Shown here piece after piece: positions 1-64,000 of a DNA stretch of 64,000 nt (within the stretch, counting starts at the first letter, position 1; the number at the start of each line of letters is the position of its first letter). The translations under genes were made by a program, and so were the position numbers. The stretch is from contig NZ_JAAOEN010000008.1 of assembly GCF_011320225.1 (NCBI RefSeq), positions 124,001 to 188,000 of the forward strand, given 5' to 3'. This DNA is from Phytoactinopolyspora limicola. Lineage in GTDB: Bacteria; Actinomycetota; Actinomycetes; Jiangellales; Jiangellaceae. The notes under the pieces are model-generated. The model was not told where the DNA came from, did not search any database, and was given only the letters and a program-made list of their open reading frames with translations.

Positions 1-130
1 CGGAATCGTCGAACGTCATCGCCCGCAGGGGCTCGCCACGAGTGCTCGCGAGTTCCCTCGCGAGGGTCAGGGTCTCCGTCGCCGACGGCGTCAGCGATCC
101 CGCGTCGAGGTCGACGAATGCGAGCACCAT
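1..130 (-). CDS. etfA: Electron transfer flavoprotein alpha subunit, N-terminal part only
   Basis: The frame opens at an ATG at 130 and leaves the window after 43 codons, so only the N-terminus is seen (starts MVLAFVDLDAG; later LTLARELASTRGEPL). This matches the ETF alpha/FixB N-terminal region, and it follows etfB in the same direction. In the family, the alpha subunit binds FAD and passes electrons from flavin dehydrogenases to the quinone pool. Here the likely donor is the dimethylglycine/sarcosine dehydrogenase encoded just upstream. The 118-base gap to etfB is unusual in this tight operon and is filled by a dispersed repeat. The call rests on the short visible part plus context. Confidence 0.72.
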   Translation of the reverse strand, partial: MVLAFVDLDAGSLTPSATETLTLARELASTRGEPLRAMTFDDS

Positions 131-151
131 CGTTGTTCACCTCTCCCCAGA

Positions 152-245
152 GTGCGTGGCACGTTGAAATGCAGTGCGTGGCACGTTGAAGTGTTGCCAG
201 CGCGCCCGAAATGCCGGCTTTGTGGAGCGCCCTGGCGTGCCACGC
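152..245. repeat. Dispersed TGGCACG repeat, copy 1 (etfB-etfA gap)
   Basis: The core TGGCACGTTGAARTG occurs twice in tandem at a 22-base period (from about 157 and 179). After about 50 bases comes a single inverted copy (CTGGCGTGCCA, about 232-242), preceded by TTTGTGGAGC. The same plan recurs near 25.1 and 35.3 kb. It fills the space between etfB and etfA, so it should be transcribed within the operon and can fold as a hairpin. Confidence 0.85.
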
Positions 246-248
246 CCG

Positions 249-1013
249 TCACAGCACCTCCAACTCCTGGAGAACGTCGACGACGGCCGGTGCGGCGGCC
301 GCGCCATGTCCGAGGAGCACCGTCTCCGACTGCTTCTCCTCAGGTAGCCGCAACCTCACCTTGCGCAGCCCACCGGCCGACACCGCCGCGCGCACCACGG
401 TTGCCGAGGCCTTGCGGGCACGTAGCCGGCCACGCATGCTCGGATACCGCGGGAGGTTCAGCCCTTCCTTCACCGCGACGGCAGCGGGCAGCGGCGTCTC
501 GTAGACTTCGACCCCGGCCGGGACGTCCCGGCGCAGCCTCACCCGAGACAAGCCGGGGTCCACCTCGATACCTTTGACCCCACCTACCATGGGCCGCCCG
601 GTTGCCACCGCGACCCGGACGCCCACCTGGTAGTGGCCGGCGTCGGGTGACTCGTTGCCGAAGAACATCAGGTCGAATGGTCCGGCGGCCGTCTCGAGGT
701 CACCAACGGCGTCGACGATCACCGCCGCGGTGGCCTGCGGGTCCAGCTCGCCGGTGCCGGTGTCGACGAGTACGCCGTCGTCGGCGCCCATGGAGATGGC
801 GTAGCGCAGCTGCTCGTCGGCCTCGACCGGCCCGACGGTCAGGACCGTGACGCTGCCGCCATGTTCGGCGACGAGCCGCACGGCCTCCTCGATGGCGCAC
901 TCCTCGTGCGGACTGACGGTGAAGGCGAGGTGCCGGACGTCGAGACCGTCGGCGTTCAGCTGCGGAGCACCACCGGAGGCGGGCACCCGCTTCACGCACA
1001 CCAGAATCCGCAT
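249..1013 (-). CDS. etfB: Electron transfer flavoprotein beta subunit
   Basis: About 254 residues, normal for EtfB/FixA. It begins MRILVCVKRVPA and carries the family features CAIEEAVRL, YAISMGADDGVLVDTG and the AMP-binding type segment near residue 120 (FFGNESPDAGHYQVG). ETF beta pairs with EtfA in the cytoplasm to accept electrons from flavoprotein dehydrogenases. The ATG at 1013 is chosen because GAGGTGAG lies 9 bases upstream; a GTG two codons earlier is also open. It starts 12 bases after the upstream dehydrogenase stop, so the two are almost certainly co-transcribed and linked in function. Confidence 0.93.
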   Translation of the reverse strand: MRILVCVKRVPASGGAPQLNADGLDVRHLAFTVSPHEECAIEEAVRLVAEHGGSVTVLTVGPVEADEQLRYAISMGADDGVLVDTGTGELDPQATAAVIVDAVGDLETAAGPFDLMFFGNESPDAGHYQVGVRVAVATGRPMVGGVKGIEVDPGLSRVRLRRDVPAGVEVYETPLPAAVAVKEGLNLPRYPSMRGRLRARKASATVVRAAVSAGGLRKVRLRLPEEKQSETVLLGHGAAAAPAVVDVLQELEVL

Positions 1014-1024
1014 GGCCACTCACC

Positions 1025-3541
1025 TCACCCCTTCATGCGGGAGTCGTCCGGGTCGAAGAGGGGAGTGCGGTCGGTGCGGGCGACGGTGACCGGGTAGTAC
1101 TCACCCATGTACTGCACCAGCAACGACGTGCCCTCTACCGCGTGTTCGACGGGTAGATACGCCATCAGCAGGTACGCACCCACCGACGGGCCGGCCCCGG
1201 CAGTGGTGACGTACGACGGTCGGCCCAGCCGGTCGGTGATCCTGGTCCGGTCCAGAGTCAGGATGGGTTCGCCGCCCTGGGGGTAGCGCAGCCGCCCGGT
1301 GGAGTCGTGGTGGTCGTCGACGGTCAGGGTGCACATCGCCGCCGCCTGGGGCCGCTCCCGGGCCCGCACGTAGGCGTCCTTGCCGATGAAGTCCGCCTCC
1401 TTGACCCGGCGTGCGGCCAGCCCCGCCTCCACCGGGTTGTATTCCCCGTCCAGTTCGGCACCCATGAGCCGGTAGCCCTTCTCGATCCGCCCGGTGGTGC
1501 CGTAGACACCGATGCCGGCCGGGACGATGCCGTGTGCGCGCCCGGCTTCGGCGACCGCGTCCCAGACCGCGCCGCCCTGCTCGAACGGGGCGTGTAGCTC
1601 CCACCCGAGTTCGCCAACGTAGGAGACCCGTAGCGCGAGCACCGGCACGGTGCCGATGTGGAGGTGCCGCGCGGTGGCGAACGGGAAGGCCGCGTCGCCG
1701 ACGTCGTCCTCGGTCACCTCGGCGAGCACGTCGCGGGCGCGTGGTCCCCACAGGCCCAGCGTGCACACCGCCGACGTGAGGTCGACGAATCCGACCGAGC
1801 CGTCGCCCGGCAGGTGACGGGTGAACCAGGCCCGGTCGCGGGCGCCGTCGGCGCCGCCGGTGATGATCCGGTACCGGTGCTCGTCGAGCCGCACCACCGT
1901 GAGGTCGCTGCGGAACCCGCCGCCGGGCCCGAGCACGGGGGTGTAGATGAGCCGCCCGACCGGCCGGTCGGCCTGCCCGACGATCATCCGTTGTAGGTAG
2001 TCGACGACGCTCGGCCCGAACACCTCGAACTGGGCGAACGCGGTCAGGTCGATCATGGCGCCGCGGGCCCGCATGGCCAGATGTTCGGCGTTGACGATGG
2101 GGGACCACCAGCGTCGGTCCCACTCGTGTGGCCGGTCGGCTACCCCGAACTCGTCGACGAGATCCGCGTTCGAGTTGTACCACTGGGGCCGCTCCCAGCC
2201 GCCTACCTCGAAGAACTCCGCCCCCAGCTCTTGCTCGCGGGAGTAGAACGGGGACAGCCGTTGCTGGCGCGACGATGCCCACTGCTCACGCGGGTGGACG
2301 ATGCCGTAGGTCTTGTTGAACCCTTCCGACGTGCGGGCACGGACGTGGGCGCGGCTGCGTTGGTGCGGGTAGAAACGGGTGATGTCGGCGCCGTGCAGGT
2401 CGATCTCGGTGGCGCCGTCGGTCATCCAGTCGGCGAGTGCCCGGCCGACGCCGGGGCCCTCCTTGATCCACACCGCGGCGGCCGACCACAGGCCACGCAC
2501 CTCGGGGGTTTCACCCAGTAGTGGTCCGCCGTCCGGCGTCAGCGACAACAGTCCGTTGATGGCGTGCCGGACCCCGACGTCTTCCCGGTCGAGGATGGGG
2601 CCGAACAACTCCAGCGCATCCTCCATCTGCGGGTCGAAGTCGTCGTGGGTGAACGGCAGCTGGGTGGGGGAGAGCTGGGCGGCCGCCAGTGACGGGATGT
2701 CGTCCGGATCGTGCAGGATGGGGCGGTGGGCGTAGGAGCCGATCTCGAGGTCGGCGCCGCTCTGCCGTTCGTACATGAACGGGTCCATGTCGCGCACGAT
2801 GGGGTAGGCGATTTCCACGCCGGTCTCGGCCAGCTCAGGGATCGGGCCGACGTCGATCATCTGGTGCACCGCCGGGGTCAACGGGATGCTCGCCCCGGCC
2901 ATCCGGGCGATCCGCGGGCTCCACACGCCGCAGGCGATGACGACGGCTCCGGCTTCGATGTCACCCCGGTCGGTGATCACCTTGCGGACCCGGCCGCCGG
3001 CGGTCTGGATGTCGAGCACCTCGGTATTCGCCGACACGGTGAGCTCGGTCATCGCCGCGGCCTGCTCCCGCATCAGCACACCGGCCTGCAGCGGATCGAC
3101 GACGGCGACCGACGGGGTCCAGAACGCGCTCCGGATGACGTCGCGGCTCATGAACGGCACCAGCTCGACGGCGCGTGCGGCGCTGATCAGTTCGGCGTCG
3201 ATCCCCCAGGCGGTCGCGGACGACATCCGTCGTCGCAGCTCTTCCTCCCGTTCGGTGGTCCGGGCGATCTCGATGCCGCCGCAGGTGGTGAGCACGCCGA
3301 GCTTCTCGTATTGCCGCATCGAGTCCAGCGTCAGCGCGGTGATCTCTTTCGAGTGATCCACCGGGAAGATGAAGTTCGACGCGTGCCCGGTGGAGCCCCC
3401 GGGGTCGGGCAACGGGCCTTTGTCCAACAGCACGATGCTGCGCCAGCCGCGTTCGGCCAGGTGGTAGGTGAGAGAGTTGCCGACGATACCGGCACCGATC
3501 ACTACCACGTCGGCGCGTTCTGGCAGGGTGGTCGAGGTCAT
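1025..3541 (-). CDS. Dimethylglycine/sarcosine dehydrogenase-like flavoprotein with GcvT domain
   Basis: An 838-residue two-domain protein. Residues 10-45 form a FAD Rossmann site (VVVIGAGIVGNSLTYHL). GGSTGHASN near residue 50 sits where dimethylglycine oxidases carry a histidine that binds FAD covalently. The half after about residue 430 is a GcvT folate-binding domain (GELGWELHAP, EAGLAARRVKEADFIGKDA). The size fits dimethylglycine oxidase/dehydrogenase (about 830 aa). The family removes a methyl group from dimethylglycine or sarcosine and forms methylene-THF. Adjacent etfB and etfA argue for a dehydrogenase handing electrons to ETF rather than an oxygen-using oxidase. GGAGGGAGG 8 bases upstream supports the start. 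The exact substrate is not decided by sequence. Confidence 0.85.
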   Translation of the reverse strand: MTSTTLPERADVVVIGAGIVGNSLTYHLAERGWRSIVLLDKGPLPDPGGSTGHASNFIFPVDHSKEITALTLDSMRQYEKLGVLTTCGGIEIARTTEREEELRRRMSSATAWGIDAELISAARAVELVPFMSRDVIRSAFWTPSVAVVDPLQAGVLMREQAAAMTELTVSANTEVLDIQTAGGRVRKVITDRGDIEAGAVVIACGVWSPRIARMAGASIPLTPAVHQMIDVGPIPELAETGVEIAYPIVRDMDPFMYERQSGADLEIGSYAHRPILHDPDDIPSLAAAQLSPTQLPFTHDDFDPQMEDALELFGPILDREDVGVRHAINGLLSLTPDGGPLLGETPEVRGLWSAAAVWIKEGPGVGRALADWMTDGATEIDLHGADITRFYPHQRSRAHVRARTSEGFNKTYGIVHPREQWASSRQQRLSPFYSREQELGAEFFEVGGWERPQWYNSNADLVDEFGVADRPHEWDRRWWSPIVNAEHLAMRARGAMIDLTAFAQFEVFGPSVVDYLQRMIVGQADRPVGRLIYTPVLGPGGGFRSDLTVVRLDEHRYRIITGGADGARDRAWFTRHLPGDGSVGFVDLTSAVCTLGLWGPRARDVLAEVTEDDVGDAAFPFATARHLHIGTVPVLALRVSYVGELGWELHAPFEQGGAVWDAVAEAGRAHGIVPAGIGVYGTTGRIEKGYRLMGAELDGEYNPVEAGLAARRVKEADFIGKDAYVRARERPQAAAMCTLTVDDHHDSTGRLRYPQGGEPILTLDRTRITDRLGRPSYVTTAGAGPSVGAYLLMAYLPVEHAVEGTSLLVQYMGEYYPVTVARTDRTPLFDPDDSRMKG

Positions 3542-3572
3542 GTCGACGTCCTCCCTCCGGGTGTTTGGACGG

Positions 3573-5270
3573 TTATGTCAAGCCGACGATGTTGCCGTGA
3601 GCGTCGATGTCGATACGTTCGGCGGCCGGAGCCGACGAAAGGCCGGGCATGGTGCGCATGTCGCCGCAGATCGGGTAGATGAACCCGGCGCCGACGGAGG
3701 CACGCACCTCTCGCACCGGCAGCCGCCAGCCACGGGGTGCCCCTTTCAGCGCCGGATCGGCCGACAGCGACAGGTGCGTCTTGGCGATGCAGACCGGAAG
3801 CGACCCGAATCCGAGCCGCTCGTACGTGTCGAGCTGGCGCTGCGCGGCCGGGGCGACGTCGATGCCGTCGGCGCCGTACACGCCGCGGGCGACCGTGTCG
3901 ATCTTGCCGATCAGCGGCAGGTCGTCGTCGTACAAGAAGCGGAAGTCCGACGGTTCCGCACACGCCTCGGCAACCGCCTCGGCCAGATGTACCGCACCTT
4001 TGCCGCCCTCGGTGAAATGGGTGCTGACCGCCGCGCGGGCGCCCTCCTCCGCGGCGACGTCGAGGATGGCCTGCCGCTCGCTCGGGTGATCGGTGGGGAA
4101 GGCGTTCACCGCAACCACGGGTGTTACTCCATGGAGCCGGACGTTGGCGATCTGCCGGCGCAGGTTGGCCGCTCCCGCGAAGACGTCGGCCGGGTTCTCT
4201 TCCAGCAACTCCTCAGGCAGCGGCCGGCCGGCCTTGACCGTGTACCTCCCGGAATGCGCCTTCAGCGCGCGCACCGTCGCCACGATGACGGCGGCATCCG
4301 GCACCAGCCCCGATATCCGGCATTTGATGTTGAAGAACCGTTCGGCACCCATGTCCGCGCCGAAACCGGCTTCGGTGATCAGGTAGTCGCCGGCGTGGAT
4401 GCCGATCCGGTCGGCGATGATCGACGAGTTGCCGTGGGCGATGTTGCCGAACGGGCCACAGTGCACCAGGACCGGCGTGCGTTCGGCGGTCTGCATCAGG
4501 TTCGGTTTGATCGCCTCCCGCAGGATCACCGTCATCGCCCCGGCCGCACGTAGCATCTCGGCGGTGACCGGCTCCCCGTCGTAGCTGTAGGCGACGACGA
4601 TCCGAGCGAGCCGTTCCCGCAGATCTTGCAGCGACGCCGACAACGCCAGCACCGCCATGACCTCGCTGGCGGCGGTGATGTCGAAGCCGGTCTGCCGGGG
4701 GCTCCCGTCGGCCCGGGGGCCCAGCCCGGTGACGATCTGGCGCAGGTCGCGGTCGTTGACGTCTAACACCCGGCGCCACGTCACCGTCTGCGGGTCGATA
4801 CCTAGCCGGTTGCCCTGGAACAGGTGGTTGTCCACCATGGCGGCCAGCAGGTTGTGAGCGGCAGTGACCGCGTGCATGTCGCCGGTGAGGTGGAGGTTGA
4901 GCGCCTCCATGGGGACCACCTGGGCGTACCCGCCGCCCGCGGCGCCGCCTTTGATACCGAACGTCGGCCCCATCGACGGCTGCCGGATGGCGATCACACC
5001 ACGCTGCCCCAGCACCCCGAACGCCTGGCCGAGACCGACGGTTGTTGTGGTTTTGCCCTCGCCGAGCGGGGTGGGGGTGATGGCGGTGACGACGACGTAG
5101 CGGCCCCGCGGCCGATGCGCCACCGCGCCGATGGTGTCGAGGGAAACCTTGGCGACGGCCCGGCCGTAGGGTTCGATGAGGTGGTCGCCGATGCCCATCC
5201 CGGCGGCGACCTGATCGAGCGGCAGGGTGACGGCACTACGCGAGATGTCCAGGTCAGACGGCATGGTCAT
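3573..5270 (-). CDS. fhs: Formate-tetrahydrofolate ligase
   Basis: 565 residues, the usual length. ITPTPLGEGKTTTTVGLGQA near residue 60-80 is the family P-loop, followed by PTFGIKGGAAGGGYAQVVPM and NLHLTGDMHAV, all strongly conserved. The cytoplasmic enzyme interconverts formate + ATP + THF with 10-formyl-THF. In a demethylation operon the likely direction is release of formate with ATP gain. AGGAGGTGG 7 bases upstream fixes the start at 5270, which overlaps the metF-like stop by 17 bases, so the two are translationally coupled. No folD is seen in the window, so the methenyl-THF step must be encoded elsewhere. Confidence 0.96.
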   Translation of the reverse strand: MTMPSDLDISRSAVTLPLDQVAAGMGIGDHLIEPYGRAVAKVSLDTIGAVAHRPRGRYVVVTAITPTPLGEGKTTTTVGLGQAFGVLGQRGVIAIRQPSMGPTFGIKGGAAGGGYAQVVPMEALNLHLTGDMHAVTAAHNLLAAMVDNHLFQGNRLGIDPQTVTWRRVLDVNDRDLRQIVTGLGPRADGSPRQTGFDITAASEVMAVLALSASLQDLRERLARIVVAYSYDGEPVTAEMLRAAGAMTVILREAIKPNLMQTAERTPVLVHCGPFGNIAHGNSSIIADRIGIHAGDYLITEAGFGADMGAERFFNIKCRISGLVPDAAVIVATVRALKAHSGRYTVKAGRPLPEELLEENPADVFAGAANLRRQIANVRLHGVTPVVAVNAFPTDHPSERQAILDVAAEEGARAAVSTHFTEGGKGAVHLAEAVAEACAEPSDFRFLYDDDLPLIGKIDTVARGVYGADGIDVAPAAQRQLDTYERLGFGSLPVCIAKTHLSLSADPALKGAPRGWRLPVREVRASVGAGFIYPICGDMRTMPGLSSAPAAERIDIDAHGNIVGLT

Positions 5271-6129
5271 TGGAGGCCACCTCCTCTCTTGTGGTGGACC
5301 GGCGTTGCTGCTCCAACCAGCGCAGCGTCGCGGCGATCTCGTTGAACGTGTAGAAGTGCAGTCCCGTCACCTGCTGGTCGGCGGCCAGTTGCCGCATCAG
5401 GGTGTCCGGCCGGTAGCCGAGCGGGCGCAGGAGCCGCTTGGCCACTGACTGATGCCCGCGCACGAACCGGAGGGAGTCGCCCACCCCGATGCGCAGGCCC
5501 ACCCGGAGGAGTTTGGCCGGCGCGACGACACCAGGCATCCCCGCGACGACGGGCAAGGTGATGCCACGTACCCGGGCGGCCCGGATGAACCGGGTGACCG
5601 CCCGGCCGTCGAAACACATCTGAGTCACGGTGTAGGTGGCGTAGTGCTGCTTCGACGCGAGAGCGGACCAGAGGGTGTCGTCGTCGATGGTCGGATGGCC
5701 CTCCGGGTAGGAGGGCACACCGATCCGGTCGAACCGGTATCCGGCGCTGTCGATGGCCTTCAGCAGGCTCAGGCCGTCGACGAACGGGCCGGCCGGGGTA
5801 GTGGTGTCGCCGCCGACGACGAACACCTCTCGTACGCCGGCGTCGTGAAATCGGCGCAGCGCCGCGTCGAGTTCGTCCTCACCGGTGAACCGGCGAGCCG
5901 CCAAGTGGGGAACGGCGGTGAATCCGCTCTCCGCGAGTGCGGCCGCGAGATCGACGGTGGCCTGCACACCAAGCCGGGGTGAGGCGGTGACGGTGACCGT
6001 CGCGCCGCGCGGCAGGCCGCCGAGGTTCGGTGCGCCGCCGGGCAGCGGCAGAATCTCGAAGCGCGCGGTGTCGAGCAACATCCGGCGGCGCTGCCGGTCG
6101 GGGCGTGGTCCGGGGATGTGGTGCCTCAT
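5254..6129 (-). CDS. metF: Methylenetetrahydrofolate reductase-like protein
   Basis: 291 residues, MetF size. Recognisable TIM-barrel features are VTVTASPRLGVQATVDLA, FTAVPHLAAR, EVFVVGGDTT (where MetF usually has LRGD) and TVTQMCFDG. MetF links 5-methyl-THF and 5,10-methylene-THF. Because its neighbours feed methyl groups into folate, oxidation of methyl-THF is the likely direction, as in LigM- or DmdA-type demethylation clusters (inference). It lies 30 bases downstream of the GcvT/DmdA-like gene. Divergence from biosynthetic MetF suggests a catabolic paralogue. Confidence 0.82.
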   Translation of the reverse strand: MRHHIPGPRPDRQRRRMLLDTARFEILPLPGGAPNLGGLPRGATVTVTASPRLGVQATVDLAAALAESGFTAVPHLAARRFTGEDELDAALRRFHDAGVREVFVVGGDTTTPAGPFVDGLSLLKAIDSAGYRFDRIGVPSYPEGHPTIDDDTLWSALASKQHYATYTVTQMCFDGRAVTRFIRAARVRGITLPVVAGMPGVVAPAKLLRVGLRIGVGDSLRFVRGHQSVAKRLLRPLGYRPDTLMRQLAADQQVTGLHFYTFNEIAATLRWLEQQRRSTTREEVASNDHAV

Positions 6130-6159
6130 GGTGTATCACCACCTGCTCGCGCCGCCCGG

Positions 6160-7419
6160 TCACGACCTCGGAGTGCGTTTGGTTGGATCGATGAACGGCT
6201 TCTCCACCACCACGCCGCCGCGAAGCCCCGACGGCGTCTCGACGACGACGTTGGTGCCGAGGGCGGTGAACTCCATCGGCACCATCGCCAGGCCGATGTT
6301 GCGTTCCATCCGCGGCGAGTGGCAGGCGCTGGTGACCGTGCCCATCACCTCGCGGTGGGTGGCCGACGGGGAGAGCACCGGGAACGGCTCGATCATCGAT
6401 CCGTCGTTGAACGAACCCAGCGGGTCGCCGTCGATCTCCAGCCCCACCATCAGGCGGGATACACCGGTGTCGCGGACACGTTGGAGTGCCTGCTTGCCGA
6501 CGAAGTCCGCTTCCTGGTCGAGATCGACCATCCAGCGGTAGTCGTACCCGACCTCCATGGGGTTGGTGTCGAGTGTGATGTCGCAGCCGTAGGCAAGCAT
6601 GCCGCCTTCGATCCGGCGGATGTGGCACGGTCCGATGACCCGCAGGTCATGTGGCTGGCCAGCCTGCCACACCGCGTCCCACAGGCGAGCGGCGTTCTCG
6701 GTGGCGTTGTAGAGGTAGATCTCGTAGCCGACCTCGCTGGTGTAGCCGGTCCGGCTGACCACGACGTCCATGCCGTCGAGGGTGTAGTTGTGCAGGTCGT
6801 AGTACCGGATGTCGAGGATCGACGGTCCGAACAGGTCGACCATCACGTCCTTCGACTTCGGTCCCTGGACCTGCACCGGCGCGACGTCGACCTCTTTGAT
6901 CTCGACGTTCCAGCGGCCGGCGTGGGCCAGGCCGAGCGCCCAGAGGCGTACGTCGCTGTCGGCCAGGGAGAGCCAGAACCGGTTCTCCTCGACCCGCAGT
7001 AGGATCGGGTCATTGATGATGCCGCCGTCGGGGGCGGTGATGAACACGTACTTGCATTGGCCCACGGCGCACTTGTTGAGGTCGCGGGGGACCAGGTAGT
7101 TGGTGAACTCGAAGGCGTCCGGACCGGAGATCTCCAGCTGGCGCTCGACGCCGACGTCCCACAGAGTGACGTCGCTGAGCAGGTGCCAGTACTCGGCAAC
7201 CGGGTCGCCGTAGTGACGCGGGTGGTACGTGTGGTTGTAGACGCTGTACATCGCTACGCCGTGGGCCCGCGACTTCCAGAAGTACGGCGACTTGCGCAGC
7301 CGTGGGTAGAGCAGGATCTGCGGGGCCGGCGAGGGGCCGGCCGGTGTTGCGTGTGGGGTGTGGGCCGGCGGTGCGGTGACCGCTGTCTCCGTGAACTGTG
7401 GCCCGAGCAGGTCGGTCAT
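6160..7419 (-). CDS. GcvT-family methyltransferase resembling DMSP demethylase DmdA
   Basis: 419 residues with a full GcvT folate-binding fold. It lacks the FAD domain of its operon partner. LRKSPYFWKSRAHG, YNHTYHPRHYGDP, DVGVERQLEISGPDA, GGIINDPILLRVEENRFW and VAPVQVQGPKSKDVM follow the DmdA pattern more closely than glycine-cleavage T protein. DmdA moves a methyl group from dimethylsulfoniopropionate to THF; relatives act on other methyl donors such as methylated amines or aryl methyl ethers (LigM). First gene of the operon, with AAGGGGG before the ATG at 7419. The substrate is undetermined; the adjacent MetF and Fhs favour methyl-THF as product. Confidence 0.8.
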   Translation of the reverse strand: MTDLLGPQFTETAVTAPPAHTPHATPAGPSPAPQILLYPRLRKSPYFWKSRAHGVAMYSVYNHTYHPRHYGDPVAEYWHLLSDVTLWDVGVERQLEISGPDAFEFTNYLVPRDLNKCAVGQCKYVFITAPDGGIINDPILLRVEENRFWLSLADSDVRLWALGLAHAGRWNVEIKEVDVAPVQVQGPKSKDVMVDLFGPSILDIRYYDLHNYTLDGMDVVVSRTGYTSEVGYEIYLYNATENAARLWDAVWQAGQPHDLRVIGPCHIRRIEGGMLAYGCDITLDTNPMEVGYDYRWMVDLDQEADFVGKQALQRVRDTGVSRLMVGLEIDGDPLGSFNDGSMIEPFPVLSPSATHREVMGTVTSACHSPRMERNIGLAMVPMEFTALGTNVVVETPSGLRGGVVVEKPFIDPTKRTPRS

Positions 7420-7550
7420 GTCGCCCCCTTCGGCGCAGCGTGGACGTAGGTGTAGGAGGGGTTCGGATGACGTGATGTGGGCGCAGGGCGCCCCGCTCTC
7501 TTGATGTAAATGTGCTGGTGAATGCAGGCGGGTTGCTTAATAAGAAACCG

Positions 7551-7598
7551 TTCTGCACTACGCAACCCAGTGTTACGCGTTTATCACGGGAGCGTCAA
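7551..7598 (-). promoter_or_regulatory. Promoter and candidate repressor site of the demethylation operon
   Basis: Reading the minus strand, TTGACG (7598-7593) is followed after 17 bases by TAACAC (7575-7570). Just downstream is the imperfect palindrome TTGCGTAGTGCAGAA (7565-7551), whose TT-N-YG...CR-N-AA half-sites resemble IclR-family operators. The site would overlap the transcription start. The first gene starts at 7419. The promoter call is plausible; the regulator class is a guess. Confidence 0.45.
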
Positions 7599-7659
7599 GC
7601 ATTCGGCACGGCGGGTTTTTCCGCCCGGCCAGAAACCGGTTTCAGAGGAGGTTTCGCTG

Positions 7660-7725
7660 ATGTCCGAAATCCGCGACCAGCGCTGTGCGCTCGGGTGTCG
7701 TGGCCCGGTGGATTTGCGGCTCTGA
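7660..7725 (+). CDS. Possible 21-aa peptide with strong ribosome binding site
   Basis: ATG at 7660 is preceded by AGAGGAGG at 8-base spacing. The frame encodes 21 residues, beginning MSEIRDQRCALGC and ending GPVDLRL. It sits in the divergent region before the Smr gene. I do not recognise it. The spacing is ideal, but no repeat-codon attenuator pattern or hairpin is obvious, so it may be chance or a relic. Confidence 0.3.
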   Translation: MSEIRDQRCALGCRGPVDLRL

Positions 7726-7800
7726 TCGTCGCCTAACATGGGCTGGTCCGGACCAGTTGGGCGCTTGGCGGCTTGCGCAACGCGGCTGGTGCAGGTGACG

Positions 7801-8079
7801 ATGCTTGAGGTGAAGCTCAAACTCGACCTACACGACGTCTACAACCGCGGCGACGAGATCGACCGCCAGTTGCGGGCCGTCATCGACGAAGCCGTGTCGA
7901 AGCGGATCAAGGTTGTCGAGATCATCCCTGGCAAGGGGTCGGGGCAGCTGAAGAAGCGGGTGCTCCGGTTCCTCCAGCAGAAGGAGATCAAAGAGCTGTA
8001 TCACCGCGTGGAGAAGGACTCTGACAACTTCGGGCGGATCTTCGTCCACTTCAAGTGGTCGCGCGATCGCCGGCGCTGA
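7801..8079 (+). CDS. Smr-domain protein
   Basis: 92 residues from ATG 7801. KLKLDLHDV near the start and VEIIPGKGSGQLKKRVLRFL are the Smr hallmarks (LDLHG-like and HGKGxGxLr-like motifs), and the protein is little more than this domain. Smr domains bind or nick nucleic acid and occur at the C-terminus of MutS2 or alone; the role here is unknown. The frame stays open upstream to ATG 7738, but that extension is unlike the family, and no clear ribosome binding site decides between them. Confidence 0.8.
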   Translation: MLEVKLKLDLHDVYNRGDEIDRQLRAVIDEAVSKRIKVVEIIPGKGSGQLKKRVLRFLQQKEIKELYHRVEKDSDNFGRIFVHFKWSRDRRR

Positions 8080-8130
8080 GTACGTCGTCGTTGGCTCGGG
8101 CGTTCGTGAGGGCACGTTCTCGCGTCGTTA

Positions 8131-8186
8131 CTTGATCATGTGCGAGTTACACCCCCGATGTGGGGAGAAAGTCGCACGTGATCAAG
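8131..8186. terminator. Hairpin downstream of the Smr gene
   Basis: Arms 8131-8145 and 8172-8186 pair over 15 bases with one mismatch (CTTGATCATGTGCGA against TCGCACGTGATCAAG) around a 26-base loop. It lies about 50 bases after the Smr stop and has no T-run. It contains TGATCA, as does the 58-bp palindrome near 21.6 kb, so it could be a dispersed palindromic element instead of a terminator. Confidence 0.5.
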
Positions 8187-8272
8187 GTCGACTGGGCTGC
8201 CCAGGTCAGCTCGCCAAGGTCCTGGCCCACATCACAGAATCTCCGCCTGCGGCCACATCTGCGTAACAAGCA

Positions 8273-8302
8273 TTGACACCGCAACCTACTGGCGAGTAGG
8301 AA
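8273..8302 (+). promoter_or_regulatory. Promoter and TetR-like operator of the ABC importer operon
   Basis: TTGACA (8273-8278) is followed after 18 bases by TAGGAA (8297-8302). The palindrome CCTACTGGCGAGTAGG (8285-8300) lies between and into the -10, which suits a repressor. TACT-N4-AGTA resembles operators of actinobacterial TetR-type regulators of acyl-CoA genes, consistent with the acyl-CoA ligase in the operon (inference). livF starts about 95 bases downstream. Confidence 0.5.
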
Positions 8303-8394
8303 ACCTACACGGCACAGCGGGCGGAGCTAGTCGATCACGTCTAGTGACGCCTGCCGGCGGGTGACAACCGGTAGGGCGACGAAACGGGGGCAGA

Positions 8395-9180
8395 GTGCTC
8401 GCAGTCGAGAATCTCGACGTCGTCTACGAGGACGTCATCCTCGTTCTCAAGAGTGTCACGCTCGAGATTCCCAGCGGCGAAATCGTGGCGTTACTCGGGG
8501 CCAACGGTGCTGGAAAGACGACGGTGTTGCGGGCTATCACCGGCCTGCTCGACATCCACCGCGGCTCGATCACCCGAGGCCGGGTGACCTTGGATGGCAT
8601 GCGCATCGACCACCTCGACGCTCCGGGCACGGTCGCGGCCGGCATCGGGCAGGTCATGGAGGGCCGGCGGATCCTCGCCGAACTCACCGTCGAGGAGAAC
8701 CTGCGCATCGGAGCGCACACGGCCGCACGGGACGCCGTCGGTGCCGGCCTCGAGCGGGTGTACGGACTGTTTCCGGTGCTGGCCCAGCGGCGCACCCAGG
8801 TGGCGGGTTACCTCTCCGGCGGCGAGCAACAGATGCTCGCCATCGGGCGCGCGCTCATGGCTCAACCCCGGTACCTGCTGCTCGACGAGCCGAGCCTCGG
8901 TCTCGCTCCGCGGATGGTGCAACAGATCAAAGAGCTGATCGTGGAGATCAACGAGCAGGGCACCGCTGTGCTGCTGGTGGAGCAGAACGCCGCCATGGCG
9001 CTGTCGGTGGCCCGCCACGGCTATGTGCTGGAAACGGGCAAGATCGTCATGGATAAACCAGCCGAGGAGCTGCGAGCCGACGACGACATCCGCGAGTTCT
9101 ACCTCGGCCTCGCCGACGAAGGGGCGGTCTCGTTCCGCGACATCAAACACTACAAGCGCCGGAAGAGGTGGTTGTCGTGA
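8395..9180 (+). CDS. livF: Branched-chain-type ABC importer, ATPase LivF
   Basis: 261 residues. Walker A is GANGAGKTT (about residues 34-42), the signature is LSGGEQQM (about 141-148) and Walker B is LLLDEPSLGL, followed by VLLVEQNAAMAL. LivF-type ATPases power import of branched-chain amino acids, amides or small aromatic or carboxylic compounds together with LivG. GTG start. The C-terminus extends past the usual end (FRDIKHYKRRKRWLS). First gene of a six-gene operon; its stop overlaps the start of livG. Confidence 0.92.
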   Translation: MLAVENLDVVYEDVILVLKSVTLEIPSGEIVALLGANGAGKTTVLRAITGLLDIHRGSITRGRVTLDGMRIDHLDAPGTVAAGIGQVMEGRRILAELTVEENLRIGAHTAARDAVGAGLERVYGLFPVLAQRRTQVAGYLSGGEQQMLAIGRALMAQPRYLLLDEPSLGLAPRMVQQIKELIVEINEQGTAVLLVEQNAAMALSVARHGYVLETGKIVMDKPAEELRADDDIREFYLGLADEGAVSFRDIKHYKRRKRWLS

Positions 9181-9950
9181 CTGATGCTCCATTGCTCGAG
9201 GTCGCTGACCTGACGCTGCGCTTCGGCGGCATGACCGCGATCGATCAGGTGAGCTTCAGTGTCGATCCGGGCGAGTTGTTCGCCGTGATCGGCCCGAACG
9301 GCGCGGGCAAAACCTCGATCTTCAACTGCCTGTCCGGGGTGTACCGGCCACAGGCCGGCAGCATGAGGTTCGGCGGCGAGGAGCTGCGGGGGCGGCGGCC
9401 CGATAACATCGCCCGGCTCGGGATGGCCCGGATGTTCCAGAACATCGAGCTGTTCGAGAACCTGACGGTGCTGGAGAACCTCATGCTCGGCCGGCATCAG
9501 CACCTGCGGTACGGCACGTTGTCCGCCCTCGTGTATGCCGGCCGGGCCAAACGCTCCGAGATCGAGAACCGCCGCGTCGTCGAGGACATCATCGACTTCC
9601 TGGAGATCGAGGCGATCCGGCGCAGCCTGGTCGGGATGTTGCCGTACGGGCTGAAGAAGCGGGTCGAGCTGGGCCGGGCGCTGGCGATGGCGCCGCGCCT
9701 GCTGCTCCTCGACGAGCCCGTGGCCGGCATGAACGTGGAGGAGACCGAGGACATGGCCCGGTTCATCCTCGACATCCGCACCGAGCTCGGCGTCACCATG
9801 ATCATGGTCGAGCACGACATGGGGCTGGTGATGGACATCGCCGATCGAGTACTGGTTCTCGACTTCGGGCAGCACATTGCCCTGGGGCCGCCGGGACAGG
9901 TGCAGAGCGACCCCGCGGTCATCAAGGCGTACCTGGGCGAGGCGTCATGA
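9177..9950 (+). CDS. livG: Branched-chain-type ABC importer, ATPase LivG
   Basis: 257 residues from GTG 9177, chosen because GGAAGAGG lies 8 bases upstream and the start overlaps the livF stop by 4 bases (GTGA). Walker A is GPNGAGKTS and Walker B is LLLLDEPVAGM. The signature region reads LPYGLKKRVELGRAL, the relaxed form usual for LivG. ARMFQNIELFENLTVLENLM is also typical. Partner of LivF at the inner face of the membrane. The 3' end overlaps the ligase ATG. Confidence 0.92.
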   Translation: MTDAPLLEVADLTLRFGGMTAIDQVSFSVDPGELFAVIGPNGAGKTSIFNCLSGVYRPQAGSMRFGGEELRGRRPDNIARLGMARMFQNIELFENLTVLENLMLGRHQHLRYGTLSALVYAGRAKRSEIENRRVVEDIIDFLEIEAIRRSLVGMLPYGLKKRVELGRALAMAPRLLLLDEPVAGMNVEETEDMARFILDIRTELGVTMIMVEHDMGLVMDIADRVLVLDFGQHIALGPPGQVQSDPAVIKAYLGEAS

Positions 9951-11866
9951 ACACCACGGCGGCCACCACCGGCGAGACCTGGCGCACCATCCCGCACCGG
10001 ATCCGCACGTGGGCGGACCGCCAGCCGGACCGGGTCTGCCTGCGGGAGAAGCGGTTCGGCATCTGGCAAGACATCACCTGGCGGGAGTATTGGGACAACG
10101 CACAACTCGTCGCCCACGGGCTGGCGGCGCTCGGCGTCGGTGCGGGCGACCGGGTCGGGATCCACTCCGAGAACCGCCCCGAATGGCTCTACACCGACGT
10201 CGGCTGTGTGGCGATCCGGGCGATCAGCGTCGGGCTGTACTCCACCAACCCACCAGCCGAGGTGGCCTACCTGCTGCGCGACTCCGGTGCCCGGGTCCTG
10301 ATCGCCGAAGATCAGGAGCAGGTCGACAAAGCGCTAGCGGTGGAAGATCAGTGTCCCGACCTGGAATGGATCGTCTACCTGGAGCCGCGCGGGGTGCGCG
10401 AATACACCAACCCGAAGCTGCTGCATTGGCCGGACTTCATCGAACGTGGCCGGGCACATCAAGCTGAGCACCCGACGCTGCTCGACGACGCCACGGCGGC
10501 GGCCGGCCCGGACGACGTCGTCACCCTCATCTACACGTCGGGCACCACGGGGCCACCCAAAGGGGCCATGCTCACCGTCCGCAACGTCTCGTTCGCCACC
10601 GACGTGCTCGGCGGCGGACCAGGGCTGTACGACCCGGCACCGCGCGAGAGCGACGTGACGTTGTCCTACCTGCCGCTGTGTCACGTCGTCGAGCGCGCGG
10701 CGACGATCTGGGTGAACGCGGCGGCCGGGACGACGGTGCACTTCGCCGAGTCGATCGACACCGTGGTGGCCAACCTGCGTGAGGTCCAGCCGACCCTCTT
10801 CTTCGGAGTCCCGCGCATCTGGGAGAAGATCCACGCCGGGATCCAGATCCGGATGAGTTCGGCGTCGCGGGTGAAACGGCTGGCCTATCGGGTGGGCCGG
10901 GCGCTGGCCGACCGGATCGCCGACGACATCGTGCGGCACGAGGGGCGCCGCTCGGTGCGCGCCAAACTGCTGTATGCGCTGGGATATCCGCTGCTGTTCC
11001 GCGCCCTGCGGGACCGGATCGGGCTGCGCAAGGTTCGCGCCTGCGGTTCGGGTGCGGCGCCGATCGCGCCCGAGGTGTTGCGGTTCTTCTTCGGCATCGG
11101 TGTTGTCATCCGGGAGGCGTACGGCATGACGGAGAACTCCGCCGTCGCCACCGGCAACCGGGGTGCGCGGGTGAAACTCGGCACCGTCGGCGAAGCCCAT
11201 GAGGGAACCGAGGTACGCCTCGACGACGACACCGGGGAGATCATGACCCGGCATCCGGGCAACTTCGCCGGCTACTGGAACAAACCCGACAAGACCGTCG
11301 AGGTGCTCGACGCCGACGGGTGGTTGCGCACCGGCGACGTCGGTGAATGGGTCGACGGCACCCATCTGAAGATCGTCGACCGGATCAAAGACGTGATCAT
11401 CACCGCGGGTGGCAAGAACATCGCCCCGTCGGAGATCGAGAACGCGCTCAAGACGTCGCCGTTCATCAAGGAGGCGGTGGTGGTGGGCGATCGCCAGCCG
11501 TACCTCACCGCGCTGATCGGTATCGAGCTGGAAACGGTCGGAAACTGGGCCCAGCGGCGCCGCCTCACGTACACCACGTATCGGGACCTGATCGAGAAAC
11601 GGGAGGTCCTCGAGCTCATCCAGGGTGTGATCAAACAGGTCAACGCCGACTTCGCCCGGGTGGAGCAGGTCCGTAAGTTCCGCACCTTCCCCAAAGAACT
11701 CGATCACGACGACGGGGAGTTGACCGCGACGCAGAAGGTGAAGCGGGCGACATTGCACGACCGGTTCGGCGACCTGATCGACGACATGTACGGCGGCACC
11801 ACCAAGTTCGCCGGCGGCGACCTCGCTCAGGTGCACACTCCGGCCAGCTCGGAGGTGCCGGCATGA
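9947..11866 (+). CDS. Long-chain acyl-CoA synthetase-type AMP-forming ligase
   Basis: 639 residues. The AMP-binding signature is YTSGTTGPPKGAML (about residue 190). The later motifs are AYGMTENS, GWLRTGDVGEW and DRIKDVIITAGGKNIAPSEIE with a downstream catalytic lysine region. The enzyme activates a carboxylate with ATP and CoA; the length and motifs fit FadD15/FACL-type long-chain ligases. It sits inside the importer operon, with 4-base overlaps on both sides, so the importer probably brings in a carboxylic acid that is at once converted to its CoA thioester (inference). The chain type is not known. Confidence 0.9.
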   Translation: MNTTAATTGETWRTIPHRIRTWADRQPDRVCLREKRFGIWQDITWREYWDNAQLVAHGLAALGVGAGDRVGIHSENRPEWLYTDVGCVAIRAISVGLYSTNPPAEVAYLLRDSGARVLIAEDQEQVDKALAVEDQCPDLEWIVYLEPRGVREYTNPKLLHWPDFIERGRAHQAEHPTLLDDATAAAGPDDVVTLIYTSGTTGPPKGAMLTVRNVSFATDVLGGGPGLYDPAPRESDVTLSYLPLCHVVERAATIWVNAAAGTTVHFAESIDTVVANLREVQPTLFFGVPRIWEKIHAGIQIRMSSASRVKRLAYRVGRALADRIADDIVRHEGRRSVRAKLLYALGYPLLFRALRDRIGLRKVRACGSGAAPIAPEVLRFFFGIGVVIREAYGMTENSAVATGNRGARVKLGTVGEAHEGTEVRLDDDTGEIMTRHPGNFAGYWNKPDKTVEVLDADGWLRTGDVGEWVDGTHLKIVDRIKDVIITAGGKNIAPSEIENALKTSPFIKEAVVVGDRQPYLTALIGIELETVGNWAQRRRLTYTTYRDLIEKREVLELIQGVIKQVNADFARVEQVRKFRTFPKELDHDDGELTATQKVKRATLHDRFGDLIDDMYGGTTKFAGGDLAQVHTPASSEVPA

Positions 11867-12762
11867 CCGAGCTGATCTCCTCCGGGCTGATCCGCGGGCT
11901 GGGCATCGGCAGCACCTACGCGCTGCTCGCCGTCGGCTTCGTGATCATCTACCGGGCCACCGGGGTGATCAACTTCGCGCAGCCGGCGCTGATGATCCTC
12001 GGGGCGTACTTCACCTCGGTGTTCGCGACGAGTGTTGGGGTGCCGTTCCCGCTGGCGGTGCTCGCCGCCATGGCCGTGCTGGCCGTGATCGGACTGGCTA
12101 CGGAGCGGGTGGCGTTGCGGCCCATGGTGGGCAAGCAGCCATTCGCGGCCGCCATGGTCACCGTGGGTGTGTTCATCGTGTTGTTCGTCGTCGCGCACCG
12201 GCTGATCGGCGCCCAGGTGCGTACCGTCGGCGACCCGTGGGGGCTGGAGCGGGCATCGCTGTTCGGGGTGAGCGTCGCGCAGGTAGACCTGGCCAAGATC
12301 GTCATCTCGCTCTTCGCGATCGCGATCGTCGGTCTGTTCCTGACCCGGTCGCGGCTGGGGCTGGCCATGCGCGCGACCTCCATGGACCAGGAGGTCGCAC
12401 TCGCCCAGGGCGTCAACGTCGGTCGGATCTTCGGCCTCGCGTGGGCCATCTCGGCGGCTCTAGCGGCCCTGGCCGGCATGCTCATCGGCACCGCGGCCGG
12501 CGGGTTCGAGGCCGTGGTGGCTCTGGTCGCGTTGAAGGCACTCCCGGTGATCATCGTGGGAGGCCTCGACTCCATCAAAGGGGCGGTCTATGCGGGCCTG
12601 TTCATCGGGGTAGCCGAGGCGCTGACCCGGACGTATCAGCCGCAATACGCGGCCTGGCTCGGCGCGAACTTCGACGTCGTCGTCCCCTATGTGATCATGA
12701 TCATCGTGCTGGTGTTCCGGCCGTACGGCCTGTTCGGCACCCGGGAGGTGGAGCGGGTATGA
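11863..12762 (+). CDS. livH: Branched-chain-type ABC importer, permease LivH
   Basis: 299 residues, very hydrophobic, with about eight membrane segments. The opening LIRGLGIGSTYALLAVGFVIIYRATGVINFAQ is the LivH N-terminal pattern, here confirmed by the pieces GSTYALLAVGF and GVINFAQ. The later ALKALPVIIVGGLDS and the end FRPYGLFG are also standard. It forms half of the membrane pore with LivM. ATGA overlaps with the genes before and after give tight coupling. Confidence 0.92.
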   Translation: MTELISSGLIRGLGIGSTYALLAVGFVIIYRATGVINFAQPALMILGAYFTSVFATSVGVPFPLAVLAAMAVLAVIGLATERVALRPMVGKQPFAAAMVTVGVFIVLFVVAHRLIGAQVRTVGDPWGLERASLFGVSVAQVDLAKIVISLFAIAIVGLFLTRSRLGLAMRATSMDQEVALAQGVNVGRIFGLAWAISAALAALAGMLIGTAAGGFEAVVALVALKALPVIIVGGLDSIKGAVYAGLFIGVAEALTRTYQPQYAAWLGANFDVVVPYVIMIIVLVFRPYGLFGTREVERV

Positions 12763-13970
12763 GCCTGCAGGTGGACGGCGCGGCGCGCGGTGGTGCGGAC
12801 GTGCCTAGCGGCGGTGGTGGTGGCGGTGACGGCGCACGGCGACGGCCGCGGAGCCGGGTCCGCGGGCGGCCGCAGCTGTACACGTCGTACGCGGCTGATC
12901 AGGCGATCTGGAACACCCCGGCCAAACGCGCCTGGACGTTGGCCCTGGTGGCCGCGGTGCTGGTGCTTCCGTTCCTGCTCAGCCGCGACCTGACCAGCCT
13001 GCTGACGACGGTGTTCATCTTCGCCATCGGCGGGATCGGGCTCAACCTGATCACCGGTTACGCCGGCCAGGTGTCGCTGGGACACGCGTTCTTCATGGGA
13101 CTGGGCGCCTACACGGCCGCAGTGTTCGGCGGCGAGAGCACCGACCGGGTGGTTGGCCTCGGCCTGGACATGGCCATCTGGTTGCCCCTGGCCGGGATCG
13201 TGCCAGCCGTCGTGGGGCTGGTGGTGGCGCCGCTGGCGGCCCGGGTGCGGGGGTTGTACTTGGCCATCCTCACCCTTGGTCTCGTGTTCATCGGGGAACA
13301 CGTCTTCAAGGAAGCACGCTCGATCACCGGGGGAGCGGGTGTGGGCCGGGCGCCGGCCGAGCCGGTACTGTTCGGCGTCGACCTCAGCGGCCGGTACCAC
13401 CTCTTCGGCTACATCCTGTCCCGTGAAGACGTCTTCTACTTCGTCTGCTTCGCGATCTTCCTAGTGATGGCTATCGCGGCGCGCAACCTCACCCGGTCCA
13501 AGCTCGGCCGGGCCTTCGCCGCCGTCCGGGACCGCGACGTCGCCGCCGCCGTCATGGGGGTCTCGCTGCGCCGCACCAAAACGCTGGCGTTCACCATCTC
13601 GTCGTTCTACGCCGGTATCGCCGGTGCATTGCTGGTGCTGGTGATCGGGCGGGTCACGCCCACCAGCTGGAACCTGTTCCTTTCCATCGACTTCCTCGCC
13701 GTCATCCTGATCGGCGGGATCGCCACCATCAGCGGTTCCATTCTCGGAGCGATGTTCGTCGTGCTCATGCCCCGCTTGGTGTCGGAGCTCGCCGACGTCG
13801 TCCCATTCATCTCCACCAGCCCGGGTACCGGCGTCTTCTCCGTTTTCCAGCTTCAGACGATGCTGTTCGGCGCGCTGATCGTGCTGTTCCTGGTGTTGGA
13901 GCCACGCGGCCTCTACGGCCTGTGGGTCAGGGCACGCAACTACTGGAAAGCGTGGCCGTTCTCGCATTAA
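12759..13970 (+). CDS. livM: Branched-chain-type ABC importer, permease LivM
   Basis: 403 residues from ATG 12759, which overlaps the livH stop by 4 bases (ATGA). About residues 1-50 form a hydrophilic Gly/Arg-rich extension (GGGGGGDGARRRPRSR) not needed for the family. The membrane part has LNLITGYAGQVSLGHAFF, FAAVRDRDVAAAVMGV and the FYAGIAGAL region of LivM. Long open frame upstream of this ATG is livH read out of frame. It completes the importer pore. Confidence is high for the family and lower for the role of the extension. Confidence 0.91.
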   Translation: MSLQVDGAARGGADVPSGGGGGGDGARRRPRSRVRGRPQLYTSYAADQAIWNTPAKRAWTLALVAAVLVLPFLLSRDLTSLLTTVFIFAIGGIGLNLITGYAGQVSLGHAFFMGLGAYTAAVFGGESTDRVVGLGLDMAIWLPLAGIVPAVVGLVVAPLAARVRGLYLAILTLGLVFIGEHVFKEARSITGGAGVGRAPAEPVLFGVDLSGRYHLFGYILSREDVFYFVCFAIFLVMAIAARNLTRSKLGRAFAAVRDRDVAAAVMGVSLRRTKTLAFTISSFYAGIAGALLVLVIGRVTPTSWNLFLSIDFLAVILIGGIATISGSILGAMFVVLMPRLVSELADVVPFISTSPGTGVFSVFQLQTMLFGALIVLFLVLEPRGLYGLWVRARNYWKAWPFSH

Positions 13971-13994
13971 CCAAACAGAGAGAAGGTGAGCTCA

Positions 13995-15362
13995 ATGACG
14001 AGCAGCAAGGCACGGGGCATGGTCGCCGCGTTCGGGGTGGTCGCCCTGGTCGCGGCCGGCTGCGCGGTGGACGACGACGACGGTGAGCCGGACGACCCGG
14101 GCACCGTCGAAGAGGACCCGGATGATCCCGACGATCCGCCGGAGGACGAGCCCGACGGGCTGGCGTTCGACCTCGGCGTGACCGAGGAGGCGTGTCCGGC
14201 CGGCGTCAACCCCGACAACGGGTGTATCTACCTGGGGGTGCTGTCCGACCTCAGCGAGGGGCCGTTCGCCGCGCTGGCCATCCCGATCACCGCTGGCCAG
14301 GAGGCTTTCTGGCAGCGAGTGAACGAGGACGGCGGGATCGGCGGGTTCGACGTCGACATCTCCACCTACACCCGCGACACCCTGTACGACCCGCAGGAAC
14401 ACAGCGCCCGGTACCGGGAGATCGAACCGAACGTGCTGGCGTTGGCACAGACCCTTGGCACCGAGCCGACCGAGGCGATCCTGTCCGACATGGACAGCGA
14501 CAACGTCATCGGCGCACCGGCGACATGGTGGTCCGGGTGGCACTTCGAGGACGCCGATCAAGGGTTGATCCTGGAGTCGGGTTATTCGTACTGCATCGAG
14601 TCGCAGATCGGGCTGGACTGGGTGAGTGGCAACGTGGCCCCGCCGTCGTCGGTGTTGGCCGTCGGATACCCGGGTGACTACGGCGGTGACTCGGCTGCCG
14701 GGGTCGAGGCGTGGGCCGAGGCCAACGACGCCGAGTTCGTCGGCTGGGTCGAGACGGCGCCGGATGCCGTCGTCGGCTCACAAGACGCGGCGATCGGGCA
14801 GGTCGTCGGTAGCGGGGCGGACGTTGTTATGCTGGCGGTTGGCCCGGCGGAGGCCGCGGCGATCGTCGGCGGTTCGATGGCGAACGGCTTCGAGGGTCAG
14901 TTCCTCGGGTCGGTACCGACGTGGAACCCGGCCTTGCTGGGGTCGCCGGCGGCCGACGCGCTGAAGGCGGCCTACCTGCACATCGCCCCGTGGGAAGGCT
15001 GGGAGGCGGACACCCCTGGCCACGAGGCGATGCGGGAGACGGTAGGCGACAATTTGCCGGACAACGAGGGCTTCATCTTCGGCTGGGTGTGGTCGTACCC
15101 GATCAAGGCGGCTCTGGAAGCGGCTGTGGCCAACGAGGACCTGACCCGGGCCGGGCTGCGGTCCGTCGTCGACGGTCTGCAGGTTGACTACGAAGGCATG
15201 CTGCCGGACGCGACGTTCGGCGGTGACCGGGACGAGAGTGCGATCCGGACCGCGGTGATCAACCGGCCGGACGACGACGCCGCGCTCGGTGTCACGCCGG
15301 TCGAAGCCGGAGTGACCGGCGAGACCGCTGACGCGTTCGAGTACACCGCACCCTGCGCCTGA
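13995..15362 (+). CDS. Importer substrate-binding lipoprotein
   Basis: 455 residues from ATG 13995; AGAAGG 8 bases upstream favours it over GTG 13986. A lipoprotein signal ends in LVAAGC (Cys about residue 22), followed by an unusually acidic Asp/Glu/Pro linker to about residue 55. The rest follows the Peripla_BP_6 fold used with LivFGHM systems (GVLSDLSEGPFA, GGIGGFDVDISTYT, ADVVMLAVGPAEAAAIV). It is tethered outside the membrane and selects the ligand. The ligand is unknown. A hairpin terminator follows. Confidence 0.88.
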   Translation: MTSSKARGMVAAFGVVALVAAGCAVDDDDGEPDDPGTVEEDPDDPDDPPEDEPDGLAFDLGVTEEACPAGVNPDNGCIYLGVLSDLSEGPFAALAIPITAGQEAFWQRVNEDGGIGGFDVDISTYTRDTLYDPQEHSARYREIEPNVLALAQTLGTEPTEAILSDMDSDNVIGAPATWWSGWHFEDADQGLILESGYSYCIESQIGLDWVSGNVAPPSSVLAVGYPGDYGGDSAAGVEAWAEANDAEFVGWVETAPDAVVGSQDAAIGQVVGSGADVVMLAVGPAEAAAIVGGSMANGFEGQFLGSVPTWNPALLGSPAADALKAAYLHIAPWEGWEADTPGHEAMRETVGDNLPDNEGFIFGWVWSYPIKAALEAAVANEDLTRAGLRSVVDGLQVDYEGMLPDATFGGDRDESAIRTAVINRPDDDAALGVTPVEAGVTGETADAFEYTAPCA

Positions 15363-15406
15363 CGCCGCACGTATTCGCGATCCCGCGGGGGTCGGCGCCG
15401 AGGTGA

Positions 15407-15442
15407 AAGGCCCGCCTGCTGTTTCCTTGGCAGGCGGGCCTT
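15407..15442 (+). terminator. Terminator of the importer operon
   Basis: A perfect 13-bp stem (AAGGCCCGCCTGC, 15407-15419, with 15430-15442) and a 10-base loop, followed by TTCTC. It begins 45 bases after the lipoprotein stop. Confidence 0.8.
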
Positions 15443-15489
15443 CTCATGTGTCCGCACTAGTGGATATGTCACTCACCGTGGGCACGGTA

Positions 15490-15518
15490 TTGACTTTTCG
15501 TGACGGCCGCGTGATATA
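15490..15518 (+). promoter_or_regulatory. Likely promoter of the carboxypeptidase gene
   Basis: TTGACT (15490-15495), a 17-base spacer and GATATA (15513-15518). The gene starts 50 bases further on, with AGAAGG before the ATG. The hexamers are imperfect, so this is a best guess. Confidence 0.4.
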
Positions 15519-15568
15519 CGTCATAGGCCCGATGATTCGTTGGTGTACAACCGACAGAAGGGATCTCC

Positions 15569-16711
15569 ATGAGCCGTCCGCGCCGTCGTCATCCGATGTT
15601 GAGCGTCTGGTTGATGGTCCTCACACTGCTCGCTGGGTCGGTCGCCGTCGCTACCGCGGCCTCCGCCAACCCCGGCGGCCCACACGTCCCACCCAATCAA
15701 GGTGACCCGAACCGCTCGTCACTACTGAGCTACGACGACGTCCAAGCCGAACTTCGCGCGATCGAAGCGCGCAGCAAGGGCGCCGTCACCGTCGAAGAGA
15801 TCGGCGTCAGCGGAGAAGGGCGCTCACTCAGCGTCGCCCACATCGGCACCGGCGACACCCGAGTCTGGATCCAGGGCCGCATCCACGGCAACGAGCCCTA
15901 CGGCGCCGAGGCGTCGCTGGCCTTCCTCAAACACCTCGCCACCGGCAACAAACACGCCCGGGCCGTCTTAGACGAGATCACGTTCGTCATCATCCCGCTC
16001 TACAATCCCGACGGATACGAGGCCTACATCCGCCAGGACACCACCCACCGCATCGACCTCAACCGCGACTGGGGTGTCGACCGCGAGGCCTTCGATCTCG
16101 TCAACACCATCCGAGTGGGACGGGGCCTGTCGCCGCTGCCGGAGTCGGTGTTCCAGAACTACACCCGGCACCGCGCCGTGGAATCGCAGGCGCACTGGTA
16201 CCTATGGGCCGACTTCAAGCCGCACTACATGATCGACCTCCACCACCAGGGCACCTACTACGTCGACGACACCGACGACATGACCACCTTCTCGATGGGC
16301 ATCTCGCTGGACGAAGGCATGCTGGAGCCGGCGCAATGGGACGCCGTGCGGCAGATGGCCGTCGTCGCCGCCGACGCCGCCGGCCGCCACGGCGCGGTGA
16401 ACGTCACCCGGTACCCGTACATCAACATCCCGGAAGGCGTCACCTCAGCCTCCATGCTCAACGCACCGGGACCGAACGGCGAATACGCCGACTGGCGCAC
16501 CAACGCGATGTTCTTCGAGACCCGAGGCGGCATCGGCCAGAAGAGCCGCGGCTACCTGATCAACCAGAACGTCGTCGGGCTACGGGCCATCACCGACGCC
16601 ATCGCCAACGGCACCCTGAGCGACGTCGACCCCGACCGCTGGATGGACATCCCGCCACAGGGCCGGGCCATCACCCGGTGTTCGCAGTTCCCGCAGCAGT
16701 GCGCTTACTGA
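15569..16711 (+). CDS. Secreted zinc carboxypeptidase, M14 family
   Basis: 380 residues with a cleavable signal peptide (MSRPRRR, then a hydrophobic stretch to about residue 34, ATAASANPGG). The M14 zinc ligands are seen as RIHGNEPYG (H-x-x-E, about residues 111-116) and IDLHHQGTYY for the second histidine. IDLNRDWG is the conserved Asn-Arg segment. A glutamate in FFETRGG near residue 320 is a good candidate for the catalytic base. M14 enzymes trim C-terminal residues from peptides or peptidoglycan stems outside the cell. Single gene between two hairpins. Confidence 0.88.
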   Translation: MSRPRRRHPMLSVWLMVLTLLAGSVAVATAASANPGGPHVPPNQGDPNRSSLLSYDDVQAELRAIEARSKGAVTVEEIGVSGEGRSLSVAHIGTGDTRVWIQGRIHGNEPYGAEASLAFLKHLATGNKHARAVLDEITFVIIPLYNPDGYEAYIRQDTTHRIDLNRDWGVDREAFDLVNTIRVGRGLSPLPESVFQNYTRHRAVESQAHWYLWADFKPHYMIDLHHQGTYYVDDTDDMTTFSMGISLDEGMLEPAQWDAVRQMAVVAADAAGRHGAVNVTRYPYINIPEGVTSASMLNAPGPNGEYADWRTNAMFFETRGGIGQKSRGYLINQNVVGLRAITDAIANGTLSDVDPDRWMDIPPQGRAITRCSQFPQQCAY

Positions 16712-16730
16712 TCTGACCGCAGGAGCACGA

Positions 16731-16786
16731 CACGGTCGTGTCCGGGACGGCTGCCGGGCTGGCTGAGCAGCCCGGACACGACCGTG
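16731..16786 (+). terminator. Strong hairpin after the carboxypeptidase gene
   Basis: A perfect 16-bp stem, CACGGTCGTGTCCGGG (16731-16746) with 16771-16786, and a 24-base loop. It starts 20 bases after the stop and lacks a T-run, as is common in actinomycetes. Confidence 0.7.
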
Positions 16787-16821
16787 GCGTGTCCGTCCAA
16801 TGTGAGCACCGCCGCCACCCG

Positions 16822-17463
16822 CCCCGTTGTGCACCTGATCTCCGTTTTGACGCCTGATCGTTTTCGTGGCGACGATCAGATGCACGGTGGTGGCGACGGC
16901 CAGCGTCGACGTGAGGTAGCCCCACCTGATCGTCGCCACGATGTGGGACGCCTGGTGATCAGATGCGCGAACCGTCGCATGGCGTCCGGTAGCGCATCTG
17001 ATCCTTCCGAGTCGGCACCGTGCTAAGCGGATGCGGCGTTCGCCTGCCGGGCGGATGTGGCGCCGACTTCCCCAGAGGTTTGTCCAGGGTTCACCGGGGC
17101 AGCCCGGTGAGTCAGGCCCGGGGGTGGTGCGTTGGCGGCCTCCACAACTGCGACATTTCACCCACGCCCAACAAGCGGTCAGCGCACCAGGCCTCGTCCG
17201 CCGCTCCAGTCCCTCGTTCACAACGGGCACCCGCGGGCCGCGCACGTCTGCCAAGGGCCATCGCGACGCGATCAGATGCGCTACCGGACGCCAATCGACG
17301 GTTCATGCATCTGATCGCTCGCCGTTCCACATCGCATCCACATCGTGGAGACGATCAGACGCGGCTACCGCGTGTCGACCCTGACCGTCGCCACCACCGT
17401 GCATCTGATCGTCGCCACGAAAACGATCAGGCGTCAAAACGGAGATCAGGTGCACACGGGGGG
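16822..17463. mobile_element. Long inverted-repeat element A with twelve CTGATC motifs
   Basis: The ends GTGCACCTGATCTCCGTTTT (from 16829) and its complement (to 17455) start terminal inverted repeats of about 175 bases. The first 71 bases are perfectly complementary (16829-16899 with 17385-17455) and the rest diverges mildly. Each arm has six CTGATC/GATCAG motifs. Counting from the tip, they lie at offsets 0, 19, 39, 91, 122 and 163 in the left arm and 0, 19, 39, 91, 133 and 174 in the right. The orientation pattern is + + - + - +. A unique centre (about 17004-17269) has no convincing gene. The tips are flanked by CCCC/GGGG. No transposase is inside. It could be a non-autonomous foldback element or a large cruciform/RNA structure. 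Confidence 0.8.
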
Positions 17464-18756
17464 AGGGGTGGCGACGTTGACGACATCGCCGACGACGATC
17501 ACCGCGGGCGGCTTGGCGCCCACCGCGGCGGCGCGGTCGGCGATGTCGGCCAACGTACCGGTGGTCAGCCGCTGACGGGGACCGTAGCCGTCTTCTACCA
17601 CCGCGGCCGGCGTCGTGGCGGCCATCCCGGCGGCCACCAGGTTCGCCGCCGTGTCGGCGAGCAGCGAGACCCCCATCAGGAACACCAGTGTGCCCTGGGA
17701 TGCCGCCAGTGACGGCCAATCGAGGCCCTCGTGCCCGGATACCACGGTGAACTGCTTGGACAGGCCGCGGTGGGTCACCGGGATCCCGGCGGCCGCGGGC
17801 ACCGAGACCGCGCTGGTGACACCCGGCACGACCTGCACCGGAACGCCAGCCTCGCGGCAGGCCAGGGCTTCCTCGCCGCCGCGGCCGAGCACGAACGGGT
17901 CGCCACCTTTGAGCCGGACCACTCGGCGGCCGGCCTGGGCGTGTTCGACGAGTAGCCGGTTGATCTCGTCCTGCGGTACGGGGTGGTGGCCGGGGGTTTT
18001 GCCGACGTCGACCACGATGACGTCGTCGTCGAGGTCGTCCAGCAGTGCACGCGGGGCGAGCCGGTCGACGACGACGACGTCCGCGCTGGCCAGCAGTTGC
18101 CGTCCGCGAGCGGTGATGAGCCCCGGATCACCTGGGCCACCACCGACCAGCGCGACGCTGCCGGCGCCGCCGCCGCGCACTGGCCGCAACGGGAGGTCGC
18201 CGCTTTCCAGCGCGGCTTGAACGGAGTTGCGCAGCGCCCGGGCCCGGCCGGGATCGCCGCCACCGCTGACGGCGACGACGACGTCGCCCACCCGGGCAAC
18301 GGCTGGGGTCCACGCGGCGGACGCGGCTGCGTCGTCCGCGCGGACACACCACACCCGGGCCGCCTCGGCTTCGGCGGCTACCGCAGCGTCGACATCGTGG
18401 TCGCCGGTGGCCGTGTGGACCAGCCAGGCGCCGTCGAGGTCGGCGGAGCGGTACTGCCGGGGCTGCCAGGACGCGCACCCGTCGGCGATCAGGTCCGCCA
18501 GCGGTTCACAGACGGCGGGTGCGACGACGACGAGGTCGGAGCCGGCGTCGGCCAGCGCCTCGGCCCGGCGGGCCGCCACCGGACCACCACCAACAACGAC
18601 GACGCGACGTCCGCGCAGGTCGAGCAGCAACGGATACCGCCTGTGATCGTTGCCTGATTCAGGTTGTTGTCCGCGCAGCCCACCTGGGGTTTTGGCAGCG
18701 GATAACGACGCAGATCCGTCAACGATCACCGGGTCGGGGTTGGGTAAGCCGCTCAC
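17446..18756 (-). CDS. cysG: Siroheme synthase: precorrin-2 dehydrogenase plus uroporphyrinogen-III methyltransferase
   Basis: About 436 residues. The N-terminal part has the NAD site RRVVVVGGGPVAARRAEAL of precorrin-2 dehydrogenase/ferrochelatase. The C-terminal part is a SUMT methyltransferase (VALVGGGPGDPGLIT, VVRLKGGDPFVLGRGGEE, VVPGVTSA). It makes siroheme for the sulfite reductase of this operon. I place the start at GTG 18756, which shares one base with the cysH stop (TAGTG). The frame is open further upstream, but inside cysH. The last codons and the TGA stop come from the right tip of element A, so the true C-terminus may have been altered by that insertion. Confidence 0.88.
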   Translation of the reverse strand: MSGLPNPDPVIVDGSASLSAAKTPGGLRGQQPESGNDHRRYPLLLDLRGRRVVVVGGGPVAARRAEALADAGSDLVVVAPAVCEPLADLIADGCASWQPRQYRSADLDGAWLVHTATGDHDVDAAVAAEAEAARVWCVRADDAAASAAWTPAVARVGDVVVAVSGGGDPGRARALRNSVQAALESGDLPLRPVRGGGAGSVALVGGGPGDPGLITARGRQLLASADVVVVDRLAPRALLDDLDDDVIVVDVGKTPGHHPVPQDEINRLLVEHAQAGRRVVRLKGGDPFVLGRGGEEALACREAGVPVQVVPGVTSAVSVPAAAGIPVTHRGLSKQFTVVSGHEGLDWPSLAASQGTLVFLMGVSLLADTAANLVAAGMAATTPAAVVEDGYGPRQRLTTGTLADIADRAAAVGAKPPAVIVVGDVVNVATPPPVCT

Positions 18757-19451
18757 TAGAGGTGGATCCCGCATTCGGTTTTGGCCCGTCCGGCCCAGCG
18801 GCCGGCCCGCGGGTCTTCCCCGGGGGCGACGGGACGGGTGCACGGCTCGCAGCCGATGGAGAGGTAGCCGATCGACTTGAGGGGGTTGATCAGGATGTCG
18901 TGGGTGGCGACGTAGGTGTCGACGTCATCGTCGGTCCAGGTGGCCAGCGGGTTCACCTTGACCTTGCGACGCTTGGGGTCCCAGGCGACGACGGGGGCGT
19001 CGGCCCGGCTGGGCGACTCCGCCCGGCGCACCCCACCGGCCCACGCGTCATACGGCGCGAGGGCGCGGTCCAAGGGCCATACCTTGCGGATGGCGCAGCA
19101 CAGGTCGGGGTCGATCTGATAAAGCTTGCCATATTCGGCTTCGTGTTCTGGCACCCGGAGCGGATGGGTGATGGTCTCCACCTCGATGTTGTACGCCGAC
19201 GCGATCGCGTCGCGGGTGCCGATGGTTTCGGCGAAGTGGTAGCCGGTGTCGAGAAACAGCACCTTGATGCCCGGCACTGCCTGCGACGCGACGTGAGAGA
19301 GCACACCGTCGGCCATGGACGCGGTGACCGCGAACTTCTCGCCGAACGTCTCGTGCGCCCAGCGGACGATCTCACCGGCGGGAGCACCTTCGAGCTCCCG
19401 CGCGGCGTCGATGGCTAGTTCTTCCAGCGGCTCTGCTGTCGTGACGGTCAT
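18756..19451 (-). CDS. cysH: APS/PAPS reductase
   Basis: 231 residues from ATG 19451, which overlaps the upstream stop by 4 bases (ATGA). The PP-loop fold is seen in VTASMADGVLSHV and LFLDTGYHFAET. DLCCAIRKV, CEPCTRPV and the C-terminal ECGIHL together give the CC...CxxC cluster set of [4Fe-4S] assimilatory reductases plus the catalytic Cys. This cluster type usually prefers adenylyl sulfate (APS). The product, sulfite, goes to CysI encoded upstream. Sulfate adenylyltransferase genes are not in the window. Confidence 0.93.
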   Translation of the reverse strand: MTVTTAEPLEELAIDAARELEGAPAGEIVRWAHETFGEKFAVTASMADGVLSHVASQAVPGIKVLFLDTGYHFAETIGTRDAIASAYNIEVETITHPLRVPEHEAEYGKLYQIDPDLCCAIRKVWPLDRALAPYDAWAGGVRRAESPSRADAPVVAWDPKRRKVKVNPLATWTDDDVDTYVATHDILINPLKSIGYLSIGCEPCTRPVAPGEDPRAGRWAGRAKTECGIHL

Positions 19452-19603
19452 CGAGCACCCCTTCGCGTGGACAAGCCGAGCATCTTTACCGAGAAGACAC
19501 GCAGACAAGAGCGGCATTCCCAGGCCCCGTGTTCCTCTACGGGGTGGAGATCTTCCTCACCACAGAACGGGCAGTGCAGGATGGCCGCTCGTGTCGTCGT
19601 CAT
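19448..19603 (-). CDS. Small zinc-ribbon protein of the sulfur operon
   Basis: 51 residues from ATG 19603, with 4-base ATGA overlaps on both sides (cysI before, cysH after). It has two CxxC knuckles, HCPFCGEEDLHP and WECRSCLRVFSV, then a basic tail (STRRGAR). This fits a zinc ribbon or a small Fe-S/metal site. Small proteins like this are known between sulfite reductase and cysH genes in other actinomycetes, but I know no proven function. A redox partner or chaperone role is possible (inference). The frame is open up to 19636, but the overlap favours 19603. Confidence 0.8.
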   Translation of the reverse strand: MTTTRAAILHCPFCGEEDLHPVEEHGAWECRSCLRVFSVKMLGLSTRRGAR

Positions 19604-21264
19604 TGCAGGTCGGCCTCCTCGGCTCGGGCTACCCACTGGGCGAACCGCTCGCCGGGTTCACGCTGGTTGAGGAAGCCGCGCACCAGGCGTTCCACATAGG
19701 CCGGCAGATCGGCGGCGGTCACTTTGTGGCCGCGCAGTTTGCGGCCGAACCCGGCGTCGAGGCCGATGCCCCCGCCCAGATGCACCTGGAAACCTTCGCC
19801 ACCTTTGACGATCTGGCCTTTCAGCCCGATGTCGGCCACCTGGATCCGAGCACAGGAGTTGGGGCAGCCGTTGACGTTGAGCGTGATGGGGACGTCGAGC
19901 TGGTCGTTGACGTCGGAGAGCCGTTTCTCGAGTTCGGCGACGGTGTCGGCGGCCAGGCCTTTGGTTTCGACGATGGCTAGTTTGCAGTACTCCAGCCCGG
20001 TGCAGGCCATGGTGCCGCGGCGGAACACGCTGGGGCGGGCCTGCAAGCCGATCGCGTCGAGCGCGGCGACCAGCGGTTCGACCGAGTCGGGGTCGACGTC
20101 GAGCACCACGAGTTTCTGGTACGGCGTGAGCCGGACCCGGGTGGAACCGTGTGCTTCGGCGACGTCGGCCAGGGTGGCCAGGGTGGCTCCGGAGACCCGG
20201 CCGACCAGCGGCGCCACACCGACGTAGAAACGTCCGTCTTTCTGCTGGTGGACGCCGACGTGGTCATAGGGATGTTCGGGTACCGGGGGAGCGGGGCCGT
20301 CGATCAGTTTGCGCCCGAGGTACTCGTCGGATTCGAGAACTTCGCGGAACTTCTCCGGGCCCCAGTCGTCGACGAGGAACTTCAGCCGGGCACGGTGCCG
20401 TAGCCGGCGGTAGCCGTAGTCGCGGAAGATCCGGGTGACGCCGGCCCAGACGTCGGGAACTTCGTCCAGCGGGATCCAGGTGCCCAGGCGGACGGCCAGC
20501 TTCGGGTTGGTGGACAGGCCGCCGCCCACCCACAGGTCGAGCCCCGGCCCGTGGTCGGGGTGCTGCACGCCGATGAAGGAGATGTCGTTGGTCTCGTGGG
20601 ACACGTCCGGCAAGCCGCTGATCGCCGACTTGAATTTACGAGGCAGGTTGGAGAACTCCGGTGAGCCGATGTACCGGTTCTGGATCTCCTCGATCGCCCA
20701 TTCGGGGTCGAGGACCTCGTCGGCGGCGATGCCGGCGACGGGGGAGCCCAGAATGACCCGCGGGGTGTCGCCACAGGCCTCCATGGTGGACAACCCGACG
20801 GCTTCGAGCTTCTCCCAGATGGCCGGGACGTCTTCCACCCGGATCCAGTGCAACTGGATGTTCTGCCGGTCGGTGACGTCGGCGGTGTCGCGGCCGTAGG
20901 TGGTGGAGATGTCGGCGATGACCCGTAGCTGTTCGGTGGAGAGTGCGCCGCCGTCGCTACGGATGCGCAGCATGAAGTACTCGTCGTCGAGTTCGTGTGG
21001 CTCGAGCACGGCGGTCCGGCCGCCGGGGATGCCTGGACGGCGCTGGGTGTACAGGCCGTACCAGCGGAACCGCCCGCGCAGGTCCTGCGGGTCGATGCTG
21101 GCGAAGCCGCGTTTGCTGTAGATGTTCTCGATCCGGGCGCGGACGTTGAGACCGTCGTCGTCCTTCTTGACCCGCTCGTTGGGGTTGAGCGGCTCGAGAT
21201 GGCCGAACGCCCACTGGCCTTCACCGCGGGGGCGGCGGGGAATGTCGACGTTGCTCGCTGGCAT
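19600..21264 (-). CDS. cysI: Ferredoxin-type assimilatory sulfite reductase
   Basis: About 554 residues from ATG 21264. GQWAFGHLEPLNPNERVK and RGRFRWYGLYTQRR match actinobacterial SirA/NirA. The siroheme/[4Fe-4S] cysteines are in MACTGLEYCKLA (C-x5-C) and NGCPNSCARIQ (C-x3-C). The enzyme reduces sulfite to sulfide with six electrons from ferredoxin; nitrite reductases share the fold, but the cysH and cysG neighbours point to sulfite. GTG 21300 is an alternative start in the same frame; neither has a strong ribosome binding site. First large gene of the operon, preceded by a leader peptide. Confidence 0.92.
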   Translation of the reverse strand: MPASNVDIPRRPRGEGQWAFGHLEPLNPNERVKKDDDGLNVRARIENIYSKRGFASIDPQDLRGRFRWYGLYTQRRPGIPGGRTAVLEPHELDDEYFMLRIRSDGGALSTEQLRVIADISTTYGRDTADVTDRQNIQLHWIRVEDVPAIWEKLEAVGLSTMEACGDTPRVILGSPVAGIAADEVLDPEWAIEEIQNRYIGSPEFSNLPRKFKSAISGLPDVSHETNDISFIGVQHPDHGPGLDLWVGGGLSTNPKLAVRLGTWIPLDEVPDVWAGVTRIFRDYGYRRLRHRARLKFLVDDWGPEKFREVLESDEYLGRKLIDGPAPPVPEHPYDHVGVHQQKDGRFYVGVAPLVGRVSGATLATLADVAEAHGSTRVRLTPYQKLVVLDVDPDSVEPLVAALDAIGLQARPSVFRRGTMACTGLEYCKLAIVETKGLAADTVAELEKRLSDVNDQLDVPITLNVNGCPNSCARIQVADIGLKGQIVKGGEGFQVHLGGGIGLDAGFGRKLRGHKVTAADLPAYVERLVRGFLNQREPGERFAQWVARAEEADLQ

Positions 21265-21373
21265 GGGGGAGATCTCGTCCTCGAGGAGTCGGGGACGCAC
21301 GTCCGCGCGGGTCAGATCGACGGTGACCGATTAGCCGACACGTCCGAGCGCCCGGAAATGATCACGGGCGGGG

Positions 21374-21460
21374 TCAGCTGGTCAGACACATCATGCTGGC
21401 GACGCGCCTGAGGTCTACGTGGCGGCGGACCACGAGGTAGAGCATCGACGCGTGCAACAT
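21374..21460 (-). CDS. Sulfur-operon leader peptide ending in RRHVDLRRVASMMC
   Basis: A 28-residue frame that reads MLHASMLYLVV, then RRHVDLRRVASMMC, then LTS. It ends 74-110 bases before the sulfite reductase start. The RRHVDLxRVxSxxC pattern is that of the short leader peptides upstream of sulfur-metabolism genes in many actinomycetes. The near-terminal Cys suggests translation senses cysteine supply (known pattern, untested here). A second Met at 21445 is another possible start; the ribosome binding site is weak, so a leaderless transcript is possible. Confidence 0.75.
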   Translation of the reverse strand: MLHASMLYLVVRRHVDLRRVASMMCLTS

Positions 21461-21555
21461 GACAGTTATCGTCGCATGGTGTCGTGGATATCACGAACCA
21501 CTGTCCATCATTCGGACCGCGGCGTCTCAAATAGTGGCAGCGATCCCCACCCCTC

Positions 21556-21613
21556 CCGGTGATCATTGGCTTTTGACTACCGGATCCGGTAGTCAAAAGC
21601 CAATGATCACCGG
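21556..21613. repeat. 58-bp perfect palindrome at the 3' end of the aidB-like gene
   Basis: Every base from 21556 to 21613 pairs with its mirror, with no loop, about a central GGATCC at 21582-21587. The outer arm contains GGTGATCATTGGC and TTTTGACTACC. It overlaps the last two codons and stop of the acyl-CoA dehydrogenase gene. It could end transcription from that gene and from the opposite side. It is far more symmetric than a terminator needs to be. Confidence 0.9.
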
Positions 21614-23274
21614 AGAAGCGCGCTGCTCAGTCCACCGCCGGCACGATCGACGACGGCGCGAACGTCGGCCCCACCGGGTTGTAGTCCGAAGACGCCGTGG
21701 GTGGCGTCCATCCGGGTCGAGCAGAACACGTCGGCGACGGCCGGAGGCGCAAACCGGATCAGCAACGACGCCTGCAGCAAGGTCGCCATCCGGCCGGCGA
21801 GGAGACGGGCTTGCCGGACCGCACGGTCCGGATCGGCGGCCGCGGCTCGCAGCAGAGCGTCCACGTCGTCGAGACCACTCCGCAGCAGCTGGGTCTCGGC
21901 TCGCCCGGAGTCCAGGGCCAGCTCTATCTCGGCCCGCCACGCCGCCACCGACTCGGATTCGCGGGCCAGCACCCGCAGCAGGTCGAGTGCCTGGATGTTG
22001 CCGGCGCCCTCCCAGATCGAGTTGAGCGGCGCCTCCCGGTACAGCCGTGGCAGGTCGCTGTCTTCGACGTACCCGTTGCCGCCCAGGCATTCCAATGCCT
22101 CCACGACCACGTGCGGAGTACGTTTGCACACCCAGAACTTCGCCAGCGGCAACCCGATCCGGCGCAGCGCGCTCTCGTGGGGGTGCTGCGCCTCGTCGAC
22201 GCTGTGGGCCAGGCGCATCGCCAGCGTGGTGGCCGCCTCGGACTCGACCGCGAGGTCGGCCAGCACCGCCTGCATCAAGGGTGCGTCGTCGAGTTTGGTT
22301 CCGAACGCGGAGCGGTGGGTGGTGTGCCACAACGCCTCGCTGAGCGCACGTCGCATCTGCGCGGCCGAGCCCAGCACGCAGTCGAGGCGGGTGGCGGCGA
22401 CCATCTCGATGATGGTGGCCACCCCGCGCCCCTCCGGTCCGAGCAGCCGGCCGTACGCGCCGTCGAGTTCGATCTCGGCTGAGGCGTTGGCGCGGTTGCC
22501 GAGTTTGTCCTTCAGCCGTTGCAGCCGGATCGGGTTGCGGCTGCCGTCGTCGAGAATGCGGGGAACGACGTAACAGCTGAGCCCGTCCGGCGCCTGGGCC
22601 AGCATCAAGAAGACGTCGTTCATCGGCGCGGAGCAGAACCACTTGTGTCCGGTGATCTCGTACCAGCCGCCGCCGACGGGTTCGGCGCGGGTGGTGTTGG
22701 CCCGGACGTCGGAACCGCCCTGCTTCTCCGTCATCGCCATGCCGGCGAGGACACCTGCCTTCTCCGCCGGCGGCCGCAACCCGGGCTGATAGACCGGTGC
22801 GGCCAGCAGCGGCTCCCAGAAACCGGCGAGATCGGGGTCGGTGCGTAGTGCGGGCACGGCGGCGTAGGTCATGGAGATGGGGCACAGGTGGGCCGCCTCG
22901 ACCTGGGTCCACAGCAGGAACCCGGCCGCCCGAATGGCGTGGGCCTGCTGGTGCTGGCTGGCCCAGGGCGCGGCGTGCAGACCGCTGCGGACGGCGACGT
23001 CCATCAATCGGTGCCACGACGGATGGAACTCGACCTCATCGATGCGATGGCCGTAGCGGTCGTGGGTACGCAGCACGGGGGGATGGGTGTCGGCATCGCG
23101 GGCCCACTGGCGCGCTTCGGCCGACCCGGTCAGCCGTCCGATCTCGTGCAGACGGTCTTTCTCGGCGGTGGACCCGTAACGGGCGACGGACTCGGCGAGG
23201 GCGGCGTCGGCGGCGAAGGCGTCGTAGCCGGCCAGTGGTGGGGGTTGGTTGGTCACCTCGTGCGTGGCAGCCAT
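21607..23274 (-). CDS. aidB: AidB-like acyl-CoA dehydrogenase
   Basis: 555 residues, the length of AidB rather than of ordinary acyl-CoA dehydrogenases (about 380). MAMTEKQGGSDVRANTTRA, KWFCSAPMND and LKDKLGNRANAS are AidB-type active-site and FAD segments, and LECLGGNGYVEDSDLPRLYREAP is the C-terminal FAD/base region. E. coli AidB is linked to the response to alkylating agents and binds DNA; acyl-CoA turnover by this branch is weak. Single gene. Its 3' end lies in a perfect 58-bp palindrome. Confidence 0.87.
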   Translation of the reverse strand: MAATHEVTNQPPPLAGYDAFAADAALAESVARYGSTAEKDRLHEIGRLTGSAEARQWARDADTHPPVLRTHDRYGHRIDEVEFHPSWHRLMDVAVRSGLHAAPWASQHQQAHAIRAAGFLLWTQVEAAHLCPISMTYAAVPALRTDPDLAGFWEPLLAAPVYQPGLRPPAEKAGVLAGMAMTEKQGGSDVRANTTRAEPVGGGWYEITGHKWFCSAPMNDVFLMLAQAPDGLSCYVVPRILDDGSRNPIRLQRLKDKLGNRANASAEIELDGAYGRLLGPEGRGVATIIEMVAATRLDCVLGSAAQMRRALSEALWHTTHRSAFGTKLDDAPLMQAVLADLAVESEAATTLAMRLAHSVDEAQHPHESALRRIGLPLAKFWVCKRTPHVVVEALECLGGNGYVEDSDLPRLYREAPLNSIWEGAGNIQALDLLRVLARESESVAAWRAEIELALDSGRAETQLLRSGLDDVDALLRAAAADPDRAVRQARLLAGRMATLLQASLLIRFAPPAVADVFCSTRMDATHGVFGLQPGGADVRAVVDRAGGGLSSALLR

Positions 23275-23324
23275 GACCTCACCGTACGCGGCACAGGCGG
23301 GGCTGACGAGGTAGCGTCCGTGAT

Positions 23325-24248
23325 GTGCCAGAACCGATATTCGACATCAGCGACGAGGTGCGCGCCGCCCTGGCGGCCGGTGCCCCCGTCGTCGCACTAG
23401 AGAGCACCATCATTTCCCACGGCCTGCCCCGGCCGGACAACCTCCGGGTCGCCCGCGAGATCGAACAGGCGGTACGCGACCACGGCGCGGTGCCGGCCAC
23501 CATCGGCATGGTCGAGGGGCGGCTGCGGGTCGGCCTCGACGACGCCGCCCTCACCCGGTTGGCGACCAGCGATGACGTCCACAAGTTGTCTATCCGCGAT
23601 CTCGCGGTGGCGACGGCCAAGGGTGCGGATGGAGCGACGACGGTAGCCGGCACCGGCGCGGTGGCCGCCGCCGCGGGGATCGCGGTGTTCGCCACCGGCG
23701 GGCTGGGTGGTGTCCACCGGGAGGCGAATCACACCTTCGACGAGTCGGCCGACCTCAGCACACTCGCATCCACGCCGATCGTGGTGGTCTGCGCCGGGGT
23801 GAAGTCGATTCTGGACGTCGGCGCCACCCTGGAGAGGCTGGAGACGCTGGGTGTCGGGGTGGTCGGATACGGCACCGAACGGTTCGCCGGGTTCTTCGTC
23901 ACCGACGGCGGCCACGACCTCGACTGGCGGCTGGACACTCCGGAGGAGGTGGCCGCCGCCTGGCACGCCCAGCGTCGGCTCGGGGTCAGCCGGGCCGCCC
24001 TCGTGGTGTCCAACCCGTTGCCCGAGGCCGAACAGCTCGACCGCGAGCTCCATGACAAGGTGCTCGCCGAGGGGCTGGCGATCGTCGAACGTGACCAGGT
24101 GACCGGTAAAGACGTCACACCCGTGCTGCTCGACCATTTCCACCGCGCCACCGACGGCGCCAGCCTCGCCACCAACGTCCGGGTGATCCTCGCCAACGCG
24201 GCGCTGGCGGCCCGGATCGCCGTCGCGGCGGCCAGTGAGCGCACGTGA
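23325..24248 (+). CDS. psuG: Pseudouridine-5'-phosphate glycosidase
   Basis: 307 residues with the PsuG/IndA pattern: PVVALESTIISHGLPRPDN, PATIGMVEGRLRVGL, FATGGLGGVHREANHTFDESADL, VVCAGVKSILD and VILANAALAARIA. It splits pseudouridine 5'-phosphate into uracil and ribose 5-phosphate. GTG start at 23325; an ATG two bases earlier is out of frame. The stop overlaps the next start (GTGA), pairing it with the kinase that supplies its substrate. Confidence 0.94.
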   Translation: MPEPIFDISDEVRAALAAGAPVVALESTIISHGLPRPDNLRVAREIEQAVRDHGAVPATIGMVEGRLRVGLDDAALTRLATSDDVHKLSIRDLAVATAKGADGATTVAGTGAVAAAAGIAVFATGGLGGVHREANHTFDESADLSTLASTPIVVVCAGVKSILDVGATLERLETLGVGVVGYGTERFAGFFVTDGGHDLDWRLDTPEEVAAAWHAQRRLGVSRAALVVSNPLPEAEQLDRELHDKVLAEGLAIVERDQVTGKDVTPVLLDHFHRATDGASLATNVRVILANAALAARIAVAAASERT

Positions 24249-25120
24249 TCGTCGTCGGCGACATCGTCACCGACGTCCTGGCCCTGATGGCCGGGGATCC
24301 CGCACCCGGCTCGGACACACCGGCGACCATCCGGGTCGCCGGCGGCGGACAGGCGGCGAACACCGCGGCCTGGCTGGCCGCCGAGGGGGTCGAGGTGACC
24401 CTGGTGGGTGCCGTGGGAGACGACCAGCCCGGCCAGGCCCGGCTCGCGGAACTTCAGGCGGCTGGGGTGCGGACCGACGTGACGGTGTGCCCCGACCGGG
24501 CCACGGGCAGCGTGATCGTGTTGGCCCACTCCGCGGACCGCACCATGATCAGCGACCGGGGCGCGAACCGCGGGCTGGAGGCCAGCCGGGTGGTCGCTGC
24601 GGTGAAGGCTAGTAGGTCACGTCATCTGCATTTGTCCGGTTATGTGCTGCTGGATCTCGAGTCGCGTCCGGCCGGCCTGGCGGCGTTGGCGAGTGCCCGG
24701 GCGGGCGGCCTGACGACCAGCGTCGACGCGTCGTCGGCGATACCGCTGCGGGAGGTGGCGGCGGAGTTCCTGGAGTGGGTGGCCGGGGTGGACGTGCTGT
24801 TCGCGAACGCGGCCGAGGCCGATGTGCTCGCCGGTCCTGGTGATCCGGTCGAGCAGGCTACCCGGCTCGCCGGCCGGGTTGGTGGGTCGGTGGTGGTGAA
24901 GCTGGGCGCCGGGGGAGCGGTGTGGGCCGGCGACGACGGGGTACGACGCGAACCCGGCCGGGTGGTGGACGTCGTGGACACCACCGGCGCCGGTGACGCG
25001 TTCGCGGCCGGTGTGCTGCGGGCGTGGTGCGCGGGCGACGGCGTGGCGGCCGCGTTGCGGGCTGGTTGCGATCTCGGTGCCCGCGCGGTGGGAATGGTGG
25101 GTGCTCGCCTGGCACGCTGA
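24245..25120 (+). CDS. psuK: PfkB-family kinase, probable pseudouridine kinase
   Basis: 291 residues. RVAGGGQAANTAAWLA is the PfkB N-terminal signature, and DTTGAGDAFAAGVL is the C-terminal signature with the catalytic Asp. The gene overlaps psuG by 4 bases, so phosphorylation of pseudouridine is the likely role; a general ribokinase cannot be excluded. Its last residues (ARLAR) and TGA stop lie inside the first unit of a dispersed TGGCACG repeat, so the C-terminal end may have been set by the repeat. Confidence 0.87.
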   Translation: MIVVGDIVTDVLALMAGDPAPGSDTPATIRVAGGGQAANTAAWLAAEGVEVTLVGAVGDDQPGQARLAELQAAGVRTDVTVCPDRATGSVIVLAHSADRTMISDRGANRGLEASRVVAAVKASRSRHLHLSGYVLLDLESRPAGLAALASARAGGLTTSVDASSAIPLREVAAEFLEWVAGVDVLFANAAEADVLAGPGDPVEQATRLAGRVGGSVVVKLGAGGAVWAGDDGVRREPGRVVDVVDTTGAGDAFAAGVLRAWCAGDGVAAALRAGCDLGARAVGMVGARLAR

Positions 25121-25195
25121 GGTGTTGCGCCTGGCACGCTGAGGTGTCACCCGCGTGGGTGGTATGTCCAGTTTGTGGAGCACTCCAGCGTGCCA
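25108..25195. repeat. Dispersed TGGCACG repeat, copy 2
   Basis: CCTGGCACGCTGAGGTG occurs at 25108-25124 and again at 25130-25146 (22-base period). The inverted form CACTCCAGCGTGCCA is at about 25181-25194, preceded by TTTGTGGAG. The layout equals copy 1. It overlaps the psuK stop and precedes rsgA, so it lies within one transcription direction. Confidence 0.87.
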
Positions 25196-25291
25196 AGCCC
25201 TGGCTCGGAAAATCCCGCGACAGCGGCGGGCGGATCCGGATACGGTGTCAACGTCCGATATGAGGCGTACGACGTGAGGAGGTGAGTGGCG

Positions 25292-25348
25292 ATGACCGTG
25301 CTTGTTAGTGCCCGGAATCCGTTCACCTCGAGGATCCGCCGCCGCTGA
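25292..25348 (+). CDS. Possible 18-aa basic peptide upstream of rsgA
   Basis: ATG 25292 has GGAGGTGA 6 bases upstream, one of the best ribosome binding sites in the window. The frame encodes MTVLVSARNPFTSRIRRR and stops 49 bases before the rsgA start. I know no family. It could be a leader peptide or a short basic protein. Confidence 0.4.
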   Translation: MTVLVSARNPFTSRIRRR

Positions 25349-25397
25349 GCCGTCCTGGACGCCGGTGGGGGATCCCCCTTCCAGCAAAGGCTCACCC

Positions 25398-26573
25398 ATG
25401 TCTCAACCACTGAATTCTCAGCGTGCCGATCTCGACCCTCAACAACGACGTCTCGACCCTCAACAACGACGCCCAACCGGCGCGTCATCCGGCGGTGCCT
25501 CCCACCTCGACGCGGTCGGCTGGTCCTCCGCCGTCGCCGAAACCTTCGCGCCGTACTCGGGGACCCACCAGCCGGCCCGGGTATCTCGCGTGGAGCGCGG
25601 CGGCGCAGAGGTGATGACCGCCGACGGCACCATCCAGGCCAGCTACGGCGGCGACGTGCTGGCGGCCGCGGCCGCGGACCGTTCGAGTCTGCCCGCGGTG
25701 GGCGATTGGGTAGGCCTGCGGCACTGGCCGGACGCCCGGATCACCATCGACGTCGTCCTGCCTCGCCGCACAGCGGTGGTCCGCGACAGCGCGGACCGCA
25801 CCTCGCACGGGCAGGCGGTAGCGGCCAACATCGACTACGTCGTCATCGTCGAACACCTCGACCCGGAACCCGACCTCGGCCGGATCGAGCGGCTCCTCGT
25901 GCTGGCCTGGGCCAGTGGTGCCACGCCGCTGGTGGTGATGACCAAAGCCGACCTGGTGCCCGACCCGGAGGGGATGTGCGACGACGTGTCGGCGGTCGCC
26001 CTGGGCGTCGACGTCGTCGCGGTGAGTGTGCCGCGGGGTGACGGACTGGCTCAGCTGCGTTCGTTCGTGCGTCCGGACACCACGTTGACCTTCGTCGGAC
26101 CGTCGGGAGCCGGGAAATCGAGTCTGGTCAACGTCCTGGCCGGGGAGGAGGTCATGGACACCGGGGAGGTCCGGGCGCGGGACGGCAAGGGGCGGCACAC
26201 CACCACTCACCGGGAGCTGATCGTCTTGCCCGGGGGCGGTGTGGTGATCGACACGCCGGGGGTGCGAGCCGTGGGGCTCGTCGCCGACGCGGACGCCGTG
26301 GCCGCGGCGTTCCCGGAGATCGATGAGCTGGCCGAGCAGTGCCGGTTCCGGGACTGCGCCCATCAGAGCGAGCCCGGCTGTGCCGTGCTCGGCGCGGTCG
26401 ACGACGGTGAACTGGACGAGAGCCGGCTGGCCCGGTGGCGCAAACTCGGGCGCGAGGCCGCCTATCAGGCCCGCCGTTCCGACGTGCGGCTGCGGCAACA
26501 GGAGCTCGCGTTGTGGAAGAAGCGGGAGCGGTCGCTGCGGGCGCACTACCGATTCGGCCGCCCACCTCGGTGA
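25398..26573 (+). CDS. rsgA: Ribosome small subunit-dependent GTPase A
   Basis: 391 residues from ATG 25398 (AAAGG 7 bases upstream). It is a circularly permuted GTPase: G4 TKADLVPD comes first, then G1 GPSGAGKSSLVN and G3 DTPGVRAVG. The C-terminal zinc site has cysteines and histidine in EQCRFRDCAHQSEPGC. RsgA acts in late 30S maturation. Codons for LDPQQRR-type sequence near the N-terminus are a perfect 21-base tandem duplication (25430-25471). That N-terminal stretch is poorly conserved in the family, so the duplication is probably harmless. Confidence 0.95.
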   Translation: MSQPLNSQRADLDPQQRRLDPQQRRPTGASSGGASHLDAVGWSSAVAETFAPYSGTHQPARVSRVERGGAEVMTADGTIQASYGGDVLAAAAADRSSLPAVGDWVGLRHWPDARITIDVVLPRRTAVVRDSADRTSHGQAVAANIDYVVIVEHLDPEPDLGRIERLLVLAWASGATPLVVMTKADLVPDPEGMCDDVSAVALGVDVVAVSVPRGDGLAQLRSFVRPDTTLTFVGPSGAGKSSLVNVLAGEEVMDTGEVRARDGKGRHTTTHRELIVLPGGGVVIDTPGVRAVGLVADADAVAAAFPEIDELAEQCRFRDCAHQSEPGCAVLGAVDDGELDESRLARWRKLGREAAYQARRSDVRLRQQELALWKKRERSLRAHYRFGRPPR

Positions 26574-26595
26574 TAAGGGCTAATACTCTCGAAGG

Positions 26596-27495
26596 GTGAC
26601 CTTGACGGCGGAGATCGACGACGCCCGGCCGATTGCCGCACGCATCGCGGCGGTGCTCGGCCCGGGACCGGTGACCGTGTTGACGGGGGCCGGGATCTCC
26701 ACCGATTCCGGGATCCCGGACTACCGCGGCCCCGATTCACCGCCGCGGACACCGATGACGTACCAGCAGTTCGTGGGCGACGTCGCGTTCCGGCGGCACT
26801 ACTGGGCCCGCAACCACGTTGGTTGGCGGCACATGTCCGGCGTGCGGCCGAACCCCGGCCACCACGCGCTGGCCACATTGGAGGAAGCTGGCGTGGTGGC
26901 CGGCGTGATCACGCAGAACGTGGATACGTTGCACGAGGTAGCCGGCAGCCGTCGGGTCATCGACCTACACGGCCGCTTCGACCGGGTGATCTGCCTGTCT
27001 TGCCGGCGGGTGATCAGCCGGGACCGGTTGGCAGCCCGGCTGGCGGCGCTCAACCCGACGTTTGCCGCGGAGGTCGCCGACGTCGAAATCGCGCCGGACG
27101 CGGACGCCGTGGTCGCCTCCACCGAACACTTCCAGGTGGCCGACTGCGAGTGGTGCGGCGGGATGCTCAAACCCGACATCGTGTACTTCGGCGAGAACGT
27201 CCCCAAAGACCGCGTGCAGGAAGCCTATGACCTCGTCGACGAAGGATCCGCCCTGTTGGTGGCCGGGTCGTCGCTGAGTGTGCTGTCGGGGCTGCGGTTC
27301 GTCCGGCACGCTGCCCGCAGCGGCCGGCCGGTGGTCATCCTCAACCGGGGTGATACCCGCGGCGACGAGTTCGCGACGTTGAAGGTGGACGCCGGCTGCT
27401 CGCCGGTGTTGCAAGCGCTGGCCGGCTCCCACACCCGGCCACGATCACCCGGAGGTGAGGGAGGTGTACTGGGGGTCGGCGAGGATCTGCGATAG
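26596..27495 (+). CDS. Sirtuin-type NAD-dependent protein deacylase
   Basis: 299 residues from GTG 26596, 22 bases after rsgA. VLTGAGISTDSGIPDYRGPD is the NAD motif (start of it GAGIS). ITQNVDTLHE and DLHGRF give the QN and catalytic His. The zinc ligands are CLSCRR and CEWCGG. KPDIVYFGE and VAGSSLSV complete the fold. The enzyme removes acyl groups from lysines using NAD; the target is unknown. The last 51 bases overlap the 3' end of the convergent threonine dehydratase gene. Confidence 0.94.
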   Translation: MTLTAEIDDARPIAARIAAVLGPGPVTVLTGAGISTDSGIPDYRGPDSPPRTPMTYQQFVGDVAFRRHYWARNHVGWRHMSGVRPNPGHHALATLEEAGVVAGVITQNVDTLHEVAGSRRVIDLHGRFDRVICLSCRRVISRDRLAARLAALNPTFAAEVADVEIAPDADAVVASTEHFQVADCEWCGGMLKPDIVYFGENVPKDRVQEAYDLVDEGSALLVAGSSLSVLSGLRFVRHAARSGRPVVILNRGDTRGDEFATLKVDAGCSPVLQALAGSHTRPRSPGGEGGVLGVGEDLR

Positions 27496-28485
27496 CAGCT
27501 CGGGGCTGACGTTGCCACCACTGACGACCGCGACGGTGGTGCCCGCGTCGTTGGCCGGGCCGGCATCCGGGAGCTGGTCACGGGCGAACAGGTAGGCGGC
27601 CACGGCGGCTGCTCCGCTGGGTTCGGCGACGATGTTGGCCTGGACGGCGAGGGCGTGCATCGCCGCCATGATCTGCTCGTCGGTGACGGTGACGATGTCG
27701 TCCACGTAGGCGCGGATGTGCTCCCACGGCAGGACACCGACCGACGTGGTACGCAGCCCGTCGGCGATGGTGCGCCGAGTAGCCGACGGCTCCCAGACGA
27801 CCCGCCGGCCGCTGCGGAAACTCTCGGCGGCGTCGGCGGCCAGTTCGGGCTCGACCCCGACGACGCGTGCACCCGGGTGGGCCGCTTTCACCGCCGTCGC
27901 CACCCCGGAGAGCAGCCCGCCACCGCTGACCGGCACGAGGACGAGGTCGACGTCCGGGCGGGCGGCGGCGATCTCGGCACCCACGGTGCCCTGCCCGGCG
28001 ATGATCGCGGCGTGATCGTAGGGCGGGACGTGGACGTAGCCGTGTTCGGCGGCCAGCCGGGTCACGGCGACATCGCGCTCGGCTTGCGGGACGAGGACGA
28101 CGTCGGCGCCGAGCGCCTTGGTAGCGGCTACCTTGTGGGGAGCCGCGACATCGGGGATGACGATGGTGGCGTGGGCGGCGAACTCGCGGGCGGCGTAGGC
28201 GACGGCCTGGGCGTGATTGCCGCTGGAGCTGGCCACCAATCCCCGCGCCCGCTCTTCGGGGCTGAGGCCGGCGATCATGTTGTAAGCGCCGCGAATCTTG
28301 AACGCCCCGATCACCTGCAGCGACTCGGGTTTGACGAGCAGCGAGCCAGGACCGGGCGCCCATGGGCACGGCACCAGCGGGGTAGGGACGACGACGCCGG
28401 TGAGGCGTTGCTGAGCGTCGCGGATGTCGGCCAGGGTGACGAGATCGGCCGCGGTAGAGCCCCCGACGGGCGAGGCGGCGGCCAT
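27445..28485 (-). CDS. PLP-dependent threonine dehydratase-like enzyme
   Basis: 346 residues. LQVIGAFKIRGAYNMI contains the PLP lysine (SFKxRGA type). ASSSGNHAQAVAYAA is the substrate loop, and VPVSGGGLLSGVA binds the phosphate. There is no C-terminal ACT regulatory domain, so this is the short catabolic type (threonine/serine dehydratase or a serine racemase relative) rather than biosynthetic IlvA. ATG 28485 shares one base with the upstream stop (TGATG); longer starts would lie inside the TenA-like gene. Confidence 0.88.
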   Translation of the reverse strand: MAAASPVGGSTAADLVTLADIRDAQQRLTGVVVPTPLVPCPWAPGPGSLLVKPESLQVIGAFKIRGAYNMIAGLSPEERARGLVASSSGNHAQAVAYAAREFAAHATIVIPDVAAPHKVAATKALGADVVLVPQAERDVAVTRLAAEHGYVHVPPYDHAAIIAGQGTVGAEIAAARPDVDLVLVPVSGGGLLSGVATAVKAAHPGARVVGVEPELAADAAESFRSGRRVVWEPSATRRTIADGLRTTSVGVLPWEHIRAYVDDIVTVTDEQIMAAMHALAVQANIVAEPSGAAAVAAYLFARDQLPDAGPANDAGTTVAVVSGGNVSPELLSQILADPQYTSLTSG

Positions 28486-29192
28486 CACGCGGCCTCGTCC
28501 GCGGCGTCGGCCATGGAGTCCCAGAACATCAACTCGTACGCCTGGAGTAGCCGGGCGGCCGAGAGCGCCCGCCCCGGCGGGCTGCCCCGGCGCAACCCGT
28601 GGTCGATGACGGCCAGCGCGTCGTCCTCGAAGCCGGGGGCCGGGGTGGCGAAAAAGTCGAAGAACGCGACGGCGGCGTCGTCGGCTCCGTACCGCTCCCG
28701 TAAGGCCTGCGCGGACCGCCCGCAGTTGATGCCCCACGCTCGCAGATTGGCGAGGAAGGCGGCGGCGACGTCGGCTGCCGAGCCGTTGAGGGCCAGCCAG
28801 GAGACGTAGGCGGTGTAGGCGTGTGCCCCCGGGGTGGGGGCGGTGTCGTCCAGCAGGGCCGGGTCGAGGTCGAGCCACCGGGCGAAGCCGTCGAGGTGGC
28901 CGAGTGCCACACCCTCGCCCTGCGCCAGCGAGAGGAACAGTTCACCACCAGGGCCATTGGAGAACCGCGCGGCGAGGTGGGCGAAGCTGCGGCGGTCGCC
29001 GGAGATGATCCAGTGTTGTTCGGCGGCGAACTGTCGTAGCGCGTCGGCGGGTACGTCGCCGTTGGTGAGCGCGGTGACGAACCGGTGGCCAGCGAGCCGT
29101 TGCTCGATGGGTTCGAGTTCAGCGCGGATCTCTTCGACGAGGCGGGCCGCGTCCGGCTGCGACGGTGGGGTGGGTGGAACTGTAGTGCCCAT
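28485..29192 (-). CDS. TenA/heme-oxygenase-fold protein
   Basis: 235 residues, all helical. AAEQHWIISGDRRSFAHLAARF, WLALNGSAADVAAAFLANLRAW and FFDFFATP give the TenA/PqqC-like pattern. Relatives include thiaminase II and PqqC, but the conserved thiaminase cysteine is not obvious, so the reaction is not assigned. Coupled by a one-base overlap to the threonine dehydratase gene, which suggests a common pathway that I cannot name. Confidence 0.7.
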   Translation of the reverse strand: MGTTVPPTPPSQPDAARLVEEIRAELEPIEQRLAGHRFVTALTNGDVPADALRQFAAEQHWIISGDRRSFAHLAARFSNGPGGELFLSLAQGEGVALGHLDGFARWLDLDPALLDDTAPTPGAHAYTAYVSWLALNGSAADVAAAFLANLRAWGINCGRSAQALRERYGADDAAVAFFDFFATPAPGFEDDALAVIDHGLRRGSPPGRALSAARLLQAYELMFWDSMADAADEAA

Positions 29193-29213
29193 AAGAACGG
29201 TGTCCTCCAGCGT

Positions 29214-29624
29214 CTACGCCGAGACGGGTAGTGGCAGGGTCCGGTCGGTCCAGTTGATGCCGTCGAAGAAGCGTTCGCCGGAGCCGAAGGGGTCGTTGTA
29301 CCAGCCGGGCGGGGTGCTCTTGCGGATGACGAGCTCACCCGGCGGTGGGGTGCTGGCCGCTCGTGGCTCGGCTGGGCGAGCGGCTGTGGTGGTCGGCTGC
29401 CAGACGAGCATGCCGGCGACGAGTAGGGCGAGGAACGCCAGCACGCCGAGGCACACCAGGGCGGCGCCCAACATCGGCCACAGCGCGGTGACCTCGGTGT
29501 ACCACGGCTGCCGGCCGGAGACCAGGAGCAGGCCGGAGGCGAGGCTGGCCAGCCCGAGCACAACGAGCCCGGGTGTATAGGGATTGCGGCGATGAGTGTG
29601 GGTTTGCTTCATACCTGGGCCCAT
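29214..29624 (-). CDS. Small membrane protein with C-terminal DUF2510 domain
   Basis: 136 residues. Two membrane helices (about residues 19-37 and 49-72) are followed by a Pro-rich linker and PPGWYNDPFGSGERFFDGINWT, the DUF2510 pattern (PGWY-DP...R-WDG..WT). DUF2510 modules occur at the ends of many actinobacterial membrane proteins; the function is unknown. A second Met at 29612 is an alternative start. It lies 21 bases before the TenA-like gene in the same direction. Confidence 0.7.
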   Translation of the reverse strand: MGPGMKQTHTHRRNPYTPGLVVLGLASLASGLLLVSGRQPWYTEVTALWPMLGAALVCLGVLAFLALLVAGMLVWQPTTTAARPAEPRAASTPPPGELVIRKSTPPGWYNDPFGSGERFFDGINWTDRTLPLPVSA

Positions 29625-29683
29625 GTCGTCTCGGTCTCGTTGTCCGGTCCGGAGTGCACCCGCCGGATAGCTCGACGATCATG

Positions 29684-30787
29684 TTAGCCGGTGCCGGTGA
29701 CACCACCGGCAGGACCGGAGCTCGACTCTCGAACCCGCAGCTCAGGCTGGAGCCGGATGCTGTCCGGGCGGTGGCCGTCCAGTACCTCCATCAGCATGTC
29801 GACGCCGCGGGAGCCGACCTCGTGCATGGGGGAGTGCACGCTGGTCAGCGGGATGGTGAGTTGGGCGGCGATGGGGACGTCGTTGAATCCGACGACGGCG
29901 ACGTGGTGGCCCGGTACCAGTGAGTGCTGGCGTAGCACCCCCATGGCGCCGATGGCGGCGAAGTCGCTGACCGCGAACATGGCGGTGGGGCGAGGCGTCG
30001 ACTGAAGGAGTCGCTCGGCGCCGAGGGCCCCGCTGGCCGCGTCGAAACCGGTGGCTACGGCCTCGGGTTCGGGGAGACCGTGTTCGGTGAAGGTGTCGCG
30101 GAAGCCCCGGGTGCGGTCGACGCCGTTGCTGGCGTACGGCAGCCCAGCGAGCACCCCGGCGTGGACGTGGCCGAGCGAGATGAGGTGCTCCGCGGCGAGC
30201 CGGCCGCCGGCGTAGTCGTCACACGTCACCGATGGATACCCCTCGGCGTACCGGTTGACCAGCACGAACGGCACGCCGCGGGTGGCGAATTCGGCGACGA
30301 AGGCGCCGTCGACATGCGCGTCGCCGAAGATGACCGCGTCGACCCTCCGGGCCAGCAGCATGTCGACGCTGGCCTTGCGTGCGTCGGCGTCGTCCCACGA
30401 GTTGGTGACCATGGTCTGGAGCCCGTGCCGGAGTGCGGCGTGTTCGATGCCCTCGTAGATGGTGGCCAGCACTTGGTCGGCTAGGCGGGCCATGACGACG
30501 CCGACGAGTTGTGACCGTTGCATACGTAGCCCGGCGGCGCTGGCGTCGGGGACGTAGCCGACCTCGCAGGCGGCTTGCCGGATCCGTTCCGCGGTGGCGG
30601 CCGAGGCGGACCGCGCGTTGGTGCTGGTGCCGTTGAGGACGCGGGACACGGTGGAGACGTGGAGACCGGTCAGCTCGGCGACGGTTTTGAGGGTGGCACG
30701 ACGCATGGGCCGGCGTCGGGCAGCGCCGGCGCCGGTCGGACGATCATCGGCGCGCGCCTCGTGCACACGTATCTCCTCATCGAGCAT
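29684..30787 (-). CDS. LacI-family transcriptional regulator
   Basis: About 367 residues from ATG 30787. The helix-turn-helix is at residues 30-52 (TLKTVAELTGLHVSTVSRVLNG), seen as TVAELTGLHVSTVSRVLNG. A periplasmic-binding-like sensor follows (QLVGVVMARLADQVLATIYE, HVAVVGFNDVPIA). The roughly 28 residues before the HTH are unusual for LacI, so ATG 30706 is an alternative start. It is divergent from the membrane protein/amidohydrolase/amidase genes and probably represses them and itself through CAAACGTT sites between the two starts (inference). Confidence 0.92.
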   Translation of the reverse strand: MLDEEIRVHEARADDRPTGAGAARRRPMRRATLKTVAELTGLHVSTVSRVLNGTSTNARSASAATAERIRQAACEVGYVPDASAAGLRMQRSQLVGVVMARLADQVLATIYEGIEHAALRHGLQTMVTNSWDDADARKASVDMLLARRVDAVIFGDAHVDGAFVAEFATRGVPFVLVNRYAEGYPSVTCDDYAGGRLAAEHLISLGHVHAGVLAGLPYASNGVDRTRGFRDTFTEHGLPEPEAVATGFDAASGALGAERLLQSTPRPTAMFAVSDFAAIGAMGVLRQHSLVPGHHVAVVGFNDVPIAAQLTIPLTSVHSPMHEVGSRGVDMLMEVLDGHRPDSIRLQPELRVRESSSGPAGGVTGTG

Positions 30788-30797
30788 CGTCAAGGTC

Positions 30798-30853
30798 TTG
30801 ACAGGGCCAAATTAGCATGGTCGGATTGCGCAAACGTTATAGCCAAACGTTTG
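30798..30853 (+). promoter_or_regulatory. Promoter with paired CAAACGTT operator sites
   Basis: TTGACA (30798-30803), a 17-base spacer and TCGGAT (30821-30826) are followed by CAAACGTT at 30831 and the perfect palindrome CAAACGTTTG at 30844-30853, 13 bases apart. These sit at the expected transcription start, a good position for the LacI-type repressor encoded alongside. A ribosome binding site GGGAGG and ATG 30878 follow. Confidence 0.6.
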
Positions 30854-30877
30854 CACACTGTCGTGCCGGGAGGTCTG

Positions 30878-32167
30878 ATGTCGCTCGCCACACGCACCGC
30901 AGCAAGCCGCCGCACCCGCCTAGCCCCCATCCTGGGGATCGTCTGCGTCGCCGCGGTGGCGTTGAACCTCGGCATGAAAGCCCTGGAGGACAACCTCGGC
31001 CGGGACCCTGCCGCCGGTGCCGAGCCAGCCACCGGAGGCTGGCGCGACTGGCTGGAATGGATCGCCGGAGACACCACCGAGGCCCAGTTCTACAAGGTGG
31101 CCGCCGCCGGCGTCGCGATGATCGCGCTCGCCGCCGTCGCCCACGTGCTGGCCCGGCGCGGTTCACGCTGGCGGGGCTTCGACATCTCGTACGGCTCCGG
31201 CCTATGGCCGTGGGTGTTCGCCGCGGCCACCGGCGGGTTGCTGTTGTCCAACCTGATCTGGGGCTGGAGCCTGTCCGGTGGCGATTGGCAGCCGACGTTC
31301 GTGCCGTTCGTCTCCGTGCCACCGGCACTCGTGCTCATCTATGGGCCGGGCTGGCGGGTCGCCGCCACGGCCGCGACGCTGGGCGCGTTGTTGACCACCC
31401 CCGTCTCCCTCGTCGTCGTCAATCACATCTGTATCCCGCTCGACCTGCCCGGCGTCATCGGCAACGTCACGGGGATGTGGGCGGGCGCGCTGATCGCCTT
31501 CGCCATCGCCCGGTACTTGCCGTGGATGCCCTCACTGACCCGCACCGACGAACGCCAGAAGAGCTCCGACCCGGGCGAGCAAGCGGGCACCGACGCGGGC
31601 ACCGACCCGGGCACCGACGCGGCGCGCGAGGACGCCGAACCGGAGAGCCGACCGAACACCGAGGCCGTACCCGCAGCACCCACCGCGGTGCCGCGCAGCT
31701 GGCTGCCTCGTCGGGCCCTCGCCGACTTCACCGAAGCCCAGTTCTACGGCAACGAGTGGGCCTCGGCCGGACTACTCGTCGCCATCCTGGCCGCCTGGAT
31801 GGTGAACGTGCTCGGCCCGGCCTACGGCACCGGGGTCTTCCCCGACCTGCTCACCGCACAAATCCTCGCCGCCGCCTTCGGGGTGTGGTTCCATGCCGAC
31901 CGGTGGGCCGAACACGGCTGGTACCCGACGTTCGTCCCGGTGGTGTCGCTGGCCCCGGCCGCGGTGATCGACCTGGGCGGCGGCTGGGGAGTGGTCATCC
32001 TGGCCGCGCTCGGCGGCGCGCTGGTCGGACCCCCGCTGGCCCGGACCATCGCGTTGCGCCTGCCCGGTGACTTCCATCCGTTCATCGGCAGCGTGATGTC
32101 GATGACTGTTATCACCTTGATCGGAGTGCCGTTGCTCCGGCTGCTCGACTCGGCGGGGCTGGTGTGA
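30878..32167 (+). CDS. Internally duplicated membrane protein
   Basis: 429 residues from ATG 30878 (GGGAGG upstream). Two homologous halves are visible. TTEAQFYKVA and DWQPTFVPFVSVPPALVLIYG in the first (about 67-175) correspond to FTEAQFYGNE and GWYPTFVPVVSLAPAAVIDLG in the second (about 288-385). Each half has about four membrane helices. A charged linker with repeated GTD units (about 235-280) joins them. An inverted or parallel duplication of this kind is common in transporters, but I recognise no family. It lies first in a LacI-controlled operon with an amidohydrolase and an amidase, so uptake or sensing of an amide is possible (inference). Confidence 0.7.
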   Translation: MSLATRTAASRRTRLAPILGIVCVAAVALNLGMKALEDNLGRDPAAGAEPATGGWRDWLEWIAGDTTEAQFYKVAAAGVAMIALAAVAHVLARRGSRWRGFDISYGSGLWPWVFAAATGGLLLSNLIWGWSLSGGDWQPTFVPFVSVPPALVLIYGPGWRVAATAATLGALLTTPVSLVVVNHICIPLDLPGVIGNVTGMWAGALIAFAIARYLPWMPSLTRTDERQKSSDPGEQAGTDAGTDPGTDAAREDAEPESRPNTEAVPAAPTAVPRSWLPRRALADFTEAQFYGNEWASAGLLVAILAAWMVNVLGPAYGTGVFPDLLTAQILAAAFGVWFHADRWAEHGWYPTFVPVVSLAPAAVIDLGGGWGVVILAALGGALVGPPLARTIALRLPGDFHPFIGSVMSMTVITLIGVPLLRLLDSAGLV

Positions 32168-32214
32168 AGACCAGCTCAGGAACAGGCTCGCAGAAAGGCC
32201 AAGGCTTGACTGAC

Positions 32215-33840
32215 ATGACAGAAGCACAGGTACCGCGGATCGTGCGCGCCCGGCGGATCATCACGATGACCGACGAGCAGCCGGAGGCGCTGGTGATGCT
32301 CGGTGAGCGGATCGTCGCCACCGGTGCTGCGGCCGACCTGGCCGGGCGGTTCCCCGGTGCCGAACGGATCGACGTCGGGCCGGCCGTCGTCGTTCCGGGT
32401 CTGAACGACGCACACGCTCATCCGTGCCTGTGCGCCGACGGTGGGCTGTACGTGGACCTCGGCCCGGACAAGGTGACCGATGCCGGTCAGGTGCGCGACG
32501 CCCTGGCGGCCCGGGCCGCACAGACCCCGCCGGGGGAGTGGGTGGTGGGACACAACTTCGACGTATCGCGGACCGGCGACGGGGCGACCGTGGACCGTGA
32601 CCTGCTGGATCAGGTGTCCACCGAGCATCCGGTCCTGATCATCCACTACTCGTACCACGGAGCCGTGGCCAACTCGGCCGCCCTCGCCGCCGCCGGCTAC
32701 GACGCGTCCACCCCCGACCCGACGGGCGGGGAACTGGTGCGCGACGCCGCCGGGCAGCCCACCGGGGTTCTCTACGAGCGGGCCTGGACCCAGGGCTACC
32801 TCGGCCACGGGAACCGGCCCGGGTTGTTGCCGTCGGCGTCCATCGAGGCCCGGGTGGCGTCGCTGGCGCGGATGCTGGGCCGGATGAACGCCGCCGGACT
32901 CACGTCGGTGTGCGACGCCCTGGTACACCCGGCGCACTGGGAGCTGTACCAGGCCGCACGGGGCGCCGGCGCCTTGACCGCGCGGATCGGGATGCTGCTC
33001 TGGTACGAGTTCTTCGACCCGGCGGTGCAGCTGGGGCTCTCGTCGGGGTTCGGCGACCCGTGGCTGCGTTTCACCGGCGTGAAGATGATGGCCGACGGTG
33101 CCGTCTCCGGCGGGACCTGCCTGTGCAGCCGCCCCTACCAGGGCACCCACGGCGAGACCACCGGCATCCAGGTGATGACCGACGACGAACTCCGCGACGC
33201 GATCCACCTGGTGCACCGGGCCGGCAGCCGGCTGGCCGTCCACGCCAACGGCGACCTCGCCATCACCAAGGTGCTCGATGCCCTGGAGGCCGCGCAGGCC
33301 GAGACACCCGCCCGGCCCGGTCAGGTGCACCGCATCGAACACTGCTCCGACGTCGACGATCACCTCATCGAGCGGATCCGCGGGCTCGGGGTGATACCAG
33401 TGCCGTTCGGCGCATTCGTGCACTACCACGGGCACAACCTGGTAGCCCACTACGGAACCGAACGGGCCAGACGGCTGCTGCCGCACCGCCGGCTCCGGGA
33501 CGCCGGGGTCACCGTCGCGGGGTCCTCCGACTACCCGTGCGGCCCGCTTGAGCCGCTGCTGGCGCTGCGTTCGATGACCACCCGGCGCACCCACGACGGC
33601 ACCGTACTCGGCGCTGACCAGCGGCTCACCCCTCTGGAGGCGCTAGAGGTGTACACCGTCGGCTCGGCCGCCGCCTCCGGGGAGGACGGCATCAAAGGCC
33701 GCCTCGCCCCGGGATTCCTCGCCGACTTCACCGTGCTCGACGACGACCCGCTGGCCGTCCCGCTCGACGAACTGTCCGCCATCCCGGTCCGCGCGACGTG
33801 GGTGGGCGGGCGGGAGGTCTGGGCCGCATCCACCACGTGA
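32215..33840 (+). CDS. YtcJ-like metal-dependent amidohydrolase
   Basis: 541 residues from ATG 32215, with AAGG 10 bases upstream; a GTG at 32164 overlapping the previous stop is possible. VVVPGLNDAHAHPCL carries the HxH metal motif. VKMMADGAVSGGTC, RLAVHANGDLAI and HRIEHCSDVDD are typical of the YtcJ/AepA branch. GSSDYPCGPLEPL near the end carries the conserved Asp. These enzymes hydrolyse amide or related bonds; natural substrates are mostly unknown. Located between the membrane protein and an amidase, and likely co-regulated. Confidence 0.88.
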   Translation: MTEAQVPRIVRARRIITMTDEQPEALVMLGERIVATGAAADLAGRFPGAERIDVGPAVVVPGLNDAHAHPCLCADGGLYVDLGPDKVTDAGQVRDALAARAAQTPPGEWVVGHNFDVSRTGDGATVDRDLLDQVSTEHPVLIIHYSYHGAVANSAALAAAGYDASTPDPTGGELVRDAAGQPTGVLYERAWTQGYLGHGNRPGLLPSASIEARVASLARMLGRMNAAGLTSVCDALVHPAHWELYQAARGAGALTARIGMLLWYEFFDPAVQLGLSSGFGDPWLRFTGVKMMADGAVSGGTCLCSRPYQGTHGETTGIQVMTDDELRDAIHLVHRAGSRLAVHANGDLAITKVLDALEAAQAETPARPGQVHRIEHCSDVDDHLIERIRGLGVIPVPFGAFVHYHGHNLVAHYGTERARRLLPHRRLRDAGVTVAGSSDYPCGPLEPLLALRSMTTRRTHDGTVLGADQRLTPLEALEVYTVGSAAASGEDGIKGRLAPGFLADFTVLDDDPLAVPLDELSAIPVRATWVGGREVWAASTT

Positions 33841-33869
33841 TCCGAATCCACCCGACGACGGGAGTCACC

Positions 33870-35243
33870 ATGTCCAACCAGCAGTCTGACCACCGGCCCG
33901 CACCATCGGCCGACCCGCTGGACCTGACCATCGAACACCTACGCCCACTGCTCGACCACGGCGAGATCTCGCCAGTGGCGCTCACCGAGGCCGCGATCCA
34001 GCGGATCGACGCGGGCAACGAGGAGTTGTTCGCCTTCGCCGACGTCTACCGCGACACCGCCCTCGACCGGGCCCGGGCGGCGGAGGACCGGCTGGCGACC
34101 GGGGCGCCGGTGAGCCCACTCGACGGGGTTCCGGTGGCGGTCAAAAGCCTGATCGACGTCGCCGGGCGGCGTTGTGAGGCCGGTTCGCGGGTGCTGGAGG
34201 GGCACACCGCGGTACGCGACGCGGCTGTCGTCAACGCCCTCGAGCGGGCCGGAGCGATCATCGTCGGCGCCACCACCATGGACGAGTTCGCCCTGACCAC
34301 GGTGGGCCCGGCGCGTAGCCCGATCGATCCACGACGCACCGCCGGCGGCTCCAGCGGTGGGTCCGGTGCGGCGGTGCGGGCCGGGATGTGCTTCGCGGCG
34401 CTCGGCACCGACACCGGTGGCAGCATCCGCGTCCCGGCCACCTGTTGTGGTGTGGTCGGCCTCAAACCCACGTACGGCCTGCTGCCCCTGGAGGGTGTGG
34501 TGCCACTGGCGTGGTCGCTGGACCACGTCGGCCCGCTGGCCCGCACCGTCGGCGACGTGCGGGTGATGTTCGACGTGCTTCTGGCGGGTGCGGCCGGCGG
34601 GACCGCTGCGGCGCCGTCGGCGGGTACCGGCCTGGCCGGGCGGACGATCGCGGTCCCCGACGACGAATACCTGGCTGTCCTCGCGCCATCGATCGCCGAG
34701 CAGTTCGCCGCGACGTTACAGGCGCTGCGGGATGCCGGCGCCGAGCTGCGCACCGTCGAACTGCCGGCTCAGGACGGCGTCAAAGCCGTACATTGGCCAG
34801 TGTTGTCCGGGGAGATGGCGGCCTACCACCGGCGCCGTTTCGGCCAGGCGGAGGGGCGATATGCGCCGCCGCTACGAGACGGCCTGACCGCGGGCGACAC
34901 GGTCAGCAAAGAAGAGTACGTGGCCGCGCAGCGGCAGCGGCCGGCGATCCGGGCCCACCTGGACGGCATTCTTGCCGGCGTCGACGCGATCGCCCTGCCC
35001 ACGATGGCCATCGAGCCGCCGCTGGTTGGGCAGGACACCGTCGACCTGGCCGGGCAGCCCGAAGACGCCACCGCGGCCATGGTGCGGCTCACGTCGCTGG
35101 CCAACCACACCGGCCATCCGGCGGTGTCGGTGCCACCGGGCACCACCTCGGCGGAGCGGATGTTCGGAGTCCAGCTGATCGGGCGCTACTACGACGAGCA
35201 CCACCTGTTGGACGTGGCGGGCGCGGTGGAAGCTCTACGTTAA
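33870..35243 (+). CDS. Amidase-signature hydrolase
   Basis: 457 residues from ATG 33870. The Ser-cisSer-Lys triad is visible: Lys in VPVAVKSLIDV, then TAGGSSGGSGAAV, then GTDTGGSIRVPA with the nucleophilic serine. Family members cleave linear amides, carbamates or Gln-tRNA; the lack of GatB/GatC nearby argues against tRNA amidation. Together with the YtcJ-like enzyme it could form a two-step amide degradation route (inference). A dispersed repeat lies just after the stop. Confidence 0.9.
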   Translation: MSNQQSDHRPAPSADPLDLTIEHLRPLLDHGEISPVALTEAAIQRIDAGNEELFAFADVYRDTALDRARAAEDRLATGAPVSPLDGVPVAVKSLIDVAGRRCEAGSRVLEGHTAVRDAAVVNALERAGAIIVGATTMDEFALTTVGPARSPIDPRRTAGGSSGGSGAAVRAGMCFAALGTDTGGSIRVPATCCGVVGLKPTYGLLPLEGVVPLAWSLDHVGPLARTVGDVRVMFDVLLAGAAGGTAAAPSAGTGLAGRTIAVPDDEYLAVLAPSIAEQFAATLQALRDAGAELRTVELPAQDGVKAVHWPVLSGEMAAYHRRRFGQAEGRYAPPLRDGLTAGDTVSKEEYVAAQRQRPAIRAHLDGILAGVDAIALPTMAIEPPLVGQDTVDLAGQPEDATAAMVRLTSLANHTGHPAVSVPPGTTSAERMFGVQLIGRYYDEHHLLDVAGAVEALR

Positions 35244-35254
35244 GCATCGAGGCC

Positions 35255-35341
35255 GTGGCACGCTGAAGTGCTCCACAGAACGGGCAAATAGGGCACGTTT
35301 GCGACACTTCAGCGTGCCAGGCACGACACTTCAGCGTGCCA
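35255..35341. repeat. Dispersed TGGCACG repeat, copy 3 (reversed)
   Basis: Read on the minus strand this has the same plan as the other two copies. Tandem CACTTCAGCGTGCCA units lie at 35305-35319 and 35327-35341 (22-base period), with one inverted TGGCACGCTGAAGTG at 35256-35270. It lies between the amidase stop and a decayed acetyltransferase gene. Confidence 0.88.
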
Positions 35342-35347
35342 GGCACA

Positions 35348-35830
35348 TCACGTGGCCGGAGCGGCGGCTTCGAGGTCCGCGACGCTGCCCGACATGATGG
35401 TGCCAAGGTGCGCTGTGATGTGCGCCATAGGCCAGTCCCACCAGGTCAACGCCAGCAATCGAGCCACGTCATCGTCGTCGTGTCGGGTGCGGATGAGGCG
35501 GGCCGGGGTGCCGCCGACGATCCCGTAGTCGGAGACGTCCGCGGTGACGACGGAACCGGCGGCGATGATGGCGCCATGACCGACTCGTACACCCGGCAGG
35601 ATCATGCCGTTGTCGTGGGGAAGGGAAAGGTGGACGGCCCGTCCATCCGATGGTTGGTGCCGTTCATGCTGAACCGCGCCCCCGTCCCCAGGGCGCGGAA
35701 TCTGCCGATGATCAGTTTCTCCGGCCCATAGTGGTAGAGGACGTTGCGGGTCTCGAACGCGGTCGCGTCGGCGGGGACAAACATGGTGGGGATCCTCACC
35801 GGGCATAGCGGCACCGCCGGCGACGATCAC
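35348..35830 (-). pseudogene. Decayed Vat/CatB-type xenobiotic acetyltransferase
   Basis: Two frames together recall a hexapeptide-repeat acetyltransferase of the streptogramin/chloramphenicol type. The upstream frame (35814 down to about 35610) has KLIIGRFRALGTGARFSMNG and NHRMDGPSTFPF. The downstream frame (about 35600-35348) has MILPGVRVGHGAIIAAGSVV, YGIVGGTPARLIR and LLALTWWDWP. The usual region between them, which carries the catalytic-site loop and further hexapeptides, is missing, and the frames do not join. The gene is therefore shortened and frameshifted. Confidence 0.8.
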
Positions 35831-35883
35831 CGTGGTGTTGGCGAAGGCCGTGATCTCGCGGCCCGGATACGTGTGCTGGGCGG

Positions 35884-36171
35884 TCAGATCGGCTGGTTGC
35901 CCTCGTAGACGTAGATGGTCTCCGGCGTGCTGGCGATCTTGTCGTCGATGTCGCCCGGGAGGTCGTCCGCGCGGTTCTTCAGCCGGTCCTTCTCGCCGTC
36001 GAGGTCCGCCGAGAACTCACGCGCCTGAGCGCCGAACCAGACGCTGCCGTTCCCGATCCGCTCGGCGATGCTATCCAGCTCATCGCGCAGGGTGGGGAGC
36101 CGATCATTGACGTCCGACTTCAAGTTCTCCAGCCGGCCCAGCGCGGGGTTGTCGATTTCGGTTCGTCCCAT
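35884..36171 (-). CDS. WXG100-like helical protein
   Basis: 95 residues from ATG 36171; an ATG at 36207 would add 12 residues. It is fully helical and charged, with SVWFGAQAREFSADLDGEKD in the middle. The W-F-G with following Phe resembles the helix turn of WXG100 type VII secretion substrates. ESX-like proteins often lie near large partner proteins, and a 603-residue one is encoded nearby on the same strand. No secretion machinery genes are in the window, so the class is tentative. Confidence 0.5.
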   Translation of the reverse strand: MGRTEIDNPALGRLENLKSDVNDRLPTLRDELDSIAERIGNGSVWFGAQAREFSADLDGEKDRLKNRADDLPGDIDDKIASTPETIYVYEGNQPI

Positions 36172-36225
36172 GTTCACGACGTTGGACGATCGATGCTGAT
36201 AAGTCAACTTCAGTCGAGGCCGGGT

Positions 36226-37473
36226 ATGTCAGACTCTGACACCATGAGTCGACGACCGCGGCGGCTGGTGGGTGCGCTGACCTTGCCGATACTCCTTGCC
36301 GGATGTGGTCTGTTCGGTGGTGGTTCTTCGGATCTCGAGCTGGTGGCCGGGGGTGGCGACGATCCACAGGGCACCACCGGCGAGGATGTCCGGCTCGGTG
36401 GCGTGGCGGTTGATCTCGCGGTCGCCGATGGCATGGTGTACCTGCTGGCCAGCACCGGGGGCGACCGGCGCCTGGTGACGGTGGCCCCGGATGGGTCCGT
36501 GACCCACCAGCCGTTGGACTTCCCAGCCGCTCAGTACGTGGCGGCCGGCCCGGCTGGTGAGGTGTATGCCGCGTCGAAGAATGAGATCCGCCGTCTGGAC
36601 ACCGACCCTGACGAAGCGCTGATCGTTAGTGTGGACAGCGGTGCCGCCGAGAATTCCGACGCCTTGGTCACCGACGGCAGTATCCAAGGACTAGCCGTCG
36701 ATGCCGACGGGCACCCGATCTGGACGGAGAGTTTCCTGGGCGCCGGTCCCGACGGGGCGGAACCGCCCTTGGTCCGCATCAACCGCCTAGTAGGCGGCGA
36801 GGTCGAACACGTGGCCGGGGCGTCGGAAACCGCCGTGGATGGACACGAGCTGGTTGGTTTGCGAACGACGCCACCGGAGGGCGTCACCGCCGTTGACCTG
36901 CCCCTGCGAGCAATAGGTCGAGGAGGCGCGCTGGCGGCGGGCGAAGCCGGGATCTTCATCGGCAGTTCCGACGGCATCCTGCGTATAGGCGACGACGGCT
37001 CGGTGGCGTCGGTCGTCGGCCCCGCGGACAGGGAAGCTCCGGACGCACCATTCGATGACGAGCGCGATGCGCGGGAGTTCGGCGGTGGGTGGGAGGCCGG
37101 GGGAGATCTGGACACGTCGGGTGAGGTGCTCGTTGGCGTCCAGAGCACGTTCAGTAGTCAGATCGTGGACGTTGGCGCTTTCGACTGGTCGGGAGACTTC
37201 ACCGACGGTGCGGAGGACGTCGCGGCGAAGATCGTGCGCGGGCCGCGAGCCGACGGCTCCTTCGACCTCGACGCCGACCGGAGCCCCTACGGTGATGTCG
37301 CTGTTGTGATTCACGACGGCCGGGCGGCAACCGCGATGGCACACGTCACCCGAGTCGCCATCGACGACGGGCGGCTGTATGCGGTCGGTCAAACCCGTGG
37401 ATACGGCGATTCCGACGCCGACGACGCCGAGATGCTCATCGTCGCGATGGAACTGCCCGACGACTGGCGATGA
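36226..37473 (+). CDS. Lipoprotein with propeller-like repeats
   Basis: 415 residues from ATG 36226; GAGG 6 bases upstream favours it over ATG 36244. A lipobox lies in PILLAGCGLF. The mature part has repeated segments of the type AVADGMVYLLAST, AAGPAGEVYAASKNEIRRL, LAVDADGHPIWTE and FIGSSDGILRIGDDG, suggestive of a beta-propeller of NHL/SGL style. It is anchored outside the cell. Divergent from the WXG100-like gene and convergent with the 603-residue gene. Function unknown. Confidence 0.65.
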   Translation: MSDSDTMSRRPRRLVGALTLPILLAGCGLFGGGSSDLELVAGGGDDPQGTTGEDVRLGGVAVDLAVADGMVYLLASTGGDRRLVTVAPDGSVTHQPLDFPAAQYVAAGPAGEVYAASKNEIRRLDTDPDEALIVSVDSGAAENSDALVTDGSIQGLAVDADGHPIWTESFLGAGPDGAEPPLVRINRLVGGEVEHVAGASETAVDGHELVGLRTTPPEGVTAVDLPLRAIGRGGALAAGEAGIFIGSSDGILRIGDDGSVASVVGPADREAPDAPFDDERDAREFGGGWEAGGDLDTSGEVLVGVQSTFSSQIVDVGAFDWSGDFTDGAEDVAAKIVRGPRADGSFDLDADRSPYGDVAVVIHDGRAATAMAHVTRVAIDDGRLYAVGQTRGYGDSDADDAEMLIVAMELPDDWR

Positions 37474-37497
37474 CACGTCCCGCGCTCTCGGCGCGCC

Positions 37498-39309
37498 TCA
37501 GTTGTTGGTCAGATGGCTAGGCAACTGAGCGCTGAAGTCGTCCCAGAACATGTTCTGTACCGCCGGGTCTTGGATCCATTCCAGATAGGCCCGCATGCCG
37601 CCATGCTCCTCGATCTCCTCTAGCGACATGATGCTGCCGTCATCTGCGACAAAACGGCCACCGTGCCGGTCCTCATACGTCGACGGGTCGCCGTTGAAGG
37701 TGATCGGCCCGTTGCCGCGGTCGATGGTGACCTCCGGCAGCGAACCGTCGTCGAGGCGGCGTTTCGAGTAGATGTCCGAGGCGTCGAAATGCAGGCTGTG
37801 TTCGAGGCTGTCCGCCCATGCGGCGTCGACGTCGTAGTCGGGTTTGTCTTGCTGGAGGAACGCCTTGAGCCCCCGTTTGGACAGGTCTTTGAGGAGCCCT
37901 TTCGGATCCGCGCCGACGAACAGGATGTCGATGGCCGTCTCCATCCGCTTGTTCCACTCGTCGACCTCGATGCCGAGCTGTTCGCGGACGTTCTCGCCCC
38001 GCGTCAGGAACCAGTCGGCGAAGTAACGGCTCTGGGCGAGGGAGAAGTTGTTGGCGTCCGGGTTGTCGCCGTCGGTGACACCGAGCCAGCGGGAGCGGTT
38101 GGACTCGTACTGGTTCTGGAATACGGCGGACAGGAACGCCGCGGTGTCCATGTCGCGCATGGCCTCCTCGGCGAGGCTCACCCACCAGGCGGGAGGTGCT
38201 TCCACACCGGGACGGTTGCCGTCGGGGTCGTCGAAGTACGACGGTGCCGGAGAGGTGACGCTGTCGTAGAGGTCGTCGATGTGGTGTTCGATCAGTTCAC
38301 CGAACCATTGCTGGATCTCGGTCATGGCGTGCTCACGGCCCCAGCCGTCCACTGTCTCCAGCAGCAGCCGGGTGGTCTCGTCGGCCAGCCCCTCATCGAA
38401 CCGCCGGGCCCGGATGGTGGCGGAGTTCATGATGCTGGTGAACGCCGCGCGGACGTCCGCGTTGCCCATGAGGAAGCTGCGGCCTTGCATGTACATGTCG
38501 GCCCGGCGGGTATTGTCCTTGAACCAGTTCGCCGCGGCCGTGGGATGCCGGGCCAAGGCCAGCATGATCGCCTCGGCATCTTCCATGGTCGGCGCCGGGA
38601 TGTCCTCGAGCTCGTCCATCGCATAATGCAGGAAGTTGTCGTTGAAGTGCCCGTAGCGCAGCAGCGGGGCGATGACGTTGGTGTTGCCCGGCGCCTTATG
38701 CCCGACGTAGTCCTCGATCCACTGCGGGTCGCTGAAGTCGATGCGGTGACTCGCGGTTCCGAGGGCGTAGGAGAGCGGGACGAGTTTGGCGCGGTCATAG
38801 CCGTCGTCGCTGTCCCGGTCGAGCGCGCCGACGCGTAGCGCGGCGACGCCTCGTCCGCCGATGGCGTTGAAGAACGCCTCGACGTAGTCGGGGTCGCCGT
38901 TGTGCTCCATGAGCAGTTGGTAGACCTCATCAGGGATCGTGTCACCCGGCCGGACGCCGTCCATATACTGGCTGGCGTCTTCGCGGGCCTGCCGGGCTGC
39001 CTCGTCGGCGGTGTCGAAGGCCAACTCGCCAGCTCCGGCAGTAACGAAGGAAACCCCTTGCTGTTCGGCGGCGAGGCTGGCGATGTCCCGGCGTCGCTCC
39101 AGCATCGGAAGCTGGTCACGGACCCACTCCGCCACCTGCTCGAGCTGCCCCATGTTGGTGGTGGAAACACCATTGGCGAGGAAGCGCCCACGGAAGTCGG
39201 AGACGAACTCCTCGACGTTCTCGGCGGCCTGACCAGCGTGCGTGATGAGCTCATCCAGGGCATCGGGATCGATGCCGACGGCCGGGCCGCCCCCGTACAA
39301 GTCGTGCAT
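37498..39309 (-). CDS. Large helical protein, possible type VII-associated partner
   Basis: 603 residues with no signal peptide and no membrane helix. The N-terminal 100 residues (IDPDALDELITHAGQAAENV, VAEWVRDQLPMLERRRD) look like a WXG100-like four-helix module. The middle, with YALGTASHRIDF, EAIMLALARHPTAAANWFKD and DEGLADETTRLLLETVDGWG, resembles large actinobacterial proteins annotated only as DUF6571-like. I do not see a known toxin active site at the C-terminus. With the WXG100-like gene 1.3 kb away it may form a secreted system (inference). Confidence 0.55.
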   Translation of the reverse strand: MHDLYGGGPAVGIDPDALDELITHAGQAAENVEEFVSDFRGRFLANGVSTTNMGQLEQVAEWVRDQLPMLERRRDIASLAAEQQGVSFVTAGAGELAFDTADEAARQAREDASQYMDGVRPGDTIPDEVYQLLMEHNGDPDYVEAFFNAIGGRGVAALRVGALDRDSDDGYDRAKLVPLSYALGTASHRIDFSDPQWIEDYVGHKAPGNTNVIAPLLRYGHFNDNFLHYAMDELEDIPAPTMEDAEAIMLALARHPTAAANWFKDNTRRADMYMQGRSFLMGNADVRAAFTSIMNSATIRARRFDEGLADETTRLLLETVDGWGREHAMTEIQQWFGELIEHHIDDLYDSVTSPAPSYFDDPDGNRPGVEAPPAWWVSLAEEAMRDMDTAAFLSAVFQNQYESNRSRWLGVTDGDNPDANNFSLAQSRYFADWFLTRGENVREQLGIEVDEWNKRMETAIDILFVGADPKGLLKDLSKRGLKAFLQQDKPDYDVDAAWADSLEHSLHFDASDIYSKRRLDDGSLPEVTIDRGNGPITFNGDPSTYEDRHGGRFVADDGSIMSLEEIEEHGGMRAYLEWIQDPAVQNMFWDDFSAQLPSHLTNN

Positions 39310-39470
39310 ATCTGCTTCCTCCGAGGTCTGGGCCGGGGCTGAGCGTGAAACGACCTGCCGCGTGGACGTGATATGTCTAACGGTTCCGGGTCAGCATAGG
39401 CATATCGGGCCTATGTGGGCATGCGGGTCCGTTCGATGCGTCGCCTCGCGGCCGCGTGTGCTGGCACGTG

Positions 39471-39908
39471 TCACAGCAGGTTCTCGATCTCGTCCGCCAG
39501 CTCGGTGATCGGGCGGCGGCCGTCAAGCTCGACGCTGGCGCCGCGGCGCAGCAACGGTTCGACCTCCGCGGTGTACCGGCGGATCTCCGTCTGTTGTTCG
39601 GTGGTACGGCCGTACGGGCTGTTCGTGCGGTTGGTCACCCGGTCGATCAGGACCTCGATCGGAGCGGTCAGCAGGACGACGTGCTCGAAACGGCTGTAGA
39701 AGTGGCCCTGGTTCTCGACGGTCCCCGAGATGACGACATCCTCGTGCTCGGTGAGGAGCGCGCTCATCTTCGCCTCGTCCCAGGTTCCGTCGGCTTGCTT
39801 CCAGCCGTCGTAGTCGGTGTCGACGGTGTGATGGCCGCGCCGGCTCAGCTCATCGAGTACCGTCGTCTTCCCTGCACCCGACATGCCGGTGATGAGGATC
39901 CGTGCCAT
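39471..39908 (-). CDS. P-loop nucleotide kinase-like protein
   Basis: 145 residues from ATG 39908. The start MARILITGMSGAGKTTVLDE holds the Walker A motif GMSGAGKTT. DTDYDGWK, VISGTVENQG and HVVLLTAPIEVLIDRV follow the AAA_18/shikimate-kinase-like pattern with an arginine-rich lid (NRTNSPYGRT). Proteins like this are small-molecule kinases of unknown substrate. The frame is open further upstream, but similarity begins at this Met. Single gene. Confidence 0.75.
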   Translation of the reverse strand: MARILITGMSGAGKTTVLDELSRRGHHTVDTDYDGWKQADGTWDEAKMSALLTEHEDVVISGTVENQGHFYSRFEHVVLLTAPIEVLIDRVTNRTNSPYGRTTEQQTEIRRYTAEVEPLLRRGASVELDGRRPITELADEIENLL

Positions 39909-40015
39909 GGCCGGAAGCCTAGACCACCCGGCATCACCCGGCCGACAACGTCTGAGCGGGCGACCCACCCAAGCGCTACTCCTTCTCCCGCCGCTCTATT
40001 CGTCTTGTGGGCCAG

Positions 40016-40645
40016 TCATGGTGTCTTGTTGGCCAGGATCGTTTCCATCTGGTGGATCTGCGTATTTTGCGTCGTCATCATGTCGGTGGCGACCTGTTGG
40101 ATGAACTGATCGTTGCCGTTGACGATGACGTCGATCGTCATCCTGACCGCACCCTCGTGGTGCCGGATCATCAGCTGAAGGAACAACACGTCGAAGGTGG
40201 TGCCCTGGGCCGCGCTGAGCTCTGCTAATTGGGCGGGAGAGGCCATACCCATATGTTCGAGATGTTCCGGGTGATGGAGCATCTCCTCGTAAGCCTGCTG
40301 TGCATCGGTGACCTCAAGGGAATTGCGACCCTGCCAGCCCTGCATAGAGCCGATCTCGACGCTTTGTTCCACGTCGATCCGGTTGGCCATCGCGAGCAGT
40401 TCGTCATCATGTGACCTCCCGGGAGCCAACTCACTCATCACGAGTGCCTGGAAATGGTGCGGGATCATCATGGCGACGAACATCATGTCCGCGGAGTTCG
40501 GCGCGGTCTGCGTCGACACCACGGCCGAAGGGGACGGGTCCGGCGACGCGACGGGGGAGTGTTGAGCCGTCGTCGCGGACGCCGACGCCGCAACGAATAC
40601 GCCCGCGACGATCAACGCCGCACCTGTAGCTTTCCGAAACCTCAT
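40016..40645 (-). CDS. Secreted DUF305 protein
   Basis: 209 residues with a signal peptide to about residue 28. DUF305 has two ferritin-like halves with His/Met motifs, here FVAMMIPHHFQALVMSELA and FLQLMIRHHEGAVRMTIDVI. These His-His pairs suggest metal (often copper) binding, but no activity is established. It is located in the cell wall space. The LVIVD-repeat gene lies upstream on the same strand, 136 bases away, and may be co-expressed. Confidence 0.88.
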   Translation of the reverse strand: MRFRKATGAALIVAGVFVAASASATTAQHSPVASPDPSPSAVVSTQTAPNSADMMFVAMMIPHHFQALVMSELAPGRSHDDELLAMANRIDVEQSVEIGSMQGWQGRNSLEVTDAQQAYEEMLHHPEHLEHMGMASPAQLAELSAAQGTTFDVLFLQLMIRHHEGAVRMTIDVIVNGNDQFIQQVATDMMTTQNTQIHQMETILANKTP

Positions 40646-40781
40646 GGTGCGCCTGTCCTTTCTTATCCGGCCACGGATAGATGCGACCGAAGTGGCCGGT
40701 GTCGATGAGGTCGACGAAGTTGATAGGCCGAGTCCCGGCGAGGGCGGCCGCCGGGACCCGGTAGCCCGGTAGATGGCGGGG

Positions 40782-42182
40782 TCAGTGCGCGTAGCGGTAC
40801 TGGGTTTGTGCGTTCAGGAGGTCGAACTTGATCCGATTGGCGCTGGGCACACCTTGGAGGCCGGTGAGTTTGAGGACGTCGAGTCCCTTGATCATGTCGC
40901 TGGAGTAGATGAAGCCGTTGTACCAATACGCCGACCATGAACCACCGACCTGGAGTACGTCGGTGCTCAGCGGGCCGCGCTCCCAATAGGCGATCTCGAC
41001 CGGGTTGTCCGGGTCGGTGAACTCCCACACCGACACGCCGCCCTGGTACCACGCCTGCACCATGATGTCGCGGCCTTTGACGGGGACCAGCGAACCGTTG
41101 TGTGCGACGCAGTTCTCAGTGCTCTGCTGGTGGCGAGGGATCTTGTAGTAGCTGCGGAAGACCAGTTCTCGGTCGTCGCCCTCGCCGACGATGTCATAGA
41201 TCGCATTGGCGCCGTGGTGCGGGCCGACGGCTTCGTTGCAGGTGGCAGCCACGCCGCCACCCAACTCATCGGTGAACACCACTCGCTGCGCGTCATTGGT
41301 GAACGTCGCCGAATGATAGAACGCGAAGTTGGCGTCGGTGATGTTGGTGATCACGTACGGATCCGCGGGATCGGTGATGTCCATCAGGATGCCCTCACCC
41401 ATACAGGCGCCGGCCGCGAGATCCTCCTCGGGGAAGACCGTGATGTCGTGGCAGCCCGACGTGCGGGGTGCTCCGCCGTCGGGGAAGAGGATGGGCTTGG
41501 CGATCACCGATGCGTCAGCCGGGTTGTCGAGCGGGACCTCGATGATCGAGATCGAATCGTGCGGCGGCTGGCAGTGGGGGAACACCGGCGCCGGGCCATA
41601 CGACGAGATGTAGAGGTAGATCTCGTCGTTGCCGGTGCCCGGGACGAGCGTGTGGGTGTGCGATCCGCAGTCCGTCCGCACCGACGTGACGTAGTGCGGG
41701 TTGCCGACGTCGCTGACGTCGAAGATCCGAATGCCCTCCCACCCGGTCGGATTGGCCGGCGACGTCGGTGGGCTCCCGCAGACGTCGTCCGTGCGGGGAT
41801 AGTCGACCGACACGAACAGGAGGTCGCCATCCGGGCTAATGGAAACGTCACCTTGCCCGCCAGGACAATGCACCAGTCCAACGACCGTGGGCCGATGCGG
41901 CTGAGTGATGTCATAGATCGTGACTCCGCCGTAACTGCCTTGATAGGCGTAGTTACCCCAGAACGCGATGTCGGTGTGCCAGTCGTTATCGACTGCTTCC
42001 TGCCTCGGCACGTTGGCTACTGATCGGATGTATTTGCTGTGCGACACCTCGTCCACGTCGAGCTCGTCGCTCTGCGCGATTGACGGGCCGGCCGAGCCGA
42101 GCGACATGAGTACCATGGCGACGCCCAGCACGGCCGCCTGTAGTGCTCGACGCGGTCTGCGCCCGAGGAGGGGGGTAGGCAT
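40782..42182 (-). CDS. Secreted LVIVD-repeat beta-propeller protein
   Basis: 466 residues from ATG 42182; GGAAGGAGAG 7 bases upstream decides against the Met at 42218. The signal peptide runs to about residue 37 (SAGPSIAQSD). Repeats of LVIVD type are clear: GGVTIYDITQPHRPTVVGLV, WEGIRIFDVSDVGNPHYVTS, ILMDITDPADPYVIT and VSVWEFTDPDNPVEI. Such proteins form propellers on the cell surface with unknown ligands. Several Cys pairs suggest disulfides. The neighbouring DUF305 gene is a likely partner. Confidence 0.85.
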   Translation of the reverse strand: MPTPLLGRRPRRALQAAVLGVAMVLMSLGSAGPSIAQSDELDVDEVSHSKYIRSVANVPRQEAVDNDWHTDIAFWGNYAYQGSYGGVTIYDITQPHRPTVVGLVHCPGGQGDVSISPDGDLLFVSVDYPRTDDVCGSPPTSPANPTGWEGIRIFDVSDVGNPHYVTSVRTDCGSHTHTLVPGTGNDEIYLYISSYGPAPVFPHCQPPHDSISIIEVPLDNPADASVIAKPILFPDGGAPRTSGCHDITVFPEEDLAAGACMGEGILMDITDPADPYVITNITDANFAFYHSATFTNDAQRVVFTDELGGGVAATCNEAVGPHHGANAIYDIVGEGDDRELVFRSYYKIPRHQQSTENCVAHNGSLVPVKGRDIMVQAWYQGGVSVWEFTDPDNPVEIAYWERGPLSTDVLQVGGSWSAYWYNGFIYSSDMIKGLDVLKLTGLQGVPSANRIKFDLLNAQTQYRYAH

Positions 42183-42328
42183 AAGGCGACTCTCCTTCCG
42201 CTTTGTAAGCAACATCACAATTGCGGCGGAAAGTCACAATAGACAACTGTAGGAAACTCCGAGAATTCTTCCGACGATCCATCTCAGGGCCTAACACCGG
42301 CAGTCATAGGCCATAACCCCAACTGATG

Positions 42329-42843
42329 CCCCCCGTTGTGCACCTGATCTCCGTTTTGCCACCTGATCTTTTTGCTTGGGGCGATCAGGTGTACCAACGG
42401 CGGGTGTCGGCGCGGTGTGGTGCATCTGATCGCGTCCCGTGATGTGGACGCGCGGCGATCAGATGCACGATCGGCGCTTTGAGGGCGGGTTGTGCATCTG
42501 ATCGGCAGCAGGTGTCCGGTCAGCGATCGGTGGCGGGTCCGGCGAGCGGGGTCCGGCGAGTGGGTCGGTCATCGGGGGTCCGGCCGGGGATGTTGTGCTC
42601 GTGGTGTTGGTGCTGGTGCTGGGGTGGCTCGTCGTTGTTCGCGTATCGCGCGGTCGACACCGGGCGTGACGATCAGATGCATCAACTGACCGGCAGGCCG
42701 CGTTGACGCATCTGATCGCCGCGCGTCCGCATGGTGGAGGCGATCAGGTGCAGCACACCGTGCCGGGACGCGTCGTTGGTACACCTGATCGCCCCAGGGA
42801 AAGATCAGGTGACAAAACGGAGATCAGGTGCACGCGCGGGGGG
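42329..42843. mobile_element. Long inverted-repeat element B with twelve CTGATC motifs
   Basis: The same tip as element A (GTGCACCTGATCTCCGTTTT from 42338, complement ending at 42833) and the same plan. Arms of about 165 bases have six CTGATC/GATCAG motifs each. The offsets are 0, 19, 39, 82, 113 and 154 on the left and 0, 19, 37, 80, 110 and 151 on the right, in orientation + + - + - +. The sequence between motifs differs from element A, but the two arms of B still pair with each other. Local hairpins are also possible, such as GTGCATCTGATCGC with its complement. The centre (about 42504-42670) has no gene. Confidence 0.8.
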
Positions 42844-42902
42844 CGCTCGAGACCGGACACGCAGCATGGCCAACAGCCGGGTTGGCGGAGTGCCGGACAA
42901 GT

Positions 42903-43075
42903 GGCTCTTCGGACTTCAGCGGGGTTGTGGGTTCGTTGGACGTTCGTCATGTTGGGAAGCAACCGGCTTGGTGCGGTGAGTCCTCGTTCGATCGGCCCAG
43001 ATGCCGGTTTCCAGCGAGCGTTCAGCGCACCAAGCACCCCGCTGAGATCTGAAGAGCCGGACAAGTGCGCGGCAA
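42903..43075. repeat. Large imperfect palindrome beside element B
   Basis: GGCTCTTCGGACTTCAGCGG near 42902-42922 and its approximate complement CCGCTGAGATCTGAAGAGCC near 43041-43061 begin arms that pair with gaps for about 70 bases toward a centre near 42990. The same arm is preceded on one side and followed on the other by GGACAAGTG. It is a different sequence from elements A and B. No gene inside is convincing. Confidence 0.6.
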
Positions 43076-43100
43076 GAGGCGCCGCCCCGAACAAGAGCAA

Positions 43101-43124
43101 AGCCCCGGTCCGAAAACCGGGGCT
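43101..43124 (-). terminator. Terminator of the Gly-Cys-Val tRNA cluster
   Basis: A perfect 9-bp stem AGCCCCGGT/ACCGGGGCT with a 6-base loop. On the minus strand it is followed by TTTGCTC. It lies about 20 bases past the last tRNA. Confidence 0.8.
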
Positions 43125-43143
43125 AACCTGGCACCACGTGTGG

Positions 43144-43215
43144 TGGGCGATACTGGGATTGAACCAGTGACCTCTACCGTGTCAAGGTAGCGCTCTCCCA
43201 CTGAGCTAATCGCCC
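43144..43215 (-). tRNA. tRNA-Val (GAC)
   Basis: The cloverleaf starts GGGCGATTAGCTCAG, has the T-arm GGTTCAATCC and the acceptor end ATCGCCC. The anticodon GAC lies at 43183-43181. A CCA end is encoded (43143-43141). Last of three tRNAs in one transcript. Confidence 0.97.
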
Positions 43216-43247
43216 GCGTCGGGTGTGCCGACTGCTGGTGTGCAGCG

Positions 43248-43318
43248 AGGTGGAGACGGGATTTGAACCCGTGTAGACGGCTTTGCAGGCCGTTGCCTCG
43301 CCTCTCGGCCACTCCACC
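43248..43318 (-). tRNA. tRNA-Cys (GCA)
   Basis: Starts GGTGGAGTGGCCGAGAGGCG. The anticodon GCA is in CCTGCAAAG, with the T-arm GGGTTCAAATCCC and the discriminator U typical of tRNA-Cys. CCA is not encoded. Middle gene of the cluster. Confidence 0.97.
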
Positions 43319-43347
43319 GAGGTGAGGCCGACTTAGGCCTCGCTCCG

Positions 43348-43420
43348 AGCGGACGACGGGATTCGAACCCGCGACCCTCACCTTGGCAAGGTGATGCGCT
43401 ACCAGCTGCGCCACGTCCGC
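43348..43420 (-). tRNA. tRNA-Gly (GCC)
   Basis: Starts GCGGACGTGGCGCAGCTGG. The anticodon GCC is in CTTGCCAAG, with the T-arm GGGTTCGAATCCC and discriminator U. CCA is not encoded. First gene of the Gly-Cys-Val cluster. Confidence 0.97.
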
Positions 43421-43597
43421 ATGCCCTCCGGATCGACCGGTCGTGGCCGGTGATCCGGGGTGCGATAGAACATTAACGCATCCGAGCCACCGAGGCCAAA
43501 CGGGGTGCCGGCGGGGTGTCGGCGGCGAGCGGGCCGACCTGGCGGCACACATCCGGTGTGCGACGCAGCCGCCACGCGGGGTGTAGCGTCGCAAAGC

Positions 43598-44620
43598 GTG
43601 AGCGACGATGGCGCGCGGGCCTGGCCGGTCGCCCATGTGGGCGGGATGCTGGCCACCGAGCTCGAGGAGGTCTCCGACCGCTCTGAGGTGCTGGAGGGCA
43701 GCGGCCGTTGGGCCGTGGTCGTCACCTTCGAGGGTCGGGTCACGTGTGCGCGGTTCGGCCGTTGGGAGCGCAGGCCACTAGCGGGGTGGGCCGGTGAGCA
43801 CCCCTGGCGTGGGCCGCGGGCCGAGCAGTGGACGACGTCGATGGATCGCGCGGCGTACATGGCCGCCGTCGACGACGTCCGCGAGCGGATCGCTGCCGGA
43901 ACTGTCTACCAGGTGAACGTCTGCCGGGTTCTGCGGGCGGCGCTGCCGGAGGCGGGGGAGCCGGGGTTGGTGCCGCTGGCGGTACGGCTGGCCGAGCGGC
44001 ACGACGCACCCTTCGGGGGCCTGATCCAGGTGCCCGGAGCGCAGGTCGTGACGGCATCTCCAGAGCTGTTCCTGCGCCGTCGCGGCGGGGTGGTGTGGTC
44101 GTCTCCGATCAAAGGCACCGGCCGCACCGTCGACGATCTGACCGCGAAAGATGACGCCGAGAACATCATGATCGTCGACCTCGTGCGCAACGACCTCTCC
44201 CGGGCCAGCAAGACCGGCAGCATAGCCGTGGAGGGACTGCTGAGCGTCGAGAAACACCCTGGCCTGGTGCACCTGGTGTCCACGGTCAAAGGTGAGCTGG
44301 CTCCTGGGGTGGGGTGGCCCGAGCTGCTGGAGGCGACGTTCCCGCCCGGGTCGGTCAGTGGGGCGCCCAAGTCGAGTGCACTACAGGCGATCGCCGACCT
44401 CGAACCGGTGCCACGCGGTCCGTACTGCGGCGCGATCGGATGGGTCGACGCAGACACCGGCGACGGTGAGCTCGCCGTCGGGATCCGCACGTTCTGGGCA
44501 GAGGACGGTGCGTTGAAGTTCGGCACCGGGGCCGGGATCACATGGGGATCCGACGCCGCGCGGGAGTGGGCCGAGACGGAACTCAAGGCCGAACGTCTCG
44601 TAGGCTTGGCCACGTGTTGA
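43598..44620 (+). CDS. pabB: Aminodeoxychorismate synthase component I
   Basis: 340 residues from GTG 43598. The chorismate-binding core is clear: AAVDDVRERIAAGTVYQVNV, SPELFLRRRGGVVWSSPIKG, IMIVDLVRNDLSR, FPPGSVSGAPK and GPYCGAIGWVD. It lacks most of the N-terminal half of long PabB/TrpE proteins, as in other compact PabB forms. The adjacent pabC overlaps by 7 bases, which makes folate (p-aminobenzoate) synthesis more likely than tryptophan or salicylate synthesis. A glutaminase PabA is not in the window. The frame is open upstream but without family similarity. Confidence 0.88.
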   Translation: MSDDGARAWPVAHVGGMLATELEEVSDRSEVLEGSGRWAVVVTFEGRVTCARFGRWERRPLAGWAGEHPWRGPRAEQWTTSMDRAAYMAAVDDVRERIAAGTVYQVNVCRVLRAALPEAGEPGLVPLAVRLAERHDAPFGGLIQVPGAQVVTASPELFLRRRGGVVWSSPIKGTGRTVDDLTAKDDAENIMIVDLVRNDLSRASKTGSIAVEGLLSVEKHPGLVHLVSTVKGELAPGVGWPELLEATFPPGSVSGAPKSSALQAIADLEPVPRGPYCGAIGWVDADTGDGELAVGIRTFWAEDGALKFGTGAGITWGSDAAREWAETELKAERLVGLATC

Positions 44621-45447
44621 TCTGGGTGAACGGTGACCTCAAACCAGCGGCCGACGCGACAGTGAACGCGCTCGACCACGGCCTGACCGTCGGTGACGGC
44701 GTGTTCGAGACGGCGAAGGTGGTGAACGGCGTGCCGTTTGCCCTGGAACGACATCTCGAACGGCTCGAACGATCCGCCACCGGCCTGGGCCTGCCCGCGC
44801 CGGACCGGGCAGCCGTGCGTGCCGCGTGTCAGGAGGTGCTGGATCAGTTCGGACGTCCGCCGCTGGGCCGCATCCGCATCACCTACACCGGCGGCGTCGG
44901 TCCGTTGGGCTCCGCCCGCGGCGACGCCGGCCCTACCCTGATGGTGGCCTGCACCGTCGTCGAGCCGTATCCGTCGACCACCAGCATCGCGGTGGTGCCG
45001 TGGCCGCGTAACGAGCGTGGCGCGACAGCCGGGTTGAAGAGCACGTCGTACGCCGAGAACGTGATCGCGTTGGAGCGTGCACACGAACTCGGTGCAGGGG
45101 AGGCGATCGTCGCCGACACCCAGGGCCGACTCTGTGAAGGCACCGGCAGCAACATCTTCGTCGTCGTCGATGGTCGTCTGGTGACGCCGTCGCTGGCCAC
45201 CGGTTGCCTGGCCGGCATCACCCGCGCGCTTGTACTGGAATGGACGCAGGCCGAGGAAGTCGACCTACCGGTTGAGGTGCTGCGCACCGCCGACGAGATC
45301 TTCCTCACCTCGTCGGTCCGGGACATCCAACCCGTGTCGGCCGTGATCGACGACGCCGGGCGGCGTGAGTTGGCGGCACCAGGTCCGGTCACGAAGGCGG
45401 CACTGGATGCTTTCCAACGACGTGAAGTGGTGACGCCGGAGCCGTAG
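44614..45447 (+). CDS. pabC: Aminodeoxychorismate lyase / class IV aminotransferase
   Basis: 277 residues from GTG 44614. ALDHGLTVGDGVFET and ALERHLERLERSA are class IV aminotransferase motifs, and LKSTSYAENVIALERA contains the PLP lysine. EGTGSNIFVVVDGRLVTPSL follows. PabC releases pyruvate from aminodeoxychorismate to give p-aminobenzoate; D-amino acid and branched-chain aminotransferases share the fold. The 7-base overlap with pabB decides in favour of PabC. Confidence 0.87.
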   Translation: MLIWVNGDLKPAADATVNALDHGLTVGDGVFETAKVVNGVPFALERHLERLERSATGLGLPAPDRAAVRAACQEVLDQFGRPPLGRIRITYTGGVGPLGSARGDAGPTLMVACTVVEPYPSTTSIAVVPWPRNERGATAGLKSTSYAENVIALERAHELGAGEAIVADTQGRLCEGTGSNIFVVVDGRLVTPSLATGCLAGITRALVLEWTQAEEVDLPVEVLRTADEIFLTSSVRDIQPVSAVIDDAGRRELAAPGPVTKAALDAFQRREVVTPEP

Positions 45448-45467
45448 CGGCGGGGGTGGAACTGGAC

Positions 45468-46022
45468 TCACCCGGCGGCGCGGCGACGCTCGCGATAGGC
45501 GGCCACATGAAGACGATTGCCGCAGGTGCGGCTGTCACAGTACCGCTTCGACCGGTTGCGGGACAGATCCACGAGGACCCGCCGACAATCCGGCGCTGCG
45601 CAGGTCTGTAGCCGTTCATGCTCTCCGGCGACCACGACGAACGCCAGCGCCATGCCCCCGTCGGTCAGCAAGTGTTCGGCCAGCGCGGCACCGGGGGCGA
45701 AGTAATGCATGTGCCAGTCATAGCCGTCGTGGTTGGTCAGGCGAGGACACAACCGGGTGGTAGCGAGCAACTCGTTGACGAGAGCCGAGGCATGTTCGGT
45801 GTCCTCGGCGAGAAAAATCTCCCGGAATCTGGGGCGAAGCGCCCGGACATGCTCAAGGTCGGCGTCGGTGAGGGGGCCGACGTCGCTGATCACATGGTCG
45901 GCGACGAAACCTTGCAGCGCTTCGACATCGGGGAGCAGCTCCTGGTCAGCGCCTTCAGGGGCGGTGTTGACCAGGTCGACCACCATGCCGAGCGCGTGTT
46001 GTACGTCGTGGCTGAAAGTCAC
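45468..46022 (-). CDS. CGNR zinc-finger protein (ABATE domain)
   Basis: 184 residues. The N-terminal ABATE-like helical domain contains VVDLVNTAPEG. The C-terminal CGNR finger is C-x4-C type: CAAPDCRRVLVDLSRNRSKR then YCDSRTCGNRLHVAAYRERR, here with CGNR itself visible. Such proteins are taken as stress-linked DNA-binding regulators, but targets are unknown. Single gene between pabC and the SsgA-like gene. Confidence 0.88.
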   Translation of the reverse strand: MTFSHDVQHALGMVVDLVNTAPEGADQELLPDVEALQGFVADHVISDVGPLTDADLEHVRALRPRFREIFLAEDTEHASALVNELLATTRLCPRLTNHDGYDWHMHYFAPGAALAEHLLTDGGMALAFVVVAGEHERLQTCAAPDCRRVLVDLSRNRSKRYCDSRTCGNRLHVAAYRERRRAAG

Positions 46023-46127
46023 GGCCTACCTCATCGAGGACGGTTATCGGGTGGGCCGACGTTAGACCGCACCCGCCGTTGCGCACAACAGCCAGTCCGA
46101 AAACAGTCAGCAACAACGATTCTTCCC

Positions 46128-46547
46128 TCATGCCCCGTTCAACAACGAGTCGAGAGCCAGATCGATGTCGAGGTGTGACGACTCCGTGCCTGGAGGCACC
46201 AGCTGCCAGGTGCGGGTGACGAACTCCTCGACCTGCCGGGCCGGGGCAAGGATGTGTGCGTCGCCGTCCGGTGAGCTCAGCCGAATCTGGACACACGGCA
46301 TCCCGTCGTCGTCCTCGACCGGCCCGATCGACACGTCACCGAGCCCGGTCTTCCGGTCCAAGCCGTCGACCAGCAGGTCACGCGAGAAGACCCAGCGGAC
46401 GGGGGACTCCGAGGTCGTGTCGAAGTTGACCGTCACCGCAAGTGGGTCGTGCGGAGAGTAGTGAAACTCTGCGGGCAGGGGACGAGCGCCGGTCGGGCCA
46501 CTCAGCAGCCGCAGGGTCATCGGGTGGGAGACCATCGAGCGTTCCAT
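46128..46547 (-). CDS. SsgA-like sporulation/cell-division regulator
   Basis: 139 residues from ATG 46547, the size of SsgA-like proteins (SALPs). AEFHYSPHDPLAVTVNFDT, WVFSRDLLVDGLDRKTGLGD and IRLSSPDGDAHILAPARQVE align with the family core. In Streptomyces these proteins guide septum and spore-wall placement, and they are restricted to morphologically complex actinomycetes. The frame is open to 46595 and a further Met lies at 46535, so the start is uncertain. Tyr/Trp hallmarks of SsgB are partly conserved; the subclass is not assigned. Confidence 0.87.
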   Translation of the reverse strand: MERSMVSHPMTLRLLSGPTGARPLPAEFHYSPHDPLAVTVNFDTTSESPVRWVFSRDLLVDGLDRKTGLGDVSIGPVEDDDGMPCVQIRLSSPDGDAHILAPARQVEEFVTRTWQLVPPGTESSHLDIDLALDSLLNGA

Positions 46548-46704
46548 GCCCGATAAGACGGAGCGGCAACCCTTTTCTGACGCATCCAAGGTCACGATTT
46601 CGTCACTGTGGCGCAGGTCACGTCTGGTGCGGACATGGCGCCGATCAGTTGGGGTGTCAGTTCGATCCGGGTACCCGGCGTGAGGTATGGTTCTGTTCGC
46701 ACCC

Positions 46705-46776
46705 GGGCGATTAGCTCAGCGGGAGAGCGCTTCGTTCACACCGAAGAGGTCACTGGTTCGATCCCAGTATCGCCCA
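46705..46776 (+). tRNA. tRNA-Val (CAC), probable integration site
   Basis: Starts GGGCGATTAGCTCAGCGGG. The anticodon loop is TTCACAC (anticodon CAC), with the T-arm GGTTCGATCC and acceptor ATCGCCC; CCA is encoded to 46779. An antisense integrase remnant starts immediately after and reads into the tRNA, which marks this gene as the attachment site of a former element. Confidence 0.97.
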
Positions 46777-47180
46777 CCACACATTTCGGCAGTGTCAGAG
46801 CCGGTTCCGGCGTTCTGTTGCGGGAGCCGGGACCCAGGATTGGGAGAGTATTGGGAGACGATCTTGTTCGTCTCTTCCAGTGCTAGCTGCGGGCTTTGAG
46901 TAGTTCGTCGAGCACGGCGACGGTGGGGGTGCGGGTGCATGGCTGCTCGCGTCTGAAGCGCCTCGGCCCAGTGGTCCGTCAGACTGTGTACGAGTTCTTC
47001 TCGCATGGCCGGGGTCACGTGGCTGTAGCGGGCGCCGATGCCGCCGAGTTCGTGTCCGAGACGCTCATGTGACAAAACCTCAGGTGTGCGGATTTCGGCC
47101 ATGAGGGTTTTGTGGGAATGCCGCAGGCCATGGGGTGTCAGGCCGTTCGCGATCGGTGCCCAGCAGGCGTTGGCCCGTTG
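46716..47180 (-). pseudogene. Tyrosine integrase, C-terminal remnant at tRNA-Val
   Basis: RANACWAPIANGLTPHGLRH (from about 47177), then SHKTLMAEIRTPEVLSHERL and GHELGGIGARYSHVTPAMRE make up the C-terminal catalytic part: HxLRH box, second His and the nucleophile Tyr (ARYSHV, about 47057). The core and DNA-binding N-terminus are missing. The frame upstream runs into unrelated sequence and then the IS left end at 47410. The tail (YWDRTSDLFGVNEALSR) is translated from the antisense of tRNA-Val, and the stop at 46716 lies inside the tRNA. Confidence 0.85.
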
Positions 47181-47445
47181 CTGGTTTTCACGGCCACGGA
47201 GCACTGAACCTGGCCAGGGCGTGGCTGAGAGTGAGACTGGTCGTGGTGGGAGGCGTTTGCCTCGTGATGGGAACCAGCCGCTGACGGCTGGGTCGAAGAT
47301 CCAGTCTGAGAACGAGGAACGCCGCCCATGGGCGCTGGGTAGTCCGTGGAACAGGTAGTTGGAGCCATGACAGACACAGCGCTGTGGCGTCGTCTGAACC
47401 GCCTCGGCGTGTCCGGAGACTCCGTTCCTTGGGAAGGATGGAGTC

Positions 47446-47763
47446 ATGGCAGGGAGTACGTCGAAGAGGTACCCGGCTGAGCTGCGTGAGCGGGCGGTCC
47501 GGATGGTCGCTGAGATCCGGGCGGATCATGAGTCGGGTTGGGCGGCGAGGGGCAAGGTCGCCGAGTTGCTCGGGATCGGGACGCCGGAGACGGTGCGTAC
47601 GTGGTGCCGCCAGGCCGAGGTCGATGCCGGCAAGCGGCCGGGTGTCACCACCGAAGAGTCGGCGGAGCTGAAGCGCGAGAACGCCGAGTTCAAGCGCGCC
47701 AACGCGATTCTGAAGAGCGCGTCGGTCTTTTTTGCGGCCGAGCTCGACCGGCCACAGCGTTGA
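47446..47763 (+). CDS. IS3-family transposase OrfA
   Basis: 105 residues. The N-terminal HTH (YPAELRERAVRMVAEIRAD, ELLGIGTPETVRTWCRQAEV) is followed by a leucine-zipper-like coil (ELKRENAEFKRANAILKSAS). The end KSASVFFAAELDRPQR contains the TTTTTT run at about 47727-47732, where a -1 slip would join it to the OrfB frame. It binds the IS ends and forms the fusion transposase with OrfB. Confidence 0.93.
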   Translation: MAGSTSKRYPAELRERAVRMVAEIRADHESGWAARGKVAELLGIGTPETVRTWCRQAEVDAGKRPGVTTEESAELKRENAEFKRANAILKSASVFFAAELDRPQR

Positions 47764-48668
47764 TCGTGCGCTACATCGACGAGCACGTCGGTGTCCGCGA
47801 CGGCGATGGTCTGCGGTGGGGTGTCGAGTCGATCTGCGCGCAGCTCACCGAGCTGGGCTGCAAGATCGCCCCCGCGACCTACTACGAGCACCGCTCCCGC
47901 AAGCCGACGGCCCGAGAGCAACGGGACGGGGAGCTGAAGCCGAAGATCGCCGCGGTGCATGCAGCGAACTACGGCGTCTATGGCGCCCGGAAGGTCTGGC
48001 TGACCCTGAACCGGGCGCGACCGGTGGACACGCCGCCGATCGCGCGGTGCACCGTGGAGCGGCTTATGAGCGAACTCGGGCTGGCCGGCGCGGTGCGTGG
48101 GAAAGTAAAGCGCACCACGATCAGCGACCCGAGAGCGCCGAAGCCGCACGACCTGGTCGAGCGCAACTTCGCACCGCTAGCACCCGACCGCTTGTGGGAG
48201 GCCGACTTCACCTACTGCTCGACGTGGTCGGGCTGGTGCTACACGGCGTTCGTGATCGACGCCTACGCCCGGCGGATCCTGGGCTGGTCGGTGGCGACCA
48301 CGATGACTAGCCAGCTCGTCCTAGATGGGGTCGAGCAGGCGATCTGGACCCGGCATCGCGAGGGCAAGGACCTGGCCGGCCTGACCGCGCATCACGACCA
48401 CGGCAGCCAGTACCTGTCCGTGGCCTACTCCGAGCGACTCGATGATGCCGGGATCAAGCCCTCGACCGGGGCGGTCGGGTCGTCGTATGGCAACGCCCTG
48501 GCCGAGTCGGTGATCGGCCTGTACAAGACCGAACTGGTCAAGCCGCGACGGCCGTGGAAGGGCTTCGAGGACCTCGAGGTCGCCACCGCCGAGTGGGTCG
48601 ACTGATACAACCACCGCCGGCCCTTCGAGTACTGCAACGACCTCACACCCGTCGGAGTCTCAAACTAG
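47733..48668 (+). pseudogene. IS3-family transposase OrfB, interrupted by TGA
   Basis: The rve integrase domain is complete up to the third acidic residue. The DDE set is visible in LWEADFTYCSTWSGWCYTAF (first Asp), TAHHDHGSQYLS (second Asp) and YGNALAESVIGLYKTEL (Glu). The HTH_21 segment is AANYGVYGARKVWLTL. At 48603-48605 a TGA replaces the Trp codon expected in the EWVDWYNHRRP-type end. The remaining 20 codons (YNHRRPFEYCNDLTPVG) continue in frame to TAG 48666. There is no own start near the frame entry, so expression needs the frameshift from OrfA. Confidence 0.88.
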
Positions 48669-48682
48669 AAAGTCTCCGGACA

Positions 48683-48857
48683 TGCCGGGGCGGTTCACTC
48701 GGCCCCTGATGCAGCGAAGTGTGACTGACGAGTCAGGATTTCCTCACGCACAGACATAAGGTGCGCCCGGCCCGCACATGAGGCTAGATGGCTGTCCAAG
48801 AGTCCCGATCCGGCGCGTTCTCATGTTCGTGACCCCGGAATGGCCCGGAGCTCCAGT
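48683..48857. other. Unassigned island sequence right of the IS
   Basis: 175 bases directly after the IS end with no convincing gene, repeat or hairpin. It is lower in GC than the core genes, as is the sequence up to 49.7 kb. Confidence 0.5.
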
Positions 48858-48965
48858 TCAGCTCCGGTCTTCTTTGGTCATCCATTCGATCCGTCGCTCC
48901 GGATCGTTTTTCACGTCGTTGGTCCAATAGATTGGAATACTGTCCCAACTCTCGGAAGTCTCCAT
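48858..48965 (-). CDS. Small hypothetical protein, possible immunity remnant
   Basis: 35 residues from ATG 48965, starting METSESWDSIPIYWTND and ending RRIEWMTKEDRS. The frame stays open upstream of the Met without a clear start, so this may be the tail of a longer lost protein. Its acidic, Trp-rich make-up and its position after the RHS toxin and a first immunity-like gene fit an immunity protein fragment. No ribosome binding site is seen. Weak call. Confidence 0.3.
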   Translation of the reverse strand: METSESWDSIPIYWTNDVKNDPERRIEWMTKEDRS

Positions 48966-49130
48966 GAGTGTGGCTCTATTTGAGTCGCTGATGCGGCGCG
49001 CGGCGCGGAGTCAAATCCGCCGCCAATTTTGTTTTTCTAGTTCGGTTCTGGTTTCACTTGCCGAGTGCTCTGTGAATTGATGTAGCCATTCCCGAAAATC
49101 TCAGGCTAGATCTGGCTCGAGATACTCGCC

Positions 49131-49400
49131 TCATGTCAGCACAATGGGCACGGTGATTTGCTCAACCAAAGGCTTAAATGCTGACCACCCACCGTCATCA
49201 ACCATGACCAAGACTATCGCCTCATTGATGTGTTCATCTACATCCACAGCCTCTATGACCACAGAATAGACAGTTCCAGATGGTGCGACGACCTCCCGCC
49301 GCTCCTCTTCTTCCAGTAGCGCGCCAATCTTGACGGGAGGCCATGTGAGCAAGTCTTGCGCCACCTCTTCCGCGATCCTCCTAGCTTCAACTTTGTCCAT
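49131..49400 (-). CDS. Small acidic protein, probable immunity protein for the RHS toxin
   Basis: 89 residues from ATG 49400, with AGGTGG 5 bases upstream. It starts MDKVEARRIAEEVAQDLLTW and then has alternating beta-strand segments (VYSVVIEAVDVDEHINEAIV, LVMVDDGGWSAF). I do not recognise the family. The gene lies 20 bases downstream of the RHS C-terminal toxin on the same strand, the normal place for its immunity gene, and its acidic nature suits a very basic toxin. Function inferred from position. Confidence 0.55.
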   Translation of the reverse strand: MDKVEARRIAEEVAQDLLTWPPVKIGALLEEEERREVVAPSGTVYSVVIEAVDVDEHINEAIVLVMVDDGGWSAFKPLVEQITVPIVLT

Positions 49401-49420
49401 TTTCCACCTGTCCAGTGACT

Positions 49421-50298
49421 CTATTTCCGCAGAGGAATTCGGAACACCCATGACTTGCCTTTAATGCCACGTCGCCACTTGTTGAACTGAAGATGTTTCC
49501 TGTTTCCAAGGCGTTTAAAGCCGTGATGTTTTCTGTCGTACGCGGCCTTCCATCCATGCGTCCTTCCTTGATATTTTAATCCATATTCTCTTCCGGGCTT
49601 ATGTACCTTGCTGAACTTATTCTTGGCATGCCCAATTTTGCGAGCAGCTGATTTCCCACCATTGTACCCTCCGCGCATTACTGCACGTGCACCTTTAGCT
49701 ATGTTTCTGCAGAAGCGGATGCAGCCCGTGACGGTAGGTACGAACCAAGCTTTGCCGTCGAGGTCGTATTTGTTGATGGGGTCGGGTGGGTAGGTGTAGG
49801 GGTTGTCGTTTCCGCCGGTGATGGGGTCGAGGGTGAGGAAGCGGCCGGTGGTGGGTTGTGGAGGCGGACGCCCATGAGGATGAGGCCGCCGAGCTTGTCG
49901 GCGGAGCGTTGTTTGGCGCCGAACCATCCGTACCGAGCAGGCTCGCCGCTGGTGGTGCGGGGTTGGCCGCATTCGGTGTGTTCGGTGTAGGTGTTGAGCC
50001 AGTCCGCGCCGGTGGTGTTGGGCATGGGGGCTGTGATGTCGCCGTGCAGGTTCGCGAGTTGCACCGCGGTCGTACCGTCGCTGTGCTGGATGACACCCAG
50101 GTCACCGATCGGCGTGACGACATGACGGGTCCAGGTCTCATCCCAGATGCCCGGCTCCGGGTCGGGGAGTTGCTCGGCGATCCAGGCTGGATTGTCGCTG
50201 TCGGCGAGCAAGACTCTACAACGGCTGTCACATGGAGCACTGGCGTAAAGATTGCTGGAGCAATTGGGGCCGACCTTACTTCCGGGAGTGGCTACACT
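49421..50298 (-). pseudogene. Orphan RHS C-terminal fragment with basic toxin domain, frameshifted
   Basis: The upstream frame (50298 to about 49855) has the RHS core: LPDPEPGIWDETWTRHVVTP, LGVIQHSDGTTAVQLANLHG, YGWFGAKQRSADKLGGLILM. One base is missing at about 49848-49858, within GVRLHNP. The next frame then continues TTGRFLTLDPITGGNDNPYT and YPPDPINKYDLDG, the end of the RHS core. After that comes a tip of about 110 residues rich in Lys, Arg and His (GREYGLKYQGRTHGWKAAYD, KHHGFKRLGNRKH). I cannot name the toxin family. No start is present (a stop lies at 50299-50301), so this is a displaced C-terminal cassette, not a full RHS gene. Confidence 0.8.
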
Positions 50299-50389
50299 TC
50301 AACTGTGATGTTGCGTTTCGATTTTAAGGAAAAGCGCAGATTGTGTGGCACACACGCAAAGCCTGGTTCGGGAGCTGTGAGGAGGCTCG

Positions 50390-50935
50390 TTGCAAAGAAC
50401 TAGCGGCTTAGTGGGCTGTTGGCTATTTATCGCGGCAACAGCCTGTGGCTGCGGATTGTCAAGTGGGCCGTCTGAAGGCGGCCCACTGATGCTAGGTGGA
50501 GACTCTAGCCGCATCTGCGTTCCATCGGCGTCTGGACAAACAGTGACCTTCGGCTTCAATGTCCTGACCAATGATTCGGATGCGACCGTCGAACTTCGAG
50601 CTGTGGAGATCGACGACCCTGTCAATGTCGAGCTAGTTCACGCGCTAGTGACGCCGACGGATCTGGAGACGATTGGGGTGTGGAGCGAGTGGCCACCGCC
50701 GTACGGCGAGGACGATTTCATGTGGTCCGGGCGCGAAGAAGTTGCGGGCGCGACTATCGGGCCTGGCGAGGAGCGGGGTTTGGTACTTGGCCTCGAGCCG
50801 ACGACCGCGCATGAGGTCGGTCGGTCATCGGCAATACGCGTAACTTACGTTAACGATCAAGGCCGCGAATTCGTGGCGGTGGCTACTACGGGAATTCTGG
50901 TGGCGTCCGGGCGCGACACTTGTGAAGACCTCTGA
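50390..50935 (+). CDS. Small lipoprotein of unknown function
   Basis: 181 residues from TTG 50390, with GGAGG 4 bases upstream. The N-terminus CWLFIAATACGCGLSSGPSE has a lipobox ending at Cys in ATAC. The mature part is beta-rich (GQTVTFGFNVLTNDSDATVE, IRVTYVNDQGREFVAVATTG) with a C-terminal Cys. It lies within the decayed island, divergent from the RHS fragment. Family not recognised. Confidence 0.6.
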   Translation: MQRTSGLVGCWLFIAATACGCGLSSGPSEGGPLMLGGDSSRICVPSASGQTVTFGFNVLTNDSDATVELRAVEIDDPVNVELVHALVTPTDLETIGVWSEWPPPYGEDDFMWSGREEVAGATIGPGEERGLVLGLEPTTAHEVGRSSAIRVTYVNDQGREFVAVATTGILVASGRDTCEDL

Positions 50936-51012
50936 AGCAGGAACCGGGCTGTTCCGCAGTAGCTGGCGTCGTTGAACCGGGACGGCGCGCAACAACGGCC
51001 GCTCGCTCTCGC

Positions 51013-51300
51013 TTAATCGCCGACAGTCACTCGCTTGGATCGCGATCGCAGGGCCACGTGTCGGACCCCGGTGAGTTGACGGTATACGCTGGTGAGGCCG
51101 TCGAGGAGTTCGCGTCTCATAGCGGGAGTCACATGGCTGTCGCGGCCACCGATTCCGCCGAGTTCGTGGCCGAGCCGTTCATGCGACAGGATCTCAGGTG
51201 TGCGCAACTCGACCATGGTGGTCTTGTGGGAGTGCCTTAGCGCGTGAGGGGTGAGGCCGGGTGCGATGGGAGCCCAGCAGGCGTTGGCCCGTTCCTGGAT
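51013..51300 (-). pseudogene. Second tyrosine-integrase C-terminal remnant, nucleophile lost
   Basis: ERANACWAPIAPGLTPHALR, then HSHKTTMVELRTPEILSHER, then LGHELGGIGGRDSHVTPAMR are closely related to the remnant at 46.7-47.2 kb. The catalytic Tyr of ARYSHV is Asp here (GRDSHV), so it cannot cut DNA. The N-terminal parts are absent; sequence upstream of about 51300 is unrelated. It marks a second, older integration or a duplication of the island end. Confidence 0.82.
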
Positions 51301-51378
51301 TCCATGGTCACGATTCCTGAACGGGTGGGGCGACGAACCTCGAACCACCAGGCACGATGAGCCGACAACCCACGCAAA

Positions 51379-52146
51379 CTAGCCCAGCGGCCGCCGGGCT
51401 TCGATGAGGTGACGGGTGGAATGCGCGACGAATGGACCGTCCCGCCGGATGAGGTCGTGGAGATCGCGTAGCCGGTCGCGATACTTCTGGACCGTGAAGC
51501 CCGGCACCCACCAGACCACCTTCCGCAGCAAATAGACCACAGCCGCGACGTCATGGATCTCGATGCGCAGCCTCGCCGTTCGCAGATCGACAATCTCCAG
51601 CCCGGCGGCTTCGGCAGCGGCGGTCTCATCGTCGGGGTGCCGTGCTCGGCGGGCCTCGGGCTGTGGGCCAAGGAAGAACTCGATCAGCTCGAAGACGCTC
51701 GCCGGTCCCACGTGCTGAGCAAAGTAGGTTCCGCCACGCTGGAGCACGCGGGCGATTTCTTCCCACCAGATCGTCGCGGGATGCCTGCTGGTGACCAGAT
51801 CGAAGGCCTCATCGGCAAACGGCAGCGGAGGCTCGTCCGGGTCGGCCACGACGACCACGCCACGCGAATGTAGCAAACGAGTGGCCTTGGTGACGTTCGG
51901 CGGCCATGATTCCGTTGCGACCGCAGTGGGGGGAAAGGTCTTCGCTTCGGCGAGTACCTCGCCGCCGCCGGTCTGGATATCCAGTGACGCGGACGCCTCG
52001 CTCAGCCGGTCGGCCAGTTGCTGAGCGTACCTCCAGGCGGGTCGTTCCTCGGTGGCCCGCCCGTCCAGCCATGAGAAATCCCACCCGGTCACGTCAGCGG
52101 ACGCTCCCGCTTCAAGGAGTGCCTCGAATGCGTCGGTCATGCCCAC
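51379..52146 (-). CDS. SAM-dependent methyltransferase
   Basis: 255 residues. The class I fold is seen as LDIQTGGGEVLAEA (motif I), VVVADPDEPPLPFADEAFDL (motif II region) and ARVLQRGGTYFAQHVG (motif III region). It is related to small-molecule methyltransferases; the substrate is unknown. ATG 52146 or the second Met at 52140 may be used. A single gene at the right edge of the island, with base use like the core genome. Confidence 0.82.
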   Translation of the reverse strand: MGMTDAFEALLEAGASADVTGWDFSWLDGRATEERPAWRYAQQLADRLSEASASLDIQTGGGEVLAEAKTFPPTAVATESWPPNVTKATRLLHSRGVVVVADPDEPPLPFADEAFDLVTSRHPATIWWEEIARVLQRGGTYFAQHVGPASVFELIEFFLGPQPEARRARHPDDETAAAEAAGLEIVDLRTARLRIEIHDVAAVVYLLRKVVWWVPGFTVQKYRDRLRDLHDLIRRDGPFVAHSTRHLIEARRPLG

Positions 52147-52355
52147 ATTCTCCCGGCCGGACTATGCCCGAATAGGGTCGGGTCACATCAAAGGCGACAA
52201 CTACCGACCCAAAGACGGAGAACTCGGCCGCGTTCCCCACAGCCGCGACCGACGAATCTAACGGGCTACGTGTTGCGCTTCAGATTTGAACCCGGGCTGA
52301 CACGCCAGCCAGGGCAGGCACGGTAGGCTTGATCGGTGAGGAAGGGAGGTGCGTG

Positions 52356-52520
52356 ATGACCGAGCCAGGTATTCACCGCCATGAGTTTGAGCCGGTGGAG
52401 GAGAGCCCGGAAGAGATTCTGGAATCGGCTAAGCCGTTCCCGCCGTTTGAAGAGATGGTCATCGAGGGCCTCACCGAGGACGAAGACCGGATCTTCTTGG
52501 AGACCATTCTCAACGCATGA
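52356..52520 (+). CDS. Antitoxin of a VapBC-type pair
   Basis: 54 residues from ATG 52356 (GGGAGGTG upstream). It is very acidic: EFEPVEESPEEILESAKPF and IEGLTEDEDRIFLETILNA. It has no visible DNA-binding domain, so it is shorter than most VapB proteins. Its ATGA overlap with the PIN-domain gene is the classical toxin-antitoxin order. GTG 52353 is an equal start choice. Confidence 0.7.
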   Translation: MTEPGIHRHEFEPVEESPEEILESAKPFPPFEEMVIEGLTEDEDRIFLETILNA

Positions 52521-52981
52521 TCGAATCCCCTCGCGGGCCGGTCGTTGTCGACACCGGCGTGTACGGCGCAACCATGACGCCCAGCGGCAAGCCACTCGCT
52601 AGCGGGTACAGGCAGATTCTTGAAGACCGCCGCACGATCATCTCATTCGTCACCGTCGCCGAACTCCGGTTCGGAGCATCGCTAGCCGGATGGGGTGCGA
52701 GGCGTCGTCAAGGGCTGGAAGACAAGCTAGATCAGACGCGCACTGTCTGGGCCACGCCGAACCTAATCACCGCCTACGTTGATCTTCGATCATGGGCGAT
52801 CCGGGCCGGGCACGGGCTGGGCCAGAAGGACCACGAGGCAGACCGGTGGGTCGCGGCGACCGCAATCCATCTCGGGGTCCCTCTCGTGGCCCATGACTCG
52901 ATCTTCTTCAATGTCGAGGATCTACAGTTGATCACCAAGCTTCCGAAGCTTGGGGTGCGACCAGTTTCGGACGGGGAGTAG
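52517..52981 (+). CDS. PIN-domain ribonuclease toxin (VapC-like)
   Basis: 154 residues. The acidic PIN residues are visible in VVVDTGVYGA (first Asp), VTVAELRFGA (Glu), KDHEADRWVAATAI (Asp) and PLVAHDSIFFNV (last Asp). VapC toxins cut tRNA or rRNA when freed from their antitoxin. It overlaps the antitoxin gene by 4 bases. It lies just outside the decayed tRNA-Val island, so it may have arrived with it. Confidence 0.88.
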   Translation: MIESPRGPVVVDTGVYGATMTPSGKPLASGYRQILEDRRTIISFVTVAELRFGASLAGWGARRRQGLEDKLDQTRTVWATPNLITAYVDLRSWAIRAGHGLGQKDHEADRWVAATAIHLGVPLVAHDSIFFNVEDLQLITKLPKLGVRPVSDGE

Positions 52982-53168
52982 CGAACGTCCCCTTCGCGGG
53001 CAGCGTGACTACGGCGCCACAGTCCCGTAGTTCTTCAGTGGTGCGTCGTATCGTGCCGACGGAGACGGCTCATGTCGGCATCCACGAACGACGCACTGGA
53101 CGCGCCCATCACGCGGCGACGGGACACATTCGAGCACCGGCCGGCCATGCGCACCCACAACGACGGCT

Positions 53169-53237
53169 GCAACCGGTTGCCAAGAGGCCGTGCCGCCGAT
53201 ACCTTGTTGCACAAGGACGCCCTGCAAGCGGTTGCAG
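53169..53237 (+). promoter_or_regulatory. Two LacI-type operators before the plus-strand propeller gene
   Basis: GCAACCGGTTGC (53169-53180) is a perfect palindrome, and CTGCAAGCGGTTGCAG (53222-53237) has perfect 6-base arms. Both match the CGnTTGCA type bound by LacI/GalR proteins. They lie 100-170 bases before the GTG at 53337. The same core, TGCAAGCGGTTGCA, lies upstream of the paralogue at 58.4 kb. Confidence 0.7.
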
Positions 53238-53336
53238 CGCGTCGGGTGGCCGGCCCACAGCTCTGGACGCACATCTCCCGCACGACGAAAAGCCCGCGGT
53301 GCGTCCGGAGCAGACGTCTACGGAAAGGGGCTCCAC

Positions 53337-55823
53337 GTGTCTGAAGTTTCCCCGCCTACTCGGATCCGCCGAATGTTCGCATTAACCGTGGGGGTGGTCT
53401 TCGCGGCCTTCTCACTCGTGCTGGGTTCTGCGGCCGGAGCTGCGCCGCCGACCGACGACACCTCGGTTACCGATCTCGGTCCGGCGAACTTCACGGTCAA
53501 CGTGCGTCAAGCCGAGTTCGGGACACTGCCCGATGGCAGCGAGGTGATCTTCGCGAGTTCCAACGGGTCGCCACTGACCTTCACCGTCCTCGACATGGAA
53601 GGGGAACAGCTTCACGCCGAGGCGATCGAAGGATACGAACTGGGCGGCTTCATCCTGCAGGACGACGACGGAACCGTGTATTTCACCGCTCGGACCGGCT
53701 CGTATGCCGGCCTCTTCACCTTCGATCCCGCAGCCATGGAGATCACCCGGCTCGACGTCGACCTCCAGGGGCAACGAGTGCTGTACGGGGGAGGATTTGG
53801 CCCGGACGGGGTGCTGTACTTCGGCACCTATCCCAACGCGATGCTGATGGGTTATGACCCGGCCGCGGGTGAGCTACGCAGTTTCGGGAGCCTGACCAAC
53901 GATGCCGCGTACGTGTTCTCGGTGGGCATCGTCGGCGACGAGGTGTGGGCCGGTACCGGGCCGGTGCCGCATCTGTTCCGGGTGAATCCAGGGACGGGTG
54001 AGGTCTCGGAGATGTTTCCGCCGGATGCGGTGATGGAGAACACCGACTGGTTCATCGACATCTATGAACGCGGAGACTATGCCTTCGTCCGGCTTTCTCC
54101 ACGTGGCGGGTTCGATATGGCGGTGTACCACCTGGCGGAGGAACGCTGGCTCGACGACGTCATCGAGGGAACGTTCGCCGCGCCGGTCTCCGAGGTCATC
54201 GACAACAAGGTCTATTTCCTCGCCGGCGACGTTCTCACCGGTTTCGACCTCGATACCGAGGAGGTGTTCTCGACCGGATTCGAGGACTCCTGGATTCATG
54301 AGGAGATGGCCGATGCCGTGGGGACATATGGCTTCACCATCACCGAGGTGCCAGGTGACGACTTCCCGGGGGCAACCGTTGTCGGCCTCAACACGGACGG
54401 ACATCTCTGGCGCTACAACCTCGAAACCGGGGCGGCGCAGCTTGTCCCCGCGGATGTGCTCGGCTCCCCAGCGGGAGCGCACTCGATGGGCGTGGGTCCG
54501 GATGGCGCGGTCTACATGGGTGCCTACCTCAGCAGTGGTGCGATGAGCAGAATCGACCCGGTCACCCACGAGATCGAGTACGGCCGTGGACCTAAGCAGG
54601 GCGACGCGATCGTCACACATGACAACCAACTCGTAGTGTCCTCGTACCCGGGGGCGGGAGTCCACATCGGCTCGGTCGACGACGGATGGGCCTGGAGCCG
54701 GATGGAGCACGTGCTGCAGCTGGAGCGCGGCGCTCCGTACTACCAGGACCGTATCTTCGCCATGGTCTCCGCCGGTGACCGACTGGCCGTGGGTAGCGTG
54801 CCCGACTACGGCCAGGTCGGCGGTGCGCTGACGCTGCTGGACACCGCGACCGGAGATTTCGAGTTCCATCGCGACGTCATTCCTGGCCAGTCGGTCACCG
54901 CACTCGCCTACGCGGATGGCCTCGTCTATGGCGGGACGTCCATCCATGGGGGGATCGACAGTACGCCGACCGCATCCGAGGCCGAGTACTTCGTGTGGGA
55001 CGTCGATGCGTCAGAACTCGTTTGGCACGAGGTGCCGGTCGACGGGGCACGGATCATCAATCAGCTCACCGTCGGCCCTGACGGTCAGGTCTGGGGTCTG
55101 ACGAACACCGGCGTCGTCTTTGTGGTCGATCCGCACACACACGAGGTCCTCGACCGCATATCGACCGGCCGTTCCACCGGCAACGTTTGGGGCCGGACGA
55201 CGTCGTTGTATCTAAACGAATTCGACGGGTTCATGTACGGAAACTCCGGTGGCGCGCTGTTCCGGATCGACCCGGTGACGCACGAGGTTGACATCCTGGT
55301 GGAGTCCGGCGTGCGGGAGTCGGCGATCGACGCGCGCGGGCAGATCTACTTCGCCGACTCGATCAACGTGTTCGCCTTCGGAACCGCCGCTACGCCGGAG
55401 TGCACTGACACCATCACCGGAAACCACGAGGGGCCGCTCAACATCTCTGACGGTGTGACATGTATCGACGACGCGGTGGTCGACGGTCCGGTGACGGTGA
55501 CGTCCGGGGCCGGAATCGTCATCGTGGACTCGGACGTCTCGGGCCCGCTGACGGTGCAGGGGGCCGTCCTCGTGCACATCTCCGATGCGGAGATCCGCGG
55601 ACCGGTTCGGCTCGGTGAAAGCACGGGACGCATCGTGCTCGAGCGTAACCTCATCGCCGGTCCGTTGGGCATCGTCGGCAACACCACCTCCCAGGCACCT
55701 CTGATCTCGGACAACACCGTGACCGGTCCGCTGACCTGCTCCGGGAACGACCCCGCCCCAGTGGACGCGGGCGTACCCAATTCGGTACACGGGCCTGCCA
55801 CGGGGCAATGCGCCGGCTGGTGA
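53337..55823 (+). CDS. Secreted propeller-like protein with Gly-Pro repeat tail, paralogue 1
   Basis: 828 residues from GTG 53337 (GGAAAGGGG 6 bases upstream). The signal peptide runs to about residue 36 (GSAAGAAPPTDD). About residues 37-690 contain blade-like repeats, for example DDGTVYFTARTG, GPDGVLYFGTYPNAML, WRYNLETGAAQ and YGGTSIHGGIDSTPT, so a large beta-propeller is likely. The last 130 residues have GP-x repeats (HEGPLNIS, VDGPVTVTSGAGIVI, VSGPLTVQGAV, IRGPVRLG) that suggest a short beta-helix. Function unknown. The protein at 55.9-58.3 kb is a clear paralogue. Confidence 0.8.
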   Translation: MSEVSPPTRIRRMFALTVGVVFAAFSLVLGSAAGAAPPTDDTSVTDLGPANFTVNVRQAEFGTLPDGSEVIFASSNGSPLTFTVLDMEGEQLHAEAIEGYELGGFILQDDDGTVYFTARTGSYAGLFTFDPAAMEITRLDVDLQGQRVLYGGGFGPDGVLYFGTYPNAMLMGYDPAAGELRSFGSLTNDAAYVFSVGIVGDEVWAGTGPVPHLFRVNPGTGEVSEMFPPDAVMENTDWFIDIYERGDYAFVRLSPRGGFDMAVYHLAEERWLDDVIEGTFAAPVSEVIDNKVYFLAGDVLTGFDLDTEEVFSTGFEDSWIHEEMADAVGTYGFTITEVPGDDFPGATVVGLNTDGHLWRYNLETGAAQLVPADVLGSPAGAHSMGVGPDGAVYMGAYLSSGAMSRIDPVTHEIEYGRGPKQGDAIVTHDNQLVVSSYPGAGVHIGSVDDGWAWSRMEHVLQLERGAPYYQDRIFAMVSAGDRLAVGSVPDYGQVGGALTLLDTATGDFEFHRDVIPGQSVTALAYADGLVYGGTSIHGGIDSTPTASEAEYFVWDVDASELVWHEVPVDGARIINQLTVGPDGQVWGLTNTGVVFVVDPHTHEVLDRISTGRSTGNVWGRTTSLYLNEFDGFMYGNSGGALFRIDPVTHEVDILVESGVRESAIDARGQIYFADSINVFAFGTAATPECTDTITGNHEGPLNISDGVTCIDDAVVDGPVTVTSGAGIVIVDSDVSGPLTVQGAVLVHISDAEIRGPVRLGESTGRIVLERNLIAGPLGIVGNTTSQAPLISDNTVTGPLTCSGNDPAPVDAGVPNSVHGPATGQCAGW

Positions 55824-55856
55824 TCGATCACGGAATGAACGGCGCCTGACACAGGC

Positions 55857-55890
55857 TGAGGGCCCGCCCCCACCGTGGGACGGGCCCTCA
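55857..55890. terminator. Bidirectional terminator between the convergent paralogues
   Basis: TGAGGGCCCG (55857-55866) pairs perfectly with CGGGCCCTCA (55881-55890). It lies 33 bases after one stop and 16 bases after the other, so it can serve both genes. Confidence 0.8.
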
Positions 55891-55906
55891 CGTTGTGTAC
55901 CAGCCG

Positions 55907-58336
55907 TCAGCCGGCGATGACGGTGCACTGACCGCTGACGGGACCGTGCAGCGAGTTCGGTCTGCCTTCGTCGTCGGGCTTCTCCGCATTCCCCGCGCAG
56001 GCGAGCGGCCCGAAGATTTCGTTGCCAGACAGAACGAACGTCCCACTGGTGTTGTTCACCGATACCGGCCCATTCACCGACGAGTCCCGGACGACGACAT
56101 CGTCGGCTCCATCGGCCCGCACCGGACCGTCGATGGTGGACCCGCTCACGACGAGTGAAGCCCCGCCGGTGACCCGCACCGGACCGCTCAGCGTCGCATC
56201 AGTGATGCACGTCGTGCCAGCGGTGACGGTCAGCGGCCCGGCATGAGTGCCGGTGATCTCGTCGTCGCAGTGAATGGTGGGTGTGGCGACGTCGTAGTGG
56301 AAGACGTTCGTCGTATCGGTGAAATACACATCACCGTTGGCCACCGTGGATCTGGCCACGCCGGAGGAGACCAAGACCTCAACGGAGGCGTCCTCGGTGT
56401 CGACGCGGATCAGCCGGCCGCCGGCGGCTCCGTAAAGGTGACCGTCGGCGGGGTTGAGGTGGAGATCGGCGCCGGTGCCCCATTGGTTGGAATGCTGGAA
56501 GCCCGTGTCGATCGTCTGCACCAGCTGCTCGGCATCGGTGTCGTAGTGGAAGAGGGCCCCGGTGTTGGCCATACCCCACAGCCCACCGGTGGTGTCGAAC
56601 GCCAGAGAACTGATGATCTCTGCGTCGTCGATGATCGGGGTGCTGTACATGAGGCCCTCGTCGATGTCCCAGGCAAACAGCTCCGCGGTGTCCTGTGTGG
56701 GAGTGGAGTCCAGCCCGCCGTGGATGGTTGTGCCGCCGTAGACCACACCGTCGTTATAGGCCAGGTCGGTCACGCTCTGGTCGGGCACAACGTCGCGGTG
56801 GAACTCGTACTCCCCGGTGGCCGGATCGAAGAGGGTGAGCGCACCGCCCAGCTCTCCGTAATTGGGGATGGTTCCGGCCGCGACGAGATCGCCAGCGCTG
56901 ATCATATGGCGTGGTCGATCCTGGCCGGTCTGCGCGCGTCCGAGGGTGAACAGGTGCCTGGGGTTTGTTCCCCACTCCCATGGCTGGCTGTGCTCGGCGG
57001 CATAGAACTTGGCCTCCGGGTACGTACTGACCACGGTGAACGTACCGTGAGCGGTGATCGCGTCCGCCTGCTCCGGGCCGTCGAGCTGTTCGATCTCGCC
57101 GGTCTCCACATCGACGCGGGCCATCACGCCGGGACTGAGATAGGCGCCGACGTAAACGTCGCCATCACCGCCCTGGCCGATGGAGATCGTGGTGACGGGC
57201 GCGCCGTGAGTCTGGCTGAACATGACGTCACCGTGGCCCGTCGCGAGGTTGTACCGCCACACGCGGCCGTCGGCGCGCACCCCGAGCAACGTGTGCCCCG
57301 GGAACTCGTCCGTGCCCAGCTCGGCGAGGAAGAGCCGTGTGGTGTCCGCGATCGCGTCGGTGACAACCGGGTCGGCAATCTCGACGGGCGTGGATTCGCC
57401 GGTGGCGACGTCGTAGGCCCGGGGGAGGCCGTCGAAGCCGAGGTAGTAGAAGGCGCCATCGGCCATCTGCTCGGTGTAGAGCCAGATTCCGGAGATGGCG
57501 AGCTGATCCACCCAGCCGGTGCCGTCGTGTACGTGGGCGGTCGCGCCATCGACCGCACGGTGGCTCACGACCTTGATATCGTCGTACGTCTCGATGCGCT
57601 GGATGAAGCCGCCGTGTTCGGCGACACCCGCGGGGAGCTCGATGGGGGTGACGCTTCCGGTGTCCGGGTCCAGCGAGAACAGCTGGGCGGGTGTCCCCGT
57701 CCCGGCCCAAAGTTCTCCGTCGTTGGCCTCTAACCCCCAGGCGTAATCGCTGCCGGGTGCGATTGAACCGAAGGAGACGATCTCCTCACTGGCGAGATCC
57801 ATGGCGTAGACGGTGGCGTTCGGGTAAGTGGTGCCGTACAACGTGTCGCCATCGATGTCGAGGGTGCGGAGCATCCCTTCGCCGGAGATGCGGGTGGCGA
57901 TCTGAGTCAGTTCCTGAGAATCCGGGGTGTAGCGCCAGAGTGTGCCGTCATTAGGACTGCGCACACTGAGGTACACGGTGCCGTTGTCGGCGACATCGAT
58001 CGACGAAGCTACCGAATAGGGCGCCATTTCGTGTGTGTCGAGTAGCTCGCCGGTACGAAGATCGACGACGTTGAAGCTCACTGGCTCGCCATCGGAGAAC
58101 AGGTACCCGACGGGGGTGCCGTCGGCCAGTTCCCCGATATCGGACAGCCGGACGTTGGGAGCGTACATCGCCACGCCGAGATCCGTGACCCGATCGCCCG
58201 GCTCAGGCTGAGCTGCTGCAACCGGTGGGTTCGCGGGGGCGAAGGCGAGCGCGGCCCCGAGGAGCGCCGCGCTGAGTGCGGTGATGGTGACTCGTTCACT
58301 GGTGCGTCTGACTGCATGGTGGAGAGATGAGGTCAT
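55907..58336 (-). CDS. Secreted propeller-like protein with Gly-Pro repeat tail, paralogue 2
   Basis: 809 residues from ATG 58336 (GGGGA 8 bases upstream). The signal peptide runs to about residue 38. It follows paralogue 1 all along: VTDLGVAMYAPNVRLSDIGE against VTDLGPANFTVNVRQAEFGT, WRYNLATGHGDVM, GGALTLFDPATGEYEFHRDV, YGGTTIHGGLDSTPT, and a tail with AGPLTVTAGTTCITDATLSG and VNGPVSVNNTSG. Both end in an xSxHGPxxGQC motif. The convergent pair share a terminator and the LacI operator type, so they are probably expressed under the same signal, perhaps a sugar. Confidence 0.8.
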   Translation of the reverse strand: MTSSLHHAVRRTSERVTITALSAALLGAALAFAPANPPVAAAQPEPGDRVTDLGVAMYAPNVRLSDIGELADGTPVGYLFSDGEPVSFNVVDLRTGELLDTHEMAPYSVASSIDVADNGTVYLSVRSPNDGTLWRYTPDSQELTQIATRISGEGMLRTLDIDGDTLYGTTYPNATVYAMDLASEEIVSFGSIAPGSDYAWGLEANDGELWAGTGTPAQLFSLDPDTGSVTPIELPAGVAEHGGFIQRIETYDDIKVVSHRAVDGATAHVHDGTGWVDQLAISGIWLYTEQMADGAFYYLGFDGLPRAYDVATGESTPVEIADPVVTDAIADTTRLFLAELGTDEFPGHTLLGVRADGRVWRYNLATGHGDVMFSQTHGAPVTTISIGQGGDGDVYVGAYLSPGVMARVDVETGEIEQLDGPEQADAITAHGTFTVVSTYPEAKFYAAEHSQPWEWGTNPRHLFTLGRAQTGQDRPRHMISAGDLVAAGTIPNYGELGGALTLFDPATGEYEFHRDVVPDQSVTDLAYNDGVVYGGTTIHGGLDSTPTQDTAELFAWDIDEGLMYSTPIIDDAEIISSLAFDTTGGLWGMANTGALFHYDTDAEQLVQTIDTGFQHSNQWGTGADLHLNPADGHLYGAAGGRLIRVDTEDASVEVLVSSGVARSTVANGDVYFTDTTNVFHYDVATPTIHCDDEITGTHAGPLTVTAGTTCITDATLSGPVRVTGGASLVVSGSTIDGPVRADGADDVVVRDSSVNGPVSVNNTSGTFVLSGNEIFGPLACAGNAEKPDDEGRPNSLHGPVSGQCTVIAG

Positions 58337-58389
58337 TGTGTCCCCTAAATCCATAGATCGACGGCGACCGGAGTGTGCCCGCCACCGTA

Positions 58390-58405
58390 CTGCAAGCGGT
58401 TGCAA
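58390..58405 (-). promoter_or_regulatory. LacI-type operator before the minus-strand propeller gene
   Basis: CTGCAAGCGGTTGCAA (58390-58405) has the same core as the site at 53222-53237. It lies 54 bases upstream of the ATG at 58336 and just after the upstream gene's stop, at a position expected to overlap the promoter. Confidence 0.7.
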
Positions 58406-58442
58406 AGTGGCAATAGCGACGGCGTAGGCGGCTTGCCGCCGC

Positions 58443-59930
58443 TCAGGCCGGCGGATCCCATCGGTACTGTTTGCGGGCGTCGTGCCTACGGATGAGGGTG
58501 GCCACCGCGGCGGCCACCCTGAGATCCCACCATGGACGATCAATGTGCAGCTTGCCGGCCTGATCTAGCTGACGGTCCACCCGATGCGCCAGGACCACCT
58601 CGCCACGGTCGCGCCATTGCACATGCGGCGGGAGCCGTTCGGGCACGGTTGGTTGGAGGACGATCAGCGATAGGACGAAGCCGCCAACCAGCAGTGGCGC
58701 GGTCAGCCACCGGATGGGCCTGGACATGAGGCGTCCCTGATACCCGACGACGGGTGGGCGGCCGGCCAGCTCGATGATCCAGCGGGGCCGGCGCACGGAC
58801 AACGGCGCCGCCCTCCGATAGGTGACCACCGCCAGCGATCCGCCAGCGGCATCCGTCACCGCGTAGCGCGTCGCCCGGCGGGACGGGGCGGGTTCGATGT
58901 TCACCCGAGCGAACACATCACGTCTGTTGGCGTCAGCCCAGAGGACGAGCGACCCGGCGGAGCTCCCGCTGGCTGCGGTGTTGTCGGGTGCAGCGGTGTC
59001 ATCGGGGATCTGCCAGTCCGGGTAGGCGACGACGGTGATGTCGACGTGCTCAGGCACCAGGACGTCGGCGTTGCTCCCTCGCACTTCCCAGATCGCGTCG
59101 TCGGCACCGGTGGACTGGAGCGGCGGTCCGGAAACCCGGCCACCCGTGCGCTGGCTTCGCCGCTCGAGCCAGAGCACCCGGGTCGCCGCCGACGGGTCAG
59201 CGGGCTTCGTGTCGAGAAGGCCGTCATCGTCGGAACCGTAGTCGTCGGAACCGTCGTCGTCCCGCACGTCGGAGCCCGGCGCAGGTCTGCGCCGGAGCCC
59301 CGCATAAACGACGACGGCGCCGGTCAGCACCAACAGGCTCACCGCGACGACAACGGTCGCCGACCGGACGGCGCCACGGTCCTCGCCGGTGTCGTCCAGC
59401 CGCGGTGGAAGTACGCCGCGCGGGTCCTGATAGATGGTGACGAGCTCTTGTTCGCCGATGTGATCGAAGCAGTTCTGCCGCTGATCAAGATGGTGCGACG
59501 CACCGGTCTCGTCGATGACATGGCAACGCCTGGAGTTGAGTCCGGTGTGCTGGCCCGGCTCGCGGACCTGGACCACCAGCGCGGAGAGAGGTTCCCCGAA
59601 CACCCGCATGTACTGCTCGTAGGCCGCGGGCCCGGCGAAGAGCATGGCGGCGAACCCGGCCACGCAGACGATGATCGCCGGCGCGGTACGGCGCCACACC
59701 ATGCCGAGTAGGCAGGCGGTGCCGCCCAGAACGACCAGCGCCAGGATGACACCGATCCAGAGGCCCCAGCTGCCGATCTGCGTCAACAGTGCGGCCACAC
59801 CCACAGCGACGACGACCGCGACCGCCCACACCATCGAGTCGACGAGCCGTTGTGGCTGCCGCGAGCGGGGACTGCTGGCCGCGGTGCCCGACTCGCCGCC
59901 GAACGTCTCCGGCACTGGTTGACCTTTCAC
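58443..59930 (-). CDS. Membrane protein of unknown function
   Basis: 495 residues from GTG 59930. There are three membrane helices near the N-terminus (WAVAVVVAVGVAALL, GLWIGVILALVVLGGTACLL, APAIIVCVAGFAAMLFAGP), a short extracytoplasmic domain with two Cys (about 125-185), a fourth helix (VVVAVSLLVLTGAVVVYAG), an acidic cytoplasmic linker (DVRDDDGSDDYGSDDDG), a soluble domain and one or two later helices (LTAPLLVGGFVLSLIVL). I recognise no family. It lies upstream of paralogue 2 on the same strand, separated by the operator. Confidence 0.65.
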   Translation of the reverse strand: MKGQPVPETFGGESGTAASSPRSRQPQRLVDSMVWAVAVVVAVGVAALLTQIGSWGLWIGVILALVVLGGTACLLGMVWRRTAPAIIVCVAGFAAMLFAGPAAYEQYMRVFGEPLSALVVQVREPGQHTGLNSRRCHVIDETGASHHLDQRQNCFDHIGEQELVTIYQDPRGVLPPRLDDTGEDRGAVRSATVVVAVSLLVLTGAVVVYAGLRRRPAPGSDVRDDDGSDDYGSDDDGLLDTKPADPSAATRVLWLERRSQRTGGRVSGPPLQSTGADDAIWEVRGSNADVLVPEHVDITVVAYPDWQIPDDTAAPDNTAASGSSAGSLVLWADANRRDVFARVNIEPAPSRRATRYAVTDAAGGSLAVVTYRRAAPLSVRRPRWIIELAGRPPVVGYQGRLMSRPIRWLTAPLLVGGFVLSLIVLQPTVPERLPPHVQWRDRGEVVLAHRVDRQLDQAGKLHIDRPWWDLRVAAAVATLIRRHDARKQYRWDPPA

Positions 59931-60011
59931 GGGAACGACGTGATCTGCTGCGAGTGTGAGCTTACGGCGTCGTGGCGCTCTGCTCCGGTGGCGGATATCC
60001 CGCGAACATGT

Positions 60012-60512
60012 CTATCCGATGCCGCCGCGTACGACGAGAGCCCAAGCCAACAGCCCGAACGCCGTCGTCGTCAAAACTGTCCTGACCAGGTTCCAGGTGA
60101 TCCACCGGGCCTCGTCGAACCGGCCGCGGATAGCGGCCGGATCCGCGCCGGCGGGCAACGGCACTTCAGCCCGCATGGCGTGGTTGCGTGGGATATGTAC
60201 GGTCGAGGTGATGGCCATCGCGGCGAAGTAGAGAACGAAGGCTGCGACAACCCAGGGGAGCACCGACCGGTAGGTGGAGCCGAGGTGCAACAACCCGGCC
60301 AGTGCGGGGAAGACCAAGGCGCCACCAACAACCGGCATGAATCGTGGTTGCTCGATGGCCCGGTCCAACTGTTGGAACGCTTCGATGAACGTGTGGTCGT
60401 CGGTCTTCCGGAGGCCGGGCATGATCGCGTGGGAATAGAGGTAGAACACGCCAGCCATCAGGCCCATGGACCCCGTCGCGGCGATGAGCGCTATCAGCTG
60501 CAGGACATTCAC
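60012..60512 (-). CDS. DUF1772 / anthrone-oxygenase-like membrane protein
   Basis: 166 residues, four membrane helices. SMGLMAGVFYLYSHAIMPGL, a central FMPVVGGALVFPALAGLLH and the end RTVLTTTAFGLLAWALVV follow the DUF1772 pattern; VHIPRNHAM matches the usual VPxN segment. Some relatives oxidise anthrones in polyketide routes, but most are uncharacterised. Single gene. Confidence 0.82.
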   Translation of the reverse strand: MNVLQLIALIAATGSMGLMAGVFYLYSHAIMPGLRKTDDHTFIEAFQQLDRAIEQPRFMPVVGGALVFPALAGLLHLGSTYRSVLPWVVAAFVLYFAAMAITSTVHIPRNHAMRAEVPLPAGADPAAIRGRFDEARWITWNLVRTVLTTTAFGLLAWALVVRGGIG

Positions 60513-60808
60513 GACGGCAGTCCCTTTCGGTGTCGCAACGGCTGCGGGATTGCGTCGAGGCTGGTGAGGTTAGACATGACGTGGCCCCTCCCGGTGGTCT
60601 TGATCGACCTGTCTGATCGACCTGTCTGATCGAGTGGTGTGGTCGACTTGTTTGGTCGCCTGCTGGATGTTTCAAGCTCATCACCAGTTGCTGGGTCGAG
60701 CCATGGTTCGGAGTCCGGTTGTCATGTCTGAGCGTCTTAACGGCTGAGCCGGGGTTCAGAAACAAAGGAGCGGCGCACGCCACCGGTCGGCAGTAGATGG
60801 CTCACCCG
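60513..60808. other. Gene-free stretch with a short tandem repeat
   Basis: Between the DUF1772 gene and the flavoprotein gene. TGATCGACCTGTC is repeated exactly at 60601-60613 and 60614-60626 with a degraded third unit after it (TGATCGAGTGGTG). I see no gene, RNA or terminator. The repeats lie 90-130 bases upstream of the DUF1772 start and might be a regulator site. Confidence 0.5.
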
Positions 60809-62128
60809 TCAGCCGAGCACGCTGAAGTTCCCTTGCACGATGAACTCGGGGTCACGTTCCTTCTTGAGCTGAGCAAGCCGTCGAAGCGAAACCGCCGGAA
60901 GTGCGTCGGCCAGGCGTTCCGAGGGGTTAAGGAAGGTGGCCGGCTTACGTCCGGTGGTCGGCAACGCCTCGGCTAGCGCTGTTTGTTTGCGCACGATCGA
61001 CGCCCCGACGGCATCGCTTGTTGGCACCCCGAACAGATAGGCGAGGTATGGCTCCGAGAGTGCCCCATGTGGGCTATCGCTCGGGCGGGCGAGGGCCCCT
61101 CCAAGATGGCGGATCTGCACGGCCATGAGGGGAGAGATCGGTTCGTCGAGGAGAGCCGTCAACGCAGTATCGTCGAGTCTGGTGAGCAGCTCGGCGCGTG
61201 ATTGGCCAGGGGCTGGGTCGGTGGGCTCCGCCGTGATGGTCCCCAGGTCGGCGACGCTCATCGGCGCACGGGTGTCCGATAGAGGTGTGGGCAGCAGGCT
61301 GGTGTCGTGCATCAGGCGTCGGGCGGTGGCTTCGTCGCCCAGGTAGGTCGAATCGATCGCGACCATCGGGTCGGCTCCGGGGAAGCTCAGCAGCTCCAAC
61401 CATAGAGTCAGCGATTCGGGGGCTGCTTCGGTGATCGATCGGTAGACCTCCGCAACCTGGCGGGCATGGACGGCGGGCCAGAGCTGGCGCCCGCCGAACA
61501 ACTGCGGGGCGGCCCGGAGCTGCAACTCCACAGCTGTGACGATGGCGAGCTCGCCGCCGCCCCCGCGCAACGCCCAGAACAGGTCGGGATCGGTGGTGGG
61601 GGTGACTCGTCGGGCCTTGCCGTCGGCGTCGACAACCTCAAAGCCGAGAACGCTGTCAGCCATCCATCCGAACGACCGCCCGAACCAGCTCAGGCCTCCG
61701 CCTAGCGCCGCACCGGTGACGGTGACGACGGGCGAGCTGCCCGGCAGCGCGGTGAGATCATGGACGGCGGCGGCTCGCTGAAGGTCGCCGGAGCGCACCC
61801 CGGCGCCGATCCGCGCCGTCATCCGGCCCGCGTCGATGTCGATCCTGTTCAGCCGGGTGGTGCGCAGCAGTATGGCACCGGCCGTTCGGCCCGTCGCGCC
61901 GTGGCCGCTGGGCTGAGTGGCGATCGGCACCCCATTTTCTCGGGCGAAGCGCATCAGGTCGACGATGTCGTCGGCGTCGGCGGCTTCGACGACGGCGCAC
62001 ACGTTCTGCTCGACGGCGAGGTTCCATGGCCGGCGGGCGCCGTCGAAACCGGCGTCGGCGGGAGACCAGACCCGCCCGCGGATACTTGCCTGCAGATCGA
62101 CGATGATGGTTGGCGGCAGAGTAGTCAC
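60809..62128 (-). CDS. Berberine-bridge-like FAD-linked oxidoreductase
   Basis: 439 residues from GTG 62128 (GAAGGAG upstream). The FAD-binding (PP-loop) domain is seen in VAVVEAADADDIVDLMRFAR-type sequence, then TQPSGHGATGRTAGAILLRT with the histidine used for covalent FAD. FWALRGGGGELAIVTAVELQ is the usual GGG-NFG site. The Cys that makes the second covalent bond in many relatives is replaced (WMADSVLG), so a single link is expected. These enzymes oxidise alcohols, sugars or secondary metabolites. Divergent from an ECF sigma gene, and perhaps its target. Confidence 0.87.
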   Translation of the reverse strand: MTTLPPTIIVDLQASIRGRVWSPADAGFDGARRPWNLAVEQNVCAVVEAADADDIVDLMRFARENGVPIATQPSGHGATGRTAGAILLRTTRLNRIDIDAGRMTARIGAGVRSGDLQRAAAVHDLTALPGSSPVVTVTGAALGGGLSWFGRSFGWMADSVLGFEVVDADGKARRVTPTTDPDLFWALRGGGGELAIVTAVELQLRAAPQLFGGRQLWPAVHARQVAEVYRSITEAAPESLTLWLELLSFPGADPMVAIDSTYLGDEATARRLMHDTSLLPTPLSDTRAPMSVADLGTITAEPTDPAPGQSRAELLTRLDDTALTALLDEPISPLMAVQIRHLGGALARPSDSPHGALSEPYLAYLFGVPTSDAVGASIVRKQTALAEALPTTGRKPATFLNPSERLADALPAVSLRRLAQLKKERDPEFIVQGNFSVLG

Positions 62129-62195
62129 GGTGGCTCCTTCACAGAGGTGATGAAAGTGGGTTGAGCAGGACCAGGAACGTCCGTCTCACCTCTGA

Positions 62196-62222
62196 GTCGA
62201 GCGAGCCGACAAGAACGTGACA
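62196..62222 (-). promoter_or_regulatory. Candidate ECF-type promoter for the flavoprotein gene
   Basis: On the minus strand, TGTCAC (62222-62217), 17 bases and CGAC (62199-62196). The form is close to TGTCACA-N17-CGTC promoters of ECF41-like sigma factors. The flavoprotein starts about 65 bases downstream, and the sigma gene starts 24 bases away on the other strand. Confidence 0.4.
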
Positions 62223-62245
62223 GAGCACTGTGTGGAAAGAGGCCC

Positions 62246-63163
62246 ATGACACCACAACCGTCGGTGCGGAGTTTCGACGACGTCGCAGCTCAGTTCGTCG
62301 TTCACCGGCCGAAGCTGTACGCGATCGCCTACCGGACGCTCGGCTCTGCGTGGAGTGCTGACGACGCCGTCCAGGAAGTGTGGCTGCGGCTGCAACGTAC
62401 CGACGTCGCCGCCGTCAGAAACCTCGAGGCGTGGCTGACCACGGTCGTCTCACGGGTGTGTATCGACCTGATCCGGCAGCGGGCGACCTGGCGTGAAGAC
62501 CTGGCCGGCGACGACGTGCCGGAAACAGGATCGGTCGACGACGCGCCGGCGGGACGTGACCCGGCAGCCACCGCGATGCGATCCGAGGACCTTGCGTTGG
62601 CCATCCAAGTGCTCCTCGATACGCTCGGTCCGCTTGAACGCCTGGCCCTGGTCCTGCATGACGTCTTCGCGTTGTCCTACGACGAGATCGCGCCCATCGT
62701 CGAACGCACGCCCTCGACCGCGCGCCAGCTCGCATCCCGCGCCCGAGCCCGGCTACGTGCCGTCGACGTGGACACGGTGCGAGAACGTCAACAGGAAGCG
62801 ATCGACGCCTTCCTTGCCGCGGCGAGAAACGGCGACTTCGGGGGGCTCCTTCAACTCCTCGACCCCGAGATCGAGCTGCGCAGCGACGAAACAGCCGTTG
62901 CACTCGCATCCGCTGGCGCCGACTACGGTGCGCCGCTTCTTGACCACAGAGTCCGCGGCGTAGACGCCGTAGCGAGAGTGTTCGCCGGGCGAGCCGAACT
63001 CACCAGGCTCGTCTACATCGACGGCGTACCGGCCGCGGCCTACATCGCGGACGGCGTGGTCCGCGCGGTCTATCTGATCAGGTTCGATAACAACAACAAG
63101 ATCGCTCGGATGGATGTACTCGCAGACGGCGAACATCTGGCGAATCTGGCGGTGGCCGGGTAG
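62246..63163 (+). CDS. ECF sigma factor with SnoaL-like C-terminal domain
   Basis: 305 residues. Region 2 is LYAIAYRTLGSAWSADDAVQ and VWLRLQR. Region 4 is LALVLHDVFALSYDEIAPIV then ERTPSTARQLASRARARLRA. From about residue 185 a SnoaL/NTF2-like domain follows (QEAIDAFLAAARNGDFGGLL, DGVVRAVYLIRF). This is the SigJ/ECF41 plan, where the tail controls activity and no anti-sigma gene is needed. The hallmark WLPEP and NPDKL motifs are not seen, so it is an outlying member. Divergent from the flavoprotein gene. Confidence 0.9.
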   Translation: MTPQPSVRSFDDVAAQFVVHRPKLYAIAYRTLGSAWSADDAVQEVWLRLQRTDVAAVRNLEAWLTTVVSRVCIDLIRQRATWREDLAGDDVPETGSVDDAPAGRDPAATAMRSEDLALAIQVLLDTLGPLERLALVLHDVFALSYDEIAPIVERTPSTARQLASRARARLRAVDVDTVRERQQEAIDAFLAAARNGDFGGLLQLLDPEIELRSDETAVALASAGADYGAPLLDHRVRGVDAVARVFAGRAELTRLVYIDGVPAAAYIADGVVRAVYLIRFDNNNKIARMDVLADGEHLANLAVAG

Positions 63164-63188
63164 GTTGCCGCCGCGTGCAGCTGGATGA

Positions 63189-63836
63189 TCAGTTCGGTAG
63201 GCCTAGCGCCGATCGGCACGCCTCGACGCCGCTCAACGTGATGTCGGCGCGCCGTAGGGTGAGCCACGTCTGACGATCAAGCAGCCACCGTTGGCCGAGC
63301 ACTGGGTCTCCCTGGTGGGTGGCCCAGGACGTCCCGTTGCGCTTGTATCCGAGGCGTTCGGAGACGCCGTTGGAGCCGGTGTTGTTGACGGCCGCCTCGG
63401 TAGTGGCTTCGGCTGCACCGAATCCGTCGAACGCGAGGTGCAAGATGGCTGACCTCATCTCGGTACCGATCCCGCGCCGGCGGGCGTCGGACGAGACCCA
63501 CGAGGACGTTTCCACAGCTCTGAATGAGTTGAAGTCGCTGCCGATCAGGTCTTGCATGCCAATCGGTTCGTCGTCGACCACCACCACGAAGTACAGGCGC
63601 CAGAGATCAGGTGTGACGGTGCCTCGGCCGCGCCAGATCCCGCGTAGCCATTTGTGTACGCGTACATCCGGGTCGGACTCGTAGAACGGATGTGGATCGT
63701 CCCATGGTGGCGGGTCGGCGGTGGCTTTGCCGGCCTTTACCGCAGGGATGAGGTGTTGGAGGAGGTCATCGGTGGCCCCGCGGAGTTCGAGGCGAGGAGT
63801 GACGATCTTTACGTCGAGTGGGGGATAGTGCGACAC
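63189..63836 (-). CDS. GNAT-family N-acetyltransferase (RimJ/RimL type)
   Basis: 215 residues. IVTPRLELRGATDD is the usual RimJ/RimL opening. SSWVSSDARRRGIGTEMRSA contains the acetyl-CoA loop (RRRGIG, motif A). EAAVNNTGSNGVSERLGYKR is the late conserved region (N-x-x-S-xxvxErLGY). The acceptor substrate is unknown. The start at 63836 fits the family. Convergent with the sigma gene, 25 bases apart. Confidence 0.9.
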   Translation of the reverse strand: MSHYPPLDVKIVTPRLELRGATDDLLQHLIPAVKAGKATADPPPWDDPHPFYESDPDVRVHKWLRGIWRGRGTVTPDLWRLYFVVVVDDEPIGMQDLIGSDFNSFRAVETSSWVSSDARRRGIGTEMRSAILHLAFDGFGAAEATTEAAVNNTGSNGVSERLGYKRNGTSWATHQGDPVLGQRWLLDRQTWLTLRRADITLSGVEACRSALGLPN

Positions 63837-64000
63837 GAGGGGCAGTGTAGGCGGCGTCGCGGGGTGACGTCACTGGGATTTCGCGCCGACGGTGGGGACC
63901 GGGCCACCCTCGGCCGTCGGCCAGAAAACCATGTGCCGGTCAGCATGCCGGTGGATACGCCCGTACCCCAGCCTGGAGTTCGACATCCCCGAAGGACTAA

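Follow-up and report, generated by a model that had tools for sequence, protein, structure and literature searches.

A membrane protein with a predicted urea transporter-like fold, encoded beside amide hydrolases and a divergent LacI regulator

The gene run and its LacI-type regulator

In the window, the 64,000-nucleotide stretch of DNA analysed here, a forward-strand gene for a 429-residue membrane protein (MP; positions 30878–32167) comes first in a same-strand run, followed after 47 nt by a YtcJ-type amidohydrolase of 541 residues (Amidohydro_3; 32215–33840, forward strand; PF07969, E 1.4e-96) and, 29 nt further on, by an amidase-signature hydrolase of 457 residues (33870–35243, forward strand; PF01425, E 3.5e-91). 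A LacI-family regulator gene, with Pfam LacI (PF00356) and Peripla_BP_3 (PF13377) matches above cut-off, lies divergent from MP on the reverse strand (29684–30787). The amidohydrolase carries NDAHAH at residue 64, which we take to be the metal-site HxH, together with HANGD, IEHCSDV and SSDYP; the amidase displays AVKSLID, AGGSSGGSG and TDTGGSIR, presumably the catalytic Lys-Ser-Ser motifs. Judged by sequence, the regulator and both hydrolases are ordinary members of their families, and look-ups of the partner enzymes in the PDB named their nearest solved relatives and no substrate. The three forward-strand genes are probably co-transcribed. Just 3' of the amidase gene lie a 15-bp inverted arm (35256–35270) and a 22-bp exact tandem pair (35302–35345), adjoined by a reverse-strand ORF (35348–35830) that resembles the C-terminal part of a hexapeptide acetyltransferase and is possibly a remnant.

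The intergenic region contains two operator-like sites on the forward strand, a half-palindromic CAAACGTT (30831–30838) located 13 bp upstream of a palindromic CAAACGTTTG (30844–30853). The count of such sites in the window alone is not significant (one found against 0.65 expected when at most one mismatch is allowed), and a scan of positions 30650–35500 for consensus promoters and terminators returned none. Paired sites of the CAAACGTT/CAAACGTTTG type are nevertheless found exactly 13 bp apart, in the interval between LacI gene and operon, in 14 of the 16 LacI-bearing loci (the window and 15 others), with operator-like sites at other spacing in L022 and L035, and the LacI genes adjoining MP in the 15 other loci are 49–70% identical to that of the window. 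The persistence of the pair and its 13-bp spacing across genera supports LacI as the local regulator, putatively acting through this pair, and LacI may well repress the operon. The original prediction, made from this sequence, had described a membrane protein of 429 residues ahead of two amide-cleaving enzymes and a divergent LacI regulator with tandem sites, and the gene order, the Pfam matches, the reverse-strand LacI gene and the sites at 30831 and 30844 all agree with it.

Predicted fold and inverted halves of the membrane protein

Searches of Pfam and NCBIfam with MP yielded no family match, and no relative was found among PDB sequences, against which an MP profile (hmmsearch) produced only four matches, all attributable to chance. 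In an alignment of 29 members (A1), the best weak Pfam matches were to unrelated families (E 0.003 or worse); none of the 29 matched the Pfam urea transporter (UT) family PF03253 at E 1 or the AmiS/UreI family PF02293, and ammonium transporter family profiles were absent among their matches. Direct comparison with an alignment of 12 UT sequences, using whole- and half-protein profiles with reversed and shuffled controls, did not reach significance either in hhalign (probability 1.4%, E 0.037) or in profile score (22.1, where the best of 20 block-shuffled controls reached 20.6). Because this comparison is not significant, MP is not called a PF03253 member. The weak, non-significant alignment sets E68 of MP opposite the pore-helix glutamine of UTs, whose pore is lined by phenylalanine slots, threonines and a pore-helix Q/E.

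Comparison of predicted structures points to a known fold. For the window MP, an AF2 monomer model built from 31 aligned sequences has a pLDDT of 87.2 and a pTM of 0.87, and in VIA-align it matches 15 UT entries with Z 23.0–24.6 and rmsd 3.0–3.9 over 285–312 residues (e.g., 3k3g: Z 23.4, rmsd 3.0 over 285 residues), against at most 13.9 for Rh/AmtB, 8.9–9.6 for Rnf/Nqr and 5–6 for UlaA. The model of a second, urease-linked MP (L063), 32% identical to the first, has a pLDDT of 84.8 and matches 16 UT entries with Z 22.2–23.8, with Rh/Amt at 14.3 or below. For the window MP, Foldseek fills the first six ranks with UTs, each at probability 1.00 but with an E above 0.001; for the L063 protein the first UT ranks sixth (probability 0.99, E above 0.001), below five matches of probability 0.35 or less. 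MP is thus predicted to have a UT-like fold. The original prediction had placed MP in no known family and had proposed a structural check with AlphaFold: the first claim holds for Pfam and NCBIfam but not for the fold, since the models of the whole protein match that of UTs (Z 22–25).

The protein is built from two related halves. The N-half repeat (residues 55–211; 31040–31510, forward strand) comprises a pore-helix-like segment (55–72) and five helices, and the C-half repeat (residues 275–425; 31700–32152, forward strand) is inverted with respect to it; the TEAQFY motif recurs at residues 67 and 285, and PTFVP at 139 and 350. Profile comparison of the two halves (hhalign) gives E 2.2e-35 with 29% identity over 156 columns, and local half-versus-half scores lie 16–28 SD above shuffles in seven of the eight members tested (z 19.0 for the window MP), the eighth, L046, scoring a z of 3.5 that is not above its best shuffle. 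The earlier description of MP as two copies of one unit is hence borne out. Both halves are found in full-length relatives, and no single-unit form appears among the relatives retrieved by MP similarity. Between the halves, a variable linker of low pLDDT (residues 212–274; 31511–31699, forward strand) holds three GTD repeats (237–247, at 237, 241 and 245). The GTD-repeat linker was thus correctly noted, but it is not a conserved element, and the repeat was rejected as a functional element because the linker varies across the alignment.

The distribution of positive charges reveals how the halves are oriented. The mean number of lysines and arginines in equivalent loops of the N and C halves is 2.90 and 0.06, 0.03 and 2.16, and 0.16 and 0.90 (31 rows), and this swap between equivalent loops means that the halves are oppositely oriented: they must be inverted, not parallel. 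UT halves likewise lie in opposite orientation. The charge swap is independent of the fold match of the model, although the loop borders were taken from the AF2 model. These observations bear on whether the UT match might be a modelling artefact and MP an unrelated membrane protein with another role, such as envelope anchoring. Such a reading would accord with the lack of significance in the MP–UT sequence comparison and with a fold known from models alone, but two confident models of members only 32% identical agree with each other and the loop charges independently demand inverted halves, making an artefact very unlikely.

Helix 142–155 is probably a short membrane crossing. Counting it as such, the layout would place the N-terminus inside, followed by an extra transmembrane helix (residues 11–37; 30908–30988, forward strand), two successive sets of one pore-type helix and five crossings, and a cytoplasmic linker. 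The extra helix, seen as a helix in the AF2 model, falls mostly outside the UT structural alignments, which begin at residues 35–53. Each UT subunit comprises 10 transmembrane helices plus two pore helices (PMC10541013). The wider superfold, which MP is predicted to share with Amt/Rh (Z 12–14) and NqrB/RnfD (Z ~8–10), has been reused for sodium translocation in the latter, and PMC10643135 describes NqrB as resembling urea and ammonium transporters. Reuse of this kind (NqrB matches at Z ~9), together with the added N-terminal helix and the long cytoplasmic linker, could be read as indicating an energised transporter or a substrate sensor or scaffold instead of a passive channel; this is unlikely, given that passive UTs score far higher in fold and that the linker is unconserved.

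Relatives of the membrane protein and their hydrolase neighbours

Relatives of MP occur in the Actinomycetota, the Bacillota, one alphaproteobacterial plasmid and one archaeal metagenome-assembled genome (MAG). A scan of genome contigs identified 21 loci, in taxa including Actinomadura, Streptomyces, Actinoplanes, Prauserella, Rubrobacter, Paenactinomyces, Erysipelotrichaceae and a Thermoproteota archaeal MAG. The gene is rare in whole-genome samples, which overlap in that some genomes recur: it is present in 4 of 198 relatives, counting credible matches, in 6 of 396 genomes of the phylum, in 7 of 348 and 2 of 295 in the Bacillota-side samples, and in 1 of 300 in the sample around the archaeal MAG. 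Among 72,556 plasmid records it appears in six, five of them annotating it as a "hypothetical protein" and the sixth carrying no annotation. Six matches with E between 7e-4 and 0.009 (L005–L010) were treated as chance and excluded from the counts; L056, L057 and L073 are either fragmentary or weak matches, L058 was excluded because it repeats the L032 record, and the duplicates L041, L042, L043 and L047–L050 were not considered separate members. The MP tree excludes L033, which is truncated by a contig end, and L034, whose MP is split in frame. In the latter locus (Actinomadura syzygii, 7977–11384), which retains the YtcJ-type gene and the amidase, MP and the amidase are both split between frames, through either decay or assembly error. 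A search for UT genes matched none of 118 relatives, with no match in any control genome either, and 3 of 159 Bacillota-side genomes. No paper describing the MP family was found in a literature search conducted mostly outside subscription journals and preprints.

A gene for an amide- or urea-hydrolysing enzyme adjoins MP or sits one gene off in 33 of the 37 tree members. Members were retrieved by MP similarity alone, so their neighbours were not selected for, and chance hydrolase neighbours should be rare, given that the home genome (6.59 Mb) encodes only 6 amidases and 7 carbon-nitrogen hydrolases. Since the simple script used for gene calling misplaced some frames, partners were re-checked by tblastn and Pfam. 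They belong to eight families: amidase (PF01425), carbon-nitrogen hydrolase (PF00795), asparaginase (PF00710), formamidase/acetamidase (PF03069), YtcJ-type (PF07969), dihydroorotase-like (PF01979), AAT Ntn hydrolase (PF03417) and urease. In two loci the PF01979 partner is joined by an M20 peptidase together with a PucR regulator. No recognised amide hydrolase was found near MP in the remaining four loci (L024, L029, L040 and L055, the last also listed as L055/L069), and in L024 and L029 an alpha/beta hydrolase stands in its place. In L063, MP is followed after 59 bp by ureA, ureB and ureC, and then by ureE- and ureF-like genes; UTs are found at comparable positions in two urease loci on plasmids. 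In the MP tree, L063 groups with a dihydroorotase/M20-linked member, and next with formamidase-linked ones. The partner enzyme thus changes while MP remains in place.

Two recurrent companions of these clusters were also observed. A small tautomerase-like gene lies 3' of the amidase in clusters combining CN-hydrolase, MP and amidase (L036, 10362–10757; L059, 5242–5634; L060, ~9392–9778). The dihydroorotase-like partners (L026, 9352–10725; L030, 6242–7600; L065, 5306–6664; L067, 4149–5501) constitute a subfamily with 49–59% identity across Rubrobacter-type, archaeal and Bacillota members, which is found beside MP wherever it has been seen; its L026 protein, the only one scanned against NCBIfam, falls under every cut-off.

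A candidate channel for urea-like amides

Taken together, the predicted UT fold and the hydrolase context lead us to a reading to which we assign a probability of roughly 0.7: MP is a channel of the UT fold that admits small urea-like amides or ureides and thereby supplies LacI-controlled cytoplasmic hydrolases. In this model, such compounds would cross the membrane through MP and, once in the cytoplasm, would be split for nitrogen by the YtcJ-type amidohydrolase and the amidase encoded alongside it; a LacI repressor sitting on the tandem CAAACGTT sites would keep the operon off until a substrate or breakdown product appears. Transport by MP, its direction and its substrate are all deduced here from fold and gene context. 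A substrate range of this kind would have a counterpart in UT-B, which is also permeable to formamide, acetamide, acrylamide and methylurea according to two sources (PMC5650669; PMC12839047). The amide uptake-and-hydrolysis system originally proposed for this locus thus gains support from the predicted urea-channel fold and from the linkage to hydrolases in 33 of 37 members, with transport and substrate retaining the status of probable attributes.

The main rival reading turns on the fact that the partner enzymes have in common not only a substrate class but also a product, which in most of them is ammonia: MP could be a channel of the UT/Amt superfold mainly for the exit or equilibration of ammonia, and not for amide entry. 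Rh/Amt proteins are indeed the next fold class after UTs (Z 12–14), and UTs themselves pass ammonia, as stated in PMC12171576. On the other hand, UTs score about 9 Z units above Rh/Amt in both MP models, and several MP partners are dihydroorotase-like or YtcJ-type enzymes, for which ammonia release is not required. Furthermore, Amt pores are known for their twin histidines, whereas H400 provides the sole nearly invariant histidine column of MP (alignment A2). An ammonia channel is hence a rather unlikely explanation, and the entry of urea-like amides through MP remains the preferred one.

The wider proposition is that MP founds a separate family of UT-fold channels for organic amides and ureides generally, distributed over bacteria and archaea, paired in the course of evolution with eight or more unrelated hydrolase families, urease included, and unannotated in all the records analysed here; we regard its chances as slightly better than even. 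Much work has gone into amide hydrolases, which are in wide use, but the route by which their substrates enter cells has, to our knowledge, seldom been established beyond AmiS/UreI and ABC importers. If the proposition is correct, the MP family would account for substrate entry in many operons composed of a "hypothetical protein" and an amidase, and would offer natural UT-fold pores with differing substrates in which to ask what sets urea selectivity.

Comparison with known systems delimits the family on several sides. MP resembles UTs (UT/SLC14/Yut, PF03253) in its predicted fold (Z 22–25), its inverted two-half build and its pore-type helices, and in that one MP locus adjoins urease genes, as UTs do in other loci; it differs in the lack of significant sequence similarity, in the extra N-terminal helix and long cytoplasmic linker, and in its usual partners, which are amidases and not urease. 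From Amt/Rh and NqrB/RnfD it is set apart by a clearly lower fold match than to UTs and by different partners. With AmiS/UreI (PF02293) it shares a genomic role, that of a membrane partner of amidases or urease, but the AmiS/UreI protein of L037 has 217 residues, against 429 for MP, and MP has no PF02293 match. PMC2947987 places a Rhodococcus equi amidase next to a UreI-like transporter, an arrangement that parallels the MP locus in joining an uptake protein to an amide hydrolase and differs from it in that MP comes from an unnamed family and is associated with LacI control and a YtcJ-type partner. On Prescottella and Rhodococcus plasmids, AmiS/UreI and MP genes lie within about 2–4 kb of each other, in what appears to be an amide-nitrogen island (L037, 9160–17092; L038, 10673–17128) in which MP and an amidase are followed by AmiS/UreI, a second amidase, a glutamine-synthetase-like gene and an acetate-CoA ligase.

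Follow-up and report, generated by a model that had tools for sequence, protein, structure and literature searches.

Element B, one of two related elements in the window (the whole 64-kb stretch of DNA analysed), is probably a composite element: two copies, facing each other, of an ancient extragenic repeat of the family Jiangellaceae. The repeat unit is one arm of ~165-175 bp bearing six short, non-palindromic sites with the core CRNCTGATC (fuller form about GTCACCTGATCGTYTYC), and the order, orientation and spacing of the six sites are fixed, a step of ~10 bp being the main permitted change of length. The overall explanation that we favour, with somewhat more confidence than doubt, joins this composite of ancient arms to a putative binding array, arm-to-arm copying and spread of composites as blocks.

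The six-site arm as the repeat unit

Element B forms a large inverted repeat, in line with the matching arms reported in the earlier note: its ends (42329-42437 and 42736-42842) are 85-88% complementary over the outer ~110 bp, and a second, weaker complementary stretch lies further inside (Table 1). The 20-base tip GTGCACCTGATCTCCGTTTTG, correctly described there as common to elements A and B, is present in all four of their arms and in many further arms of the genome. Twelve motifs alike in order, direction and position had also been attributed to the two elements; order and direction agree (++-+-+-+-+-- in both, by the core CRNCTGATC), but the positions do not, as the fourth motif stands at +82 in B and at +91 in A and all sites inward of it shift along. 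That the motifs exceed chance was confirmed by a scan of the window for TGCAYCTGATC (68 matches vs 29 expected) and by 521 exact occurrences of GATCAGRTGCA in the genome of the window (G000; 6.59 Mb, 40 contigs) vs 2 of a reversed control. The extent originally assigned to B covers only one special form, with two arms, of a smaller unit.

Table 1. Features of elements A and B and the neighbours of B, in window positions
Feature	Position	Strand	Basis or remark
Element A	16830-17454	.	twelve-motif plan as in B, long-spacing type (+91)
LVIVD-type gene, leftward	40782-42218		neighbour of B, by its upstream end
Element B	42329-42843	.	two facing arms and ~170 bp spacer
B left arm	42339-42503	+	motif scan and arm architecture
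Left M1	42339-42349	+
Left M2	42358-42368	+
Left M3	42383-42393	-
Left M4	42421-42431	+
M4-M5 conserved centre	42432-42456	+	GCGTCCCGTGATGTGGACGCGCGGC in B; TCCRnnATGYGGAC is the consensus in relatives
Left M5	42457-42467	-
Left M6	42493-42503	+
B spacer between arms	42504-42670	.	non-palindromic
B right arm	42671-42832	-	motif scan, sites read inward from tip
Right M6	42671-42681	-
Right M5	42707-42717	+
Right M4	42742-42752	-
Right M3	42780-42790	+
Right M2	42803-42813	-
Right M1	42822-42832	-
tRNA trio, leftward	43144-43420		neighbour of B

Site offsets within the arm are +0, +19, -42, +82 or +92, -115 or -125, and +154 or +164. Spacing was compared in 167 arms from G000, G004, G011 and G014, which represent three genera. 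Because the arm search preset an M1-M2 distance of 19 bp and a minimum score, the uniformity seen in these two is in part a product of the search. The M1-M3 distance was 42 in 146 of the 167 arms, M4 and M5 were 33-34 apart and M5 and M6 38-39 apart. For M3-M4 a range of 36-59 was searched, so that its two-peaked distribution is not imposed by the search: 149 arms had a distance of 39-41 (104 arms) or 49-51 (45 arms), and none fell at 42-45. A step of ~10 bp corresponds to one helical turn, which suggests that it matters on which face of the helix the sites lie. Six-site arms are mostly single in the relatives, where some two-ended forms are present too, and the ancestral unit is one directional arm without inverted-repeat ends. 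The spacer and inner arm halves of B are of a left type and a right type, both common to other composites.

Rfam covariance models run on the window with gathering scores identified tRNAs only, leaving the element unmatched. A second, unrelated repeat with inverted arms adjoins B at 42904-43034, and stretches resembling it were seen in C5, C12 (two), C37, C38 and C1 of the same genome.

Arm copying or base pairing as possible causes of arm likeness

The earlier note had emphasized that the two arms of B match each other while differing from those of A, and took this as a sign either of selection for a paired structure or of a copying process in which one arm serves to rebuild the other. The sequence GTGTACCAACG is indeed found in both arms of B, but the match is confined to their outer part and the sequence is not specific to B, as it recurs in the arms of other elements (e.g., L089, L091, L093). 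Element by element, the claim holds for A and poorly for B. The arms of A match each other from the tip to ~170 bp. In the comparison among arms, those of A are each other's best match (0.90, rank 1; next best 0.69). The arms of B are 81% identical at the tip, the left arm is 96% identical to an arm of another element, and B's own partner is only seventh among the arms closest to it. With this ranking and a weak breakpoint fit, B is a weak example of arm-to-arm likeness.

Among 25 two-armed elements, all from G000, partner arms were more alike than permuted partners in the tip region (0.824 vs 0.703, P=0.0002), while the inner region showed no such excess (0.579 vs 0.596, P=0.90), so the proposal that arms within an element are more alike stands for the tips and not for the interior. 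The P value for the tips is optimistic, because the permutation treats related composites such as L101/L102 as independent; a version with 27 pairs agrees. A two-rate fit, which places one breakpoint per element, gave identities mostly of 0.92-0.99 on the tip side and ~0.6, equal to background, on the inner side. Breakpoints lie mostly at ~50-170 bp and differ between elements, unrelated ones included; A, L090, L101, L118 and L120 are clear cases. The matched tracts appear to begin at the tip, and their outer start is not exactly placeable within the first 30 bp, which are nearly invariant in all arms.

Because identity is tract-like with element-specific breakpoints, arm likeness favours copying between arms over selection for pairing, and of the two mechanisms originally offered it is the rebuilding one that these tip-to-breakpoint tracts support. 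Template switching is known to homogenise the arms of inverted repeats (PMC8604942) and to create changes that look compensatory (PMC8794818), and sharp, element-specific tract ends are a trace of gene conversion or template switching (PMC8604942, PMC8794818). The elements resemble inverted repeats homogenised by template switching or quasipalindrome correction in having arms identical over contiguous tracts and apparent compensatory changes; they differ in that the described cases are mostly short, close inverted repeats, whereas the matched tips here lie ~400-600 bp apart. Arms would thus stay alike because one serves as the template for the other, through gene conversion between inverted repeats or template switching during replication; alternatively, a whole composite may have been copied after such an event. 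Within the genome, composites would in addition spread or replace one another in blocks bounded by the tips. In the L101/L102 pair, whose composites share 97.5% identity along 611 bp, the ends lie 9-17 bp beyond the outermost motifs.

Selection for a paired structure is not supported, because stem covariation is inconsistent, mismatches are mostly not G.T-compatible and the arms of the relatives compared are mostly solitary while having an unchanged architecture. At the two variable positions of the M2-M3 and M4-M5 stems, paired combinations were about as frequent as in shuffles in each of the four genomes, and one of 16 covariation tests reached P=0.025. In the matched part of the arms, 43 of 156 mismatches were G.T-compatible, a count for which no formal null was computed. 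In one register the M4-M5 centre TCCRnnATGYGGAC did covary to some extent, with relatedness as a confounder, and the base pair adjoining its TCC/GGA core varies freely in the listed G011 sequences.

These results also bear on the idea, which we consider improbable, that arms are kept as RNA or cruciform structures for base pairing, for example as 3' mRNA stabilisers or bidirectional terminators. Their location behind stop codons and between convergent genes (see below) would suit such a role, as would stable hairpins predicted in RNA for M2-M3 and M4-M5 (median energies -14 to -23 kcal/mol) and the ordinary-looking hairpins, noted by eye, that in non-carriers take the place of the arm at the icd 3' end. 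Against this, besides the lack of consistent covariation and of an Rfam match, complementarity just outside the motifs did not exceed a shuffled control (a weak one, in which arm orientations were mixed), loop lengths are conserved exactly, which pairing does not need, and no T-rich tract follows the hairpins. Arms may nevertheless act as terminators, in addition to or in place of a binding array.

Genomic position and distribution within the family

No element of G000 lies inside a called gene. Convergent gene pairs flank 32 of the 46 G000 elements with both neighbours called, whereas ~18% of gene pairs overall are convergent. These neighbour statistics are approximate, as the gene calls come from a simple script. 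Of 79 single arms in G000, G004, G011 and G014, 66 have M1 facing a stop codon, and the median distance from arm start to stop codon is 10-51 bp in the four genomes. Seven genomes (G000, G004, G010, G011, G014, G015, G018) have arms behind sdhB. Behind icd, arms are present in G004, G011 and G014, and decayed remnants in G001 and G000. Because these positions are common to several genera, they indicate that the arms were inherited and elsewhere lost or decayed. Together with the identical spacing in three genera, arms at orthologous positions support the earlier description of the element as actively maintained.

The interval between sdhB and a helicase-like gene is flanked by two arms in three genera (L208, L237, L252). 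The gene within it is similar in G011 and G014 and different in G004, and on account of this difference it was rejected as a candidate trans-acting gene. A search for such a gene among arm-adjacent genes of several species returned housekeeping-type genes only. The G014 arm behind icd (L257 / L222) abuts the next gene, which lacks the first part that this gene has in relatives.

BLAST of B against its own genome returned 136 matching stretches, and G000 contained at least 55 clusters with five sites or more, a minimum because the fetched loci span part of the genome. True copy number may be higher still, since many contigs of this assembly (among them C1, C2, C13, C14, C16, C18, C21, C24 and C28) end inside or beside elements. 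Motif pairs in the 22 family genomes numbered 202 in G000, 95 in G011, 57 in G021, 54 in G004, 36 in G014, 29 in G013, 11 each in G010 and G015 and 9 in G018, with one pair in each of four genomes and none in nine. A strict division into carriers and non-carriers by the M1-M2 pattern was dropped because the pattern misses or nearly misses some arrays, as in G010, G013, G015, G018 and G021.

Beyond the family, a stricter pattern had zero matches in 395 further genomes sampled from the phylum, a looser one gave scattered single matches only, and searches of plasmids and phages yielded no match to the repeat. A pattern match in a viral contig (L285) lacks an array and was attributed to chance, as was a 19-mer of the tip in a Clostridiales contig, where it falls in two paralogous coding-like stretches of 49% GC, again without an array. 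Literature searches, whose coverage was incomplete and which included one query too broad to inform, retrieved no description of these repeats.

Relation to known repeat systems and a putative binding protein

By appearance, the closest known kind of repeat is the BIME (e.g., BIME-2 of E. coli). BIMEs are extragenic, located at 3' ends, built from regularly spaced alternating units, bound by proteins and targeted by insertion sequences (PMC2817692, PMC1525189). The elements described here share extragenic 3' placement, regular spacing and alternating orientation (++-+-+, at fixed spacing), as well as mosaic variants with extra units, invasion by insertion sequences and strongly unequal copy number among relatives. 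They differ from BIMEs in having asymmetric sites of 9-17 bp in a fixed six-site array instead of palindromic units of 20-40 bp. In addition, BIMEs are served by an enzyme of the RAYT (REP-associated tyrosine transposase) type, whereas none is found in Jiangellaceae, the sole family in which these arms were detected.

The dispersed, extragenic, alternating and IS-invaded state of the arms, which recalls BIMEs (PMC2817692, PMC1525189), could in principle mean that they are REPs or REPINs spread by a RAYT, an explanation to which we give almost no credence. Y1_Tnp (PF01797) was detected in 0 of 22 family genomes, compared with 6 of 14 control genomes by the same search, which refutes a RAYT of standard form as the mobilising enzyme. 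Furthermore, REPs are defined by a GTAG or CGTC tag (PMC3733652) and a palindromic unit of 20-40 bp, while the motif here (TGCAYCTGATC / GTCACCTGATC) is asymmetric and carries neither tag. Lacking both a palindromic tagged unit and a RAYT, two defining features of REP/BIMEs, the arms are not classed as such.

IS-like ends (TGTCTCGGGACATCGCTGACGG...) were seen inside arms at ten loci (L092, L094, L099, L105, L108, L109, L116, L125, L129, L262), which lie mostly at contig ends. The insertions repeatedly hit the same points: several lie between M5 and M6, behind GTGTGCGGTAGC, and two between M3 and M4. They resemble REP-targeting insertion sequences. A different hairpin repeat (CGCTACCGCCAGATGG ... 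TGGCGGTAGCG) is nested in or lies beside some arms (L112, L121, L128).

A further alternative, unlikely in our judgement though less so than a role in base pairing, is that the arms are the ends of a non-autonomous, MITE-like element, with the six sites binding a transposase encoded elsewhere now or formerly. Tn7 and Mu, for instance, carry binding-site arrays at their ends, and a likeness to MITEs is apparent in the ~500 bp composites, which in G000 have inverted-repeat ends, no gene, several near-identical copies at unrelated places (such as L101/L102) and discrete ends in such copies. The uneven copy number across the family, whose species range from 0 to >200 motif pairs, would fit as well. 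However, the ancestral single arm lacks inverted-repeat ends, positions common to genera imply long residence, and ectopic recombination between resident arms can also move blocks. MITEs also have a parent transposon, of which none was found here by a transposase search covering Y1_Tnp, and the three loci read contained no transposase gene between arms. Finally, visual inspection of eight junction pairs gave no evident sign of the target-site duplication typical of MITEs, a result compatible with ectopic recombination as well as with an unusual transposition.

The best reading of the elements is as a BIME-like array for a putative DNA-binding protein. The array would provide binding sites for a sequence-specific protein that assembles, in BIME-like fashion, on one phased stretch of DNA; we infer protein binding from conservation and phasing only. 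A more ambitious version, which we put forward tentatively and regard as possible rather than probable, is an undescribed chromosome-wide system confined to the family, in which the putative protein would act on helically phased six-site arrays behind genes, among them sdhB and icd of core metabolism, with recurrent loss or decay in some species and tip-anchored copying of arms that keeps two-armed arrays alike.

These elements offer a clear case of a long inverted repeat whose seemingly compensatory changes are better explained by arm copying than by selection for pairing, and per-element breakpoints make the choice between the two testable. For the Jiangellaceae, these findings describe a family-wide repeat in which the spacing of sites is strictly fixed and for which no enzyme or binding protein is known. 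Because the type strain of Jiangella gansuensis appears to carry the repeat, with ~36 motif pairs, the missing protein is open to experimental search.
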